A stretch of DNA of 64,000 nt from Athripsodes cinereus (lineage: Eukaryota > Arthropoda > Insecta > Trichoptera > Leptoceridae). Of the stretch, positions 1 to 64,000 are shown in pieces (positions within the stretch are counted from its first letter, which is position 1; every line of letters begins with the position of its first letter). Under the pieces are notes generated by a model. The model was not told where the DNA came from. It made no database searches and saw only the letters and a program-made list of their open reading frames with translations. The stretch spans positions 23,748,951-23,812,950 of the forward strand of contig OX388311.1 in NCBI GenBank assembly GCA_947579605.1, read 5' to 3'. The translations under genes were made by a program, and so were the position numbers.

Positions 1-1485
1 TTACTATACCTAGTCATTCTTTTAAACAGTAGACTTAAGGATTAAGAATAAAAAAATAAATGGCTACCAATTTATTTCAATCAACTAAAAGTGCAGAATT
101 TGTAATATAAAGACGCTTTGCAGTGATTATATTTTTCCACTTAAGGGATAAAAAAGGCATCTCACACACAACACGGTCGGTTTGGTATAGCGGGAGGTAC
201 AATCAAATAAAATAATTCCCCAAGGGGCCCATTTGAACCCCTGTGGTACTCCTGAACCTGTACTGACTTGTAAGGACTTTCTCACTTCCCCTCTTAAGAT
301 ATAATGGCGTACAACAGAATTAATTACTTCATCTTACTTATTTACTCTCAAATGTTTTGTTAAATATTGTTTTTGAACATCATTAATCGACTATAATGTT
401 ATAAATTTGCCGTGATTCTGCGCAGCGAAAGCTTCAAATAATTGCACGAAATTGTAAATTAAGAAAATGTTATGATTTATCCTACACTTAACAAAATTAT
501 CACTTCATAATTCAACTTAGTGTAGATATTAAATTGTTTTATGTACATAGTCAAAAACCCCTTACGTGGAAGACATAATTATAGTGTGGATCCAATAAAG
601 TTTCATAATATAGTTACAAAGTATTATTACATACCTATCTTGGTAAACATATTGATAATAATCATTGTTGTTAGTCCTGCAATTTCCATCTTGTCGATGT
701 AAAGATAACAGATTCTGAAACCTTTTAATTCAGACAGATATTTATCTTTCTTCTATCGATAGGTAGATATATTTTTTATCAAAAAAAATCTTTTCAATAT
801 TTTCGACTAAGTGCATTGTTATTTAGGTAGGCATAACTACACAGCTAAGTAAATAAATAGGTCAGTCATGTTATAGACGCTGCCTAATCATCGTGTGTAT
901 AGCATTGCTCTCAAATAAAATCTAACATTGTTCGTTGCAATTTTCTAAATTACCGGGTTTCTTTTTAAGTAACAGACGGATGCTTATGCTCACCGTCCTC
1001 CCCTTGTTTTTTTATTCACTTATTTGATTAACTCGACTTGTTTAATTCCCTCGTACCGTTACTCCGAACATTCCCCTTTTATTATATTATTATTTTTTAG
1101 CCATTTATTTATGTTTATTCGTTTAATGCCGGACAAGACGAAGGGGAGAGTTGTGCAGAATGCATACACAATAATATGAAAGCTTTCATATTTTTTTTTA
1201 TTTCGGTTACTCAAACGATCAGTTTTCTTATAAGATGATAAATAGTAGATAATAGACAGCTACTAAAACATTCTTTTCTTGAAATTGGTAAGTAGAAAAT
1301 ATAATCCAAATCATACAAAAATAACTATAAACTGAAAGTACCTCATGCAAAAATTTAAATATCAGCGCCATAATATAAAGACACTGTATTTCAATAACAA
1401 TAATGTAGGTTGGTACATATTTTTTGCTGCTGAGATCACATTGGCCAAAATCTGTTATGATATCAAAGTAAAGAATTTTTTTTTT
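1..1485. other. AT-rich non-coding stretch
   Basis: No coding exon, tRNA or clear repeat is recognised. If the homeobox exons at 3879-4772 follow the usual SHOX layout, this stretch is intron or flank of that gene, because the homeodomain exons must lie further left. Short T-runs and A-runs only. Confidence 0.5.
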
Positions 1486-1629
1486 ATATAACGAAAACAA
1501 AATTGTTTTTAGTTTTACTATGTATTATTTATTAGATCAGTAACCAGGTTTCGATTTATGAGGTCATTGTGAAACTATGAGAATAAATAAAACATAGTAA
1601 AACTAAAAACAATTTTGTTTTCGTTATAT
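1486..1629. repeat. Foldback palindrome with 38-bp perfect arms
   Basis: Arms 1486-1523 and 1592-1629 are perfect reverse complements, beginning ATATAACGAAAAC and ending CGTTATAT. With one mismatch they extend about 10 bp further inward. The loop is about 68 bp. No ORF inside. Compatible with a small MITE or an inverted duplication; no target duplication was established. Confidence 0.75.
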
Positions 1630-2600
1630 CAAATATAATGGAGTTTTACAAAATTAACGTCAACTCAATTAATAAAATAAATTTTTCAAAATAATGAAAT
1701 AAAATAATATCTATTAGATGAACATTATTAGAAATTGGTTAAGCTTGCTCATTTAGTAGGTGTCATTTATACAAATTTGAAAAAAGAATTATTCTTAGAC
1801 AACTGAATGTAACTAAACGTCGTTTTTTGTATTTTCGTGTAGACATGCCGAAGTATAATATATTTATTTGGGAAATTAAGTAAAATCAGTTGGAGGTTTG
1901 TAATTTTTTGTAAGCACAAAAATAGTTAGGTAGGTATAGATATTTATTATCCACACATAAGTATGACAATATAACAGCTTTACGGACCTTGTCATTTTAT
2001 ATAATAACTATTTATGTTTTTCACTGATATTACCACATCAAAAACGCCTTTAGATCGGTCGGGAAGAAACACCTCTACACGCGATAAATCGTAAAAACAT
2101 AACCTCACTTTCACCTCATGACCTTGGGTTATTTTTAATTTAAAATGTCAAAAGTGGACGAAAAATGTTCTAACTACAAAATTCTGGGTCAAAAATGGAC
2201 CGCGATTCAATGTGTAAAATACTTATAGGTACCTACACTAAAAATTATGAGACATTCAACTGTTTTAACGATTGACCCCATAAGTTCACAAATCCTAGGA
2301 ATTTACAAAAAAAAAACTACTTGATTAGGTCACACCCAAATTTAAATTTGTTTTGTTTTAAATTATTGTTTTATTTGCCTACCTGTTATGAAATTTAATC
2401 CCCGACACGCGCCATCCCTCATGTAAAACGCGATGAAGTGTAATTGCACGACATTTCACAACTTGTTTTTGTGTTGTGTAAACATCTGTTAAGGGTGAAA
2501 TCCCATGGTCTATATATCAACAATAATGCAATATATATATTAATAATATAGTCAAGTTATTGCATTGTTATTTGATTTCATAGAGGGGAATTCAAATTTT
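1630..2600. other. Non-coding stretch, nothing recognised
   Basis: AT-rich sequence with no exon-like stretch, no tRNA-like boxes and no long repeat noticed on either strand. Confidence 0.4.
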
Positions 2601-2628
2601 AAAGTTTGTCTATCTGAAAGAAAGGGTG

Positions 2629-3369
2629 CTAGAAAGCACGGAGGGCCGAGAATAGTGTGGATCTACCACTTGGATCAAATTCCCAAAGACATGTTAAAAA
2701 ATAAAGACGGAAAGTATATTTGTTACCCCCTCTCTTTGAGGATTGGTTTGCAGCAGAGTTTTGCATATTTTTTTTCCATTGCGCTCTATCCTGCAGGGTT
2801 ACTCTTGACAAAACTAAACACGATCTTAATCTAGTCTTGATCTTGATCATACGACGCACGAAGTGACTATTGGCCAAAAATACACGCAAACCGATCACGC
2901 GTTAGCGGTAGTGCGGTGTTTTTGACCATAGTCCCTTCGTGCGTCGTATGATCAAGATCAAGACTAGATTAAGATCGTGTTTAGTTTTGTCAAGAGTAAC
3001 CCTGCTGTGCGACCCGCTTCAGGTCTTCGTATGATCCGCAGCTCAATCGTCACATAGATCGCCGAGGTTTTCTCGGCATGGGCGCCCCTTTTGTCTTTGT
3101 CCCCTCAGCCATCCCTTCTATTATTTCTTGTAGAAAGTTTTCGTGACATATTGTGTGTCCAATCCATCTAGTGCGTCTTTCTGAGATGGTCTTGAGCAGG
3201 TGCTTTCCTCCTGCGATTGCGTTAAGAACTTCGTTATTTGAGGTGTGGTCCCTCCAGGATGTTCGCAGGATTTTTCTATAGGAGCACATAACAAACGTCT
3301 ATAATCTTTTTTGATCTCTTTTAGATTGTTAAATGCAAGTGTTGCTTGGTTTAGGTATACGGCTGTCAA
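2629..3369 (-). pseudogene. Non-LTR retrotransposon ORF2 3'-end relic
   Basis: On the minus strand, 3050-3289 translates to a stretch with the hallmarks of the region downstream of the reverse transcriptase in LINE ORF2 proteins: an SWRDH..NNEVL segment, RRTRWIGH, then an EG..EGTK.KG..PRKPRR tail. The preceding part (TAVYLNQATLAFNNLKEI) is in another frame, 3121-3369, so a frameshift lies near 3290. Further downstream, 2700-2800, a piece resembling the terminal VTLQDRAQWKK segment is still readable. Between them sits the inverted repeat listed separately. No RT catalytic core is present. The LINE clade is not resolved. It lies in the intron or flank left of the homeobox exons and is certainly non-functional. 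Confidence 0.7.
2793..3005. repeat. Inverted repeat, 71-bp perfect arms
   Basis: Arms 2793-2863 and 2935-3005 are exact reverse complements over 71 bp; an imperfect extension reaches into the 71-bp loop. The arms lie inside the non-LTR relic, so part of the element's 3' region was inverted and duplicated. A transcript would form a long hairpin. Confidence 0.85.
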
Positions 3370-3370
3370 C

Positions 3371-3878
3371 CTCGTTCTTTGACGGATGATTTTTATATTT
3401 TTTGAATTATTATTTTTAAATTGAGTTTAAACTGAATTGAATGTAAAAAATGATACTTAATGCTATCTAATATTATTATAATCGTTAACTTATTATTTGT
3501 GACCCGGAAAAAGGCATTTTTAATTCTAAATAAATTTAAATATACCTAAATATTGATACCTAACTAAGTAATAATATCACTTTATATAAAAAGTTATACG
3601 GGCAGGTACCTACCCATATAGTAATGGTAATAAATATAATTTGAATGAATTTCAATAAATATTAATACTTAAATTTAATCATAATATCAGTTTATCTTAT
3701 TGTATTCTCATTAATCAAATTGTGTATCCATTTCAATTCCCATAATTGACAACAAAATTGAATTAGGTACCTATAAATATGGGATTGTGAATATAAAATA
3801 GCAAGCTGTCCTCCTTGCCTAGTTGATAATATACTTATTATATTTTAATTTTTTTTAAACATTATCCACTATTCACAG
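3371..3878 (+). other. Intron tail preceding homeobox exon
   Basis: AT-rich sequence with a T-rich tract (3841-3857) and an AG acceptor at 3877-3878 directly before the exon. Nothing else recognised. Confidence 0.5.
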
Positions 3879-4772
3879 GTTTAGTTATGTCCGGTCCGGG
3901 CGGAGGCACACCTTTAGAGCCTTGCAGGGCGGCTCCATACGTAAGTGTACCAGCGCTCAGACTACGCCCTGCGCCCCCATCCTATTCAGCCCCACCACCC
4001 TCTCATCAGACGTCCCATCCACCTCCGCATCCTCCTAGTGCTGCTTTCTCACCGTTTGATCCAGCAGTTTTGTCAGCGGCTGCCCAACAGGTAAGAGAAA
4101 AATTTAAAATATATAAATTGTTTTAAGTCAATATTTGCGTAAAAGCACATCAATCAACATAAAATTCATTAAAGAAAATATTGTCTACATCCATATTTAT
4201 GTAAAATAGCTCTCGAACAAAACCAGGACAGAAAAAGCAATAAAATTTATATCAATATACTTCCACAGTTTTGTACAATTTTACTGATAGAACATAGAAG
4301 TGTCTGTAAATAAGTCTTACTAAAAATATTTGAAGAAACTTGCGTTTGTAGGTATTTGGTTTTATGTTCACCTTTGGGGAATCGATAATACTGAATAGGT
4401 ATTTATTTTCGTAGATGGAGCGATATTCATTGATTTCGGTGTTTCTATGATATTTCCATTGATAGCGATGTGATATTTTAAGTATTATTGTGATGTTAGT
4501 TTTGTTGGGTTAGGTTAGGTTCAGACTGATTTCATTTATAAAGCATGCCTTCACGATTACCAATACAGCAATGTTTCATCACTAAAGTAGGCCCTTTTAT
4601 ATTTCCACAGTACGCTGCAGCGGCGGGTCTATTTGCCTCACCACTGGGACTTGCTTCATTGGCCCGCTGCAAATCGTCATCAATAGCTGATCTAAGGCTT
4701 AAAGCACGACGGCATGCGGCAGCCTTGGCTCTTCTCGCTCGCTCACCTGAGAGACAACAGCCTCCTGGATAG
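3879..4772 (+). CDS. Shox: SHOX-type paired-like homeobox protein, C-terminal exons
   Basis: Two coding exons, 3879-4090 and 4611-4772, joined by a GT-AG intron (phase 0); stop TAG at 4770-4772. The first exon enters with two bases completing a Gly codon, so the ATG at 3887 is internal. It encodes LEPCRAAPYVSVPALRLR, which aligns with the segment just after the homeodomain in vertebrate SHOX (CR.APYV..ALR), then a Pro/Ser-rich stretch. The last exon has an Ala-rich run and the OAR motif SSSIADLRLKARRHAAAL, close to the SHOX C-terminus; other OAR families (Otp, Arx, Prrx) fit less well. The DNA-binding homeodomain exons are not between 1 and 3878, so they lie left of the window. Expected role: nuclear transcription factor of development. 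The exons are far richer in GC than their surroundings. The Drosophila counterpart would be CG34367. Confidence 0.85.
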
Positions 4773-4976
4773 GAAGGGCTTGGGGGCTCTAACACGCCTC
4801 CGCCATAAGTCAATGGAATCAATATTTACAGAACTTTTGTGATAAAAAAAAAATATTTAGCTACGTGTACCGAAAATATTAAAGCCAAAAAAAACTCACA
4901 AAATTTAAATGCAAGCATGTGTTTCATTGGTGTAACTAACATTTGATGAAGTGATAAATTTAAAAATGAACGCATA

Positions 4977-4982
4977 AATAAA
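4977..4982 (+). promoter_or_regulatory. Candidate polyadenylation signal of SHOX-like gene
   Basis: AATAAA about 205 bases after the stop codon. Position is plausible; A-rich sequence makes chance matches common here. Confidence 0.4.
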
Positions 4983-6990
4983 TTAATATGTACCTACTTA
5001 CACTAGTCACGATTACAAGTATACGACTTTGGTTAAGTAATATATTAACTAAGTGTTTTTTTATTTAAAAAAAATATATTATTTTTAAAAATCATAATAT
5101 GTGATAAATACCTAACGCGGTTATTTGCGAATATTTTAAATGTGTCCATAAAATATATCTACCAAATAAGCCTCAGCTTTTGTGGATCCCCTGAGACGAT
5201 TTGATACCTGTAGAAATTTCCAAAAACTATTATTAGTACCTACCCACTATACCGCATCACGGCATATCCCATAAGTGGGGTAGCCAACAAACCATCTGCA
5301 TGTAAAAAACATGCAAGCTGTCAGAAAATACCCAGCTCTTCAAATTTGGTATTTTTTTTAGTTAATTCCAATTTCAAATATTCGATAATTATTTTAAGTC
5401 TATTACACGGGGAGCCCAAAAAGCGCGGGCGCCATAAAAAAAACGCTACTGGATGTACATACCTATGTGAAGATATCTCCGAAGAATTTTTCTTTGTATA
5501 CCCATTTAGGTACCTACGACCACTATTTTCCAACCACGGTATATGTATGCATCTTCTATGTATTTTGTTCTTGTACCGAAAGTGATTAACGATACGTGCA
5601 ATTATAGTAATAAATAAACAATTTATCGTTTATTGTAAATATTTTCTGATGTACATATTAGGATGTGTGAAAATGTATGTGAGATTTCTGTCATACGAGT
5701 ATCTACCATAACATCTGGATTGAAAAGCCTTTATTGTTGCTTATTCATGAGTGGTGGAAAGGGGGGAGAATTTTTTCCTTAAATGAGCAATTGTGAATAT
5801 CCAAAATTGTATGTTTAAATGATTCTTTTGTGGGAAATGTGGCAGAATCAGCATCAAATGCATGCAGAGTCTATATAAATAAGTTTATGATTGAAATCCA
5901 AATGAAATGTGTTTGAACGAAATTAGGATAAGTTTGTGTAGGTACCTACCCATAACAGATATATTTACTGATAAAATGTTAGTTTTAGGTATGTCAACAA
6001 TAACAATATAATGTAAATAAATCAATATATCATACTAAATTCATGTGTGTTCATTTTACATCACCACCTCAATTTGATCTTCGATTCTCAAACTTTGCCA
6101 TTCACGTGATAATCCCTACCGAATCCTCCATCATTTTGTTGTAATTAGGAATGGAATGTAAAACATTGGTTGTAATAAATAATTCGCATAGATCGAGCTA
6201 TTGATATTATTTTATTCTATTTTTCTCAGGGCCATCCACTCGTTTGCGAGTGATTTAGGTAATGATATTATTATCATTGCGCATATTTACGTAGATAAGC
6301 ATCTGCCTGATGGAGTAGGCAGCCCGTATTTTAAAATGCTTTTCTGCAATGTGCTTTAGTAAGTTTGATTGTTTTTCTGATGTTTAATAGCAAGTATTTA
6401 TAATTATATTAGATTTTTACTGACTAAATACGTTACCTATTTTAGTCAAAAATGATCTATATCATCATGATTTCAGCTTTTATTATTGTCTGTTTCGCCT
6501 GCATGACCCAAACCTCAGATCATCAGTGTGTATAAGTATTTATTTACCATGTGGTAGACTAGAAGAAGGAATAGAGCGAGGGATGGGAGGTGCTATCCAC
6601 CATGAAATATTAGGTTACGAGGGGCTGTAGTGGAAGAGAGGAAGGTCGCGGCAATCAGACAAAACAACCGATACTAATCTTATTAAGGCCAATCAGCGCG
6701 CGTCCCCTTGCACCAACCAATGCTGACACTAAGCGAACTGGCAGTACATTGCTCCCAATTCACTTTTTCATGCAATTGCTCCACAATATAATATTTACAA
6801 CTAATTTGTTACGATTTTCACGCAACCGCTAAATTATTCTGGCTATTGAAAACATCTATTTCATTCATAATATTTTGATTTGCGTCATCTTTTATTTCCG
6901 ATAGTCTTAAGCTTATTTCCAATGATATATTACAAAGAAGGTACATTAACATGGAAAATAGCTGAATGAATAAGTATTTCATAATAATCA
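4983..6990. other. Intergenic stretch with small repeat fragments
   Basis: No gene recognised. Contains a fragment of the window's dispersed repeat (about 5262-5325: CATATCCCATAAGTGGGGTA, then a GCATG..CATGC..GCTGTC pattern) and a short hairpin word at 6229-6258 (CCATCCACTCG..CGAGTGAT) that recurs at 34000. At 6690-6730 there is a GC-richer patch with two CCAAT words. A strong splice-donor-like CGCAGGTAAGT follows at 6992-7002. Confidence 0.4.
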
Positions 6991-9900
6991 TCGCAGGTAA
7001 GTTTTATTTGTTTATTAAATACTTTTAAGAAATTTAAAAAGAATTAATACTGTTTCACTATATTTTTAAGAGTACTCTGGATAATGCCCATTGAAACAGC
7101 TGAAAACGAGCGTCTTAAAAAATGTGTGTTATTTACTCTTTTAAATTATTTCATATGAACTTTCAGAATGTAAACACAAACACCCTTCAACAACTTTTAA
7201 GAAATGTTAACATCCACATATTTATGTAAGAATAGGATTTTACTTCATAACACAAGCAATGTTGGGTACTTTGTTATGAAATTAATAAAAAAAGAGTATT
7301 ATTGCTCTTCATATCTGTTGAATAAATTTAGTATATTTTGGTAGGACTGCCAGGAGTGGATATTAGGTAAATAAAACACAAATGTAAGAACAGTGAATTT
7401 ATAAAGAAAAGAATTAACAATGTTTATTATAAAATAATTTTATTGTTAAAATAATATGTAGTGGATTGAAATGAAAGAGCATCATTGATAACTTAGTGAT
7501 TTACCATTATCACTAATGACGGAACATAAACCAAAACAATATGCCCATTCTCTAGGTGACAAAACATTACAGGACAAAATTATGGTAGATAGAATATATA
7601 CAATGTATTTAAATTACAGTAACATTAAAGTGTTGCAAAAAATCTACTCGCGGACTGTATAAAAAAGATAATTTTCCAACCGAAGTAACCTTATATTGGT
7701 TTTGGAAATTGTTATTGAGAAGTATTGTAAAACTTTTTAACCATAATATAAAAATGATTATTTTTGCGTCACCAAGAAAAAGGACACATTGATTGTTGGA
7801 ATATCAGGTAATATGACTACACACTGCATCTTATGTTCTATATAGAACAGGAAAAACTCTCAAAACAATTCAGCAGAAAGAGATTAATAAAATTACCTTG
7901 ATATGTTTCAAATATAAATTACATTAATCATTCTGGTAAATTGATTACATTTGATAATGCAAAAATTTCTCAAATGGGACAGACTACAAAATAACCCTAA
8001 AAACAATTTAAATTAAAAAAAAAAAACAACTATCACAGAAAACCGAAGACAAAAAGAAATAAGAGTAGCAATACATTCCCTAATTAACCATAATAAATGA
8101 CATTTGTGAAATAAAAAAAATCCTACATATTATAAACATTATTAATTATTTTATTGAACTCTCCCTTAAAAATAAATGCCTAAAATACAATAATACATAA
8201 TAATAATATATACAAATATATATAATCCTTTTTTTTAATACTTTTGTACCCCCGAAACATTAAATGTCTTTTGGTTTTATCACATTTGTATTTCAAATAA
8301 ACCTACCAACTACTAAAATAATATCTGAAATTATGAATTATTATTGTAATAAATAAAGGAAAATCATTACTAAATATCCAAAAAAAGGCAAAATATAAAT
8401 TTCAAAGGAAAAAAAACAATTACATATAGAGAAGTCTGTCCCATAATTATATTTTAATAAATTCTTTGAAAATAGTTTAGAAATTTCTTATTTTGGCTAG
8501 AAAACTGCTAACTCATTTCCACATTGTTTTGTTCAAAGAGTTTTTTTGTTGCAAATTATATGTATATATATATATATATAATTCTATACAAGCATCAAAA
8601 GCTCCAGTACTCAAGTAAACATTAGCGAGATCATGACTGATTTATCACCCACATTTTTACATGGTAAATCAACAGGGCAATATTTTGATTCCCAGAGCTT
8701 GTAATGTGCACATAGCAATGTACATAAATATGCAGTGTAAAATAACGCTGATAAAAAAGTGTATGTTATTATAATTTCATGTAACACCAATGATAAATAA
8801 TCTTAGAATGTGCACATGACAATATTTGAACAATACACTACAGTAGTTACTATTTTGTTATTACACAAGTATATATATAAAAAACGAGTTAAAGAGAACA
8901 AAATCTCCACTAAAAACAAAAATATTATTCCTTAAATAAAATAAGTTTCCAGATAGGAATATGACTTCAGACAGAACTCACTGCGAATGCTGGTTACATT
9001 TAGGAATCAATCTCAAAGTCTATGTGGAATGTAGACTCGGATTAGGATTAAGATTTCATAGAGGTAAGTGGCACTACATCACAATGTCACACATATAACT
9101 TAGTTAGGAAGGTAAGCTGCCCGATATGAAAAGTGCACTTTTTGTGTTTGTCTATTTGGTCTGTCTGCAAGCCACGTCAAGGAATGGAATAGAGTAATGA
9201 GGGAATTGAGACTTCTGCAGGATTCTGCTTTACAACAATTACTTGAGACACACATGAAATACATTCTCTCTCACATTCACACTGGACCCTAACTGTATGA
9301 TACATATATTTATATAATAGTTGATACACAATTATGTAATCAATAAATAATACAATACACACACCACACATACATACAACATGATACACAGAGCAATGCC
9401 ATATCACATTGTGGTAGTGGTGACATAGTGTATAAATACATACAAATACATGCACAGTTCACAAACGTCGCACCGCACATATGAGCGAGTGCGAGCGCAT
9501 GTGTGCTAATAGTAGGTATTTTCTAAATACAGGTACAACAATATAAACAATAATAATTATAATATATTATGTAGTATATAGTATAGTTTATATGAATCAA
9601 TAGATATATGATCATATAATAGTAATAATATATTCATAATAATTGTCAGACTTTTACACAATACAATATAATAACATACATATTAATAATAACGTATTAA
9701 ACCCTCCGCCCACGCGTACGCGAACCGCCCCACTGACTGTTACACGACAACATAGCATTACAAATATGACTTCAATTAATTACATATTAAACCCTATTAT
9801 CACGATTGCATCTCTTTTAGAAAAAATACTATTTTAAAAAATTGTTAGAAAAATCCATACAATAAAAATCTATCAACACTTATAACATAATAAATAAAAA

Positions 9901-12900
9901 AATGTCCTATATCATTGAAAGTAAAAGAACAAAAACAAAACTTCTGTTACGATATAGTAAAAAAATATACATCTCATTTAATATTACATGACTCAATGAT
10001 TTAAAGGAGGGGATATATTCATAATATAAATAATAACTAATAATTGAGAATTTAGCAGATTAAAATAAAGCTTCATATAACACAAGTAGACCCTTACACG
10101 ATGAGGATTGTAATTGAGGATTCCCATTAGTTAGACAGGAGCCACGGGGCTCGCGACTGTCCTATATCACAATATTAATTAAAACACAATAATATATTTC
10201 CTAAATACCCGACCACCACCCCTTCCAACTCCCAACATTTAGCAAGAAGCCTGCAATGTGAGCTGACACATCTCAAACAATGACTAGAATCTGACAACAT
10301 GGTCTTACTGCTGTCACACATTCAATTTGAGTCATAAACAAAAGGCAACACTCCAAAAGTTTTGAAACAAAACAATTAATTACAACATGTATGAGTTATC
10401 TCAATGATGCTCTTATGTTATAATAATTCTTTTATTCAAGTATGTTAGAATATTGTTTAATGAATGTGAAATAAGATGAATGTGCAGTAAAGTTACGGAA
10501 GGTAACATAATGCCGAAACAAACACACTTTAGTAAATGACATAATTAATTAAATGGCATATTCAATAAATCATCCTTAAACGCTACTCTCTAAAGTGTTG
10601 GACAAAATCCAGTCAAGTATGGAATCAATAGACGGCATAGCAAGCCACATTGGGAGAGCTTGAGTGGTGATAGGGCAACAATTCTCTCAGGCACACGCAC
10701 ACACATACATTCTATCTTTCTGGAAACATACATCTTGGCACAGGACAAGGATTAGGGGACAACAGAAGTCTCTGCTAGGCAGGACACAAAGGAAAGGAGG
10801 AACTTATTCTAATTAGAGCGTCTCTCCACTCTACCAATACATACAACATAATATGTCCTAACATATTATGTTGTGTATCATATACATATTAATGTAAACC
10901 TAAACAATACACAAAGCACTCTTTTATACATAACTTTATTGCTGAATAAAGTAAATCAATACAAACAGATTCTTTATAATACCCCAATACAAATTTGAAA
11001 CCCCACACAATTGATTGATTACCATACAAATTTTTCAATTATTTTATTCCAAAACATAATTTTAAATCTTGTGGAAAAGGGCAAAGTGTCATTAAATGTA
11101 ATATAAACTATAAAAACTATATGGTAGAAAATAATATAAAGATAATAATAATATCTACGTGAAAATAATAATTATGTAAGTATATAATATTAATAACAAT
11201 AATGAAGGTACATAATATATCAAATGAACTACTACATAATATGACTAGAGAAAATATAATAAAATAAATAAATGTACACTAAATATATACATATACATAC
11301 AAAAAGGATTATTTTTCTGATTTTGCAGTTAGCCTGCAAGCTATCCCATTTGTGAGATATGCAGTGATGGCATACTTAAGTATAGAATAATATTTTCCAA
11401 TTGGTGGGTCCACACTCTGCTCCAAACGAATGTTTAACTTACCCTCTTTTCCTCTCGTGCTAAATAAAAACAAAAGAAGGAGAACAAACTAATTCCTTTT
11501 TTTCTATATTAACAAAAAGAAGAAAAGAGAGACATGACATACAGTTTTACATATATCACTTTTTTATATGTTTTGACTATGATTGTATTTTTGTGTAAAA
11601 TAGCAATCAGTGTACAGTGAATAATAACATTCATTTGTAAAGATTGAGACCATTTACTAAACAACCTGCCCGACACTACGAAAAATTAAACAAATCCAAA
11701 TATTATTTTATTAGATTAGTGTTTACCATGGGTCGAATGATTATTTTGAAAAAATAATAATATATCAACCAGTACTTAAATATATGAAGATGATGCAATA
11801 AATGAAAAAATTGCCTACTCTCCCCAAAATCATATGACTACACAATTATTTATTTACTAATAAAAAATATCATATGAACATTCAATTTTATAACAAAATG
11901 CCCCTTTCCAATAAGATATATAAATAATTTGCAAACACAGAGAAATGTGTAAAATAGTGCTTCATTTATAATATTAAAATATTAGATTTTTTGTTGTATG
12001 TATTAACACATTGTCTTTAATGTTGCTTAAAATTTTCAAGTTATTGACTCCTTCACCCGTAAACAAATGAATGGCCTTTGTGAATAGAAAAGATGATTTT
12101 GAAAATATTAACTACGACAGCTACAAATGTTGTAAACAACTATACCAATAAGTGAAAGAAATAACTAAATATCTGGTTACTTTTATTAATTAAGAATAAT
12201 TTCTTTAAGAAACATCGAAAACAATGCAGTAATATAGATCAACATACCTGACTCTCACAAAAGTAAAACTTGTTTAAATTTCACAAGGAACAAGATGAAA
12301 GTCACACACTATTGATATATAATCACTTGTATCATTTGCACAAAAGTTGTTTATTCTGTCTAAGAATTAATGCATTAGATGGACATAATGGTTCAAGTGA
12401 TCACAATTAATTAATTAATTAAACTAATTATTATATCATATTAACTCCACATTACACAATGCCACACTATACACAATGCAACACAAGAATGGTAAGGATT
12501 ATATTGTAGTATATTTTATATCAATACACGGCTCTCATCCTCATAATGGATGTCTTAGGACAGCTAATTGAGATACACATTATGTTTAACGATTCAAAGA
12601 CAAATTGAATTTTTTTATATTTCCATTGAACTAAATAAAAATTTACCTGTAGACCTACCTATTTGTTGTATTATTTGGTTGTATTTTGGAAAATGTATAA
12701 AATAATTGACTTGAAACTAACAGGTGACTGTGTACTTTTTGTGGATGAGGCCAGTGTTACATTACTAAGTAGAATATAGATAAATATGAAAGTATGTATT
12801 AAGCTTCTAGCAAGCATTCAATGGGTAAAACATTACATCTAAAATATATTAATAAAGTAATAATCTGTCAGTCTAATTAGAGCACACGCCAACACATTAC

Positions 12901-15710
12901 TATTATATCTTCAGTGAGTAACAAACACTTCACATGTGCCATGTCACATACCAAATAAAATTAAACAAGATTCATACATACATACAAATTATAAACCTTT
13001 CAAGGATAAAAGTTGGCGTTTCAAATGTGACAATATACAAGAATCACTAACTGACAATGTTAATATGACACTTTCCCCGAATATTCCCATCACTTATTCC
13101 CAGAGATTTCACATTTCCAGGTAAAAATAAATTGCAAAATTTACTCAAAATAAATTTGACACTCATAGCAACAGAACGTTCGGCGAAAGTTGTCCGAAAA
13201 ATAGTTACACAAAATAAGGCTTTTTATTATTATAATACATAAATATTTAATATTAATATATTTATAATTCTACTACAATGTTGATTCACTTCTTTGGATA
13301 TTTAGAACGCACTCGTATATCAATAGTCTACATAAGTAATAGGTTAAGATAATTGTCTTTAGTTGTGTAGACTAAGCTAGCAAATGAAATTACCCGAGTG
13401 ACCAATAGTTTAAAATAAAGAATAAATTTAAGACCATTCTTCAAATGTGTTAATTGTAGCGTTAAGAAAAAATAAATAATTTGCGCTGAACACTATAATG
13501 TATGTATTTAGATCTACAACCCCATAATCTTACAACCTTATATAATAAGGGATAAACAGGAATAATGTTAATGTAAGTTTACATATCACTATTTTGTGCT
13601 TCAGTTCAATTCATACTACATACATAATTCACTATAAACAATATCATATTACATAATCCACAATATCCCCTAACAAACACCACATTAAACCATTTTTAAT
13701 TACAAATCAGATGTTAAATTTCCTTGCAAACCTATTTATGGATATTCGATTCCCAAACTAGCCAAGTACATAAATCTCGTGTGCAATCATTATTATTATG
13801 GATGTATAGAAACAGATATTTCAACCTATACTTCAAAGTCTCACGCTAGTACTTTATTTTTTATAATATATCATAAATAACTTAACGAAAAAGGCCACAC
13901 TCCTCTTGAATACAACACAACATGTCTGATAACTCAATAGCAGAGGCCTGAGTCAATAACACATTTTCACATTACGTTTTCGTTCCGTTAACATTCGAGT
14001 ATAGACGAAGTTGCAAGCAAGTGTCAATTTTGTTGCTAAGATACACAATAGTTACGAAAATTAACACTTTGGCGCAACGTCATCTGCATTTGAATGCTAA
14101 CGGAACGAAAACGTAACGTGAAAATGTGTTATTGACTCAGGCCTCAGGAGTGTATAACATCAGTTACACATCCCATATTCAAACTGAAAACCATATCTGG
14201 TTTACATATGATGAAAAAATATAACATGATGAACAAAAATTGTGCAGTTTCATAAGTGTTTTTATAATGAAAAAATGCACTGGCTTGGCACATAACACAT
14301 AAATGCAACGAACACATGACTCGGTACACATTATCTGCGTAATGTTAGGTGACAGTTTGATTTGTATATTATCTAAAAATAGGAGAAAGTAACCACACTT
14401 CATAGTAATTATGACCACGGATAACCTCAGTCCACTAAAAATATTTTAAATTCCCTAATACATATATAAATCAAGCCATATTATTTAGACAAAATCACAA
14501 TTTACCACCCACAATGAATTACATTAAACTAATCATCTCATACATATCACGACACCAAATTGGCAACGGTGAATATATAAAATGGCGACAATTTCTTATC
14601 AACTCTGTGACACGGCGCCACAGCATTACACCAAGTTTGCTTGTATGCAATAAGTTACATTTAAGTACTGACCTTAAATTGATTTTATTAATTATTCAAA
14701 TTTTACTATTTCCCTTCCTACCTATAACGCTGGTGCCATTGTTTTCACTAAATGAAATATGTGACTAGTGAAATTTATGAAAATATTATGTATAGAAAAG
14801 GTTTTTCCCTGCAATTTAAACAACATAATTACATTTTGGTTATTTCATTTGTCCAAAATTAACACAGTACAAAAATTCTGATTGCGTTACTAGATTAACT
14901 GAAATATAGAATGAATCATAGGTGAGAATAATTGAAAGAACATTATTCAAGCACTGTTAGACCTTACACGAGAAGAACTGATGATAAAATGAAAATATAC
15001 TGTAAGATGAAACATGAATAGAACATGTTACATAATTACATAAAAAGAAACAAAAATATATTCAGAATTTTCTCATACTCGTGATTACTACAGCTGGACA
15101 AATAATTTCCCCCTATTGTTGAATATAATATCTGTTTTATTACAATTTATATATTTAACTCGGTACAACATATAAAATTATTATTCCTGAATTACATTTG
15201 TACAACGTGTTGAAATAATTATTCCATACATAATAATAATACATACAATAAGAATAATAATCATAAATCTACAAATATTTAGGTAAAAAATATCATTTTT
15301 TTAACAAAATACAAAATATATCTTCATATTCTGACAATAATATGTGCAATATACATACATATTTATACATACAATGATATTGTTATTATTCCTATTGAAT
15401 ATATTGAAAAAACAAACTCAAAGGAACTGATGAAATTATTTGTATAAAATTTATAGCCCCCCTATTTATTATGTAAACAACATTATATAATAATAATAAA
15501 TAGGACCACTACACATAGTGGCCACCAATGATATATAAATTCTGTCAGTGTATTTGTAATATTAAAAGTTATATAGAATGTAGAGTTGAGAATGGGAATA
15601 TGCCCCCGGGGGCTAATCCATTTCTTAATAATTTTATGACAATTAAAATCCTATTGCACGGCTCTTCAAGTAAAAAACCATCAGAACTTTTAAACACTCT
15701 TTAGTTTCAC
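6991..15710. other. Long gene-free AT-rich stretch, possibly 3' UTR of transportin in part
   Basis: No exon-like or tRNA-like sequence was found in about 8.7 kb. It holds a (TA)n tract near 8558-8580, one palindromic MITE (13943-14145), a fragment of the dispersed repeat (11335-11370), and few other transposon fragments compared with the rest of the window. A candidate splice acceptor at 15711 on the minus strand suggests that transportin transcripts continue leftwards into this stretch. How far is unknown. Confidence 0.35.
13943..14145. mobile_element. Palindromic MITE, copy 1 (203 bp)
   Basis: Terminal inverted repeats begin GAGGCCTGAGTCAAT and continue through ACACATTTTCAC and GTTTTCGTTCCGTTA, so most of the element can fold on itself. 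No ORF. A second copy of exactly the same length is at 39729-39931 and a relative at 45000-45185. Confidence 0.85.
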
Positions 15711-16050
15711 CTGAAAAAGACAAATGGCGTGTAAAATTAGTTGGGTAAACTAAAAATTAAACAAGACATATATCGTACATATAAATATACCTAAATTAAG
15801 GCTTTTAAATAACAAATCCTAATATTATTTATTCCAATTCTACCCATCCTAAATGTCATATTTTTAGGGTATAGAGAGGACAACTTCTATGTTCATTGTC
15901 TACTTGTGCCCCCCCTCCCCTTGTGGTGATATCTTGATAGTACAAATAGATGAATATATCATTATGCTAAAAATATTCTTATAATTTTTTTGAAGGGTAT
16001 ATCTGTACCAATATCACTGTCTTAGTAAACAAAAAATAAAAATACTATAC
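15711..16050 (-). other. Candidate 3' UTR intron of transportin
   Basis: Reading the minus strand, a donor CAG|GTATAG occurs 12 bases after the TAA stop (exon end at 16051). A good acceptor, TCTTTTTCAG|GTGAAA, follows 340 bases later (exon start at 15710). Both are seen in the sequence; use in vivo is inference. Confidence 0.4.
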
Positions 16051-16062
16051 CTGAAAATTCCA

Positions 16063-17530
16063 TTACAGCCCGTACCCCTCCCTGAGCCTTATACTGAGTT
16101 GCTGTGGGAACTGATCGCTGAATCTCTTCCAATTCTCATCACCCACTTGCGCTTTAAAGGTGTGTAAAATCTAAAAATCAATACAACACATTTAATATAA
16201 AATTCTTTAAAACAATTGTCAAATATGATAGGCAGGATGGAACAATTACTTGACAGTGAAAATCTCACCTATGAGTATTATTATATCTTTTTGTATTTAC
16301 TTTTATCTGTTAAGGAAAAAGCCATTATGTCCATGTCCATGTCCATGATGAATTAAATTTTCTTTCATTTTTCTTTTAAGGATAGTTCTGTTGCATTTCA
16401 AACAAAAAGTTACGAGCTTTTACAATGGGAATTTATATTTAAAGTATACAAATATTGAAATACTAATTAGCGACTTTGTTTTTAACAATGAAGATTTGTA
16501 GTTATCCTACTACCAATCCACTTGAAGAAGATGTTGTGTTGGGATAGATAGACAGAGATAGAATGTTCAATGAAATTACCTTGCTAAACATTTCCTTCAG
16601 ATCGTCCTTTATTTGCACCCAGGATGCTACTGCATCACAGAAATAGACAAAGTCATGTACCACACCTCCGGGATTCACCGTAATCATCTGACACATTCCA
16701 CGGAATGCTGAGTCCTTCTCGTCATTATCTCGAATGTTGCGTAATGACATACACCTGTAACCATTGTATTACCATCACAAATATCTGCTACGAATCCCAT
16801 GACATACAAACAACTACAATATTTGACTAAATATTAACATTCTGTGACTGAAACTCATTATTACCAATTAATAAGTTTGGTAAATTATTGACGTTTATTT
16901 GTCCCTAGCCAACCTGATCTATATTAGATTCCCGAGTCCGAGATATTATTCATTTTTCATATTGTCAAAGAGGTTATTAACACCAAAGCTAATGGACTAC
17001 ATCCAGTGTGGAATGTGTTATCAGTAACAACGTGAATCAAGCAAATTAATTCAACCACCATCACATGAACCCCGTGCTAAAATTTTTGGTTAAGTTGATG
17101 GTAAATATGTCCTGAGACAAATTCAGTATAGAGGGGGTAGAAAGCATTAGTATTATATTTGCCAGAAGGATGTGTAGAATAATGTGTTCAACATATAAAT
17201 ACAAATAAGTATAGTCCAGTTAGGGGGGTATAGTGCCACAAACAAAATATTATGGAAAAATATGAATAATAATAATAATAACAACATATTGTTAAAAACG
17301 TAATCAAAAAAACACTAACAATAATAATAATAATAAACTATTACTTGGATTCCACACTGAAAGCATAATACATAATAATAATATGTTCAAATGAATTTTA
17401 TCAATAAAGTATAAGAATTTCCAATACATTACATCACGTGATACACAGAACTGAATGTGGGTAAATCAATAAAGTAAGTCTCGTAGCAGAAACAAAGAAA
17501 ATAATGTGAAGTCAACATAATTATATATAT

Positions 17531-17565
<35 letters not shown>

Positions 17566-20500
17566 AATTTAACACATGAAACTACCATATAAGGCTTAGA
17601 AAAGACAACGTCACCTTATTCGGTAGTGCCCCGGACGGGACTTGAACCCGCATCCCTTAACCTTGTCGCGAGGAGTGCTTTGTCCAATTAAGCTACCGGG
17701 CGACTTGCCGAAGGCTCCGATATTCTCTCTTATAAACCCGATGACAGCTTCATGTGTAGGTATTGTTCTGAGATACCTAGTATGGGTATCCCATGTTGGA
17801 TACTACCACATGTAGTCAGACAGGATTATACCTATCATGAACTCTCTAGGTATGATTCCAGAGACATCTATTTATATTCTATTATCATTTTTGGTTTGTA
17901 TCATTGCTGTTAGCTTTGATGCGAACCTAGATGTCGCTAGTGTCACTGAACATTTTTCTCACTGAGCAGGTGAGTCGACAGGTATGTTAATCGATGTATT
18001 TTTACAATTGAACCATTGTATGAGGTCATATATGTAAATTTAACACATGAAACTACCATATAAGGCTTAGAAAAGACAACGTCACCTTATTCGGTAGTGC
18101 CCCGGACGGGACTTGAACCCGCATCCCTTAACCTTGTCGCGAGGAGTGCTTTGTCCAATTAAGCTACCGGGCGACTTGCCGAAGGCTCCGATATTCTCTC
18201 TTATAAACCCGATGACAGCTTCATGTGTAGGTATTGTTCTGAGATACCTAGTATGGGTATCCCATGTTGGATACTACCACATGTAGTCAGACAGGATTAT
18301 ACCTATCATGAACTCTCTAGGTATGATTCCAGAGACATCTATTTATATTCTATTATCATTTTTGGTTTGTATCATTGCTGTTAGCTTTGATGCGAACCTA
18401 GATGTCGCTAGTGTCACTGAACATTTTTCTCACTGAGCAGGTGAGTCGACAGGTATGTTAATCGATGTATTTTTACAATTGAACCATTGTATGAGGTCAT
18501 ATATGTAAATTTAACACATGAAACTACCATATAAGGCTTAGANNNNNNNNNNNNNNNNNNNNNNNNNNNNNNNNNNNNNNNNNNNNNNNNNNNNNNNNNN
18601 NNNNNNNNNNNNNNNNNNNNNNNNNNNNNNNNNNNNNNNNNNNNNNNNNNNNNNNNNNNNNNNNNNNNNNNNNNNNNNNNNNNNNNNNNNNNNNNNNNNN
18701 NNNNNNNNNNNNNNNNNNNNNNNNNNNNNNNNNNNNNNNNNNAAGATAAGAAGATTCTTGTGCTGGTATTTGGAGAATGCAAACACCAATGTCTCTAGAA
18801 TGAAACCTAGGTATGGTACTAATTCTGTGCAAGCTTCCTCTTCCAGTGTAGCAAATGCAGAACAAGCCGCCTCTTGGACTCGTTTGTTGCTGTCCAAAAT
18901 ACGTTTCAACAACTGTAACCAATAATATTTTGTTAAACAAAATTTAACAAACAAATTTTCTATTGGAATATGTTGTGCCAAAATCTATAGTCACAAAATT
19001 ATACAGGCAAAAGCAAACCAATCCTCCATTACATCTCCATTTGTTAACTCAGCTACACAACTACATATTAGTGTTAACTCGATACAAAACATTGATTATC
19101 CCAGTTTGAGGCTGGTATTGGATAATACATTGTTGTGTAATGCCAATATTTTTATTAAATACAAGAAGTTTTATAAGATAATGTTAGATAGAATGCAGGT
19201 GGTGAATATCTTGAAGAGTTCCAAAAACATAAATAGAAACACTTCTATAAGTGATGTTTTTCTAATTATTGCTACAGAATAAATAGTGCAAACTTACTTC
19301 AGTGAGCAATGGTTTAAGGTAGAGCTCATGAGGCTGGCTGACCACCCAATGAGAATATCTGGAAAGGGTCCAGCAAGTGATGGCTCTCACGAGAGCCTTG
19401 TTATCTGAAAGTCTGCCTACCAGGTAGGGCACCAACTCTGAGAGGTGTGGCATCATGCCTGTGAGACATCCTTCAGCAACAGCTCCCAAAACCAAGATAG
19501 CACTCTCCTGTGGAAATAAACAATTTCAAAATGATATTAACAACCTCAAGGAAAGTAGTTACTTCTTTAAGACAATTTTTTGATGACAGTGTTGAGCAAA
19601 ATTTCTTTCACTATGATTTAAAATTGTCTATAATAATGAAAATAATACACTTAATTGTAAAAAGAAGTTTTCAGGAACCTAGGAAAAAACAGAATCCAAG
19701 CGTTTTTTAAATATACCCATTTCAAACCCCTCTTGTATCATAAAGAAAACAGGTCTTTATAGACATTTATTATCATAACTGAGGAGTTTATATCAATAGC
19801 CAGCATTTCATCTACTTTATTATTTTCTGTACATGGGTAAGAACAGCAATCATTACAAAGTATCATAAAATTATCACTTATACAATTCAATGCACAGAAG
19901 GCAAATTTATCACTAGATTGTGATATCTTCGAATTAAATCGGTCACGATACTGGCCATAACACCTTCAAAATTTCATACAAATTAAAACAACACATAAAT
20001 ATAAAGACCTTTATACAGTAAACCCTCGCTATTTCGAACCCCGTTATTTCGAAATTCGTCGTAATTCGAAATATTCCCCCCAAAAATGTCCCCATAATGA
20101 AATTTTCATACAAAAGACATTTATAATTCGAAATCCCCGCTAATACGTAATTCGAAATAATATTTGGTCCTTTCAAAACAAAACAATAGAAATTTGTATA
20201 TTGTAATTCGAAAACATTTGGTTGCCATAAAAAATACCCTTATTTTTTCCCAAAGCTCCTTCAGGGACAATAAAACTTATTATGTGAAATTTGTGTTCAC
20301 ACTAATACACATAAAGGACCTACCCACTACCCAGCTACATAATAATATTTAACAACGGGATTTCCAAATTTCTAAGTAGATCTCCTATGTTGTATGTAAA
20401 CATCGTAAATGTATTGTATTTCAATATGTACCTATCTACAGCTGTTTTGAGTATGTACCAGGTACCTGCTACCTATATATATCCTCTGGCTCATAGCGTG

Positions 20501-23500
20501 ATCGATGTACATTATGTACTTCCGTGTTGTTCATGGGCGTCTCGTCATACGTACCTATACCTACTCGAAATATTTTGTGTTTTAATATTTTTATTTTCCA
20601 TTCCAATAAATATTTTATATCCGAACTTTTATACACGTTTTAAATACAAATTTGGTCAAAAATAGTTTTCCCATTTTTTAACATTTATAGTGAACTTTTA
20701 GTAACGTGTGTGAAGTGAAGCATTAAAATTATGTATTTTTAAATATTTGACTGTGTTTTAGGTACGTATTTATATTTGTGTATTGTTTAGGTAGGTACAT
20801 ACATATTTAGATTTACATGTGTGTGTAATTTAATTATGTCAAAAACTGTTAGTTTCATCAATATTTTGTTACCTTCATTGTGCAAAATGCAAGGATTGGA
20901 CAAAAACGTGGTATGTGATAGAAGCTTTACATTTATGATAAACCACGATACGCCCATGACGTCTTTATTACGTATGTTTTACTACAAACTATTCCATTCT
21001 TGTACAAAGGGTCGCCTGTTTATTTGTAATGCGTATAAGAGTAGTAGAAATTGTTAGCCCTTTCCATGCGGCTCTTTCATCAGCGTTACAAATGTTTTTT
21101 TTTGTTTGAACGCGCGAAATTTAAAAAAACCCAAGTCCAAATCAGCTGTTTCTATTACGTATGGTACCTATGGCTATAATAATATATATTATATACTGCG
21201 TTTATCAAAATTATTTCGAAAATTTCGATTTATCGGGGTTTTCGCTAATTCGAAATCAGATTTTCGAGGTCCCTTGGATTTCGAAATAACGAGGTTTTAC
21301 TGTAGTATCATTAAAATATAATAAACATAATACTTGGATATAATTACATATTATGGAATATAATTATCTACTTATTTACATTTGGGTGTGTATTGATAAT
21401 GTGATTAAGTTATAAACCATTATTATTACTCAACATGACACTGAATTCCAAGAAAAACAATATTGAATCATAAAAGATAACAAACAACAAATAAAGATAA
21501 ATAAAAACTCAAGATATTTTTGTTGATTATATAAACATCCACCTGTCAAATTAATTTTAACAATAGTGCAGTAGTACCCATTGTAAGAATTAGTTAGGAC
21601 ACAATTGAAGGAATGCAAAAATCATAAGAATTTAATTGTTACATAAGGCAATACTTTTTATCATGAAGGGCAAAGCAGAATGGCAGCGGGATTCGAATTG
21701 TGGACCTTTCACTCAATTCAACAAACTATTGCCTCGATGAAGATCAAATCCTTGATATTCAAAATACAGGGTATATAATAGCATACGAATTGGATTGTAT
21801 ATCAATACGGCATTAGCGTGGATATAAATGTGTGCGATTTTAATGGTAAACATATAAAATTTGTTGGTAATAAAAAACATAATATGGGTATACCTTTATA
21901 ATCCAATCATCATGGAAAAGTGTGTCCTGAAGAATGGGAAACAGAACGGGGAGCAAATCATTTCTGAAGACATTGGCCAGCACATCAAGAGCAGCAGCTG
22001 AACACTTTCTCAAGTTCCAGTCTGACAGGGTGCCATCATCCTCCATGCCTCCGTCGTCATCTGAATCTGATTCATTGCCATCACCGCCACCTTTGAAAAA
22101 GTGAAAAAAGAGAATATTTTAAGTTCTAAAGTTTAATTTCAATGACTCAATCTAATTAAGAAACCCAAGGTTCGGATCAGCTAACAGTATAATATATCTT
22201 CTTAATAAAAACATAATACTTCTTGTGAAAATTTATGACTAAAAAATATGCAGAATGGTCTTTAAAATATAAGTCTTCTGTACACTTTGGTGTTTCTCAC
22301 ACCTTTATTTATTTATGATTTATAATTAAGCCAATGAGTCAATTTATATAATAGAATGTAATAGGATATGAAGTGGAGAAATCATTACAATATGATTCCT
22401 TCCATTTGACTCATGATACAAGTTCATATCATAATTGTTTAAATGTCACCCATCCTATAAATTAAGGGATTCTTAAAGTATGTTTTATATAGACAATAAC
22501 ATGTTAGTATTTTCACTATTGTCTATGAATTTGATGTATAAAAGCAAATAGAAAATTTAACATTACAGGTGAAATTGATCGATGTCTTACCAGTTTGTTT
22601 GTTATGTCTAGGTCTGTAGAACCTGGGTCTGATGTCCTGATCTCTGTCAGGGACAGTGTCGTCATCTTCCATATCAGCCCTCAGCAATATGATGTCAATG
22701 TCTGAATAGCGCATGCCCCTCACTAGTATGGGCAATAGTCTGGGCAGGTGTGCTTGTAGAGCCTCACGACACACTGGCTGCTCGCCCAGGGACAACCACC
22801 ATTCGCAGGCTTCTAATGCAACACCTTCATCATTGTCTTGAGTACGCACCAACATATACTAAGGGAAATTACATAGATACATATTTAATACACAATATCT
22901 TATAGATCATTAAGAGTCATGTGCTCCTTTCTATAAAGTTGTCAAATATTTGAAGAACAAACAACTTAACTTGTGTTCCTATGTTATAACTGACAATAAA
23001 AGTGGTTTGGCTGTGGTTAGCATCGTTTTTAGCAATATATTATTACTGACAATAAGACAATTCTTACAAGGATCATTACAGCTGAAGGCCAATGCGATAA
23101 TCCATGAATATTATAAATAGACTTTAATAAAATAATGGATCAAAGTGTACAATATTACACAACAATGAACACGCCAAAAGCGACAGATAACAGTCACTAA
23201 TGCATTGTTAATAGCAAGGTTAAAAACTTCCTTGAAAACACGTGAGAAGGAAGTGGAATGATGCCGTTCATCAGTACAGTTAGTATTATGGAAAGAGACA
23301 CCACCCCAAAATCTCTCCCTTCACGTGGTACACTTCAAGTAACAAATTATGGCCAAGTTGATAAGTTTTTTTTGTCACATCGGTAACCCCAGACCTCTTT
23401 ATAATTTTCTATCTATGATCTATAAGCTCAAAAAAGCAACAACAAATGTGAATGGAAGAAGACTAGAGTCAATGAATGCCATTTTCAGTATGGTGGTTTG

Positions 23501-26277
23501 AAGTTTTACGAACACACATTACATTTATTCGTTAACACAAAACTACTGTCAACCATAATATTGTGAGTCATTCCAAATGGTTGCAACTATCATAAAACTA
23601 ATGTTTTCATAACAAGGACTACAAACCTATATTTATATTTAAATTTGCCCATAAATTAGCATTGTGTAGTTTCCCCAACTAACAGAACTAATATGGGTCA
23701 TGCTTTTCCCAATCTCGACAATATAATTATGAATGTATAAATTAACTTACTTCAATAATGTTAGACATGTGTGGCATTAGTCTATCCAGTCGGACTTCTA
23801 GCAACATGACAAGAGCGTGGCACACATTTTTCCTGACGTACACATCTTCATCCATCGACAATCTGAATAGATTCTGTAATAAAAAAACAGATTAACTTTT
23901 TCTTCTTTCTTATTTCACTTACCAAATATGTACCTACTGGCATCCAAATTTAAGAAGAAAATAAATTTATTCATTTGTTACTTGAGTAAAATAAAGATTT
24001 GATTATTGATGACATACATAGAAAATACACCAATTTATATTTTTTTTATGAATTTTGACACAATTGAATGGAATGTCGTTCGGGTTTAAAGAGTACTCTT
24101 AACCAAGCCTTGAGTTGATTCATAATCGTCGATAATCTGTATCACATACTCCTTAAGGAAGTTCACAAAAGTATGTGCATAGTAAACGACATGCCTGCCT
24201 AGTTAATACATATTTAGATAGGTTGATTATGTGAAAATAGTATTATCTGGAATGATTAATATAGATTGGTTTAAAATCAAAAGTAATGGTTTATACCACT
24301 TTATATAACACGGGAAATATTTTTTGTTTATATGTCGCATTTGTCTACTTTGCAAGGATTATAAATTTTAAATAAAAAATGTTACATTGTGAACAATAAG
24401 TAGGAATAAATACTAAATTAGAAACTAAAATAAGACTTGCAATTGTTTACTGGTATGCTTCCATTGTTATATCCACCAATACAACTGACAACTACCTTGT
24501 ATAAAAAAACATTTTGGCACAATTCCATTGTCATTCAATTAAATATAAACCAATTCATTACTTATAAAATGTGCATTCTTTGCACATGTCTCAGTGTCTG
24601 CACACATTACAAAGGAATAACAAAACATCATCCTTCACGTATTGACATAAATGTTTGGTTTTAAATATCTTGGGGTCCATTATAATTAAATACATTCAAT
24701 AGTTCTTCAGGAAAGCTAACAGTATAAATATATGTATCTATATCAAATTTATATTTCCCACAAGCTGGGTAACCAGTGGACTAACTGGATGTAATGAATA
24801 TACCACTGTCCTCTTCATACCACAAATAATTTAACTATTCTAAATGGGTGGCATAACTTATAGCTTAATTAAAGATGTTAAATTTCTCATTAATGAATAA
24901 GATAAATAAAGTTACCTCTTTACTTTTTATGATTTGTGTTGTTAAATAATTCTAGCATGTGATGAAAACTAATTACCTTAAAGTATGTGGAAAAGAATGA
25001 CAACCAAATCTGTTTAATGGGGAAGTATGATAAATGCAGTAAAATATATGTGAATAGTAGTAATATTTACCTCAATGAAGGAGTCCACGTGTACCATTAA
25101 GGCCTGAGTTCTACTGACAATGAAAGGATTAACACAGGCTATGGCATGAGATCGTATTTTGGGACTAGTGTGTTGAAAAAACTGAAGAAATTTGGGGATG
25201 AGGATGTTCACTGGCCTCTGCAGAGCATCACTGTCCAGTAGTTCTGTTGAATCCTCACAAATCTTTTGTAAAGCACTAAACGCACCCTGGATAAAATATA
25301 AAATTAATGTTATAAAAAAATTCAAATAACTTTAGAATCATGGTAACAAAAATCTATCTCCATAAGATTAAATTGCACAATCTATTCAAATCCAGTAAAA
25401 TTTTGAAAAAAAAACTCATCAGTACACAAGGGATTTGCAGCAAATATGCCTTAAATAATCTAATCCCTTCAGTGAGCTTTCTTATTTGGCTGAAACCTGT
25501 AACTTCAGATATTAAAACGTAATGGTCACTGCAAAATAATGAAGAGCTGATCAAAACATTATAATAACAAGTCTAATTTTTTGTTGATAGAGGGATGCCA
25601 ACCTCGCAAACATTGTAATCCTGAGAGTCCAACATCTGGCACAATGCAGGCAGAAGTTCTGGCCAGTTAGTTAGGTCACCCTTGGAGGCAATAGTTGTGA
25701 TGAGAATACCCACAGTTGCGCGAATCAACGGAGAAGGATCTCCCACAGCAGACAGGCATTCCCGTTTAATGAACTCACACACTTCAGGGTGAAACCTATT
25801 GTAACACGCCGTGACATTGTTCTTCAATATCAAACCGCTCAAGGATCGTGTAGATTCATCTTCTGTTAACACCTTCGTCAGTACAAATATTAAGTAGTTG
25901 TTGAAATCAGGAAATTTGTTCAATTCTTCAACTTTCTGGACATGCCGTTAAGGAAAATCATAATGACAGTTAAAACGCTGTGGCCGAAAAATCGATTTTT
26001 CGACATCGACAGCGCCCTGAAAATACATCAATTTACATGAAAATAGCAAATGTTTAATATAAATCAATGATTGTTAGAGTGAAAAAACATATAAAACACC
26101 GAGAAAATACAAAGTAATTAAGCGAAAATCGTTAAAATACAGAATGCACTACAATGCTTTGATAAAGGATACAGCTTGTACAGCTCTTTGTATGGCCGTC
26201 TCTGGAGACTGAGATTCTTTCAGGAGAGTAATAATCTGCCTTAAACCTTCAGGCTGCGGTTTCCACTCCATTTTCAT
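16063..26277 (-). CDS. Tnpo: Transportin-1 (karyopherin beta-2), gene interrupted by assembly gap
   Basis: Nuclear import receptor of the importin-beta family, carrying PY-NLS cargo through pores and releasing it on RanGTP. Coding exons: 26173-26277, 25603-25935, 25071-25286, 23751-23873, 22591-22858, 21894-22090, 19298-19507, 18743-18912 (cut by the N run), 16580-16754, 16063-16170. All junctions are GT-AG and in phase. Landmarks: N-terminal [44 protein letters not shown], the acidic loop at residues ~330-395 ([21 protein letters not shown]), [26 protein letters not shown] and the ending [13 protein letters not shown]. Start: ATG at 26277 (second in-frame ATG 26271), with an in-frame stop upstream. 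Legible protein is about 633 residues against ~890 for the family. The missing ~255 residues lie between KYQHKNLLI and the exon starting CMSLRNIRD, i.e. at the gap. A non-autonomous pogo-like element and a satellite array occupy introns. Confidence 0.95.
17522..17562. repeat. TA microsatellite
   Basis: Nearly pure (TA)n tract immediately left of the 471-bp repeat array; part of a transportin intron. Confidence 0.9.
17561..18542 (-). repeat. Tandem 471-bp repeat with tRNA-like head, running into assembly gap
   Basis: The unit starts ATGTAAATTTAACACATGAA at 17561, again at 18032 and again at 18503: two full units of exactly 471 bp that look identical, plus a third cut off by the N run. On the minus strand each unit carries a tRNA-like segment (17623-17703 and 18094-18174) with an A-box-like TAGCTTAATTGG and a perfect B box GGTTCAAGTCC. 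Its acceptor arms do not pair cleanly, so it is a tRNA-derived SINE head, not a tRNA gene. The array is inside transportin and explains why the assembly broke here. Confidence 0.9.
18543..18742. other. Assembly gap, 200 N
   Basis: Exactly 200 N, most likely a placeholder length. It is flanked by a tandem repeat on the left and an open transportin exon on the right. It must hide at least ~750 coding bases plus introns. Confidence 0.95.
20016..21302. mobile_element. Non-autonomous pogo/Tigger-like element
   Basis: Flanked by TA dinucleotides (20014-20015 and 21303-21304). Ends are inverted: left CAGTAAACCCTCGCTATTTC, right (reverse complement) CAGTAAAACCTCGTTATTTC. Both subterminal zones carry many copies of AATTCGAAAT or TTTCGAA. 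No transposase is recognisable in the 1287 bp. It sits in the transportin intron between the exons at 19298-19507 and 21894-22090. Confidence 0.8.
21675..21745 (-). repeat. tRNA-derived SINE fragment
   Basis: On the minus strand a B-box-like ATTCGAATCCC is followed by CTGCCATTCTGC. Short and degraded; it lies in the same transportin intron. Confidence 0.4.
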
Positions 26278-26469
26278 AATTATTTGCTTCAATATTCTTT
26301 GTACGTCTCACTGTCTCACAGAAACACTCGCACTTGCGGAACAACCATGCCAAAAACCAACGATAAAATTGCTTCAGTGTTGCCAGTTTGTCTATGGTCC
26401 GGTCATCCCATTCCATAGAAACAAAATTATGCTCGATCAATAAAAACAGTTCCTTGGATGAAATTTAAG

Positions 26470-27055
26470 TTAGTATTGGTAAATCCAGTTCTTTCTCAGG
26501 AATCGGTACTTGAGACATCGTTCTTCAAAACAATTCGTTCTTAACATTCGTTCTCGTTCGTGGAATTTGTCACGCGATTTTCACCTTAGTCTCTTTGAAA
26601 ATAAAGTATTTTAAAGGCCTTTTTCCCAAAAGACGACACGAAGATTTAAATCTTTGAATCATGTTTGTTACATTTGACACGCGATATAAAACCTTAATTC
26701 CTTTGAAAATAGAATACTCCAATGGCGTTTTTTCCAAAATAATAACACGTAGATTTAAATCCAAGAATCTCGTTCTCAACGTTTGACACGCAATATGAAA
26801 CCTTAGTATCTTTGAAAATAGAGTATCTTAAGGTTTTTTTTTCCAAGAAAAAACACACACGAAGATTTAAATCTCGTTCGTGTTTATTTGCCACGCGATG
26901 TTAAACCTTAGTTTCTTTGAAAATATAGTACTTTAATGTAATTTTTCCCAAAAGAACGAAAAAGACCGAACAGATTTGGCATTGAGGATTTAGTTCTTCG
27001 AGTTAAGTTGAAGAACGAATACATAAGAACGAATATTCAGATTCTGAACAATACT
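26470..27055. mobile_element. hAT-type MITE with internal minisatellite, 5' of transportin
   Basis: Perfect 8-bp flanking duplications AATTTAAG (26462-26469 and 27056-27063). The ends pair as TTAGTATTGG and the reverse complement of AACAATACT. Subterminal GTTCTT/ATTCGTTCT words occur at both ends in inverted orientation. The interior is four diverged tandem units of about 107 bp, each starting near CACGCGATATAAAACCTTAG (26571, 26678, 26787, 26892). No ORF with known domains. The right edge of transportin's first coding exon is about 190 bp away, so the insertion is in its promoter or 5' UTR zone. Confidence 0.8.
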
Positions 27056-28366
27056 AATTTAAGTGATATTCACATTTTTATCGATTGAGTAAACCAATGT
27101 TCAATGAATATGAGGAAGATTTGCAATTTTTAAGGTGTTGGAGTAAACGTTTATTTTGTATAACTTCGTATCATGTAATAAAACACGAATGTATAAGTTT
27201 TACTATTTTTTTGTAAGGTTAAACTTAAAATAGTAAATTTAAAACCATTTGTGTTTTTTTAAAAATATTAATTAAGTATTAACATCGTTTTATTCTAGAT
27301 ATTCTAAAGTAATTAACATTGTTGACAAAAAAGAGGAAAAAATTTGTTTATGGCGGTATTAGTGAAAACTATTTCGGATGGTAATCGCTACTTTCGTATA
27401 TTTTTTATTCTGTGTTAATCACTTTCATCCTTAATTTTTCTAAGAATTACGGGATGAAAGCCTATTCACACTAATTTAAATTGTCATCCTGAGTGACAAC
27501 CTTAGAACAAGGTGTTAACTCGAAGCATAAGGGATAATAATACTATAGGTACTCAAAGGGAAGATAAACAAGGTTTAACTTCCCCTAGCTGTGTTCTCGG
27601 TGCCAACAAAAAATTATGACATTCAGGATAAGTGGCTAACTACATTGTTGAATTTACGACATAAAATGTCTGTTTTTTGAACACCTGCGTTTTATGGACA
27701 CTTGAAAAATTTGAAAGTTTTCGCAATTCTCTAAATTTTTTTAATAAAAGATGTATTTCACAGTAAGCTAATAGCTTGTCTCGTGAAAGGGGAGTTTGCC
27801 AGCACCTTGTATCAAACCGCGAACCTCATGTGTATTATTTTATATATATTTTGATTATAGATAATCATTCATCAGTTAAAATTAATAAAACTAAAATACT
27901 TATATTTAGGTCTTCCCTGTAGACAATATCATGAATTTAACGTGATCTTCCACTCAGTATGGTCGGTCGACAATATTAACCAGATTCACCAAGAACAAAA
28001 TAAGGAATAAAAACATAAATAAGGGATATGCAAGGAAACAAAATTGTTGTTAAAAAATTTATTATGAAAACAGCACCTAAAAATTAAATATTGTGAGAAA
28101 GTCCACAAAATAAATATTTCAATGGTAAATTTAACAATTATTCATTACAATAAGTATATATTATTTTTCGATATTTATTCCATACATTAATTTTTTCTCA
28201 TCATATCGTCACACCCAAAATGTAACGTCGGATCAGTATTTGGTCATAACGTTTTGTAATATATCACTCGTTTCATAAAAACAATTCTATATATTATAAT
28301 GTAAAAGAGTGCAAGTTTTGAAATTTGTTGTTACGAATACTAAAATTATGCATTTATTTCCTTTTA
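27056..28366. other. Non-coding stretch with repeat fragments
   Basis: No gene seen between transportin and the hAT element at 28375. Holds a fragment of the dispersed repeat (about 27590-27650: GTGCCAACAAAAAATTATGA, then ACATTCAGGATAAGTGGCTA) and a minus-strand SINE tail (27764-27830) matching the one at 50828-50926. Confidence 0.5.
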
Positions 28367-28374
28367 TTTGGCTC

Positions 28375-28730
28375 CAGTGGCGGATACAGATGGGCCTATC
28401 GACGATGTCTTGCATATGTGTATAATCAGTTTAAATAAAATGGTATTGTCTAGTATGTGTATTTTTATTTATTTATTCATTCTTTACTGTACATTGATAA
28501 AAAACAATTACATAAAGGTATACATTCAAATTAAATACAATCAATATACAGAGGGCAAGTTTATCGCAAAGGCGCGATCTCTTCCAACTAACCCAAATAA
28601 TCAGTTTAAATAAAATTTTCTTAAACTCTGCATGTGACTTGATTATTTTTTCATTACGATAAAAGTAAAGGTAGCTCAAGATATCTTTAATGCCCACCCC
28701 TACTTGAGTTTTTTTCTGAATCCGCCACTG
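28375..28730. mobile_element. Non-autonomous hAT element (356 bp)
   Basis: Perfect 8-bp duplications TTTGGCTC (28367-28374 and 28731-28738). Inverted ends CAGTGGCGGATACAG and CAGTGGCGGATTCAG. The interior includes a LINE 3'-tail-like stretch, 28461-28600 (GCAAGTTTATCGCAAAGGCG, TCTTCCAACTAACCC), shared with 32575-32705. No transposase. Confidence 0.9.
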
Positions 28731-29139
28731 TTTGGCTCTCCCATAAAATGCCAATTTTGCAAATCTGACATTAAATCTTGGGTGTGGCGACATTACGAAA
28801 AGTATAATAAAGTGCAGATAAGCTATATTGGAATTTTAAAATTAATAAAGCATACATTTTTGGAAAGTCCCTTCTGAAGAAACATTGTGCAGTGATCCAT
28901 TAGCTTTGATTATTTAAATATCTTCTAAAATTTGTTAACAAAATTAAAATAATAATTATTTTGGTTATCAACACAGTTCATAAAAAAGATATGATTAGGT
29001 AGTAGTCGAAATCAAGAACAATTTAATCTTAAGATAAATATAAAAATCATATAAATTAAATATCCCATAAATATATAAATATATCCATACCATCTTAGCA
29101 TATTCCACAAGTGAGGTAGCCAGTGGATTTACCCTATTT

Positions 29140-29462
29140 CATGGGTGGCCAACCTTCTCAGCAGCCGGGCCAAATTTCAGAATGAAATTTCCTACCGGGC
29201 TGCACAACAATATACTCCATATATGGAACATTTGATAATTTTACTTCACCTTAAAATTTCTACCCCCCCCCCCTCCCTGTCGCGAAATTTTCAAAATGGT
29301 AGGTATAGGAATTTGAAATGTTTCAAAACTCCTGGGTTTTCTTTAAACATTTTCTCAAAATACCTCTTTCAATAAAGTAGCGGGTACTTGTACCCACTAT
29401 TATTAAAAAAAGTTTGCATATGATTCGCGGGCCGCACATAGACACGCAACAGGCAACCATAG
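29140..29462. mobile_element. Degraded hAT-like non-autonomous element
   Basis: The left end CATGGGTGGCCAACCTTCTC and inner GCAGCCGGGCCAAATTTC, with GCGGGCCGCACATAGAC towards the right, follow the common insect hAT pattern of GGTGGCCAACC ends. The right terminus is weak and no clean target duplication was found. Confidence 0.5.
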
Positions 29463-30035
29463 TTTTCCCTACTCTAAGCAGAATCATACCACCTATATTA
29501 CGAAAATGAAAATCATTTTCCTTTATGAATAGATTCAGAATATTAATTTGTTAATAATCATCATTAAAGCTCTTTGTGTTATAAAATTAGTGCAAAATAA
29601 CATACTTAATAGTATCGTTTAAACTCTTAACAGAATTTATTCTTAAACATAAGGCAAAGTATAACAATATATACCTACAAACCAATTTCTACATATCCTA
29701 AAACAAAATTTGAGTCACAAGATTGAAAAAACATTTTCAAAGCATAAATTGTTTACTTTCGTTCTTATTTGATTCACATATCTAAAACTCCATATAATTT
29801 GGTATCAAAAGTTAAGTTATTAATTCTTAGCATGCTTTTTAATAAAAAAAAAAACATATCGCTAGATAAATGGGTCCACAATTTGATGTCTTCCTTTGGG
29901 AATGATATAAGGAATATATAATTTCAAAACATAGTTTTAACTATATTTTATATTATCCCAATGTATTGGAATAGTCTTTATGGCTTAAATTTCCATTAAA
30001 TATTTATAATTGATGTCATAGAAAGTTGTGATAGA

Positions 30036-30190
30036 AAATTCAGGTGCTCGGAAGCCTGATAGTAGAGTCTTGGACTTACAATCAAGAGTTACAGGGTTCG
30101 ATTCCTCCCAATCTACTTCACTTTCCCGAGAAATTATATTGCTTACTGTAGAGGTGTTTGGGGGTATTGTTGAGTTTATTACAAACTCAA
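30036..30190 (+). repeat. tRNA-derived SINE (family C)
   Basis: tRNA-like head with B box GGGTTCGATTCC at ~30094-30105. The body CTACTTCACTTTCCCGAGAA ... TAGAGGTGTTTGGGG is shared with 45208-45375. It lies immediately downstream of the FBXW9 stop codon. Confidence 0.65.
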
Positions 30191-30230
30191 TATCATCTTT
30201 AATAGAATAAATGGTTTATGAGATTTATTC

Positions 30231-33200
30231 TTAATTAATACTTTCAAGTGGAACCCACATTTCAACAGCTGAGTCACAAGTTCCAATAGCCAAGACATCA
30301 TTTTCATAAGACATCTGTAAATAAAAACAATCAAATAAATAATACATCGCAACAAACACATTACATTGCCAAATAAATATAGTGGGTGGAATAAAGTTTA
30401 ATAATAACAATAAGCTGAAATTGATATGTAAAAATAAAGAACAGTATACAAGAAAAAAAAACTTACTGCAGATATCTTTGAATGTGCTGATGCTGTGGAA
30501 ACTTGAATGGGGGGAAAGGATGGATTCATGATACTAATTTTACCAGCCTCAGAACATGCAAATAATGCTCCAGGATTTAGAACTAAGCCATTTATTTTGG
30601 AACCTTTCGTTGATGTGAAAATTGATGTTGTTGAGAGTTTTTGTAGAGTTCTCATGTCCAACAAATGTATATTGCCATGAGTGTCACCAGCGTACAGAGC
30701 GTGAGGACAAAAATCATAACTGGTTGCTAATGATAAAGCATATGTATGTAGCGTAGAATCTAAATGTTTTCTTCTCCTTAACAAACCCTTTCTCATGTCA
30801 AAGATTGCAATTGTCTTATCTTCTGAACAAGTGTACAACATGGGTGTGTCAGGTTTGGGATATGTGATATCTAATACTGAAGCTTTGTGGACTTTGTGTG
30901 ATGACACTGGACGATTTCCAGATCTTTTATCCAGTATTACGATTTCTGGTGAAAATAAACCAGCCACGGCAACATTTTCATCAACACATGTGATGCATAA
31001 TACTGATAAGGCACATCTAGAAATAGAAAATAATAAATATGTAATATAAATAAATAATAATCACTTAAAATCCTTCATATTTGCATTAAAATTATATAGA
31101 TACTTTTTTACAAAAAATCTTTGTAACTAACACATTTTGAATTGAAAAATAAAATTAAATTAAAATTAGGTGATAAGAATAAAATCAAAAAACTTTAAAT
31201 GCGCCCTTGCGGTGGTTTTGTATCACAAAATGGTGCTTAATAAATTGAACAGTTTATTATTATTATTACAAATTGATAAAACACAGATCTCTTTGTAGGT
31301 ACAACTGTTTTATGCTTTGGATGAAACTGAAGCGAGAAATTATCAATTTCACACTCACTTTAATTTAAATGCATTATTAAAGGTTTTAATTGAAATGTTT
31401 ATGAACCACATTCAGTATTTCAAAGGGTTATTGTTTTAAATAAATATACAACACATTTCATTATATTGTATGGATATCTGAATAACTACTACTACCATTA
31501 TTATCCCATCATGATCCCACAAGTGAGGTAGCCAGCAGCCTAGCTGCATGAAATAAACATGCAAGATGTCCTCTCCGTGCCAACAAAAAATTAAGACATT
31601 CAGGATAGGTGGATATCTTAATAAAATAAAGGCATACTGTATAATTTACTGAGCTATTATTTTCATTGGAAATTATGGTTTTCAATATATTTCTCATTAC
31701 ACATTTTAAATCCCAGATAAAAGATATTTATATAAAATAAAATTCTGTTTGATTCTAATGGAGTCTAATTGTATTGTGATAATATCAAAAAAATATTTTT
31801 GATAGATGGAAAAGATTCATGAAGAGTCCAAAATGGACTTACTTAAAGGAATTTACTTCTTGGAGTTCTCCATTCAATGTCCAAACTTTAACACAACTGT
31901 CCCATGCAGCGGAGAATATAGTATCAGTGGAGGTTTTTGGACTGGCTAAATCCCATATCCAACCCTCATGGGCAGAAGTTTTTACAGTAGGTTTGATACC
32001 TTCTCCACTGCCATTTTCCACTCTTGTGGTATCTTTTACATTCCAAACTGCAATTGTGCGATCACGTCCACCAGAAAGGCAAACAGTCCCTTCCTAAAAA
32101 GAAAGAAATTAATTTAATAGAAACACGCCAAATAGAATATATATGCATAATGGTCTCTCCTTTCCGATTTTACCAAGGAGGTTTTAATTATTATAATAGG
32201 CCTAGTTTGAGTTTAACACTACATCATTTTTGTTTACAATTATTTTTTTCATAGTAGCACTGTACCATGTTTGAACAAAAGTGATGCCATAATACATTTC
32301 TAAAGTGGAACATATGCCCTCTGATGGTGCGCTCTATGAACAAACTAAACAGTTTCAATTTCATATAAATTTGTATAAGATAATTTTAATTTTCCAGTAA
32401 ATTTTGTTAATTAATCACAATTATGCTTAGAATGGTGTGTTTCTGTGTAGTATATACTTTCCCTAAAAACAATGAATGAAAGAAAAAATTGTTAAAATAT
32501 TTGCGTGCACTAAACATTTGAGGTTGCCATCCTTTTTATTCTAAGTTCTTATTTTCAGTTTATTACATATACATAATAATAATAATCTTTATTGCACAAA
32601 ATAAAAAAAAGAACATGACAACATTACCACTGAACACATAATTTTGTGCAATGGGCGAGTTTATCGCTGAAGCGCAATATCTTCCAACTAACCCATCAAA
32701 CAAAAAAACAATTCATAAAATAATAATAATATATAAATAAATAAAATAATTTAAGATATATAGATAACTAAATACATAGGTATACCAAAATAAATTTACA
32801 CATAGAATAAGCTACTTAAAATACAAACAACCACAGATGTTGAGTAGGGAGGGATATATATTAATCTATACCATCACATCAACTCCCACAAATGGGGTAG
32901 CCGATGAACAAATTGCATGTTGCGTAATGAACATACAGGTTGTCATAAAAATATGATTTTTCAAAAGACCGCTATTATAGGCATTTTCACTTTTTACGTT
33001 TTTTTTTGTCTTCCTTTCAATAAAATAAGGTGTAATGTGAAACTTCAGAAATTTTTGAAAGGCTATATTGATTTAATACCTACTTAATAAAATTTTGCTT
33101 TTCAACATTTGTATGGGAAATCATCACAAAATTTAGCAGTTGGAGCGCAAATGTCAGATGACATCACACTTTGGAAATGTATTTATATTTCACTTATACT

Positions 33201-33822
33201 AAGATAATGCAAAAAAATTCACTCGCTACATTGATTATAAAGAAGATGAATTGAATATACAATAGATTAAAAAAGAATATTTCTCACAAAAAAATATATG
33301 AATTAAAACATACTTTTAATAACAGAATACTATCTACTGAAGCATAGTGCACATTCTTCAATTCAACATGTTTCAAACTTTTCTCCTGTTCTTTCCACAA
33401 GGAATTTAGTCTATCGATCAATACACACTCTTCATCCCATTTTATATTATCTCCTGGGCACGTTATTGGCGGGTATCTGTTGTTATGGAGTCTCTTTTTA
33501 ACCCAGTACCTCCATAATGTATCGTCAGCTAAAATTGTTTCAAATCTTTTGCACACAATGCTAAGTGTGTGGATTATAAAACTTGGCTCCAGATAGCTGC
33601 ATATTTCTAGAAAAATCTAGAACACAACAATTTTTTATCACATAGATATTAACATAGATTTATAAAAAAACATTTATTTTATATATGCAAAGATGAAATG
33701 AAACAACTACATACCTCTACCGGGATATTTTCCAAACACGGTTGGCTTAAATAAATTATTTCATTGCTGTTCTGATCATTATTCTTTTCTTCTACATTTA
33801 CATTCACATTTTCTGTAGACAT
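30231..33822 (-). CDS. FBXW9: F-box/WD40-repeat protein, FBXW9-like (complete)
   Basis: Five coding exons, all GT-AG and in phase: 33715-33822, 33314-33616, 31843-32093, 30467-31016, 30231-30314; 1296 bases, 431 residues. Start ATG at 33822 opens MSTENVNVNVEE. The F-box spans residues ~30-80 (LENIPVEIFLEICSYLEP ... VCKRFETILADDTLWRYW). Seven WD-like blades follow from ~residue 125 (TVCLSGGRDRTIAVWNV; IFSAAWDSCVKVWTL; MLYTCSEDKTIAIFDMR; LYAGDTHGNIHLLDMR; LFACSEAGKISIMNP; the last exon ends MWVPLESIN). The junction LLLK|EGTVCLSGGRDR and overall length match FBXW9 (human 458 aa). Expected role: substrate adaptor of an SCF ubiquitin ligase, with the F-box binding Skp1 and the propeller binding the target; substrates are not predictable. 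A dispersed repeat and a LINE tail sit in its introns. Confidence 0.92.
31500..31625. repeat. Dispersed repeat, long copy in FBXW9 intron
   Basis: Contains ATCCCACAAGTGAGGTAGCC, GCATGAAATAAACATGC and GTGCCAACAAAAAATTAAGA, then ACATTCAGGATAGGTGG. The same string of words occurs, reversed, at 41888-42012 and in shorter form at many other places. Confidence 0.7.
32575..32950. repeat. LINE 3'-tail-like repeat plus dispersed-repeat fragment
   Basis: 32575-32705 reads ATAATCTTTATTGCACAAAA ... GGGCGAGTTTATCGCTGAAG ... CTTCCAACTAACCC. It has a reverse-complement partner at 47454-47580 and a partial copy at 28461-28600. 32868-32950 is a copy of the dispersed repeat (CTCCCACAAATGGGGTAGCC). Both lie in the long FBXW9 intron. 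Confidence 0.6.
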
Positions 33823-35934
33823 TTTGTGCTTTTTTGGGAACTCTGTAATATTATTAAAAACTACATTAGATAGGTACCAATCGTTTACAATGCGTAAACT
33901 AATATTATTAATGTAATTTTAAAGTTTTCATTATTTAGGGAGACAAATATTGTAAACGTTTGTCGGTTTTATTAAAAATACTAATATTCTATTTTCAAAG
34001 GCCATCCAGTCGCTCACGAGTGATCAGGAAAACACTAAATATGGTAAACAATACATATAATATGAATAAATGAAACAAAACAATGAAGTCACAACCTCGT
34101 CATACTAACCATAAATGTAAATTAGTTAAAACTTTCACGCTGTTGTGTGAAAATACTTAGCACAGCCGCAAGAAACCAGAACATTGGAATGAAATATAAT
34201 GAAAAATATTAATAATTTTACTGCATCGTGAGAAAACGATTAGAAAATAAATAAAAACAAAAATATTTTCAAAACAAGAAAAATGACAATCACCTGTCAG
34301 CTGTTTTACATGAAGAGTAAAATTGTTGCCATTTGTAAAATTAAAATTTTAGTTTCTTTAAATTCTTCTAAATGGCAATAAAATATTATTATTATGGTGG
34401 AAAATTCTTTGCAACACCACCTAAAAAAGACTTCGACCCGAGATAGCATAATATAATAATTACTTTACATGAGTGACGAGTTACTTTAACAAATATGTTT
34501 TGACATATGTACGATATTCATGCCTCAAATATACATTTAAGTTAGCATTTATTTTCATATTCATAGGAATCGTATGACTGTTATTAATAAGTAGGTAATA
34601 TGGATAACTGTTGATATTTGAATTAATCTAATATATAAAAGGAAGACGTGTGTGTTACAACACTTATAACTCAAGAATGGCTGTACCGATTTGAATGATC
34701 TCTGATTTGTTGGATTCTTCTCCGCCCGGATTAAACTATAGGCTATTAAAACATCTTACAAATTCACGGGAAGAAACAATATGAAGAAAATTATTTACGC
34801 CATACATTTTTAATTTCAAAAATAAAAACAATATGGAGAGTCCATACGCTATTAGCGCCCCCACGTCGCCTGTTGCATTGTGCTAAAATAATCCGTAGGT
34901 TCTGCTATATTAAGAACCAAATTACTATAACTAATATGAACGAAATGTGTACTAATATTTGTTTACTATAATTCGTTTGTTACATGGAAATAGGTTGTAT
35001 CTCACTAAAACATAATTTTACAGGAGAGCAAAAACAAAGTTTGCAAAAGAGATATTTCAGCCAAATTTCGAGCATTATATATCAAAATGAAGGTAATTAT
35101 TATTTCTACAAGATAGATGTAACATTCTCTTAATAATTTCTTCTACAAGATGTATGTAACATTCACTAAAAAATTTCTTGCAGTTTAAAAATATTTGAGT
35201 TTTTTTGAAAACAATCTTTCTACATGTCAATAAGTTACGTCTTTTCTCTCTTTATTCTGACTATAAAGAGACATATCCTTTTGCCACATCAAATATTACA
35301 CTATTTTGAGCATTTTATGGAACAAACTTAAAAACGCAAAAAATGCGAGATACAACCTATTGCCATGTAACTACCGAATTATTCGACTAATATTTATGTA
35401 TCGATAGGTCTTCTGTCACATAAATGTGGACGTGCACAGATTATATTTGAAATTGTATTTTATTTTTGCAGATGGAAAATTATTATTGAACCAAAAATTG
35501 TGCTATTAAAGATGAAAATAAGAATGTGTTCATGTAGGTAGTTCTGATGCAAGATTGTGTAGTGAAATTTGCAGACAGAGAAGAAAAATTACGAAGAAAA
35601 TTATTTACGCCATACATTTTTAATTTCAATAAAAAATGCAATATGGAGAATTATACAAAATCAACAATGAAGTTTTTTTTATAGATTGGCCTATTTATAT
35701 GATAATTTTCTATACATTCTCAAATTAGAATCGTTATCCATACAATTTAACATCTGTAGTTCTGATATTTCAATTTTTAAAAATCATGGAAAGAATTTTT
35801 ATAAATTTTAAATGAATAGGTAAAATCTACCTGAAAAAAAAATTTGTGACTACATAATTATATTACGTACTGCAGATAATTTATAAACAAATCTGAGTTA
35901 AGTATAATTGTTCAACATAAATTGTTCATGTCGG

Positions 35935-36160
35935 CCGGTGTGGCGCGGAGCTTTTTCCTTTGAGTCACGAGGTCTCGGGTTCGATTCCCGGACAGGGCAA
36001 AGTGAAGAATGACCTTTTTCAAATTGTCCTGGGTCTGGGTGTTACATATATATGTATATAGTGCATTGTATATGTGTGTATCGTCGCGTTAGTACCCATA
36101 ATCAAGATTCATCTAAGTTTGGGACTAGCTCGATGTGTGTGAATTGTCTATGTAAAAAAA
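35935..36160 (+). repeat. tRNA-derived SINE (family A), copy 1
   Basis: tRNA-like head GGCCGGTGTGGCGCGGAGC with B box GGGTTCGATTCCC (~35977-35989). The body is AGGGCAAAGTGAAGAATGAC, then TTGTCCTGGGTCTGGGTG and a tail GTGTGTATCGTCGCGTTAGT. A second copy is at 38522-39290. It is nested in the Helitron. Confidence 0.8.
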
Positions 36161-36168
36161 TGAATGTA

Positions 36169-36525
36169 ACTTTCGCAGTTTTGCGGCCCCACCCGTTGTC
36201 GAGTACTTTTTTTCCATAGAAAGGGTAATATTTTTGAAACTTGAGGAAATTGTTGCCATATGTAGAATTATTTTAATTTGCCGGCAAAAAAAATCCACTT
36301 CGAAAATTAATTTCCTAAAATTCCGTACATATTACTCGACAACGGGTGGGGCCGCTCAAGTTTCATAGTTGCGAATTTTTTTTCCTATAAAAGAATTTTC
36401 CAAAAATTTGGTGACCAAAAAATAATTCACCATATGGCAACAATTTCCTCAAGTTTCGAAAATATTACTTTTTCTATGGAAAAAAAGTACTCGACAACGG
36501 GTGGGGCCGCTAAACTGCGAAAGTT
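36169..36525. mobile_element. Foldback element with ~95-bp inverted arms
   Basis: Arms 36169-36262 and 36431-36525 are near-perfect reverse complements (AACTTTCGCAGTTT, CGGCCCCACCCGTTGTCGAG). A third, internal copy of the core ACTCGACAACGGGTGGGGCC is at ~36334-36353. No ORF. It is inserted just after the SINE inside the Helitron. Confidence 0.85.
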
Positions 36526-36842
36526 CCAAGTGAATTATATTTTTTTACACTATACCTTCGATGACACACTTTGACAATTACGGGAGTTTGTAAAGAGATT
36601 AATAATATTAATCATTCATAAAGTCAGTGGGAGAGGGCAGAAGATAGGGCAGGTGTCGAACATGTGTTGAAAGGCTAGGTTTGGAGTGGCCAGAGGTCCT
36701 GGAAGCAGCGGTGGACAGTTATCTCTGGAGGAGATACTTAGGGGCAATGGGTCCCCGACCGAACTAGGACAAGGGGAAGAAGATGTATGTATGAAATCGT
36801 TCATTGATTCTTAGGCGGTACGAAGTTCGCCGGGCCAGCTAG

Positions 36843-38225
36843 TTAATTATTAAATAAGGGTCAATATTTGTTGTGTAACCATTTACGAGCCAATAAAAAA
36901 CTGTCAAAAAGTTTAATAAAATAGTAGGTATTGCTCATCATTATTTTGTTGCTCATTCAATGGAACCCTATTAGAAAGGGAAGCAATCATCACGGTTTGC
37001 CCTCTCACGTGGCACATTTTTGATGTAGTAGGTACATAGTCTTATTATGTAGGTATGTGAAATGTCTTTGGCATGAAATTATTATTTTGAGGCGCCTATA
37101 ACGCCAGTTCCATAAAGCAATGGTTTTTGTTACTGCCAGTTCCAAATCTCTTTAACATTTTGCAGAAAAATTTCTAATTTCACTATAAAGTTGGGGCTGT
37201 AAAAGGGAGAGGAACAAGAAAACAAACCCTCAACGTTAATGAATCAGATATTAAAAAGAGAATAAATGTTCTAAAAAATGCCATGACACTCCTTAACAAA
37301 ATATAGAAAGATAGAAGCATCTCCAAATTGCCAAAGTAAAAACTAGTGGATACTTTGGTCTTCTCCCTTTTTCTATTTGGTGTCTAACTCATAGATTTTT
37401 ATTTCAGAAATTTTCAAGGTAAAAAAATTAGAGAAATAGTTAATGAATAATATTACATACCTATACTAATAAATTATTATCCATTTACAACATATTATAT
37501 TATAATAAAAAGCAAACAACCATTAAGTACTTAGTGATTGTCAACAGAATGGAACGAATTCCACAAATTGTTTTTTTTTCCTAACATGAAATGTATATCT
37601 CAGTATATCGACTCCACAGTGCAGCAAAACGTTTGTGATGATATATTTGACACTGAACATCAATCTTGGTATTCCAAGTAAATATAGCTATCTATATAAA
37701 TGACATAAACAGTGTTTCCAAACATTTTAAACAGCTAGGTACATAAATGTATCTATGTACTTACATATTAATAAGTAATAACTTATACATCATGGTATCT
37801 TTTAGAAATGAGTAAGTTATTGGTCTAATTGCATGTAACATAAGTCGTTCTCTTTGTGCTATAAAGAGACAATCAGGATTGATACCATACCTCACCGCTG
37901 AAATGAAAATCTGTTTAATGTCTTATAGGCTTTGTTTAATCCTTAGATAAAATATGTAAGAAAAATCAATTTAGGTGTAGGTATTTAAAAATGTTATGCC
38001 TGTTTTTTTCCAGCTTCAATAACTCCAGTCTCTCGCATGAGGTCCCAAAAAGCACAGGGTCCCGCGTGAATGTCCTGGGGGTCTAAAATGGCCACATTGA
38101 GCAATTTATCTACAAATGATTTATTTCTCGAATTGCCAATGATCCTATTATGATTCGTATAAAGTGGCCTTTTTAGCCTCCCTGCTCGTCAGCCACTGAA
38201 TGCTAAATATAATATAGTGAATTTC
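36843..38225. other. Non-coding stretch with one shared repeat
   Basis: No gene recognised. 38080-38190 (TAAAATGGCCACATTGAGCA ... GATTCGTATAAAGTGGCC) is a reverse-complement, internally deleted relative of 52303-52545. Confidence 0.5.
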
Positions 38226-38239
38226 AAGGTTTTATATAA

Positions 38240-38320
38240 CTTCTGAGGCTTTCACGGCCGGAGTATAGAAGACACCTATCTCTGAAGACGCCTGCTTGAA
38301 ACGTCAAGTTAAAAAATACA
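38240..38320 (+). repeat. Penelope-like element remnant with hammerhead-like motif
   Basis: GAGGCTTTCACGGCCGGAGT is followed by TCTCTGAAGA (38280-38288) and GAAACGTC (38298-38305). This order of words is typical of Penelope-like pseudo-LTRs, whose hammerhead ribozymes have CUGANGA and GAAAC cores. The nine bases between the cores do not form a proper stem II, so the ribozyme is probably dead. Assignment rests on family knowledge, not a search. Confidence 0.4.
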
Positions 38321-38521
38321 GCTGGAAGCATCAGCCTACATTGTTAAGACTAGAAATTAAAAGGAAAATTGGGAAATTATTTATTTACAACCATATATAT
38401 ATATATATTGGCATACTACGAGTATTATCAAGTATGAATATCCGCACAATTAATATGTTATGTTTAAAGTTAACAAAAATAAGATGAAGTCTACAATAAT
38501 TATGCAACTAAACAGAATCAT

Positions 38522-39290
38522 AATGTGGCATGGAGGCTAACGCACTTGCCTTTGAGTCACTAGGTCCCGGGTTCGATTCCCGGCCAGGGCAAAATGAAAA
38601 ATGACCTTTTTCAGATTGTCCTAGGTCTGGGTGTTACATGTATACTCGTATGTGTGTAGTTCATTGTATATGTGTGTATCGTCGCGTTAGTACCCATAAT
38701 TAGTGATGTGAGAAGAGAAAATTCTCCAAAGAAATTTCTCGAGAACGAGTAATTTCTCCGAGAATTTCTCCTCTGATGGAAGAGAAATTTCTCTCCATAA
38801 TTTTTCTTAGTGGTATTATGACCTTTCGCCCTGTACACTTCGCAGCCAACCTGATTGATCCAAAAATTTGTGGGGCTGATTAAGAACACTTTTTTCCATG
38901 TACGTACCTGCAATTTTTTTTTAACTTAAATATGGGCATATGGGGTGTCAAACATCAAGATTTTTCATCTTATTAGCACTTTTTTCTATGTAGGTACCTA
39001 ACATTTTTTTGTTTCCATAATTAATTGTAGCCATATTAGTGATAAATTGTCTGAACATTTGTACATTGTTATTGATTGATTGAATAAAGTATTTATTTTT
39101 ATTATACTGTTAAATAAAAAATAAAAAAAAATTCTCGGAAAATTCTCTACTTCGAGAAATTTACCGAGAATTTTCTCGGTAAATTTCTCGTAAAATTATT
39201 TCTTGAGAATTCCACAACACTACCCATAATACAAGATTCACATCTTAGTTTGGGACTAGCTCGGTCTGTGTGAATTGTCTATACATGTTA
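38522..39290 (+). repeat. tRNA-derived SINE (family A), copy 2, split by a hAT element
   Basis: Head TGTGGCATGGAGGCTAACGC, B box GGTTCGATTCC at 38570-38580 and the family A body run to 38700. The SINE resumes at 39231 (ACAAGATTCACATCTTAGTT) after the element listed separately. Confidence 0.8.
38701..39222. mobile_element. Non-autonomous hAT element nested in SINE (522 bp)
   Basis: Perfect 8-bp duplication CCCATAAT (38693-38700 and 39223-39230). Ends TAGTGATGTG and the reverse complement of CACAACACTA. Both subterminal zones are dense in GAGAA and TTCTC palindromes. No transposase. Confidence 0.9.
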
Positions 39291-39523
39291 TGTTATTTTT
39301 TATGTTATAATAATTATATAATGCAACCCAACACATTGATGTTACGAGATTCGACAGACATTGATTTTTTTTAAAATTGTAGGGGCCTTTGTATGGCCTT
39401 GTCAGGTATATAGAATGTGCAATACTTAAGTACCTAGTAGGAAGGAGTCAATAGTTTTGGAACATGTTTTCTGAGAAAAATAGTAGGTATAGCCGTTTCT
39501 GTAGTCTATATAGGTATCTATTC

Positions 39524-39934
39524 CAGTGGTTCTTAACCTGGGTTCGATCGAACCCCAGGGGTTCGGTGAAAATCATTTTAAAGGCAAGATAGTTTTGCGC
39601 CTATATATAAATATATACCATGTTTTGAAATTGTAAAAATCTAAATTTATTTTTCAAATTAGGAGGGGTTCGGTGAATGCACATGTAACTGGTGGGGTTC
39701 GGTACCCTCAAAAAGGTTAAGAACTACAGAGGCCTGAGTCAACACACATTTTCACGTTATGTTTTCGTTCCGTTAGCGTTTGAATTTCAGACGACGTTGT
39801 GAGCAAGTATCAATTTCGTTGCTAAGATACACAATAGTTACGAAAATTGACACTTTGGCGCAACGTCCTCTGCATTTGAACGTTAACGGAACGAAAACGT
39901 AACGCTAAAATGTGTGTTTGACTCAGGCCTCCTG
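39524..39934. mobile_element. hAT-type element with MITE inserted at its right end
   Basis: Left end CAGTGGTTCTTAACCTGGG. The right end, GGTTAAGAACTA then CTG, is recovered when the MITE at 39729-39931 is skipped. Flanking 8-mers ATCTATTC (39516-39523) and ATCTATAC (39935-39942) match at 7 of 8. Inner GGGGTTCGGTGAA repeats. No ORF. Confidence 0.75.
39729..39931. mobile_element. Palindromic MITE, copy 2 (203 bp)
   Basis: Same inverted ends GAGGCCTGAGTCAA, same length and interior (GTTGCTAAGATACACAATAG, TTGGCGCAACGTC) as 13943-14145. It is nested in the hAT-type element. Confidence 0.9.
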
Positions 39935-40050
39935 ATCTATACCGTATTGGTCAATGGCTAGTGTTTTATTTATCTACTTATAAAAATTAGTCATGAACTT
40001 TCACCACGTATCGTTGGTCGACAACATTGACAAAATCTGCATCCATATAA

Positions 40051-40654
40051 TAGAGATGCAACGAATATTCGGCAACTATTCGGTATTCTGCCTATTCGGT
40101 AACATTTTTACTATTTGGCCGAATACCGAATATTTAGTTTATTATTCGGTATTCTGCCGAATAGTTTAAATGTAAAACTGGAAGGAACTAATAGCTTGTA
40201 GATTGTTGCTATTTCATTGTCAGCTGTAGATGCATAATAATAAATCCTCAAATATCTAATTAATATTAATTTAATTTGAAATGGAGTGAAACAACACAAT
40301 AATATTATTGTTATTATCAATGTTGGAACACAAAAATTTCGAAAAAATGTACCGCGCTGCAAGTCTAGTAGGTACATAATTATGTCTATGATTTACCTAC
40401 ACGAAGATGTGCGGTAGGTTATAGTACCGCACGCTTTCACCATTGTTTTGCCGAATATTTATTTATTTATTTATTTTATTCTTCTTGCACATCATCATTC
40501 GTAATTATAACAAAACCAACAGAGCAGTTTACATAAAAAAAAATGTGATGATGTGCAGTGGCGAGATTTCTAGTGAATACTGTATTCGGTTATTCGGCAC
40601 ACGATCTTGCATAATATTCGGTATTCGGCAAATATATTATTCGCTGCATCTCTA
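40051..40654. mobile_element. Non-autonomous hAT element rich in TATTCGG words (604 bp)
   Basis: Ends TAGAGATGCAACGAATA and (reverse complement) TAGAGATGCAGCGAATAA. The interior carries many ATTCGGTATTC and CCGAATA words near both ends, and an unrelated TTTATTTATTTATTTATT stretch in the middle. Flanks share ATATAA, so the target duplication is only partly preserved. Confidence 0.8.
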
Positions 40655-41875
40655 ATATAAACATTTCCTAATGAGACATTGATTCTAGAGATAATATTGC
40701 AACGGTTGACTTAGGTTGAGTGTCTTAGATAAATTAGGAGAGGCGTTGAAGCGTCTTCTAATAGCTCTTCCTCACAACTCACTACACTCACTGACAAGAT
40801 GACTTGCATCATGATAAACGTGCATTCCTAATATCGTATTACAAAATCTACACAATGTATACAGATTTACTAGATAACATACTTACAGCCATTCAAACAG
40901 GGGGTGTTTACACATTTTTTTTTCAATCGTTTTTGTTTATTGCATTAACACCCTATTAATTATACGACGGTTAGTAGCTATTACACTATCTACATTTTTG
41001 GTAGGTAATATCAATGAATCAAACATAAAAATGTGTACACATATAAACAAATATAATAAATATATCACCATGTTTATATAACTACCAATATCAGATACTT
41101 AGGTAATCGAGTAACGTAATATCTCTAATAAATGATAATTTTGCTGAATTTTTTTTTTGGGATGGATCTCATACAATGTATATAAAAAGTATAAGTGTAG
41201 TGGGAGATCCAAGGATTGAATTTGGCTTTGTAGATAAAAACACATTACTGTGTGGATATTTCGGGATGTACATAAAAAGGGTTAATTAATTGTAATAGTG
41301 TATTAGACTGTCTTGATAACTAACAAAATATGTAGTTATATAGGTATGGTTAATCTGAATCTGTATTTGCGGCCAATAGTTTCAATGTTCTCAAATCTAC
41401 CAACCATTCTTTGGAAATAGTTACTCAGCTGGAACACATTTGTCCAGAATGAAAGGCCGTTAAGTACTTTTATGATATTTTCCCTATACACTCCTCTAAA
41501 GAACATTAAGAAAGAATAAGATAAGGAATCGGAGAACGTGCATGAAATTTATGGAAGGGAAAACGTGAGTATAGATAGAGTTAGTTAACTGCGGCCCTAA
41601 ACAGCAATGTGGTAATTTTCCTTTTTGTATTTTCTCTGAATTATTATTTGCAGAAGTTGGTTGGTACTTTTGTCCTCTCGTTACGTGGCCAAAGTATTGC
41701 AATGCGATTAGCAAACTAAACTAATATAATATTGTCATTATTCATATTAAATATACTTACGTAAAATATGTTTATCCCGTGGAGAACCCGGTAAAGAATT
41801 GGTCTCCCACTCTTCTCCATAAGTTTTCGAGTGTCCTGTAAAAGGCAGGTGTTCGAAAAAATAAGACATTTTACA
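40655..41875. other. Non-coding stretch, nothing recognised
   Basis: AT-rich; no exon, tRNA or clear repeat noticed on either strand. Confidence 0.4.
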
Positions 41876-41879
41876 TCTT

Positions 41880-42012
41880 AAATTCAGCGATGAGGTTTGC
41901 CACCCATCCTGAATGTCTTGATTTTATATTGGCACGGAGAAGACAGCTTGCATATTTTATATGCAGCTGGTCTGCTGGCTACCCCACTTGTGGGATATGC
42001 CGTGATGGTATA
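41880..42012. repeat. Dispersed repeat, long copy
   Basis: GATGAGGTTTGCCACCCATC, CTGAATGTCTTGATTTTATA, TTGGCACGGAGAAGACAGC and GGCTACCCCACTTGTGGGAT, then ATGCCGTGATGG. This is the fullest copy of the family in the window; others occur in both orientations. Confidence 0.75.
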
Positions 42013-42300
42013 GAAATATGTTTATTCTTAGTCCATTGTCAATTATATGTTTGGACATGTGTTAACATCGCATTAACTGTCGCATGCCACATCCATCATA
42101 ATGTAAAAGTGAGGAAAAGTGTCCTCACTTTGTTATTATTAATAAATTCAAATAAATTAATACTTACATACTCACACTCGCATACTTTTAGTATTTACTG
42201 AAGATACATATTTGACGTGGTCTGCAGCCTGATTTAAACTTAAATGTTGGATTTATAAAAAAATATGAAATATCATCACTGTTTTAGTATAAGTGTAACG

Positions 42301-42891
42301 TAGGGGAAGGTTGGGCAAGACGGGGCCTTTAAGCTAAAATGTCAAAAAAACACATTTCTTTCTATAAATTCTTAAAAAAAGTTTTTTGACACAAACTATC
42401 ATCTTTAATCTAGCAAATGAATCACATAAATGTTAAAATAAACAATAAGAAATAATAAATATGTTCAATTTAAAAACAGCCTAATTATCCCGTCTTGCCC
42501 CATGGGTTGGGGCAAGACGGGGTAGTTTAGAATATTAGTCAATTAATTAAGTAATTAACCATATTTTTATTCATTTAATAATCGAATATCTTCCCTTAAA
42601 ATTCAATATTTGGATCTTTTTTATCAAATTTCAAACAATCTGAATCACGATATTCTTCCTTAAATGACACTATCAACAAAATTAAGTAAAATAACGTGAA
42701 ATATGCGAAAAAAACGTTTAGTATCACAGCATCACGGAGCGAGCAACCACTGCTGATATAACATTGTTACTAGTTGGGGGTCCAAAGAGAGCATCTTATG
42801 TCATCCAGCGTTCAGGGCTACTCGGCACGGTTCCACTTTTATCGCAGTATCCCATCTTACCTCACTACCCCGTATTGCCCCACCTTCCCTA
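42301..42891. mobile_element. Non-autonomous TIR element with GGGGCAAGACGGGG words
   Basis: Left end TAGGGGAAGGTTGGGCAAGA; reverse complement of the right end TAGGGAAGGTGGGGCAATAC. An internal GGGGCAAGACGGGGT copy lies at 42511-42525. No ORF with a known domain; superfamily unassigned. Confidence 0.65.
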
Positions 42892-43524
42892 CCTAGTCTT
42901 TGTATACAGAAGAGGTGATAGTTCTGGATGGACAATTTTTAGAGAATGTTGATAACGACATCAGAACGTTAATGTCGTGGAATGAGGTGACTCAATTGGA
43001 GCAGACACACCTTAAATTGAGAGGGTTGCGGTTTCTTTCTGCCGTTTGCTCTCAGGAGGAGCGTTGAAACGCAAGAGAGAAAAAATTAAATTATCACGAC
43101 AGTATATTGTTTTGTTTTCAGCGTGAGGTTTGCCACCTATCCTAAAAGCTTTGTAAAATGTAGGAAACTAAAAATTATGTAGGTATCTAATTAAATATGT
43201 ATTATTTAACTTTAAGATTGATTAACGAATTTCAACAAAGAAAAAAGTGACGGGTGGTCTTTGTCGGGAAATAACGCCAAGTTCTATAAGGTAATGTTGT
43301 ATAGTAGAATAAATACTAACATTGATGAGTCAGTTTGAAACCCATATAAAATTAAAAGAATTAGTCGAGTGAAAATAAATACAGACATCTTACAACAATA
43401 GATTGCATAAGTGTAACTTTGAATATTCGTTATTAAATCTATGATTATTGGTCTTAATAAGTTGTAAATATATTTTAAGGTGTTAAAGGTATTAAAGATT
43501 ATATTTTATATTAGATACGTATAA

Positions 43525-43785
43525 AGGCAACTCCTCAAAAGAATCTGCCAACAACGAGCTAATTGGATTGGCCACAACATCAGCCACCCAGGACTGCTCA
43601 TCGCAATCGCAGAGGGCAGGACCGAAGGCACAAATGGCAGAGGTCGACCGAGAGACGCCTATATGGACCAACTGAAGAGGGACATGAGCTGTGGCTCATA
43701 TATGGAGTTGAAGAGACTAGCTGAGAATAGGGAAGAGTGGAGAAATAAGTCAAAACTCGTTGCAGACCAATCCAATGGATTGTAA
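43525..43785 (+). pseudogene. Non-LTR retrotransposon ORF2 C-terminal fragment
   Basis: An 86-codon open frame without ATG, closed by TAA at 43783. It reads RQLLKRICQQRANWIGHNIS, then an EGRTEGTNGRGRPRD motif and LKRLAENREEWRNKS. This is the conserved post-RT tail of LINE ORF2 proteins and the same kind of tail as the minus-strand relic at 3050-3289. The reverse transcriptase core is absent, so it is a 5'-truncated insertion. Confidence 0.85.
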
Positions 43786-44999
43786 CTCATTATATATACG
43801 TATACCTACTATATTTGTATTTTACCTAACAACAATTGAGTATATATAACTAACAAAAGAATGCATATTATTAAAAATAAATCCCGCCAACTTTGTCAAA
43901 GGAAAACATTTTTAAAATGAGAAAAGTTGTCATAATGTTATTCATATCATTTTGTTAGATTATTATTTAAAATATATTCAAATAGTTGTATGTAGCATTG
44001 TGTTCCGTAGTTTACAACAAGTAGCAACAACTAAATATTTCACGTCTGAAAAAAAAAACGTCACTAAATTTTACATTCGTTGACAGGAATGTTGACAGCT
44101 GAAGATATTCGTGAAAACATTATTATCTTACATAGAATAATGCGCGGTAACAAAAAAATCAAATAATATTTGAAAATAGAAGCAGAACCATCAGAAATGT
44201 TCGAGGAATGCAGTAGTGTTTTGTTTGTTTTTTTTTTTAATGATCATTAGATTAGAAGGTATTTACTCGTATGTCATTGTAATTTTTGTGGTATTAGGTA
44301 CAATAGATGCGGTTTGGGTGTCGCATATTTTGTATTAAAATATTACACATGGAGTTTCAGAATAAAATTAGAATCTTGATACAGTATTTCCATACAAAAC
44401 AAAATAATTCTCTTATAAAAGGAATCTTAGCAATTAAAAAGCTTTAAGAAAAGTTTATGAAAAAATTAATATATGCTAAAAATGAACCCAAATACATCCT
44501 TAACATCCTCACTGGACGTTATACTGTACCTATTGTGAAGGTGGATAGTATTTAATTTTCTTTTGCAAACATACAGTTTTAACATAATTAATAATACACA
44601 GCTAATCCAATTGAAACCAGAGAACCAGCAAAGTTTGAAAACATTGTTTAGTATTATATAAATGTAACATACATTATTAGTGGACACTATAACAATAAGT
44701 AATTATTTACTGATTATTTCTTATGATACATAGGTATGTATAGTGATATCAGAATATTGTTTAAGATAGATGAAATCTGATACATTGATATTGGATTATC
44801 CCGGGGGTGAGTTGGTGACAGTTGACACCAAATGAGATAAATACATTTGATACAATCATTGCCCGTTGGTCACCCGCTACCTGACTGTACCCACCCCTGG
44901 ATGTACAGTTACGAATTCTGCACATTTAAAAAAAATAAACTATTCAATATTTAATTTATAAATATTGCATTTAGAGATTCTTGAGGTTTAATACAAGTA
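43786..44999. other. Non-coding stretch
   Basis: AT-rich with no gene recognised. 44796-44912 is a GC-richer patch (ATTATCCCGGGGGTGAGTTG ... CCACCCCTGGATG) with weakly inverted ends; it may be a small decayed element. Confidence 0.4.
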
Positions 45000-45185
45000 G
45001 GCCTAGTCAAAACACATTTAAGCGTTACGTTTTCGTTTCGTTTTCGTTCAAACAAGACGAGGTCGCGAGAAAGCGTCAATTTTCGTAGCTACTTGTGTAT
45101 TTTAGTTAAGAAAATTGATGCGTTCTCGAAACCTCGTCTTGTTTGAACGAAAACGTAACGCTTAAATGTGTTTTGACTAGGGGCC
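45000..45185. mobile_element. Palindromic MITE, related family member
   Basis: Inverted ends GGCCTAGTCAAAACACATTT continue as AAGCGTTACGTTTTCGTT. The core GTTACGTTTTCGTT and the TCAA..ACACATTT order are shared with the 203-bp MITEs, but the interior differs (AAACAAGACGAGGT arms). Confidence 0.8.
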
Positions 45186-45207
45186 AAGTAATGTACAGAA
45201 AAATTAT

Positions 45208-45375
45208 GTGGTAGGTAGCCTAACGGAACAGTCTCGGACATTCAATCGAGAGATCCTGGGTTCGATTTTTCTGCTGCCGACCTACTCCACTTTCACGACA
45301 CAAGCATGTTTCTTATTGAGAGAGTGTTTGGGGTGAATTTGGATTATTTTCAAATACAGATTCGGTTACAAAAAA
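45208..45375 (+). repeat. tRNA-derived SINE (family C)
   Basis: Head GTGGTAGGTAGCCTAACGGA, B box GGGTTCGATTTT, body CTACTCCACTTTCACGACAC, then AAGCATGTTTCTTATTGAGA and AGTGTTTGGGG. Minus-strand relatives are at 50828-50926 and 27764-27830. Confidence 0.7.
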
Positions 45376-45473
45376 AATGAAATAATTAAAATAAATTTTA
45401 ATCTTTCTTTACTATCTCACAGGTGGGACAGCCAGCAGACTAAATTGTTGTCTTCTTCATGCCAACAAAAAAA

Positions 45474-45735
45474 ATGTCAATCAAATTAAGTTTTGAACTA
45501 CTATAGATGACTCGCACACATTGAATTGCTCAGAAAAATGGACATCAATAATGGACATAACTAGTATGTAACCTAATTCATTAGGTTGGACTAGTGGTTA
45601 ACACACTCGCCTGACAAGCGAGGGGTCGTGGGTTCGATCCTCAGTCTGGGCAAAAAAATATTGATGTCCATTTTTCTGAGCAATTCAATGTGTGCGAGTC
45701 ATCTATAGTAGTTCAAAACTTAATTTGATTGACAT
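45474..45735 (+). repeat. tRNA-derived SINE (family B) with inverted copy of its own tail
   Basis: The tRNA-like head GGTTGGACTAGTGGTTAACA has B box GGGTTCGATCC at ~45630-45640. The body 45659-45735 is present as an exact 77-bp reverse complement at 45474-45550, upstream of the head. Another member, minus strand, is at 53125-53200. Confidence 0.85.
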
Positions 45736-46241
45736 CCACACTTCTGAGTAAGTGAAAATCCAGTTCTCAACACAACAGACTGTGTTACATACAATAATAA
45801 AAAAAAAAGTGTTATAAAATTGAATAACTACTACCTACTGCTTCACCATAACGACACCTCCCACATGTAGGACATATCTAGGGGATTCGATCCCGGCCCT
45901 TTTTTATAATCCCGGGATTTCGGGATTATCTACAGTTGATCCCGGGATCCCGGGACTAGTCCCGGGATTGTATTGATAATGTAAAGTGGTAACAAAAAGT
46001 CAGTAAACCATGTCAAATTCAGCTTTTTTTTATTTATCTGGCAATGAATTTAAGTTTTGAATCTGCAAAAAGTCGGTTAAACAAAATTATACTTCAAACA
46101 TCTTCTAAAATAAACAAACAAGGCACTTATGATTTATAAAACTAACAATTTAGCTTTTTTTTATATTTTTAAATTGTATTCTTGTATTTGTATTTATTTC
46201 ATAGTTTTAACCCAGAACAGTTTTAGTTTAGTGGGGCAATA

Positions 46242-46800
46242 CGAGGGCGGATTGATAAGTCCGGTAAAAATGAAACAAAGAGTTACTTTTTTCGAATGGA
46301 TTATATTTTTTTTCAACTTTATCTCCTTTTAGAGCTATACACTTTGTTAGACTATGCTGGAGTTTTTTCATCCACTCTTTGTTGTTATCTATTCCAATGC
46401 CCTGAAAATACGCCATAGTTTCGGAGATAATATCCGAATCAGTTGCAAATCTTCGTCCCCCAAGCCATTTTTTCGTGTTAGGTTAAAGGTAGGATTCACT
46501 GAGAACCAGGTCAGGAAAATATAGTGGCGGAAGAATGAGCAGAAGCATTATCGTAGTGAAACAGGATTTTCTTTTTGGCAAGATGATGCCGTTTTGCTTT
46601 GGTTTATTGATTCAACTGGACCAAAAGTGTAGAGTTATACTCAAGATTAATTATTTTTCCTTTTAAGTGGAAATCAATTAAGACTGTACCTTGTGCGTCC
46701 CAGAAAACCTTAGCCATAGCTTTGCCTGCTGATGGAATCACCTTGACCTTCTTCGGAGCACTTCCACCAGCTTCCACCCGCTGCTTGGTTATTATTTTGT
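46242..46800 (-). pseudogene. Mariner transposase relic inserted in hAT element
   Basis: The terminus CGAGGGCGGATTGATAAGTC follows TA at 46240-46241. On the minus strand, in changing frames, lie the mariner signatures SAPKKVKVIPSAGKAMAKVF and WDAQGTVLIDF (near 46700), ILFHYDNASAHSS around the second catalytic Asp, WLGGRRF, and AYFQGIGIDNNKEWMKKLQ with CIALKGDKVEK. At least one frameshift and two stops. The N-terminal half and right terminus are missing. Confidence 0.85.
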
Positions 46801-47331
46801 TTGAGAGACTATTCCAACGCGATTTGCAGTTAAACAATAAATTAAGCTCTCTCCATGTTCCTTTTCAATATAGTTTTGAAGCATAGTATCATTCTTCAAA
46901 GATGCTCTTTTGAAAATAAGAACCACTACGAACTTTCTTTACGACTTCATTAATATTCCAGTCATTAGTCAAACTCGCCATTACCGGTTTTATAGATTAA
47001 TCCTGAGTCCAGTTCTTCATTATCATCATCCAAATCATCAATAAATGGCAATAGCCGTTTATGTATTAAATAAATAAAATATCATCACTGGTTCATTTGC
47101 AGGTATTTATCTATACAATAAATCACAAACGGCTAAGTGAATATCGTGTGCAAAACAAACTAGGTGCTTTGCATTAACAAGTTTTCCAACCTTCAGAATA
47201 GCATTTGAACTATCAGTAACTATTGCCACAATATCAGTATCTAGTGAGATATCGAACTCAGAATAGCGCTCTTTTAAGATACTAACACAAGCTTCGGATG
47301 TCAGTGATTCATTGATGCGAATGAGTCCCAA
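46800..47331 (-). pseudogene. hAT transposase fragment (zinc-finger BED type)
   Basis: Minus strand: IVAIVTDSSNAILKVGKLV and HLVCFAHDIHLAVCDLLY are the RNase H-fold segment typical of BED-type hAT transposases. After stops and frame changes come NWNI-like LTNDWNINEVVKKVR and LLFNCKSRWNSL. Its open frame is cut where the mariner begins. No BED finger and no C-terminal dimerisation domain remain. Confidence 0.8.
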
Positions 47332-47453
47332 ATTCTTGACTTATTGTATGATTGTATTTATCCCGAAAATCCCGGGATTTAATTTAAGAAATCCCGGGAT
47401 TTTTGGGATTAAAATACGACCGGGATCCCGGGATCGAATCCCCTAGACATATC

Positions 47454-47580
47454 CCACTTCAGCGAGCGATAAACTCGCCCATTGCACAAAATTATTTGTT
47501 CAGTAGTAGTAATGTTTTCATGCTTTTTTCTGTTGTACAAATACTTTTTGTGCAATTATGATTTTTTTTTATTATTATTT
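47454..47580 (-). repeat. LINE 3'-tail-like repeat
   Basis: Reverse complement of 32575-32705: GCGATAAACTCGCCCATTGC, then ACAAAATTATTTGTTCAGTA and a terminal TTTTTGTGCAATTATGATTT. Confidence 0.65.
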
Positions 47581-48930
47581 TGTTTAAAAAATTCCTGGAT
47601 ACGCACTTGCTATTATGTAAGTACCTACACGATACAAATTTTAAACTCTGAAATAAGTTTGAATTTTGAAGGTATTATTATTATAATTCCACCCTGATGA
47701 TCAGACTATCAATGATAATAATATGACACCTCAGGGGTAAATAATGGTGGCTGGTTGAATGAGATTCAATATCGTTTTAAGTCACTATATCTGTAAGTAC
47801 GAACAAAAATATATATATATTATTTAGTTAAAATAATAGAATATCAATGACATGCTTTGTCCAAATTTTATAGGTATAGGTTTAGGTATACCTTTAGATA
47901 TAGGTATACCTACCCTTAAATTATTTTATGATACTAACATAAGAGATTTTTTAAAGATATATTTGGGTTTTGTTATAAACTCTTATACAACCTTATACAC
48001 CTTTCACATGTGCATGAGCATTTTTAAGCGGCATTTTTTACTTTGATCTAACGAAAATAATTACATCCCAATACATCCCAAGTCCAATGATGGATACGTA
48101 AATATAATGAAAGACAGTGAGAAGAATATTATTACAAAATGAATGTCTTCAAGATTTGGGTTCAAAGATGACACTTTGTTATTATTTCATTAATGATTTT
48201 ATCAATAGGTGAAAAAATAGAAAATTGATTTCTTTGTTGTGTCTAAACGATGATTAATGATTTTTTTTATAATTGTAAATACTTCAATAATCAAATGCGA
48301 CATCGAACATATTGAAAACTTTTCAGGAATGAAAAACATACAATATTTCTTTTACATTATTCTCCAATCAGATGTGATGATTTCTGTAATGCTCCGCCCC
48401 GTTAGTTTTTCTTATTGAAGTATCCGCCCTATTAATTATTTCAGTTTCAGTTAGTTGAAGTCTGAAAGGTTCTCCACTTGTTGAGTTGCTTTAGAATGGG
48501 ACGCCTGAATCATCAATGTGTTGTCTGAATATAATCAGCTGTTAATAGTGAACTAACAATATTTTATTTAATCTAGAACTTAAATAATTTATTAGAGATA
48601 AACTTTCGTGTGTCAATAAAGTCTGTGTTATTTTACTGATAAATCATTGTGCATCATTAATTCTATAATTATTATTTTCATAATTAAAAAGTGAGAGAAA
48701 ATCAATTATACATACATTATTGTATTTGGTAGTACTGTTAATTCATGCAATTAATAAAAAAAACATGTGTTTTTTGGAATAAAAGTTCTATTATTGAGTT
48801 GATTGATTACCTGTTGGTTTTTGGAGATATACAGAAATTGTAATGTGTTATAAAGATTGGTGATTTTAATAATATTAGCATAAATACGAACTAAAGAAAA
48901 AAAGTGTTTCAAAAAGCGGCAAAGACAATC
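47581..48930 (+). other. 5' flank and probable 5' UTR of DMRT gene
   Basis: No ORF of note. A GC-box-like CTCCGCCCCGTTAG lies near 48389. An in-frame TAA at 48892-48894 shows that the DMRT reading frame does not extend upstream. The transcription start was not determined. Confidence 0.4.
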
Positions 48931-49922
48931 ATGTCTTCGGAATCTCGATCTCCACGAAGAGTGTTGAGGACACCCAAATGTGCTAGGTGTAGAAATCATG
49001 GAGTTATATCTTGTCTGAAGGGGCACAAGAGAGTATGCACTTGGAGGGACTGTGCTTGTGCGAGTTGCAGATTGGTTGTTGAAAGGCAGAGAGTGATGGC
49101 AGCTCAGGTTTGTGTATTCAATTGATTTCTTCCCTATATTTATTTTTTTATACGATGCTTCATGCGATCTTCAAATATATTTTATCTTTGAAAATATTAT
49201 GTGAGTAGGAACATGAGGTTTTTTTACACCATCCATGATTCGTGCCTGGAATCTCCCAATTTTTCCCTCAAATGATATAATACGTAAACGATAGATTTTA
49301 TTTATTTATTCTATACTGTACACTGAATAAAAGCAATTTTTGTCTTAGGTGGCTCTAAGAAGACAGCAATGTTCGCAAGAAGGCTTAGCAGCGCTCTTGG
49401 CGCAGAAAAGAATTTACCAGAAACAGTTGCGAAATTTACAACAGGCGAATATTGCAAATGATATTATCAATGGTAAGTAACATTCATTAATTCATTCGCT
49501 CCTTATTGTTCCTTCCGGAAATAGAGAGTAAAAACCAGCTTCTTTAGTCATCTCCGATGATGTTGTCATAGGAAGGGAGTTTAGCGAAGGAGAGTCGTCC
49601 AAATCATCAGAAACCTTGTGGACGAAAGAACAATGCTCTTTTTGGCAAACCATATTTGGAAATTCTCGAAATATGATCTAATCAGACCCATCGCGTCTCC
49701 CTTCAAATTATTCACTTACTATTTTCTAAAATTATGCACCGATTGTAATTTGTTATCATTTAGATAGGTACCGAAAATTATATTTTCATATGATACATCT
49801 ATTATACACATTATGAGTAAGTTTTCTAATTAAAAGTTTTTAGTTCATAACTAATTTCTTCATGTTAAATTGTTTGCTTTGCAGGTCGTTTTGCGAAAAA
49901 AACATTATATTTTGGTGATTAA
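48931..49922 (+). CDS. dmrt11E: DM-domain transcription factor, DMRT2/dmrt11E-like
   Basis: Exons 48931-49107 and 49349-49472 are certain. A third, 49885-49922, is a candidate terminal exon. The ATG at 48931 follows an in-frame stop. The DM domain covers residues ~13-66: [46 protein letters not shown], then VALRRQQ after the intron, which falls where DM genes usually have one. Zinc ligands C17, C20, H23, C28, H32, C36, C41, C43 and C46 are visible. [26 protein letters not shown] points to the DMRT2/terra group and away from doublesex. Exon 2 ends in phase 1; acceptor TTTGCAG at 49884 continues in phase for 12 codons ([11 protein letters not shown]) to TAA, giving a 112-residue protein. Longer isoforms through exons to the right are possible. 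Expected role: sequence-specific DNA binding in embryonic or sexual development. Confidence 0.85.
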
Positions 49923-50166
49923 GATAAAAGATTACAGCTATTTTTAGTTTCAAAATATGAGAAGTTTATCAAAAAAAAAAATTTAAATCGGTCAATATCC
50001 ATGAAAAAAAAAACAAAAAAAAACACAATTTAATTAACTAATATTTTTGATAACTATATCTAACTTTTCGTAATATTAAAAAAATATAAAATGAACAATT
50101 GTAGGATTCTCGTGCATTGTCTGTCAAACACTCCCCCGATTTTGATTTTTAGAAATATATTATTTT

Positions 50167-50172
50167 AATAAA
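50167..50172 (+). promoter_or_regulatory. Candidate polyadenylation signal after short DMRT terminal exon
   Basis: AATAAA 245 bases after the candidate TAA; further AATAAA words follow near 50225 and 50237. Supports, but does not prove, transcript ending here. Confidence 0.35.
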
Positions 50173-50305
50173 CGAATACTATAAAGCTATAGTCACGTTT
50201 TTTTAAAAAAAAACTAATATTGGTAATAAATATTTCAAATAAAACTGTTCGCGGGGTCAACAAGTTTTTTTTTATTCTTAAAAAAGATATATTATCTGGG
50301 TTTTG

Positions 50306-50786
50306 TTAAGGGTCGTTCACATACGTTCACTTTCAGTGATCACTCCGGATGATCCTCCAAGATGAACAGATGTGAACAGGCGTTTCATCAATAGTGATCA
50401 CTAGCGATGACGGAGGAAAGAGATTACCACTCGTCATAATTTTGATGAAAGGTCCTTTCACTGAAACGACCATAAACAAGTTTCATCTTATTATTTGTTT
50501 TATTCTCTATGAATTTGTATTGAATGTCAGAATCATGTACAAAATTATTATGCAGTCGAGAGTTATATTAATTTATTTTATGTGTTATTTTTCATTTTTG
50601 AATTTGTTTAATTATTTTTATACGAAAATATGTCAAAATACATACAACATGTGAGTGAGAAAGTAGACATGGCAGTGAAAGCATAGGATGAACAAATGTG
50701 AACAGACGTGTTCACTTTCGATGAACAGGTTTGACCCTGACACTCTGGATGATCATCCTAAGTGAAGCAATGTGAATGCTACTTTA
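50306..50786. mobile_element. Non-autonomous TIR element (~480 bp)
   Basis: The left end AAGGGTCGTTCACATACGTT and the reverse complement of the right end AAAGTAGCATTCACATTGCT, followed by TCACTT, are similar. The interior repeats GATGAACAGATGTGAACAG and AGTGATCACT words. The left flank is TTAA, but the right flank is not, so superfamily assignment is open. Confidence 0.5.
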
Positions 50787-50827
50787 TAAACCCAAATACA
50801 ACCTTATACAACTTCACATTAAGCTAA

Positions 50828-50926
50828 AAGCTTGTGTCGTGAAAGGAGAGTTTGCCGGCACCTGGGATCGAACCCCGGACCCCTTGTTCACAAGGCCGAG
50901 ACTCTACCTCCAGGCTACCGACGAAC
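50828..50926 (-). repeat. tRNA-derived SINE (family C), minus strand
   Basis: On the minus strand: GTCGGTAGCCTGGAGGTAGA, B box GGGTTCGATCCC, then GCCGGCAAACTCTCCTTTCA and CGACACAAGC. The intact B box shows Pol III ancestry; this is not a functional tRNA. Confidence 0.75.
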
Positions 50927-51303
50927 TCTAGAGTTTGACCGCCAAACTTGAGAGTTTTACTGCCAAACTTGTTGGAAATTGAATAAAATAACGGTAAACC
51001 GTTTTTGCTAAAAGGCGGCCTTAATATCGAGATCGATCATTCTGCTTTCTCAGTAACTTCTTATTTTTAATAAAAAATCAACAAAATTATTTCTTTCTGA
51101 AATGTATCGATCAAATCTACTAGGTCAGTTACAAACCAATAACATTCTAGTAGATCCATTCTGACTGTCTTGTTTTTAATTCATTCTGTAAACATTTTAT
51201 ACAAGAATTAGTTGAATAAACAATGAACTCTACACAACAACTGAGAAAGAATAATATAATATCTACATTACGTGCACTGAGTATACTCTCATATACATTA
51301 AAC

Positions 51304-51782
51304 CAGGGTTCACCAATTAATTTCATTAAGGGTCCATTTTTTAAAATAAAATGACCGTCGCGATCCAGAAGGGGTAAAAGCCTAACACCCCCCTCCCGCC
51401 CTTACGAAATACAATAAAACGAATGGGTCACGGATGATTATTTTATTACATAGTAAATAAACAATTAATTAATGAGAGAAACGACATTTTGTGCCTTGAA
51501 CTATCCGTTCGAAGTTTGGACTAAAGTTTGTGCAGGCTATTGTCATAAAATCTTGGAAATGTTCATCGGTAAGTCTGCTCCGGAATTTATTTTTAATAAA
51601 GTTCATCTTGGAAAATGCTGCTTCACAAACAAATATGTAGACCCAAACAAAGTGAAAAAAAATATCAAATTACGCACTCAAGTTATAGTGTAAAATATTA
51701 ATTTGTATTGTTAACACAAGGTCCGCACAAAATAAGTCGGCGGTCCGGATGCAGACTGCGGTCCGCCATTTGGTGACCCCTG
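51304..51782. mobile_element. Non-autonomous hAT element (479 bp)
   Basis: Ends CAGGGTTCACCAATTAA and (reverse complement) CAGGGGTCACCAAATGG. Flanking 8-mers CATTAAAC and CATTAGAC match at 7 of 8. GCGGTCCGCCATTTGGTGAC at the right is typical of this hAT group. The weak internal ORF has no recognised domain. Confidence 0.8.
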
Positions 51783-52009
51783 CATTAGACTGATATCGCA
51801 TCCACTATCTACCCATTTTACTGACATGGACACCAAAAAGTTTTTATTGCCAGTTCTCAATTTCCTACCATAATATAATCCGTATTATTTCACTGTATCA
51901 TTGAAAGGAGGGATAATAAACATTTTATGAAGTCGGTAATGCATATTTCTTTACTAAAGATCAATGATGAAATATGCTATCGATCCTGATTGTCGTAAAT
52001 TATATGAAC

Positions 52010-52560
52010 ACGAACAGTTTCATGGCTAACCCACTTGTGAGAGATAAAGTGATGGTGTGAATGAGTTTTTACAACATTTTGTGGGTGTGTGTGGCTATGC
52101 GACATGAGTGAATTGTTTGTAAAAAATTAAAATTGATGATTTAATTGACAAGATGTTTAGGACGATAAACACCTAGGGAAAAGGAACTATAAAATAATAT
52201 CATAGAAATTTAGGGACTAGGAAAAAAATCTAGGCTACCCCATTTGTGGAAGATGTCATGATGATATAGTTAGATATGAATAAAATTTAGAAATATTTCT
52301 GGGGGGAAAAGGCCACTTTATATGAATCATAATAGGATCATATTAGGAATTGTAAAACGATTTAACGGTAACATTTCACCAAATATGAATCATTTGATGA
52401 AATGAATTGCGGGTGAATCGCGTAAAATCGTGACCATTTTACGAAAATTAGAGGAATTGCTACGGATCTGCTGGCAATTCGGGAAATGAATCATCTGTAG
52501 ATGAATTGCTCAATGTGGCCATTTTAGGCCCCCTGGTCACGCCGTCGGAGAGCCAATATG
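52010..52560. repeat. Dispersed-repeat fragments and a shared 240-bp repeat
   Basis: Fragments GGCTAACCCACTTGTGAGAG (~52024) and GGCTACCCCATTTGTGGAAG (~52233) belong to the dispersed family. 52303-52545 (GGCCACTTTATATGAATCAT ... TGCTCAATGTGGCCATTTTA) is the longer version of 38080-38190. Confidence 0.6.
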
Positions 52561-53559
52561 GCAAAGTCCTGTGGTTCAAACTCTCTAGGACCGCCGATAA
52601 AATATACCTAAATTATATGAATGTAGAAAAAATGTTTGATCCATAGAACACGTGCAAAAATAGTAATGATTAACTTACTTTAGGTTATTTCTGATTGCCT
52701 ACATTATAGGTATCATTCTCTTGGATATTTTAAAATGTTTTCCTTGAAAATTTAGTTGACGATCCGTGAAATACACAATTGGCCAATGCAGTATCGAAAT
52801 GGAAATGACGAATGCTTTTATTTTATCAACTGCATAGATATGTATGATTTGTAAATTCAAATAACCAACTATGAAAAATTTATTATTTTTGCATTACCTA
52901 CGGAGAGTTGACTGGAATTATTGTAAATTTTTCGTTTCCAAACTCCACAAACAGTATAAACTTTTATCTAAGTAATCTTATCAGACTGCCATTCATCATT
53001 TTAAAAGGTTTTGTACTTGGAAATTCCCACGATTACGTTCTGAATGAAACAAGTTTGGATCTTCCCCAATGTGAAAGGAGAAATTGAGCATTCTAGATAT
53101 CTAAAGAAGATTCCTTCTTATTGATTAAACTCCGAAAAATGAGCAGAAACATTCTGCCCACTCTGAGAATCGAACCCACGACCCCTCGCTTGTAAGTTAA
53201 ATGTTTTTGAATACTTAGACGTTAATCATGTAGTAACGTGTATGTGATAGTTATATCTATGTGAACTTGTGAATTTTCTTGATTCAAGAAGGAAAACATT
53301 CGGAGAAGTAGTTTTTCACTCATTTTTGATGTCTTTTTTATTACATCAGAGCGTACTCTAAACATGCAACTAGTTGCAAGCTATCTTTTTCGAAGAATGT
53401 AATATGACCGTGATAACATGAAAAGAACACCTCGACAATATTTATTCGAAATTCAATCTAATTTCAAAAGTCAATAACTCTGATTCAGTTCTGTGTACAG
53501 CAAACATACACCAGCTGCACCCACCTGGTCTTTGAAATAGAAACAATTTATTATAAACA
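52561..53559. other. Non-coding stretch with one SINE
   Basis: No gene recognised. 53125-53200 holds a minus-strand family B SINE head (GAGGGGTCGTGGGTTCGATT). The rest is AT-rich sequence running up to the LTR. Confidence 0.5.
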
Positions 53560-56500
53560 TGACACAGCCCCGCTCTTCTCCTTATGGCCTCCTTGCTCTG
53601 AGAAGGACCTCCAGCCGGCTAGCTCGATCTCAGGGTGAGAGAGGGGATGGTCAACAAAAGAATTGAAATGAAAAGTAAAGGTTCCAATATTTACTCTGTT
53701 AGTAGGGCAATAACTGAAAGAGATTATTATACTTCGCACTATTATTCATTTATTAAAAAAAAAAATGTACAGGAGTTAATTAATATAAATTGAATGAATG
53801 AGTATAAACTAATATTATAAGTCTGGTGAGAGCAATTAATTAGAATATCGCGACGAGAATACCTAAGTGGCAAGTTCGTTCTACTATGGGACGTGTTTAT
53901 TATTATAAAAAGATTCTAAGAAAACAAAATCACCTACAATTATCCAAACGAAATGAAAATATCAATTTACATATAAAAAAAAAAAAACAAAAGGAAAAAT
54001 AAAAAATCTGGCCTTAAGTATCTTCGGATCTCCTGCCCTGATGGAACTCCGTCTCTCCGGGAATGGCGGGAGAGAGTGGCTTTCCCTCGCGTTACGTAGG
54101 CTGCCTCGCTGGTGATTTTTCCTCTAAGGGTGCGGCACACACACATATGATAGCAAAATGATAACTAGTTGTTCTGTTTGGCGAAATCTCTGTTTTATGA
54201 GGATGAAGTTACAAAGTTATTAGGCGCGTTACTGCTATTAGGTATATTTTAATTTTATTAATGTTCGTAGAAAGTCCTCATGACATTTCTGTACTGGCAA
54301 GTCTAATATTATGGTGATTTTAATTTATTATTGTTACTTAATGTATGAAATTAAATTAACGACACTTTCACTTTCGCAAGATTTTTCTATTGATAAGAAT
54401 AAATCTATTGATAAATAATTAATTCTTCTATTTATTCACTCCCGATTAACTTCGGTTTGCAAATTTTGATTTGTTTTACAACACTGTCTCGAACAACAAT
54501 TAACTCGAATTTAATTAACTAAGACCTAATATTTCATACTGGACTAAGGATGACGCGATTTGATTGATAACTAATTTTAACTGCAGGCTACTCTTATTAG
54601 TAGCTTTTTTCAACTAACTCGGGAAACTCTTTTTCACAACTCTTGTTCTAAACTCTTTTCCCAACTCAACTCTGTTCTCAACTCACTCCCAACTCTGTTC
54701 TCAACTTTCTCCCAACTAACTAATTTTTCGCTGCGTCAAAGCTTTTATTTGGATCGTCTCCCACTAGAAACCAAGATGGTGGACTTATTTCTACCCCTCG
54801 CGTATTGGTTGAACGACCTGTAAAGCGTAATGTCTCTGATTGGTTAGAGCAAACCACTCCTCAACTATTTTGCCACACCTCTAGGGATTCCAACTAGAAT
54901 TTGCCACTGGGTACCCGCCTCCAAAGAATCTGATCAGAGCAGACATCTCTGAATCTCGTATGTGATAATTCCAATTAGTCTCTCTCAACTATTTCAACTA
55001 AAGCATTATATAATTATTACATCATTGATAGGTATATTGGTATTTAATTGGTTACATACATTTTTTTTCGCTAATTCCACATTTGATAAATATTACATAA
55101 TAATGGATATCAAGAGATTACAACACATATTCACTAACCCTAGGAATAATTAAGTACAGATCAACCAATATTCAATTATTTCAATACAATAATAGTAATA
55201 ACAATCAATCTCTTGAAATTCGCTTAAATATCATCTATAATTACATTAAGTAAGTCTAATCACATAAAAATTCCATACAATCATTACATACATATTGAGA
55301 TTCAAGGTCATATAAAATATATTCATTTATTTATTTAGTTAAACCTGCCATTTGCCTTTTACCATCTAAAACGTAGATATGACAGATCAATAATATAAAC
55401 AGTCTATAAATATTTAAAAAAAAAATGCGATAATACATTCAAAAAGGAAAAAACTAAACTAATAACAGAAATATAATTCAATTTGGCTCCTATGTAGGTA
55501 TAGCATCATTATCAGTCTACATTCTCTTAATTTTAATATTCTTAATATGACCCTTACAGTGGTGAATTCATAACCCTTCATTATCAAACTTAATTTCTAG
55601 CATTTATCAACTTATCATAATTACATAGTTCAATATTTCAATATACTAAATTTATAGATAATGTATATTTATTCAATATCCTATAGGTACCTACGTTTCT
55701 TGACCATATTATGTACACATACATACACATTATAACTAGGTACAAAAAATAATGTTTACAAGTTTAGCGATATACCTATGAAAGTACCATCAAACAAAAG
55801 TTTGCGATATTCATTGTTCTTAGAGTTCTTTATTTTTTTTTAAAACAAAATATATTTTTTTAACACATTTCTGAATGGGTAGGTTATCTATTCTTTTTCG
55901 ATGTACATTTTAAAACATAAGTCTTTTGTCGTATAATTCAGAGTGCAGTTTTATTGCAACTATTTCTTAAAAAACAGGAAACGATTCATTTCTAAATTTA
56001 GTTAATTTAATGTTCCCCAATAAACATGACATATTTGAAACAATACCATCTTTCTGATTTATAACCTCTACTATCTTTGTTGTTTCATAAAACACCGCCA
56101 TGGAAGTAAAGATGTCCCCTTTTTTTTTTGGTTAGTTAATAACACATGTGACCTTGGTTCGTTTTTAAATGTCTCTCTATTCTTTGATATTTTTTTTTTT
56201 TAACTTTGCGATGGTAGGTACTTATTTTCTTATGAATTTCTTTTTGTGCTGTTCAAATGTCGTAAAAGGTCGGCAAGTTCTTTAGGTATATTGTTTTTAA
56301 AATATTACTTTTTTTTTTAAAATACTTTACCAAGAAGAGGATAATTGTTTTCAACACTTCTAATTTTTATTGCATAACTGCCATAAAAAAAATATTTTAG
56401 TCATTTTTGCAACTTAAGACTTGATTGTCTATAAATATTTATTGATTTCTAAAATATTGAACAAAGCAACCTTTGGCGGTATGCAAGTATTGTCAACTTT

Positions 56501-57804
56501 CTTAAAACTACTAAAATTGAATTCTAAAAGACAAAAAAAAATATTATTTCGAGGGACACTGCTTAGCGTGCTATATCAATCCGCCCCCTCCACTTTCACT
56601 CGCAAATAATTTTTTTTCTTATACGGGCAATACTATGGTACTCTTATAGGTTATCGTCAACTAATCTACTTATTTCTATATGCATATTCGATGGTGACAC
56701 CCACCGATGACCTTTCCAATATGTACGTTGGACAATGCCAATGGGTTGTGAGGATCCTATAATTACATAAGACAATTTATCTCTTTGTTCCCGGGCGCCA
56801 AAACATTTCATTTTTTTTCCATATTTGACTGCGAAATGAATAAACCAGTCCTGCTCAGCGGAATTTTCCTCAATTTTCCCCTTGACCTCGTCCCATGTAC
56901 ATATTACATCAGTTTGTCTACTTAACTTACAATATTTATTTATTCGTTATATATTATATCTACTTATTTCCTCTACAAATACTGTATTTTGCCATATCTC
57001 TATCCTAATTAAATCTTATGTCTTATCTCTTTATTCTATATACATGTACATTCTTTCTTACGATTTTACTGTATTCAATCTACAATTCTATCCAATTAGG
57101 TATACATAACTAACACAAATTATAAAATAATGCGCGCATTATCTAATTATATTATACATCATTAACTCACTACCTTATCCATTAATTCGCTACTTAATAC
57201 ACACATTTTACACATATTTCTTCCTTCGATTTAAATTCGAACTTATTCCTATCCATACCTGATTAAACAACAGAAATTCTAACCATTTTTATATTCTTGC
57301 TTAATGCTATATTAATTACTACACATAGATATATGGCATAGTTGTTCAAAGATATTGCTCAACTTAGGTCTTTAACTATACTAATTCATTTACAACATTC
57401 TTGATTTTCACGAATTTATCTATACCAACAATTAATCCTACTCCTAGCCTAACACTTGCTACACTATATACATATCCACATATTATTTATTTATATATCA
57501 ATCAATATCATTACTCATTTAGATAAATTTACCATAGACATTATACTACACATTTACTCTTATTTGTTTAATTGATACAGGCCTCTCTTTATAGGCCACA
57601 ACCTATATGAATTATTCCTTATACACAAATATGATAATTAATTAACATTAGATTTTTACATCATACATACTTGAATTGCACACAATAATCTACAAACGAC
57701 AGCAAATCGTTATTAATATATATTAAAACAACAATACGAATAAAACACACTTAACAGCTACAGTCATATTCAACAGATAATTATCATAATGTACATCAAG
57801 TACA
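53560..57804 (-). repeat. Left LTR of Ty3-type element (3' LTR; right edge tentative)
   Basis: 53560-56167 matches 61392-64000 base for base except one base in an A run, so this is an LTR. It begins TGACACAGCC. Because the element reads leftwards, this is its 3' LTR. The inner edge cannot be fixed by comparison because the right copy leaves the window. I placed it at CA 57803-57804, beside a purine-rich tract on the minus strand (GAAAGGGAAGGCA). That gives 4245 bp; the firm minimum is 2608 bp. CAACTC-rich simple repeats lie at 54600-54720. Only short ORFs without known domains are inside. Confidence 0.8.
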
Positions 57805-57819
57805 TGCCTTCCCTTTCAT
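57805..57819 (-). promoter_or_regulatory. Candidate polypurine tract
   Basis: Minus strand ATGAAAGGGAAGGCA directly before a TG, 360 bases downstream of the integrase tail stop. It is the best purine run between that stop and the LTR; tentative. Confidence 0.35.
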
Positions 57820-58179
57820 AATACAATATTATTACACACTTATGATAATCAATGAAGAAATATTGGGAAGAACGAAATTGCCAGCTTAAGCTCTCAGTCC
57901 GTGTGTTTTCACAATACACCACGTCTTAATTTCGAAAGGGTAGTAATTCTTATCAGTAAGTAAATGCTAGATTATTTTTTTAAGTGTCGCTCAGTGAACA
58001 TATTAGTCGAATATTTTATTTACACTATACATACCTAAAGTTACATCCCGCTACGCCTATAATTCCTTCTGTTATACCTATCGATTTATTATGAATTACA
58101 GTTCGATTGATAATGATCCCGCTATTTTATGTACCTAATTTACCTATCTATATACATACTTATACCTATCATATGCACC

Positions 58180-58416
58180 TTAATTTGCATTTTCTTCCTC
58201 TACAGAGGGGGACGTTCCTGTCGCCTCCTCTACTCCTATTTCCGGTGCCAAACGCAAATCATCAACATGGACTTTAATAGGTTTACCCCGTCTATCAATC
58301 CAATACACAGTACCTTTACCAATGGGTAGCAACACCTTGTACGGGCCAATCCACTTTGGCGCAAAACCTCCATGAAACCCAGCTGCATGGTTGGAGAGAG
58401 GGTGATCTCTAAGCAT
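58180..58416 (-). pseudogene. Integrase C-terminal tail, separated by an in-frame stop
   Basis: Seventy-eight codons in the same frame as the Pol protein and three codons beyond its TAA. The segment LRDHPLSN, then FAPKWIGPYKVLLPIG, followed by VYWIDRRGKPIKVHVDDLRL, is the GPY-type chromatin/DNA-binding tail of Ty3-type integrases. The ATG at its start need not be a real start. It is either cut off by a nonsense mutation or reached by readthrough. Confidence 0.85.
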
Positions 58417-58422
58417 TACCTC

Positions 58423-60453
58423 TTATCCCGTTATATACCTGGGAGCTATAGTGGCTGCTGGAGCGTACCTCTGTCCGTATTGCGCTTGTTGCTGACGGAT
58501 AAGATTATCACCAACTTCTCTGTCTCGGTGTACAGTACCTGTTTCATCTTCGTGAGTATTTACACGCATACTCCACTCACCTACTTGTTTCTTTTCGTAA
58601 CCCAAAAGAGCTTGGGACGGGGTTACTCCCGTCGCCTCGTTCCTCCTACCTCGAAGAGCTCCTATTATCTGGGGTATTTGATCGTCCCAATGCTTATGCT
58701 CGCGGCCTAATAATTTAATTCGCAAACCTTTTTTAATCTCCTGATTCCGCCTCTCTGCTGCGTTTGCTCGTGGGTGATAAACCGCTGTGGTCCAATGCCG
58801 ACACTGCCATTTATCAATAGCCGCTTTCCACGAACGGTGTGTAAATTGACGACCATTATCCGATATAATAGCTCGTGGGAAACCGTATCGCGAAAATACC
58901 TCATTTTCCAATAGGTTAGTGATGTTGGTAGCTTTACCTGTACGCATCGGGAATGCCTCTACCCACTTCGTGAATAAATCTGTTACTACTAATAGCACAG
59001 TATTTCCTCTGATTGAACGAGGATATGGTCCCATTAGATCCACCGCTATTAACTCGAACGGATTTTGAGCTTGCATGGCCCCTAATGGCGCTCTGGGTCG
59101 CTCAGGACGTGCTCTTGTCCTGGCACAAACCATACACCTTTTAACATGCCGTCTAATATCACTGGCCATCCCCGGCCATATGTAATATTGTTTAATAGCG
59201 CGAATCGACTCCTTTTCCCCGGGATGTACCGCGCTCTCACTATCATGATAAAATTTAATAACCCGGTATTTCATTACTTTAGGTACAAGTAATTTCCTCC
59301 CTGGCGTACCTGGTATAGTCCGGTATACATAGCCATCCTCGAGATTATAATTTCGTAACCGGTTTCTCACCGCTACCGGTACTGAAGCATGCTCGGTCGA
59401 CGATAATCTCTCCAGATGTGCTATTATCCGTTGAATTCGGACATCAGAGCGTTGCGCGTTTCGTACGCTATCTACTAATACTTCCATATTCTCTACGTTA
59501 GACGCAACGTTTTGTTGATTACAAGACTCACCTTCTATGTGCATAATAGCAGGTATCTTGCTCTCTTCCTCACTCTTCTCCTCCGGTAGTGTAGTAGGTA
59601 TTTCAGGTAACATAACATCTTCCAATGGCATAGTACGTCTAGCAGGTAACAAGTGTGTGGTAACTCTCTCCGTCTTTCCGAAATGTAAACAACCGCGGTA
59701 CAGATCAATTACCGATCTATAACGAGATAACCAGCCTATTCCCAATATAATTTCTTCTCTAAGCGCCCCGCTAACTAAGAAGCTCTCATTCATTATAACT
59801 CCCTGTAATGAAAATTCTATATTCATTTCCCCTTTCACTTGCATAGCGGTCTCTATACCCGCTAGCTGCAATTGCATAATACGCGACCTTTCATATCGCT
59901 CACCCTTCACTAGGGCGCCTCTAACAATATTATGCGTCGCCGCTGAATCTACCAGGGCCGTACACTCCTTACCACGGATTTTAACCCTTATCCTCGGGAG
60001 TGTGACGCTGATATCACTTGCGATTACTTGACATTCGGGTTCTTCCACAACATCGATTCTATCTAGGTCCTCTAGAAGCGTTCTTCTGCTTACACTGGGA
60101 GCTTGCTTACCGTTATCACAGCAAGCGGGGTTCGGTTGCGCAACCTCGCCCCATTGTCCCTCAGAAGAAGCCCTCTCAGTACCTCCCGGATCCTCCCGAT
60201 GTACTTGCGCAACTACTTCTATACTTTCGCCGTCTCTTTCACACACTTTTCTACCCACATCAGTACCTACACTATCCCGCGTCATACCTACTCGTTCCAC
60301 GGTCTCCGTAGCAGTCGAGAAACGCGGCCGTGAGCGTCTCTCGTCTCGTGTTTGTTTTACTGCCTTTGCCCTTGGGCCGGACGTGGTCCGACGTTTTCGC
60401 GACCCGGGCGGCGAGCGTTTAAATTTCGTTGAGCATTTCCTCCATGAGGACAA
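58423..60453 (-). CDS. Protease-integrase polyprotein lacking reverse transcriptase
   Basis: A 676-codon open frame overlapping gag by 97 bases in the -1 frame; translation probably enters by frameshifting at 60417-60423, joining at about residue 13, so the ATG is not needed. Residues ~150-258: retropepsin-like domain with ALVDSAATHN (D169; the usual D-S/T-G reads D-S-A) and the flap-distal ILGIGWL. Residues ~259-325: linker rich in Glu and Pro. Residues ~326-443: integrase N-terminal zinc domain, H403, H410, C440, C443. Residues ~460-620: catalytic core, D472 (AVDLMGPY), D532 (ISDNGRQF), E567 (NAAERRN), correct spacing for a D-D-E integrase. The RT and RNase H (about 500 residues, YxDD motif) that normally lie between protease and integrase are absent, without any break in frame. 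Ends at TAA 58423-58425, just before the integrase tail. Confidence 0.9.
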   Translation of the reverse strand: MSSWRKCSTKFKRSPPGSRKRRTTSGPRAKAVKQTRDERRSRPRFSTATETVERVGMTRDSVGTDVGRKVCERDGESIEVVAQVHREDPGGTERASSEGQWGEVAQPNPACCDNGKQAPSVSRRTLLEDLDRIDVVEEPECQVIASDISVTLPRIRVKIRGKECTALVDSAATHNIVRGALVKGERYERSRIMQLQLAGIETAMQVKGEMNIEFSLQGVIMNESFLVSGALREEIILGIGWLSRYRSVIDLYRGCLHFGKTERVTTHLLPARRTMPLEDVMLPEIPTTLPEEKSEEESKIPAIMHIEGESCNQQNVASNVENMEVLVDSVRNAQRSDVRIQRIIAHLERLSSTEHASVPVAVRNRLRNYNLEDGYVYRTIPGTPGRKLLVPKVMKYRVIKFYHDSESAVHPGEKESIRAIKQYYIWPGMASDIRRHVKRCMVCARTRARPERPRAPLGAMQAQNPFELIAVDLMGPYPRSIRGNTVLLVVTDLFTKWVEAFPMRTGKATNITNLLENEVFSRYGFPRAIISDNGRQFTHRSWKAAIDKWQCRHWTTAVYHPRANAAERRNQEIKKGLRIKLLGREHKHWDDQIPQIIGALRGRRNEATGVTPSQALLGYEKKQVGEWSMRVNTHEDETGTVHRDREVGDNLIRQQQAQYGQRYAPAATIAPRYITG

Positions 60454-61280
60454 TCTCTATTTAGATGTGGTCCATCACAGTTGTAACAGCGCGGTGGTCT
60501 TTCTTGTCGGGCATAATTATTGTTTCTCGCTGGCGGACCTGTATACACGGCCCCTCCTACAGGGTACACTCTTTCTATCGGAGAGTCTATTTGGTTCGCC
60601 CTTTCCCACAGCTCTGTGTACGACGCATACTGCTCCCTTCTTAGCGCGTCGCGATACCTCGGCGTCATTAACGTAATAACGTGATGAATGAACTCACCCC
60701 ACGGCTGATTTCCGAACAAGCGAGTGAAGACTCTCCCTTTCCGCTCCAGGAAATGAGTGGCTAACTCATCCGGCATTTGAGGGTCTGCGTAGAGGTGCCC
60801 CGTGAGCGCTTGTCTCGCCCTTTCTTCACCATACCTATCTATGAGAAGTTTCGTAAACACACCCCATTCGGTGTGTCTACTACCTCTCGCCCTCCACCAT
60901 TCTTTGGCCGAGCCTCTTAACCGTTCAGCCGCTATCCGGACCTTTTCTCCGCCCTCTATCTCGAATCGGCGAAAGTGCTTTTCACACATTATGATGAACT
61001 CGTTCGGAGACTCTTCAGGCCGACCAGCAAAAGTGCCCGAGATCGCATTCCTCCCTTCATTGTACAATAGTACATACTGAGGGTGGTTTGCAACCTCCTC
61101 TACCTGAACCGGTACACTTTCAGTCGGTTGCTCGCTACTGGCATCTGATGCCGCATTCCTGACTCTCCGAGTACCCCCTTGTTCACCTCGCGACACCACA
61201 GATGTAATAAAGAACCTCATATAGAGGGTTAACAATCCTCCCAAACCAGCCATCGCGCCTACCAACAGTATTGGAATCAT
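60357..61280 (-). CDS. Gag-like capsid/nucleocapsid protein of LTR element
   Basis: 307 codons. Starts MIPILLVGAMAGLGGLLTLY, a hydrophobic segment of about 24 residues, which is unusual for Gag. Residues ~75-235 have the retrotransposon Gag fold pattern (FEIEGGEKVRIAAERLRG, SAKEWWRARG, F..LLIDRYG, MP.ELATHFLERKGRVF). A zinc knuckle C265-x2-C268-x3-H272-x4-C277 (CYNCDGPHLNRDC) lies near the end. The Gag stop is 97 bases into the overlap with the protease-integrase frame. It should package element RNA in cytoplasmic particles. The open frame is intact, in keeping with a recent insertion. No database search was run. Confidence 0.85.
   Translation of the reverse strand: MIPILLVGAMAGLGGLLTLYMRFFITSVVSRGEQGGTRRVRNAASDASSEQPTESVPVQVEEVANHPQYVLLYNEGRNAISGTFAGRPEESPNEFIIMCEKHFRRFEIEGGEKVRIAAERLRGSAKEWWRARGSRHTEWGVFTKLLIDRYGEERARQALTGHLYADPQMPDELATHFLERKGRVFTRLFGNQPWGEFIHHVITLMTPRYRDALRREQYASYTELWERANQIDSPIERVYPVGGAVYTGPPARNNNYARQERPPRCYNCDGPHLNRDCPHGGNAQRNLNARRPGRENVGPRPAQGQRQ
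60417..60423 (-). promoter_or_regulatory. Programmed -1 frameshift site TTTAAAC
   Basis: The minus strand reads CGA AAT TTA AAC GCT in the gag frame, so the canonical slippery heptamer T TTA AAC is in register, at gag codons 287-288. A -1 slip leads directly into the protease-integrase frame. GC-rich sequence follows; the clearest hairpin (CGGAC-CAC-GTCCG) starts 26 bases downstream, further than usual. Confidence 0.75.
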
Positions 61281-61391
61281 GCTAATAATTAAATAATTAT
61301 ACCTAACAATGAAAATAAAATAATAAAATCGGGTCCCCGCTAATTATACCTTATAGGTATTATAATTAGCAACCACGTTGGCACGCCACTG
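61281..61391 (-). other. Leader of LTR element with tRNA-Lys-like primer binding site
   Basis: Directly after the right LTR on the minus strand there are three bases and then TGGCGTGCCAACGTGG (61373-61388). This resembles the site complementary to the 3' end of insect tRNA-Lys (TGGCGCCCAACGTGG) with one small change. The rest of the 111-base leader is AT-rich up to the Gag ATG. Confidence 0.55.
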
Positions 61392-64000
61392 TGACACAGC
61401 CCCGCTCTTCTCCTTATGGCCTCCTTGCTCTGAGAAGGACCTCCAGCCGGCTAGCTCGATCTCAGGGTGAGAGAGGGGATGGTCAACAAAAGAATTGAAA
61501 TGAAAAGTAAAGGTTCCAATATTTACTCTGTTAGTAGGGCAATAACTGAAAGAGATTATTATACTTCGCACTATTATTCATTTATTAAAAAAAAAAAATG
61601 TACAGGAGTTAATTAATATAAATTGAATGAATGAGTATAAACTAATATTATAAGTCTGGTGAGAGCAATTAATTAGAATATCGCGACGAGAATACCTAAG
61701 TGGCAAGTTCGTTCTACTATGGGACGTGTTTATTATTATAAAAAGATTCTAAGAAAACAAAATCACCTACAATTATCCAAACGAAATGAAAATATCAATT
61801 TACATATAAAAAAAAAAAAACAAAAGGAAAAATAAAAAATCTGGCCTTAAGTATCTTCGGATCTCCTGCCCTGATGGAACTCCGTCTCTCCGGGAATGGC
61901 GGGAGAGAGTGGCTTTCCCTCGCGTTACGTAGGCTGCCTCGCTGGTGATTTTTCCTCTAAGGGTGCGGCACACACACATATGATAGCAAAATGATAACTA
62001 GTTGTTCTGTTTGGCGAAATCTCTGTTTTATGAGGATGAAGTTACAAAGTTATTAGGCGCGTTACTGCTATTAGGTATATTTTAATTTTATTAATGTTCG
62101 TAGAAAGTCCTCATGACATTTCTGTACTGGCAAGTCTAATATTATGGTGATTTTAATTTATTATTGTTACTTAATGTATGAAATTAAATTAACGACACTT
62201 TCACTTTCGCAAGATTTTTCTATTGATAAGAATAAATCTATTGATAAATAATTAATTCTTCTATTTATTCACTCCCGATTAACTTCGGTTTGCAAATTTT
62301 GATTTGTTTTACAACACTGTCTCGAACAACAATTAACTCGAATTTAATTAACTAAGACCTAATATTTCATACTGGACTAAGGATGACGCGATTTGATTGA
62401 TAACTAATTTTAACTGCAGGCTACTCTTATTAGTAGCTTTTTTCAACTAACTCGGGAAACTCTTTTTCACAACTCTTGTTCTAAACTCTTTTCCCAACTC
62501 AACTCTGTTCTCAACTCACTCCCAACTCTGTTCTCAACTTTCTCCCAACTAACTAATTTTTCGCTGCGTCAAAGCTTTTATTTGGATCGTCTCCCACTAG
62601 AAACCAAGATGGTGGACTTATTTCTACCCCTCGCGTATTGGTTGAACGACCTGTAAAGCGTAATGTCTCTGATTGGTTAGAGCAAACCACTCCTCAACTA
62701 TTTTGCCACACCTCTAGGGATTCCAACTAGAATTTGCCACTGGGTACCCGCCTCCAAAGAATCTGATCAGAGCAGACATCTCTGAATCTCGTATGTGATA
62801 ATTCCAATTAGTCTCTCTCAACTATTTCAACTAAAGCATTATATAATTATTACATCATTGATAGGTATATTGGTATTTAATTGGTTACATACATTTTTTT
62901 TCGCTAATTCCACATTTGATAAATATTACATAATAATGGATATCAAGAGATTACAACACATATTCACTAACCCTAGGAATAATTAAGTACAGATCAACCA
63001 ATATTCAATTATTTCAATACAATAATAGTAATAACAATCAATCTCTTGAAATTCGCTTAAATATCATCTATAATTACATTAAGTAAGTCTAATCACATAA
63101 AAATTCCATACAATCATTACATACATATTGAGATTCAAGGTCATATAAAATATATTCATTTATTTATTTAGTTAAACCTGCCATTTGCCTTTTACCATCT
63201 AAAACGTAGATATGACAGATCAATAATATAAACAGTCTATAAATATTTAAAAAAAAAATGCGATAATACATTCAAAAAGGAAAAAACTAAACTAATAACA
63301 GAAATATAATTCAATTTGGCTCCTATGTAGGTATAGCATCATTATCAGTCTACATTCTCTTAATTTTAATATTCTTAATATGACCCTTACAGTGGTGAAT
63401 TCATAACCCTTCATTATCAAACTTAATTTCTAGCATTTATCAACTTATCATAATTACATAGTTCAATATTTCAATATACTAAATTTATAGATAATGTATA
63501 TTTATTCAATATCCTATAGGTACCTACGTTTCTTGACCATATTATGTACACATACATACACATTATAACTAGGTACAAAAAATAATGTTTACAAGTTTAG
63601 CGATATACCTATGAAAGTACCATCAAACAAAAGTTTGCGATATTCATTGTTCTTAGAGTTCTTTATTTTTTTTTAAAACAAAATATATTTTTTTAACACA
63701 TTTCTGAATGGGTAGGTTATCTATTCTTTTTCGATGTACATTTTAAAACATAAGTCTTTTGTCGTATAATTCAGAGTGCAGTTTTATTGCAACTATTTCT
63801 TAAAAAACAGGAAACGATTCATTTCTAAATTTAGTTAATTTAATGTTCCCCAATAAACATGACATATTTGAAACAATACCATCTTTCTGATTTATAACCT
63901 CTACTATCTTTGTTGTTTCATAAAACACCGCCATGGAAGTAAAGATGTCCCCTTTTTTTTTTGGTTAGTTAATAACACATGTGACCTTGGTTCGTTTTTA
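61392..64000 (-). repeat. Right LTR of Ty3-type element (5' LTR), truncated by window end
   Basis: Begins TGACACAGCC and matches 53560-56167 over its whole visible 2609 bases. The only difference I found is 12 versus 11 A residues in the A run near 61586 (53755 in the left copy). It continues beyond the window, so the target duplication cannot be checked here. Confidence 0.92.

What the first reader, a model, noticed from the sequence alone, without database searches (positions are those of the whole stretch)
57805..61391. LTR retroelement with Gag, protease and integrase but no reverse transcriptase
Seen: a single 676-codon frame passes from a retropepsin-like domain (D169) through ~70 linker residues straight into the integrase zinc domain and an intact D472-D532-E567 core. 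No YxDD or RNase H signature exists in any frame between 56168 and 61391. Known: Ty3/gypsy Pol is PR-RT-RNaseH-IN. Inference: a clean in-frame RT loss, or a lineage of elements that borrow RT in trans yet keep their own Gag and integrase. Near-identical LTRs show that it mobilised recently in this form.
Basis: partly seen in the sequence, partly recalled or inferred. Interest (0 to 1): 0.88.

Follow-up and report, generated by a model that had tools for sequence, protein, structure and literature searches.

The report
One-off retrotransposon copy missing reverse transcriptase
This is a single, recently inserted copy of an ordinary Ty3/gypsy-type retrotransposon that has lost its reverse-transcriptase segment in frame; the other four copies found in the same genome still carry that segment, so it is a defective offshoot and not a new kind of element.

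Summary
On the minus strand, an LTR element's pol frame (60456-58423) runs from protease straight into integrase, with no RT. But its own refutation test is met. Five copies of the junction region were found in the genome. Only the window copy has the arms joined; in the other four they lie 1,437 bases (479 codons) further apart. The extra segment, scanned in two of the four, is RT plus RNase H. One RT-bearing copy has almost identical LTRs and the same primer site. The breakpoint abuts an 11-base repeat, and 24 of 25 differences from the closest copy fall in one tract around it. This points, without proof, to template switching during reverse transcription. The integrase is not intact: a stop at 58423-58425, absent from the three copies compared, removes its last 81 codons. 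The LTRs (3,019-3,020 bp) show no substitutions, and a 4-base target duplication flanks them, so the insertion is young. Verdict: a real but ordinary deletion derivative; no second copy supports an RT-less lineage.

The parts
61392..64000 (-). 5' LTR (TGATATAG...CTGTGTCA, 3,020 bp); continues 411 bases past the window end
61369..61388 (-). primer-binding site, a variant shared with the copy at C13:15.0 Mb; two other copies (C13:3.1, C21) have TGGCGCCCAACGTGGGGC (tRNA-Lys type, name recalled)
60357..61343 (-). gag frame (328 codons stop to stop, first Met at residue 22); Retrotrans_gag match below its cut-off (E 0.017); CCHC-like knuckle by eye
60417..60423 (-). TTTAAAC slippery heptamer in the gag/pol overlap, in register for a -1 frameshift from gag into pol
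   Evidence: the function of the heptamer is recalled knowledge
58423..60456 (-). pol frame, 677 codons: linker, protease, then integrase with no RT/RNase H between
59734..59997 (-). retropepsin-like domain (residues 154-241; active-site D170)
59553..59566 (-). deletion junction beside the 11-base repeat GAGCAAGATAC; 1,437 bases (479 codons) absent here, present in the four other copies found
   Evidence: RT and RNase H in the segment of two of them
59110..59286 (-). integrase zinc-binding domain (residues 391-449)
58771..59064 (-). integrase core domain (residues 465-562; D473, D533, E568)
58423..58425 (-). premature stop, found only in the window copy among four compared
58180..58422 (-). 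severed C-terminal part of integrase, in frame behind the stop
56579..58179 (-). 3' non-coding internal region, present in the five copies; polypurine tract at its end (56579-56600)
53560..56578 (-). 3' LTR (3,019 bp)
53556..53559 (-). target-site duplication TGTT (its other copy lies just outside the 5' LTR, past the window end)

Best explanation
It is a single defective deletion derivative of a low-copy Ty3/gypsy-type LTR retrotransposon family whose other copies encode RT and RNase H. Shown: 479 codons are missing in frame beside an 11-base repeat; none of the other four copies found has this junction; the copy is a true insertion with target duplication and near-identical LTRs. Inferred: the deletion arose by template switching during reverse transcription in a particle whose RT came from a full-length element of the same family, probably as part of a recombination between two packaged RNAs, and the shortened cDNA was integrated once. 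The copy cannot now make its own RT, and its integrase is also truncated. The confidence given is for 'unique deletion derivative of an RT-bearing family'; for the template-switching step within it about 0.6 (the first rival is the main alternative for that step).
For: Junction DNA searched in the own genome: 9 of 9 candidates scored, 1 joined and 8 halves from 4 copies. The 3' non-coding region gives the same five copies, 5 of 5 candidates scored. The missing length is 1,437 in 4 of 4 copies; Pfam finds RVT_1 and RT_RNaseH in the segment of the 2 of 4 copies scanned. The closest copy (C13:15.0 Mb) has LTRs differing by 1 and 4 substitutions in about 3,020 (two pairings) and the same primer and polypurine sites. 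24 of 25 differences between the window copy and that copy over 3,291 internal bases fall in one 933-base tract that straddles the junction; 0 of 20,000 uniform draws reach this. Two bases at the junction derive from the right arm beside the repeat, as a cDNA end carried over in a strand transfer would leave. 4-base target duplication, 0 LTR substitutions in 3,019.
Against: The breakpoint alone does not distinguish cDNA template switching from DNA replication slippage after insertion. No donor of the divergent tract was found among the five copies. No raw reads were available, so the junction is not verified against an assembly error. RT and RNase H were not scanned in two of the four other copies. 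The genome search warns that absence of a match does not prove absence. Supply of RT in trans is inferred, not shown.
Confidence: 0.87

Rival explanations
1. The deletion happened after a full-length insertion, by DNA slippage or end joining at the 11-base repeat (a variant of the best explanation that differs only in when and how the RT segment was lost).
For: The repeat at the breakpoint would serve this as well; the copy carries a further private lesion, the stop at 58423-58425.
Against: The differences from the closest copy are concentrated in a tract around the junction (24 of 25), which points to a recombination event rather than a simple later deletion; elsewhere the copy has had almost no time to change (0 LTR substitutions).
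Confidence: 0.25
2. A lineage of elements that keep Gag, protease and integrase and habitually borrow RT.
For: The frame is open across the junction; an RT-bearing copy with almost the same LTRs and the same primer site exists; from protease to junction the window copy has 6 private changes, 5 of them amino-acid changing, against 0-2 private changes in each of the other four, as might be seen in a lineage with relaxed selection.
Against: No second copy with the junction was found (9 of 9 candidates scored, 1 of 69 matches covers the whole frame, with 66 of 2,273 candidates scored). The integrase is itself truncated. In the linker before the protease the window copy shows no excess of private amino-acid changes (3 changing, 2 silent; others 4/0, 1/3, 4/1, 2/1). 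A random deletion keeps the frame one time in three.
Confidence: 0.06
3. The junction is an assembly artefact.
For: No reads could be examined; the family has near-identical copies.
Against: The only N run in the window is far away (18543-18742). Private substitutions lie on both sides of the junction, and the two bases at the breakpoint come from the right arm, so it is not a simple collapse on the repeat.
Confidence: 0.05

Closest known systems
RT-bearing copies of the same family in this genome (C13:15.0, C13:3.1, C4:33.76, C21:16.49 Mb)
   Same: LTR ends TGATATAG...CTGTGTCA (for C4 only its 3' LTR was checked), polypurine tract in the three checked; 95.6-99.7% DNA identity in the long gag-protease and integrase alignments (integrase of C13:3.1 not compared)
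   Different: They carry 479 codons more, shown to be RT and RNase H in two of the four; three of the four have an open frame of 1,237-1,238 codons, the fourth 991
Mouse IAP 1-delta-1 proviruses
   Same: Internal deletion (1.9 kb, part of gag and pol) that leaves a fused open frame in a copy needing proteins in trans (PMC6466679, passages seen)
   Different: IAP 1-delta-1 removes part of gag and pol and causes most new IAP insertion mutations (same passages); here gag is whole, the RT/RNase H part of pol is lost, and the junction was found once
BARE-2 (barley)
   Same: LTR element lacking one of its own genes and borrowing from a full-length relative (PMC7730604, passage seen)
   Different: BARE-2 lacks Gag (same passage); that it is a multi-copy subfamily is recalled

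Membership tests
Ty3/gypsy-type LTR retrotransposons | Two LTRs with TG...CA ends and a short target duplication | tested here: met
   TGATATAG...CTGTGTCA, TGTT on both sides; 4-base duplications also in the three other copies checked (C13:15.0, C13:3.1, C21)
Ty3/gypsy-type LTR retrotransposons | Pol order protease - RT - RNase H - integrase | tested here: not met
   The window copy lacks RT/RNase H. In copies C13:15.0 and C4:33.76 RT and RNase H lie between the two arms, so the family meets it and this copy lost it
Ty3/gypsy-type LTR retrotransposons | Membership by RT phylogeny; clade within the group | not tested
   no tree built; only Pfam matches to RVT_1, RT_RNaseH and RT_RNaseH_2 in two copies
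Trans-mobilised deletion subfamily (IAP 1-delta-1 type) | Internal deletion that leaves a fused open frame | tested here: met
   1,437 bases missing, frame kept
Trans-mobilised deletion subfamily (IAP 1-delta-1 type) | Several insertions sharing the same deletion | tested here: not met
   1 of 5 copies found has it
Trans-mobilised deletion subfamily (IAP 1-delta-1 type) | Demonstrated need for, and use of, helper proteins | not testable with these tools
   needs expression or transposition data

The most novel reading that the evidence does not exclude
The 933-base divergent tract, with the deletion inside it and an excess of amino-acid-changing private substitutions in the protease, came from an RT-less lineage that had been replicating with borrowed RT for some time; the window copy is a recombinant that acquired this tract, and other members have been lost or are absent from this assembly.
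Probability: 0.06. Interest if true: 0.45.

Novelty: new member of a known kind. Interest (0 to 1): 0.12.

Why it matters
As found, it is a clear small example of how defective retrotransposon copies arise: an in-frame loss of RT at a short repeat, inside a divergent tract, in a young insertion. It would matter more only if the same junction turned up repeatedly, because that would be a retroelement keeping protease and integrase while parasitising another element's RT.

Tried and rejected
Considered and rejected: an RT-less lineage (no second junction found); RT hidden in another frame or strand (no [YF]xDD in six frames); an LTR boundary at 56168 (window-edge effect); a recognisable third gene in the 3' region (the 100-codon frame 56946-56644 has no Pfam match).

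Led nowhere: the protein search with the pol frame (7,999 candidates scored, lengths limited to 0.55-1.75 times the query) gave 11 proteins. None lists a protease with integrase and no RT or RNase H: 8 of 11 list an RT or RNase H domain, and the three that list integrase domains alone (P0002, P0008, P0011) list no protease (precomputed Pfam labels, sequences not read). Gag (60357-61283): 0 hits among 4,319 candidates. Literature: 2 listed of 2; 0 found; 12 of 171; 15 of 22; 10 of 109; 10 of 10; 10 of 59. In the titles and abstract beginnings listed I saw no paper on an RT-less protease-integrase LTR element; this covers only those terms, the open-licence papers held and the rows listed. A search for a host tRNA matching the variant primer site did not complete.

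Not tested: whether the related high-copy family (the other 61 of the 69 matches, 61-62% identical) has RT-less copies. One of these (L009) was scanned and has RT, RNase H and integrase; one with a shorter frame (L019) was only listed for ORFs.

Full report
What is there. The element lies on the minus strand. Reading that strand: 5' LTR (starts 411 bases beyond the window end, runs to 61392), a primer-binding site (61388-61369), a gag frame (61343-60357), an overlapping pol frame (60456-58423), about 1.6 kb of 3' non-coding sequence, a polypurine tract (56600-56579) and the 3' LTR (56578-53560). The LTRs are 3,020 and 3,019 bases, begin TGATATAG and end CTGTGTCA, and differ by one gap and no substitution in 3,019 compared sites. 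The insertion is flanked by TGTT on both sides. The gag/pol overlap contains TTTAAAC in register for a -1 slip (its meaning is recalled).

The pol frame. It has 677 codons, with a retropepsin match (154-241), integrase zinc domain (391-449) and integrase core (465-562). No [YF]xDD motif occurs in any frame of 56168-61391. The observation of protease running into integrase without RT is therefore correct. The claim of an intact integrase is not: the frame ends at a stop (58423-58425) that is absent from the three other copies compared, which read on for 81 codons in the same frame.

Other copies. The window's own genome (716 Mb, 160 contigs, unnamed) was searched. With the pol protein, 69 matches were returned (66 of 2,273 candidates scored, so a lower bound). 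One, the window itself, covers residues 1-677; four cover 1-301 and three 276-677 at 93-96% identity, in open frames of 991-1,238 codons; the remaining 61 belong to a related family at 61-62% identity. With 301 bases of DNA across the junction, 9 of 9 candidates were scored: the window copy matched through, and four other copies (C13:15.0, C13:3.1, C4:33.76, C21:16.49 Mb) matched as two separate halves. The 3' non-coding region gave the same five copies, 5 of 5 candidates scored. In the four other copies the arms are 1,437 bases further apart. The intervening segment was scanned in two of the four (C13:15.0, C4), and in both it matches RVT_1, RT_RNaseH and RT_RNaseH_2. An LTR search gave 40 matches (40 of 120 candidates scored), of which 21 cover at least 941 of the 1,001 query bases: ten belong to the five elements and eleven stand alone, so they look like solo LTRs (their full length and flanks were not checked).

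The breakpoint. The left edge in the other copies reads ...GAGGAATTGAGCAAGATACTGC and the right edge ...AAAACAGAGAGCAAGATACCTGC; the window reads ...GAGGAAGAGAGCAAGATACCTGC. Both edges share GAGCAAGATAC, and the two bases just before it in the window come from the right edge. A nascent minus-strand cDNA that had copied the right edge, moved to the left edge by pairing over the 11 bases and was extended from a two-base mismatch would leave this. Slippage of a DNA polymerase on the chromosome could leave the same, so this is support and not proof.

A divergent tract. Over 3,291 internal bases the window copy differs from its closest relative (C13:15.0 Mb) at 25 sites: none in the first 1,031 bases, 24 in the next 933, which straddle the junction, and one (the stop) in the remaining 1,327. 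None of 20,000 uniform draws put 24 of 25 in such a span. Thirteen of the 24 are private to the window copy (12 before the junction against four other copies, one after it against three). From protease to junction the private changes are five amino-acid-changing and one silent in the window copy, against 0-2 private changes in each of the other four. In the linker before the protease there is no such excess: 3 changing and 2 silent, against 4/0, 1/3, 4/1 and 2/1 (sites counted where the other four agree). The simplest reading is recombination with an element not among the five copies of this assembly; whether that donor already had the deletion cannot be told.

Age. LTR pair differences are 0 of 3,019 (window), 3 of 3,020 (C13:15.0), 2 of 2,892 (C13:3.1) and 10 of 3,085 (C21); the C4 pair was not compared. 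By this count the window insertion is the youngest of the four, with small numbers. No calendar age is given because no mutation rate for the host was looked up.

How it most likely works. A full-length element supplied Gag, RT and integrase; during reverse transcription, probably with two different RNAs in the particle, a strand transfer skipped RT and RNase H; the product was integrated once. The five-copy family includes an RT-bearing member with almost the same LTRs and the same primer and polypurine sites, so a suitable source of RT was at hand; the transfer itself is inferred. The copy now encodes Gag and a protease-integrase product truncated at its end, and has no RT of its own.

Comparison with the known. 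[quoted passage not shown] BARE-2 borrows Gag from BARE-1 (PMC7730604, passage seen). The present copy resembles these in being a partly deleted LTR element with open frames, but only one copy was found, so it is not shown to be a subfamily of that kind.

Verdict.

Noticed in passing
window 61369-61388; copies at C13:15.0, C13:3.1, C21:16.49 Mb (L041, L043, L047): The window copy and the C13:15.0 copy share a primer-binding site variant (TGGCGTGCCAACGTGGTTGC), while two other copies have TGGCGCCCAACGTGGGGC, a tRNA-Lys type site (name recalled). Whether a host tRNA matches the variant is open: the search did not complete.
   Followed up: partly
window 56585-58170: The non-coding 3' region differs from the C21 copy at 8 sites of about 1,513 aligned, whereas the integrase part differs at 33 of 1,466 and the LTR by 48 mismatches plus gaps over about 3,100 aligned columns: the non-coding part is the most alike; recombination or constraint, not tested.
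   Followed up: no
C4:33.755-33.760 Mb (L045, L007): The 5' LTR of the C4 copy lies about 3.5 kb further from its gag than in the other copies, and the first 540 internal bases do not align, suggesting an insertion or rearrangement there.
   Followed up: no
own genome, related family (for example L009): A related family, 61-62% identical in integrase, makes up 61 of the 69 matches (a capped list), 55 of the 61 with 1,198-codon open frames: it looks like a recent expansion.
   Followed up: no
window 18543-18742: A 200-base run of N; the frames beside it look like a transportin/importin-type gene (by eye, not searched).
   Followed up: no
window 30398-31060, minus strand: A 220-codon frame that looks like part of a WD-repeat protein gene (by eye, not searched).
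   Followed up: no
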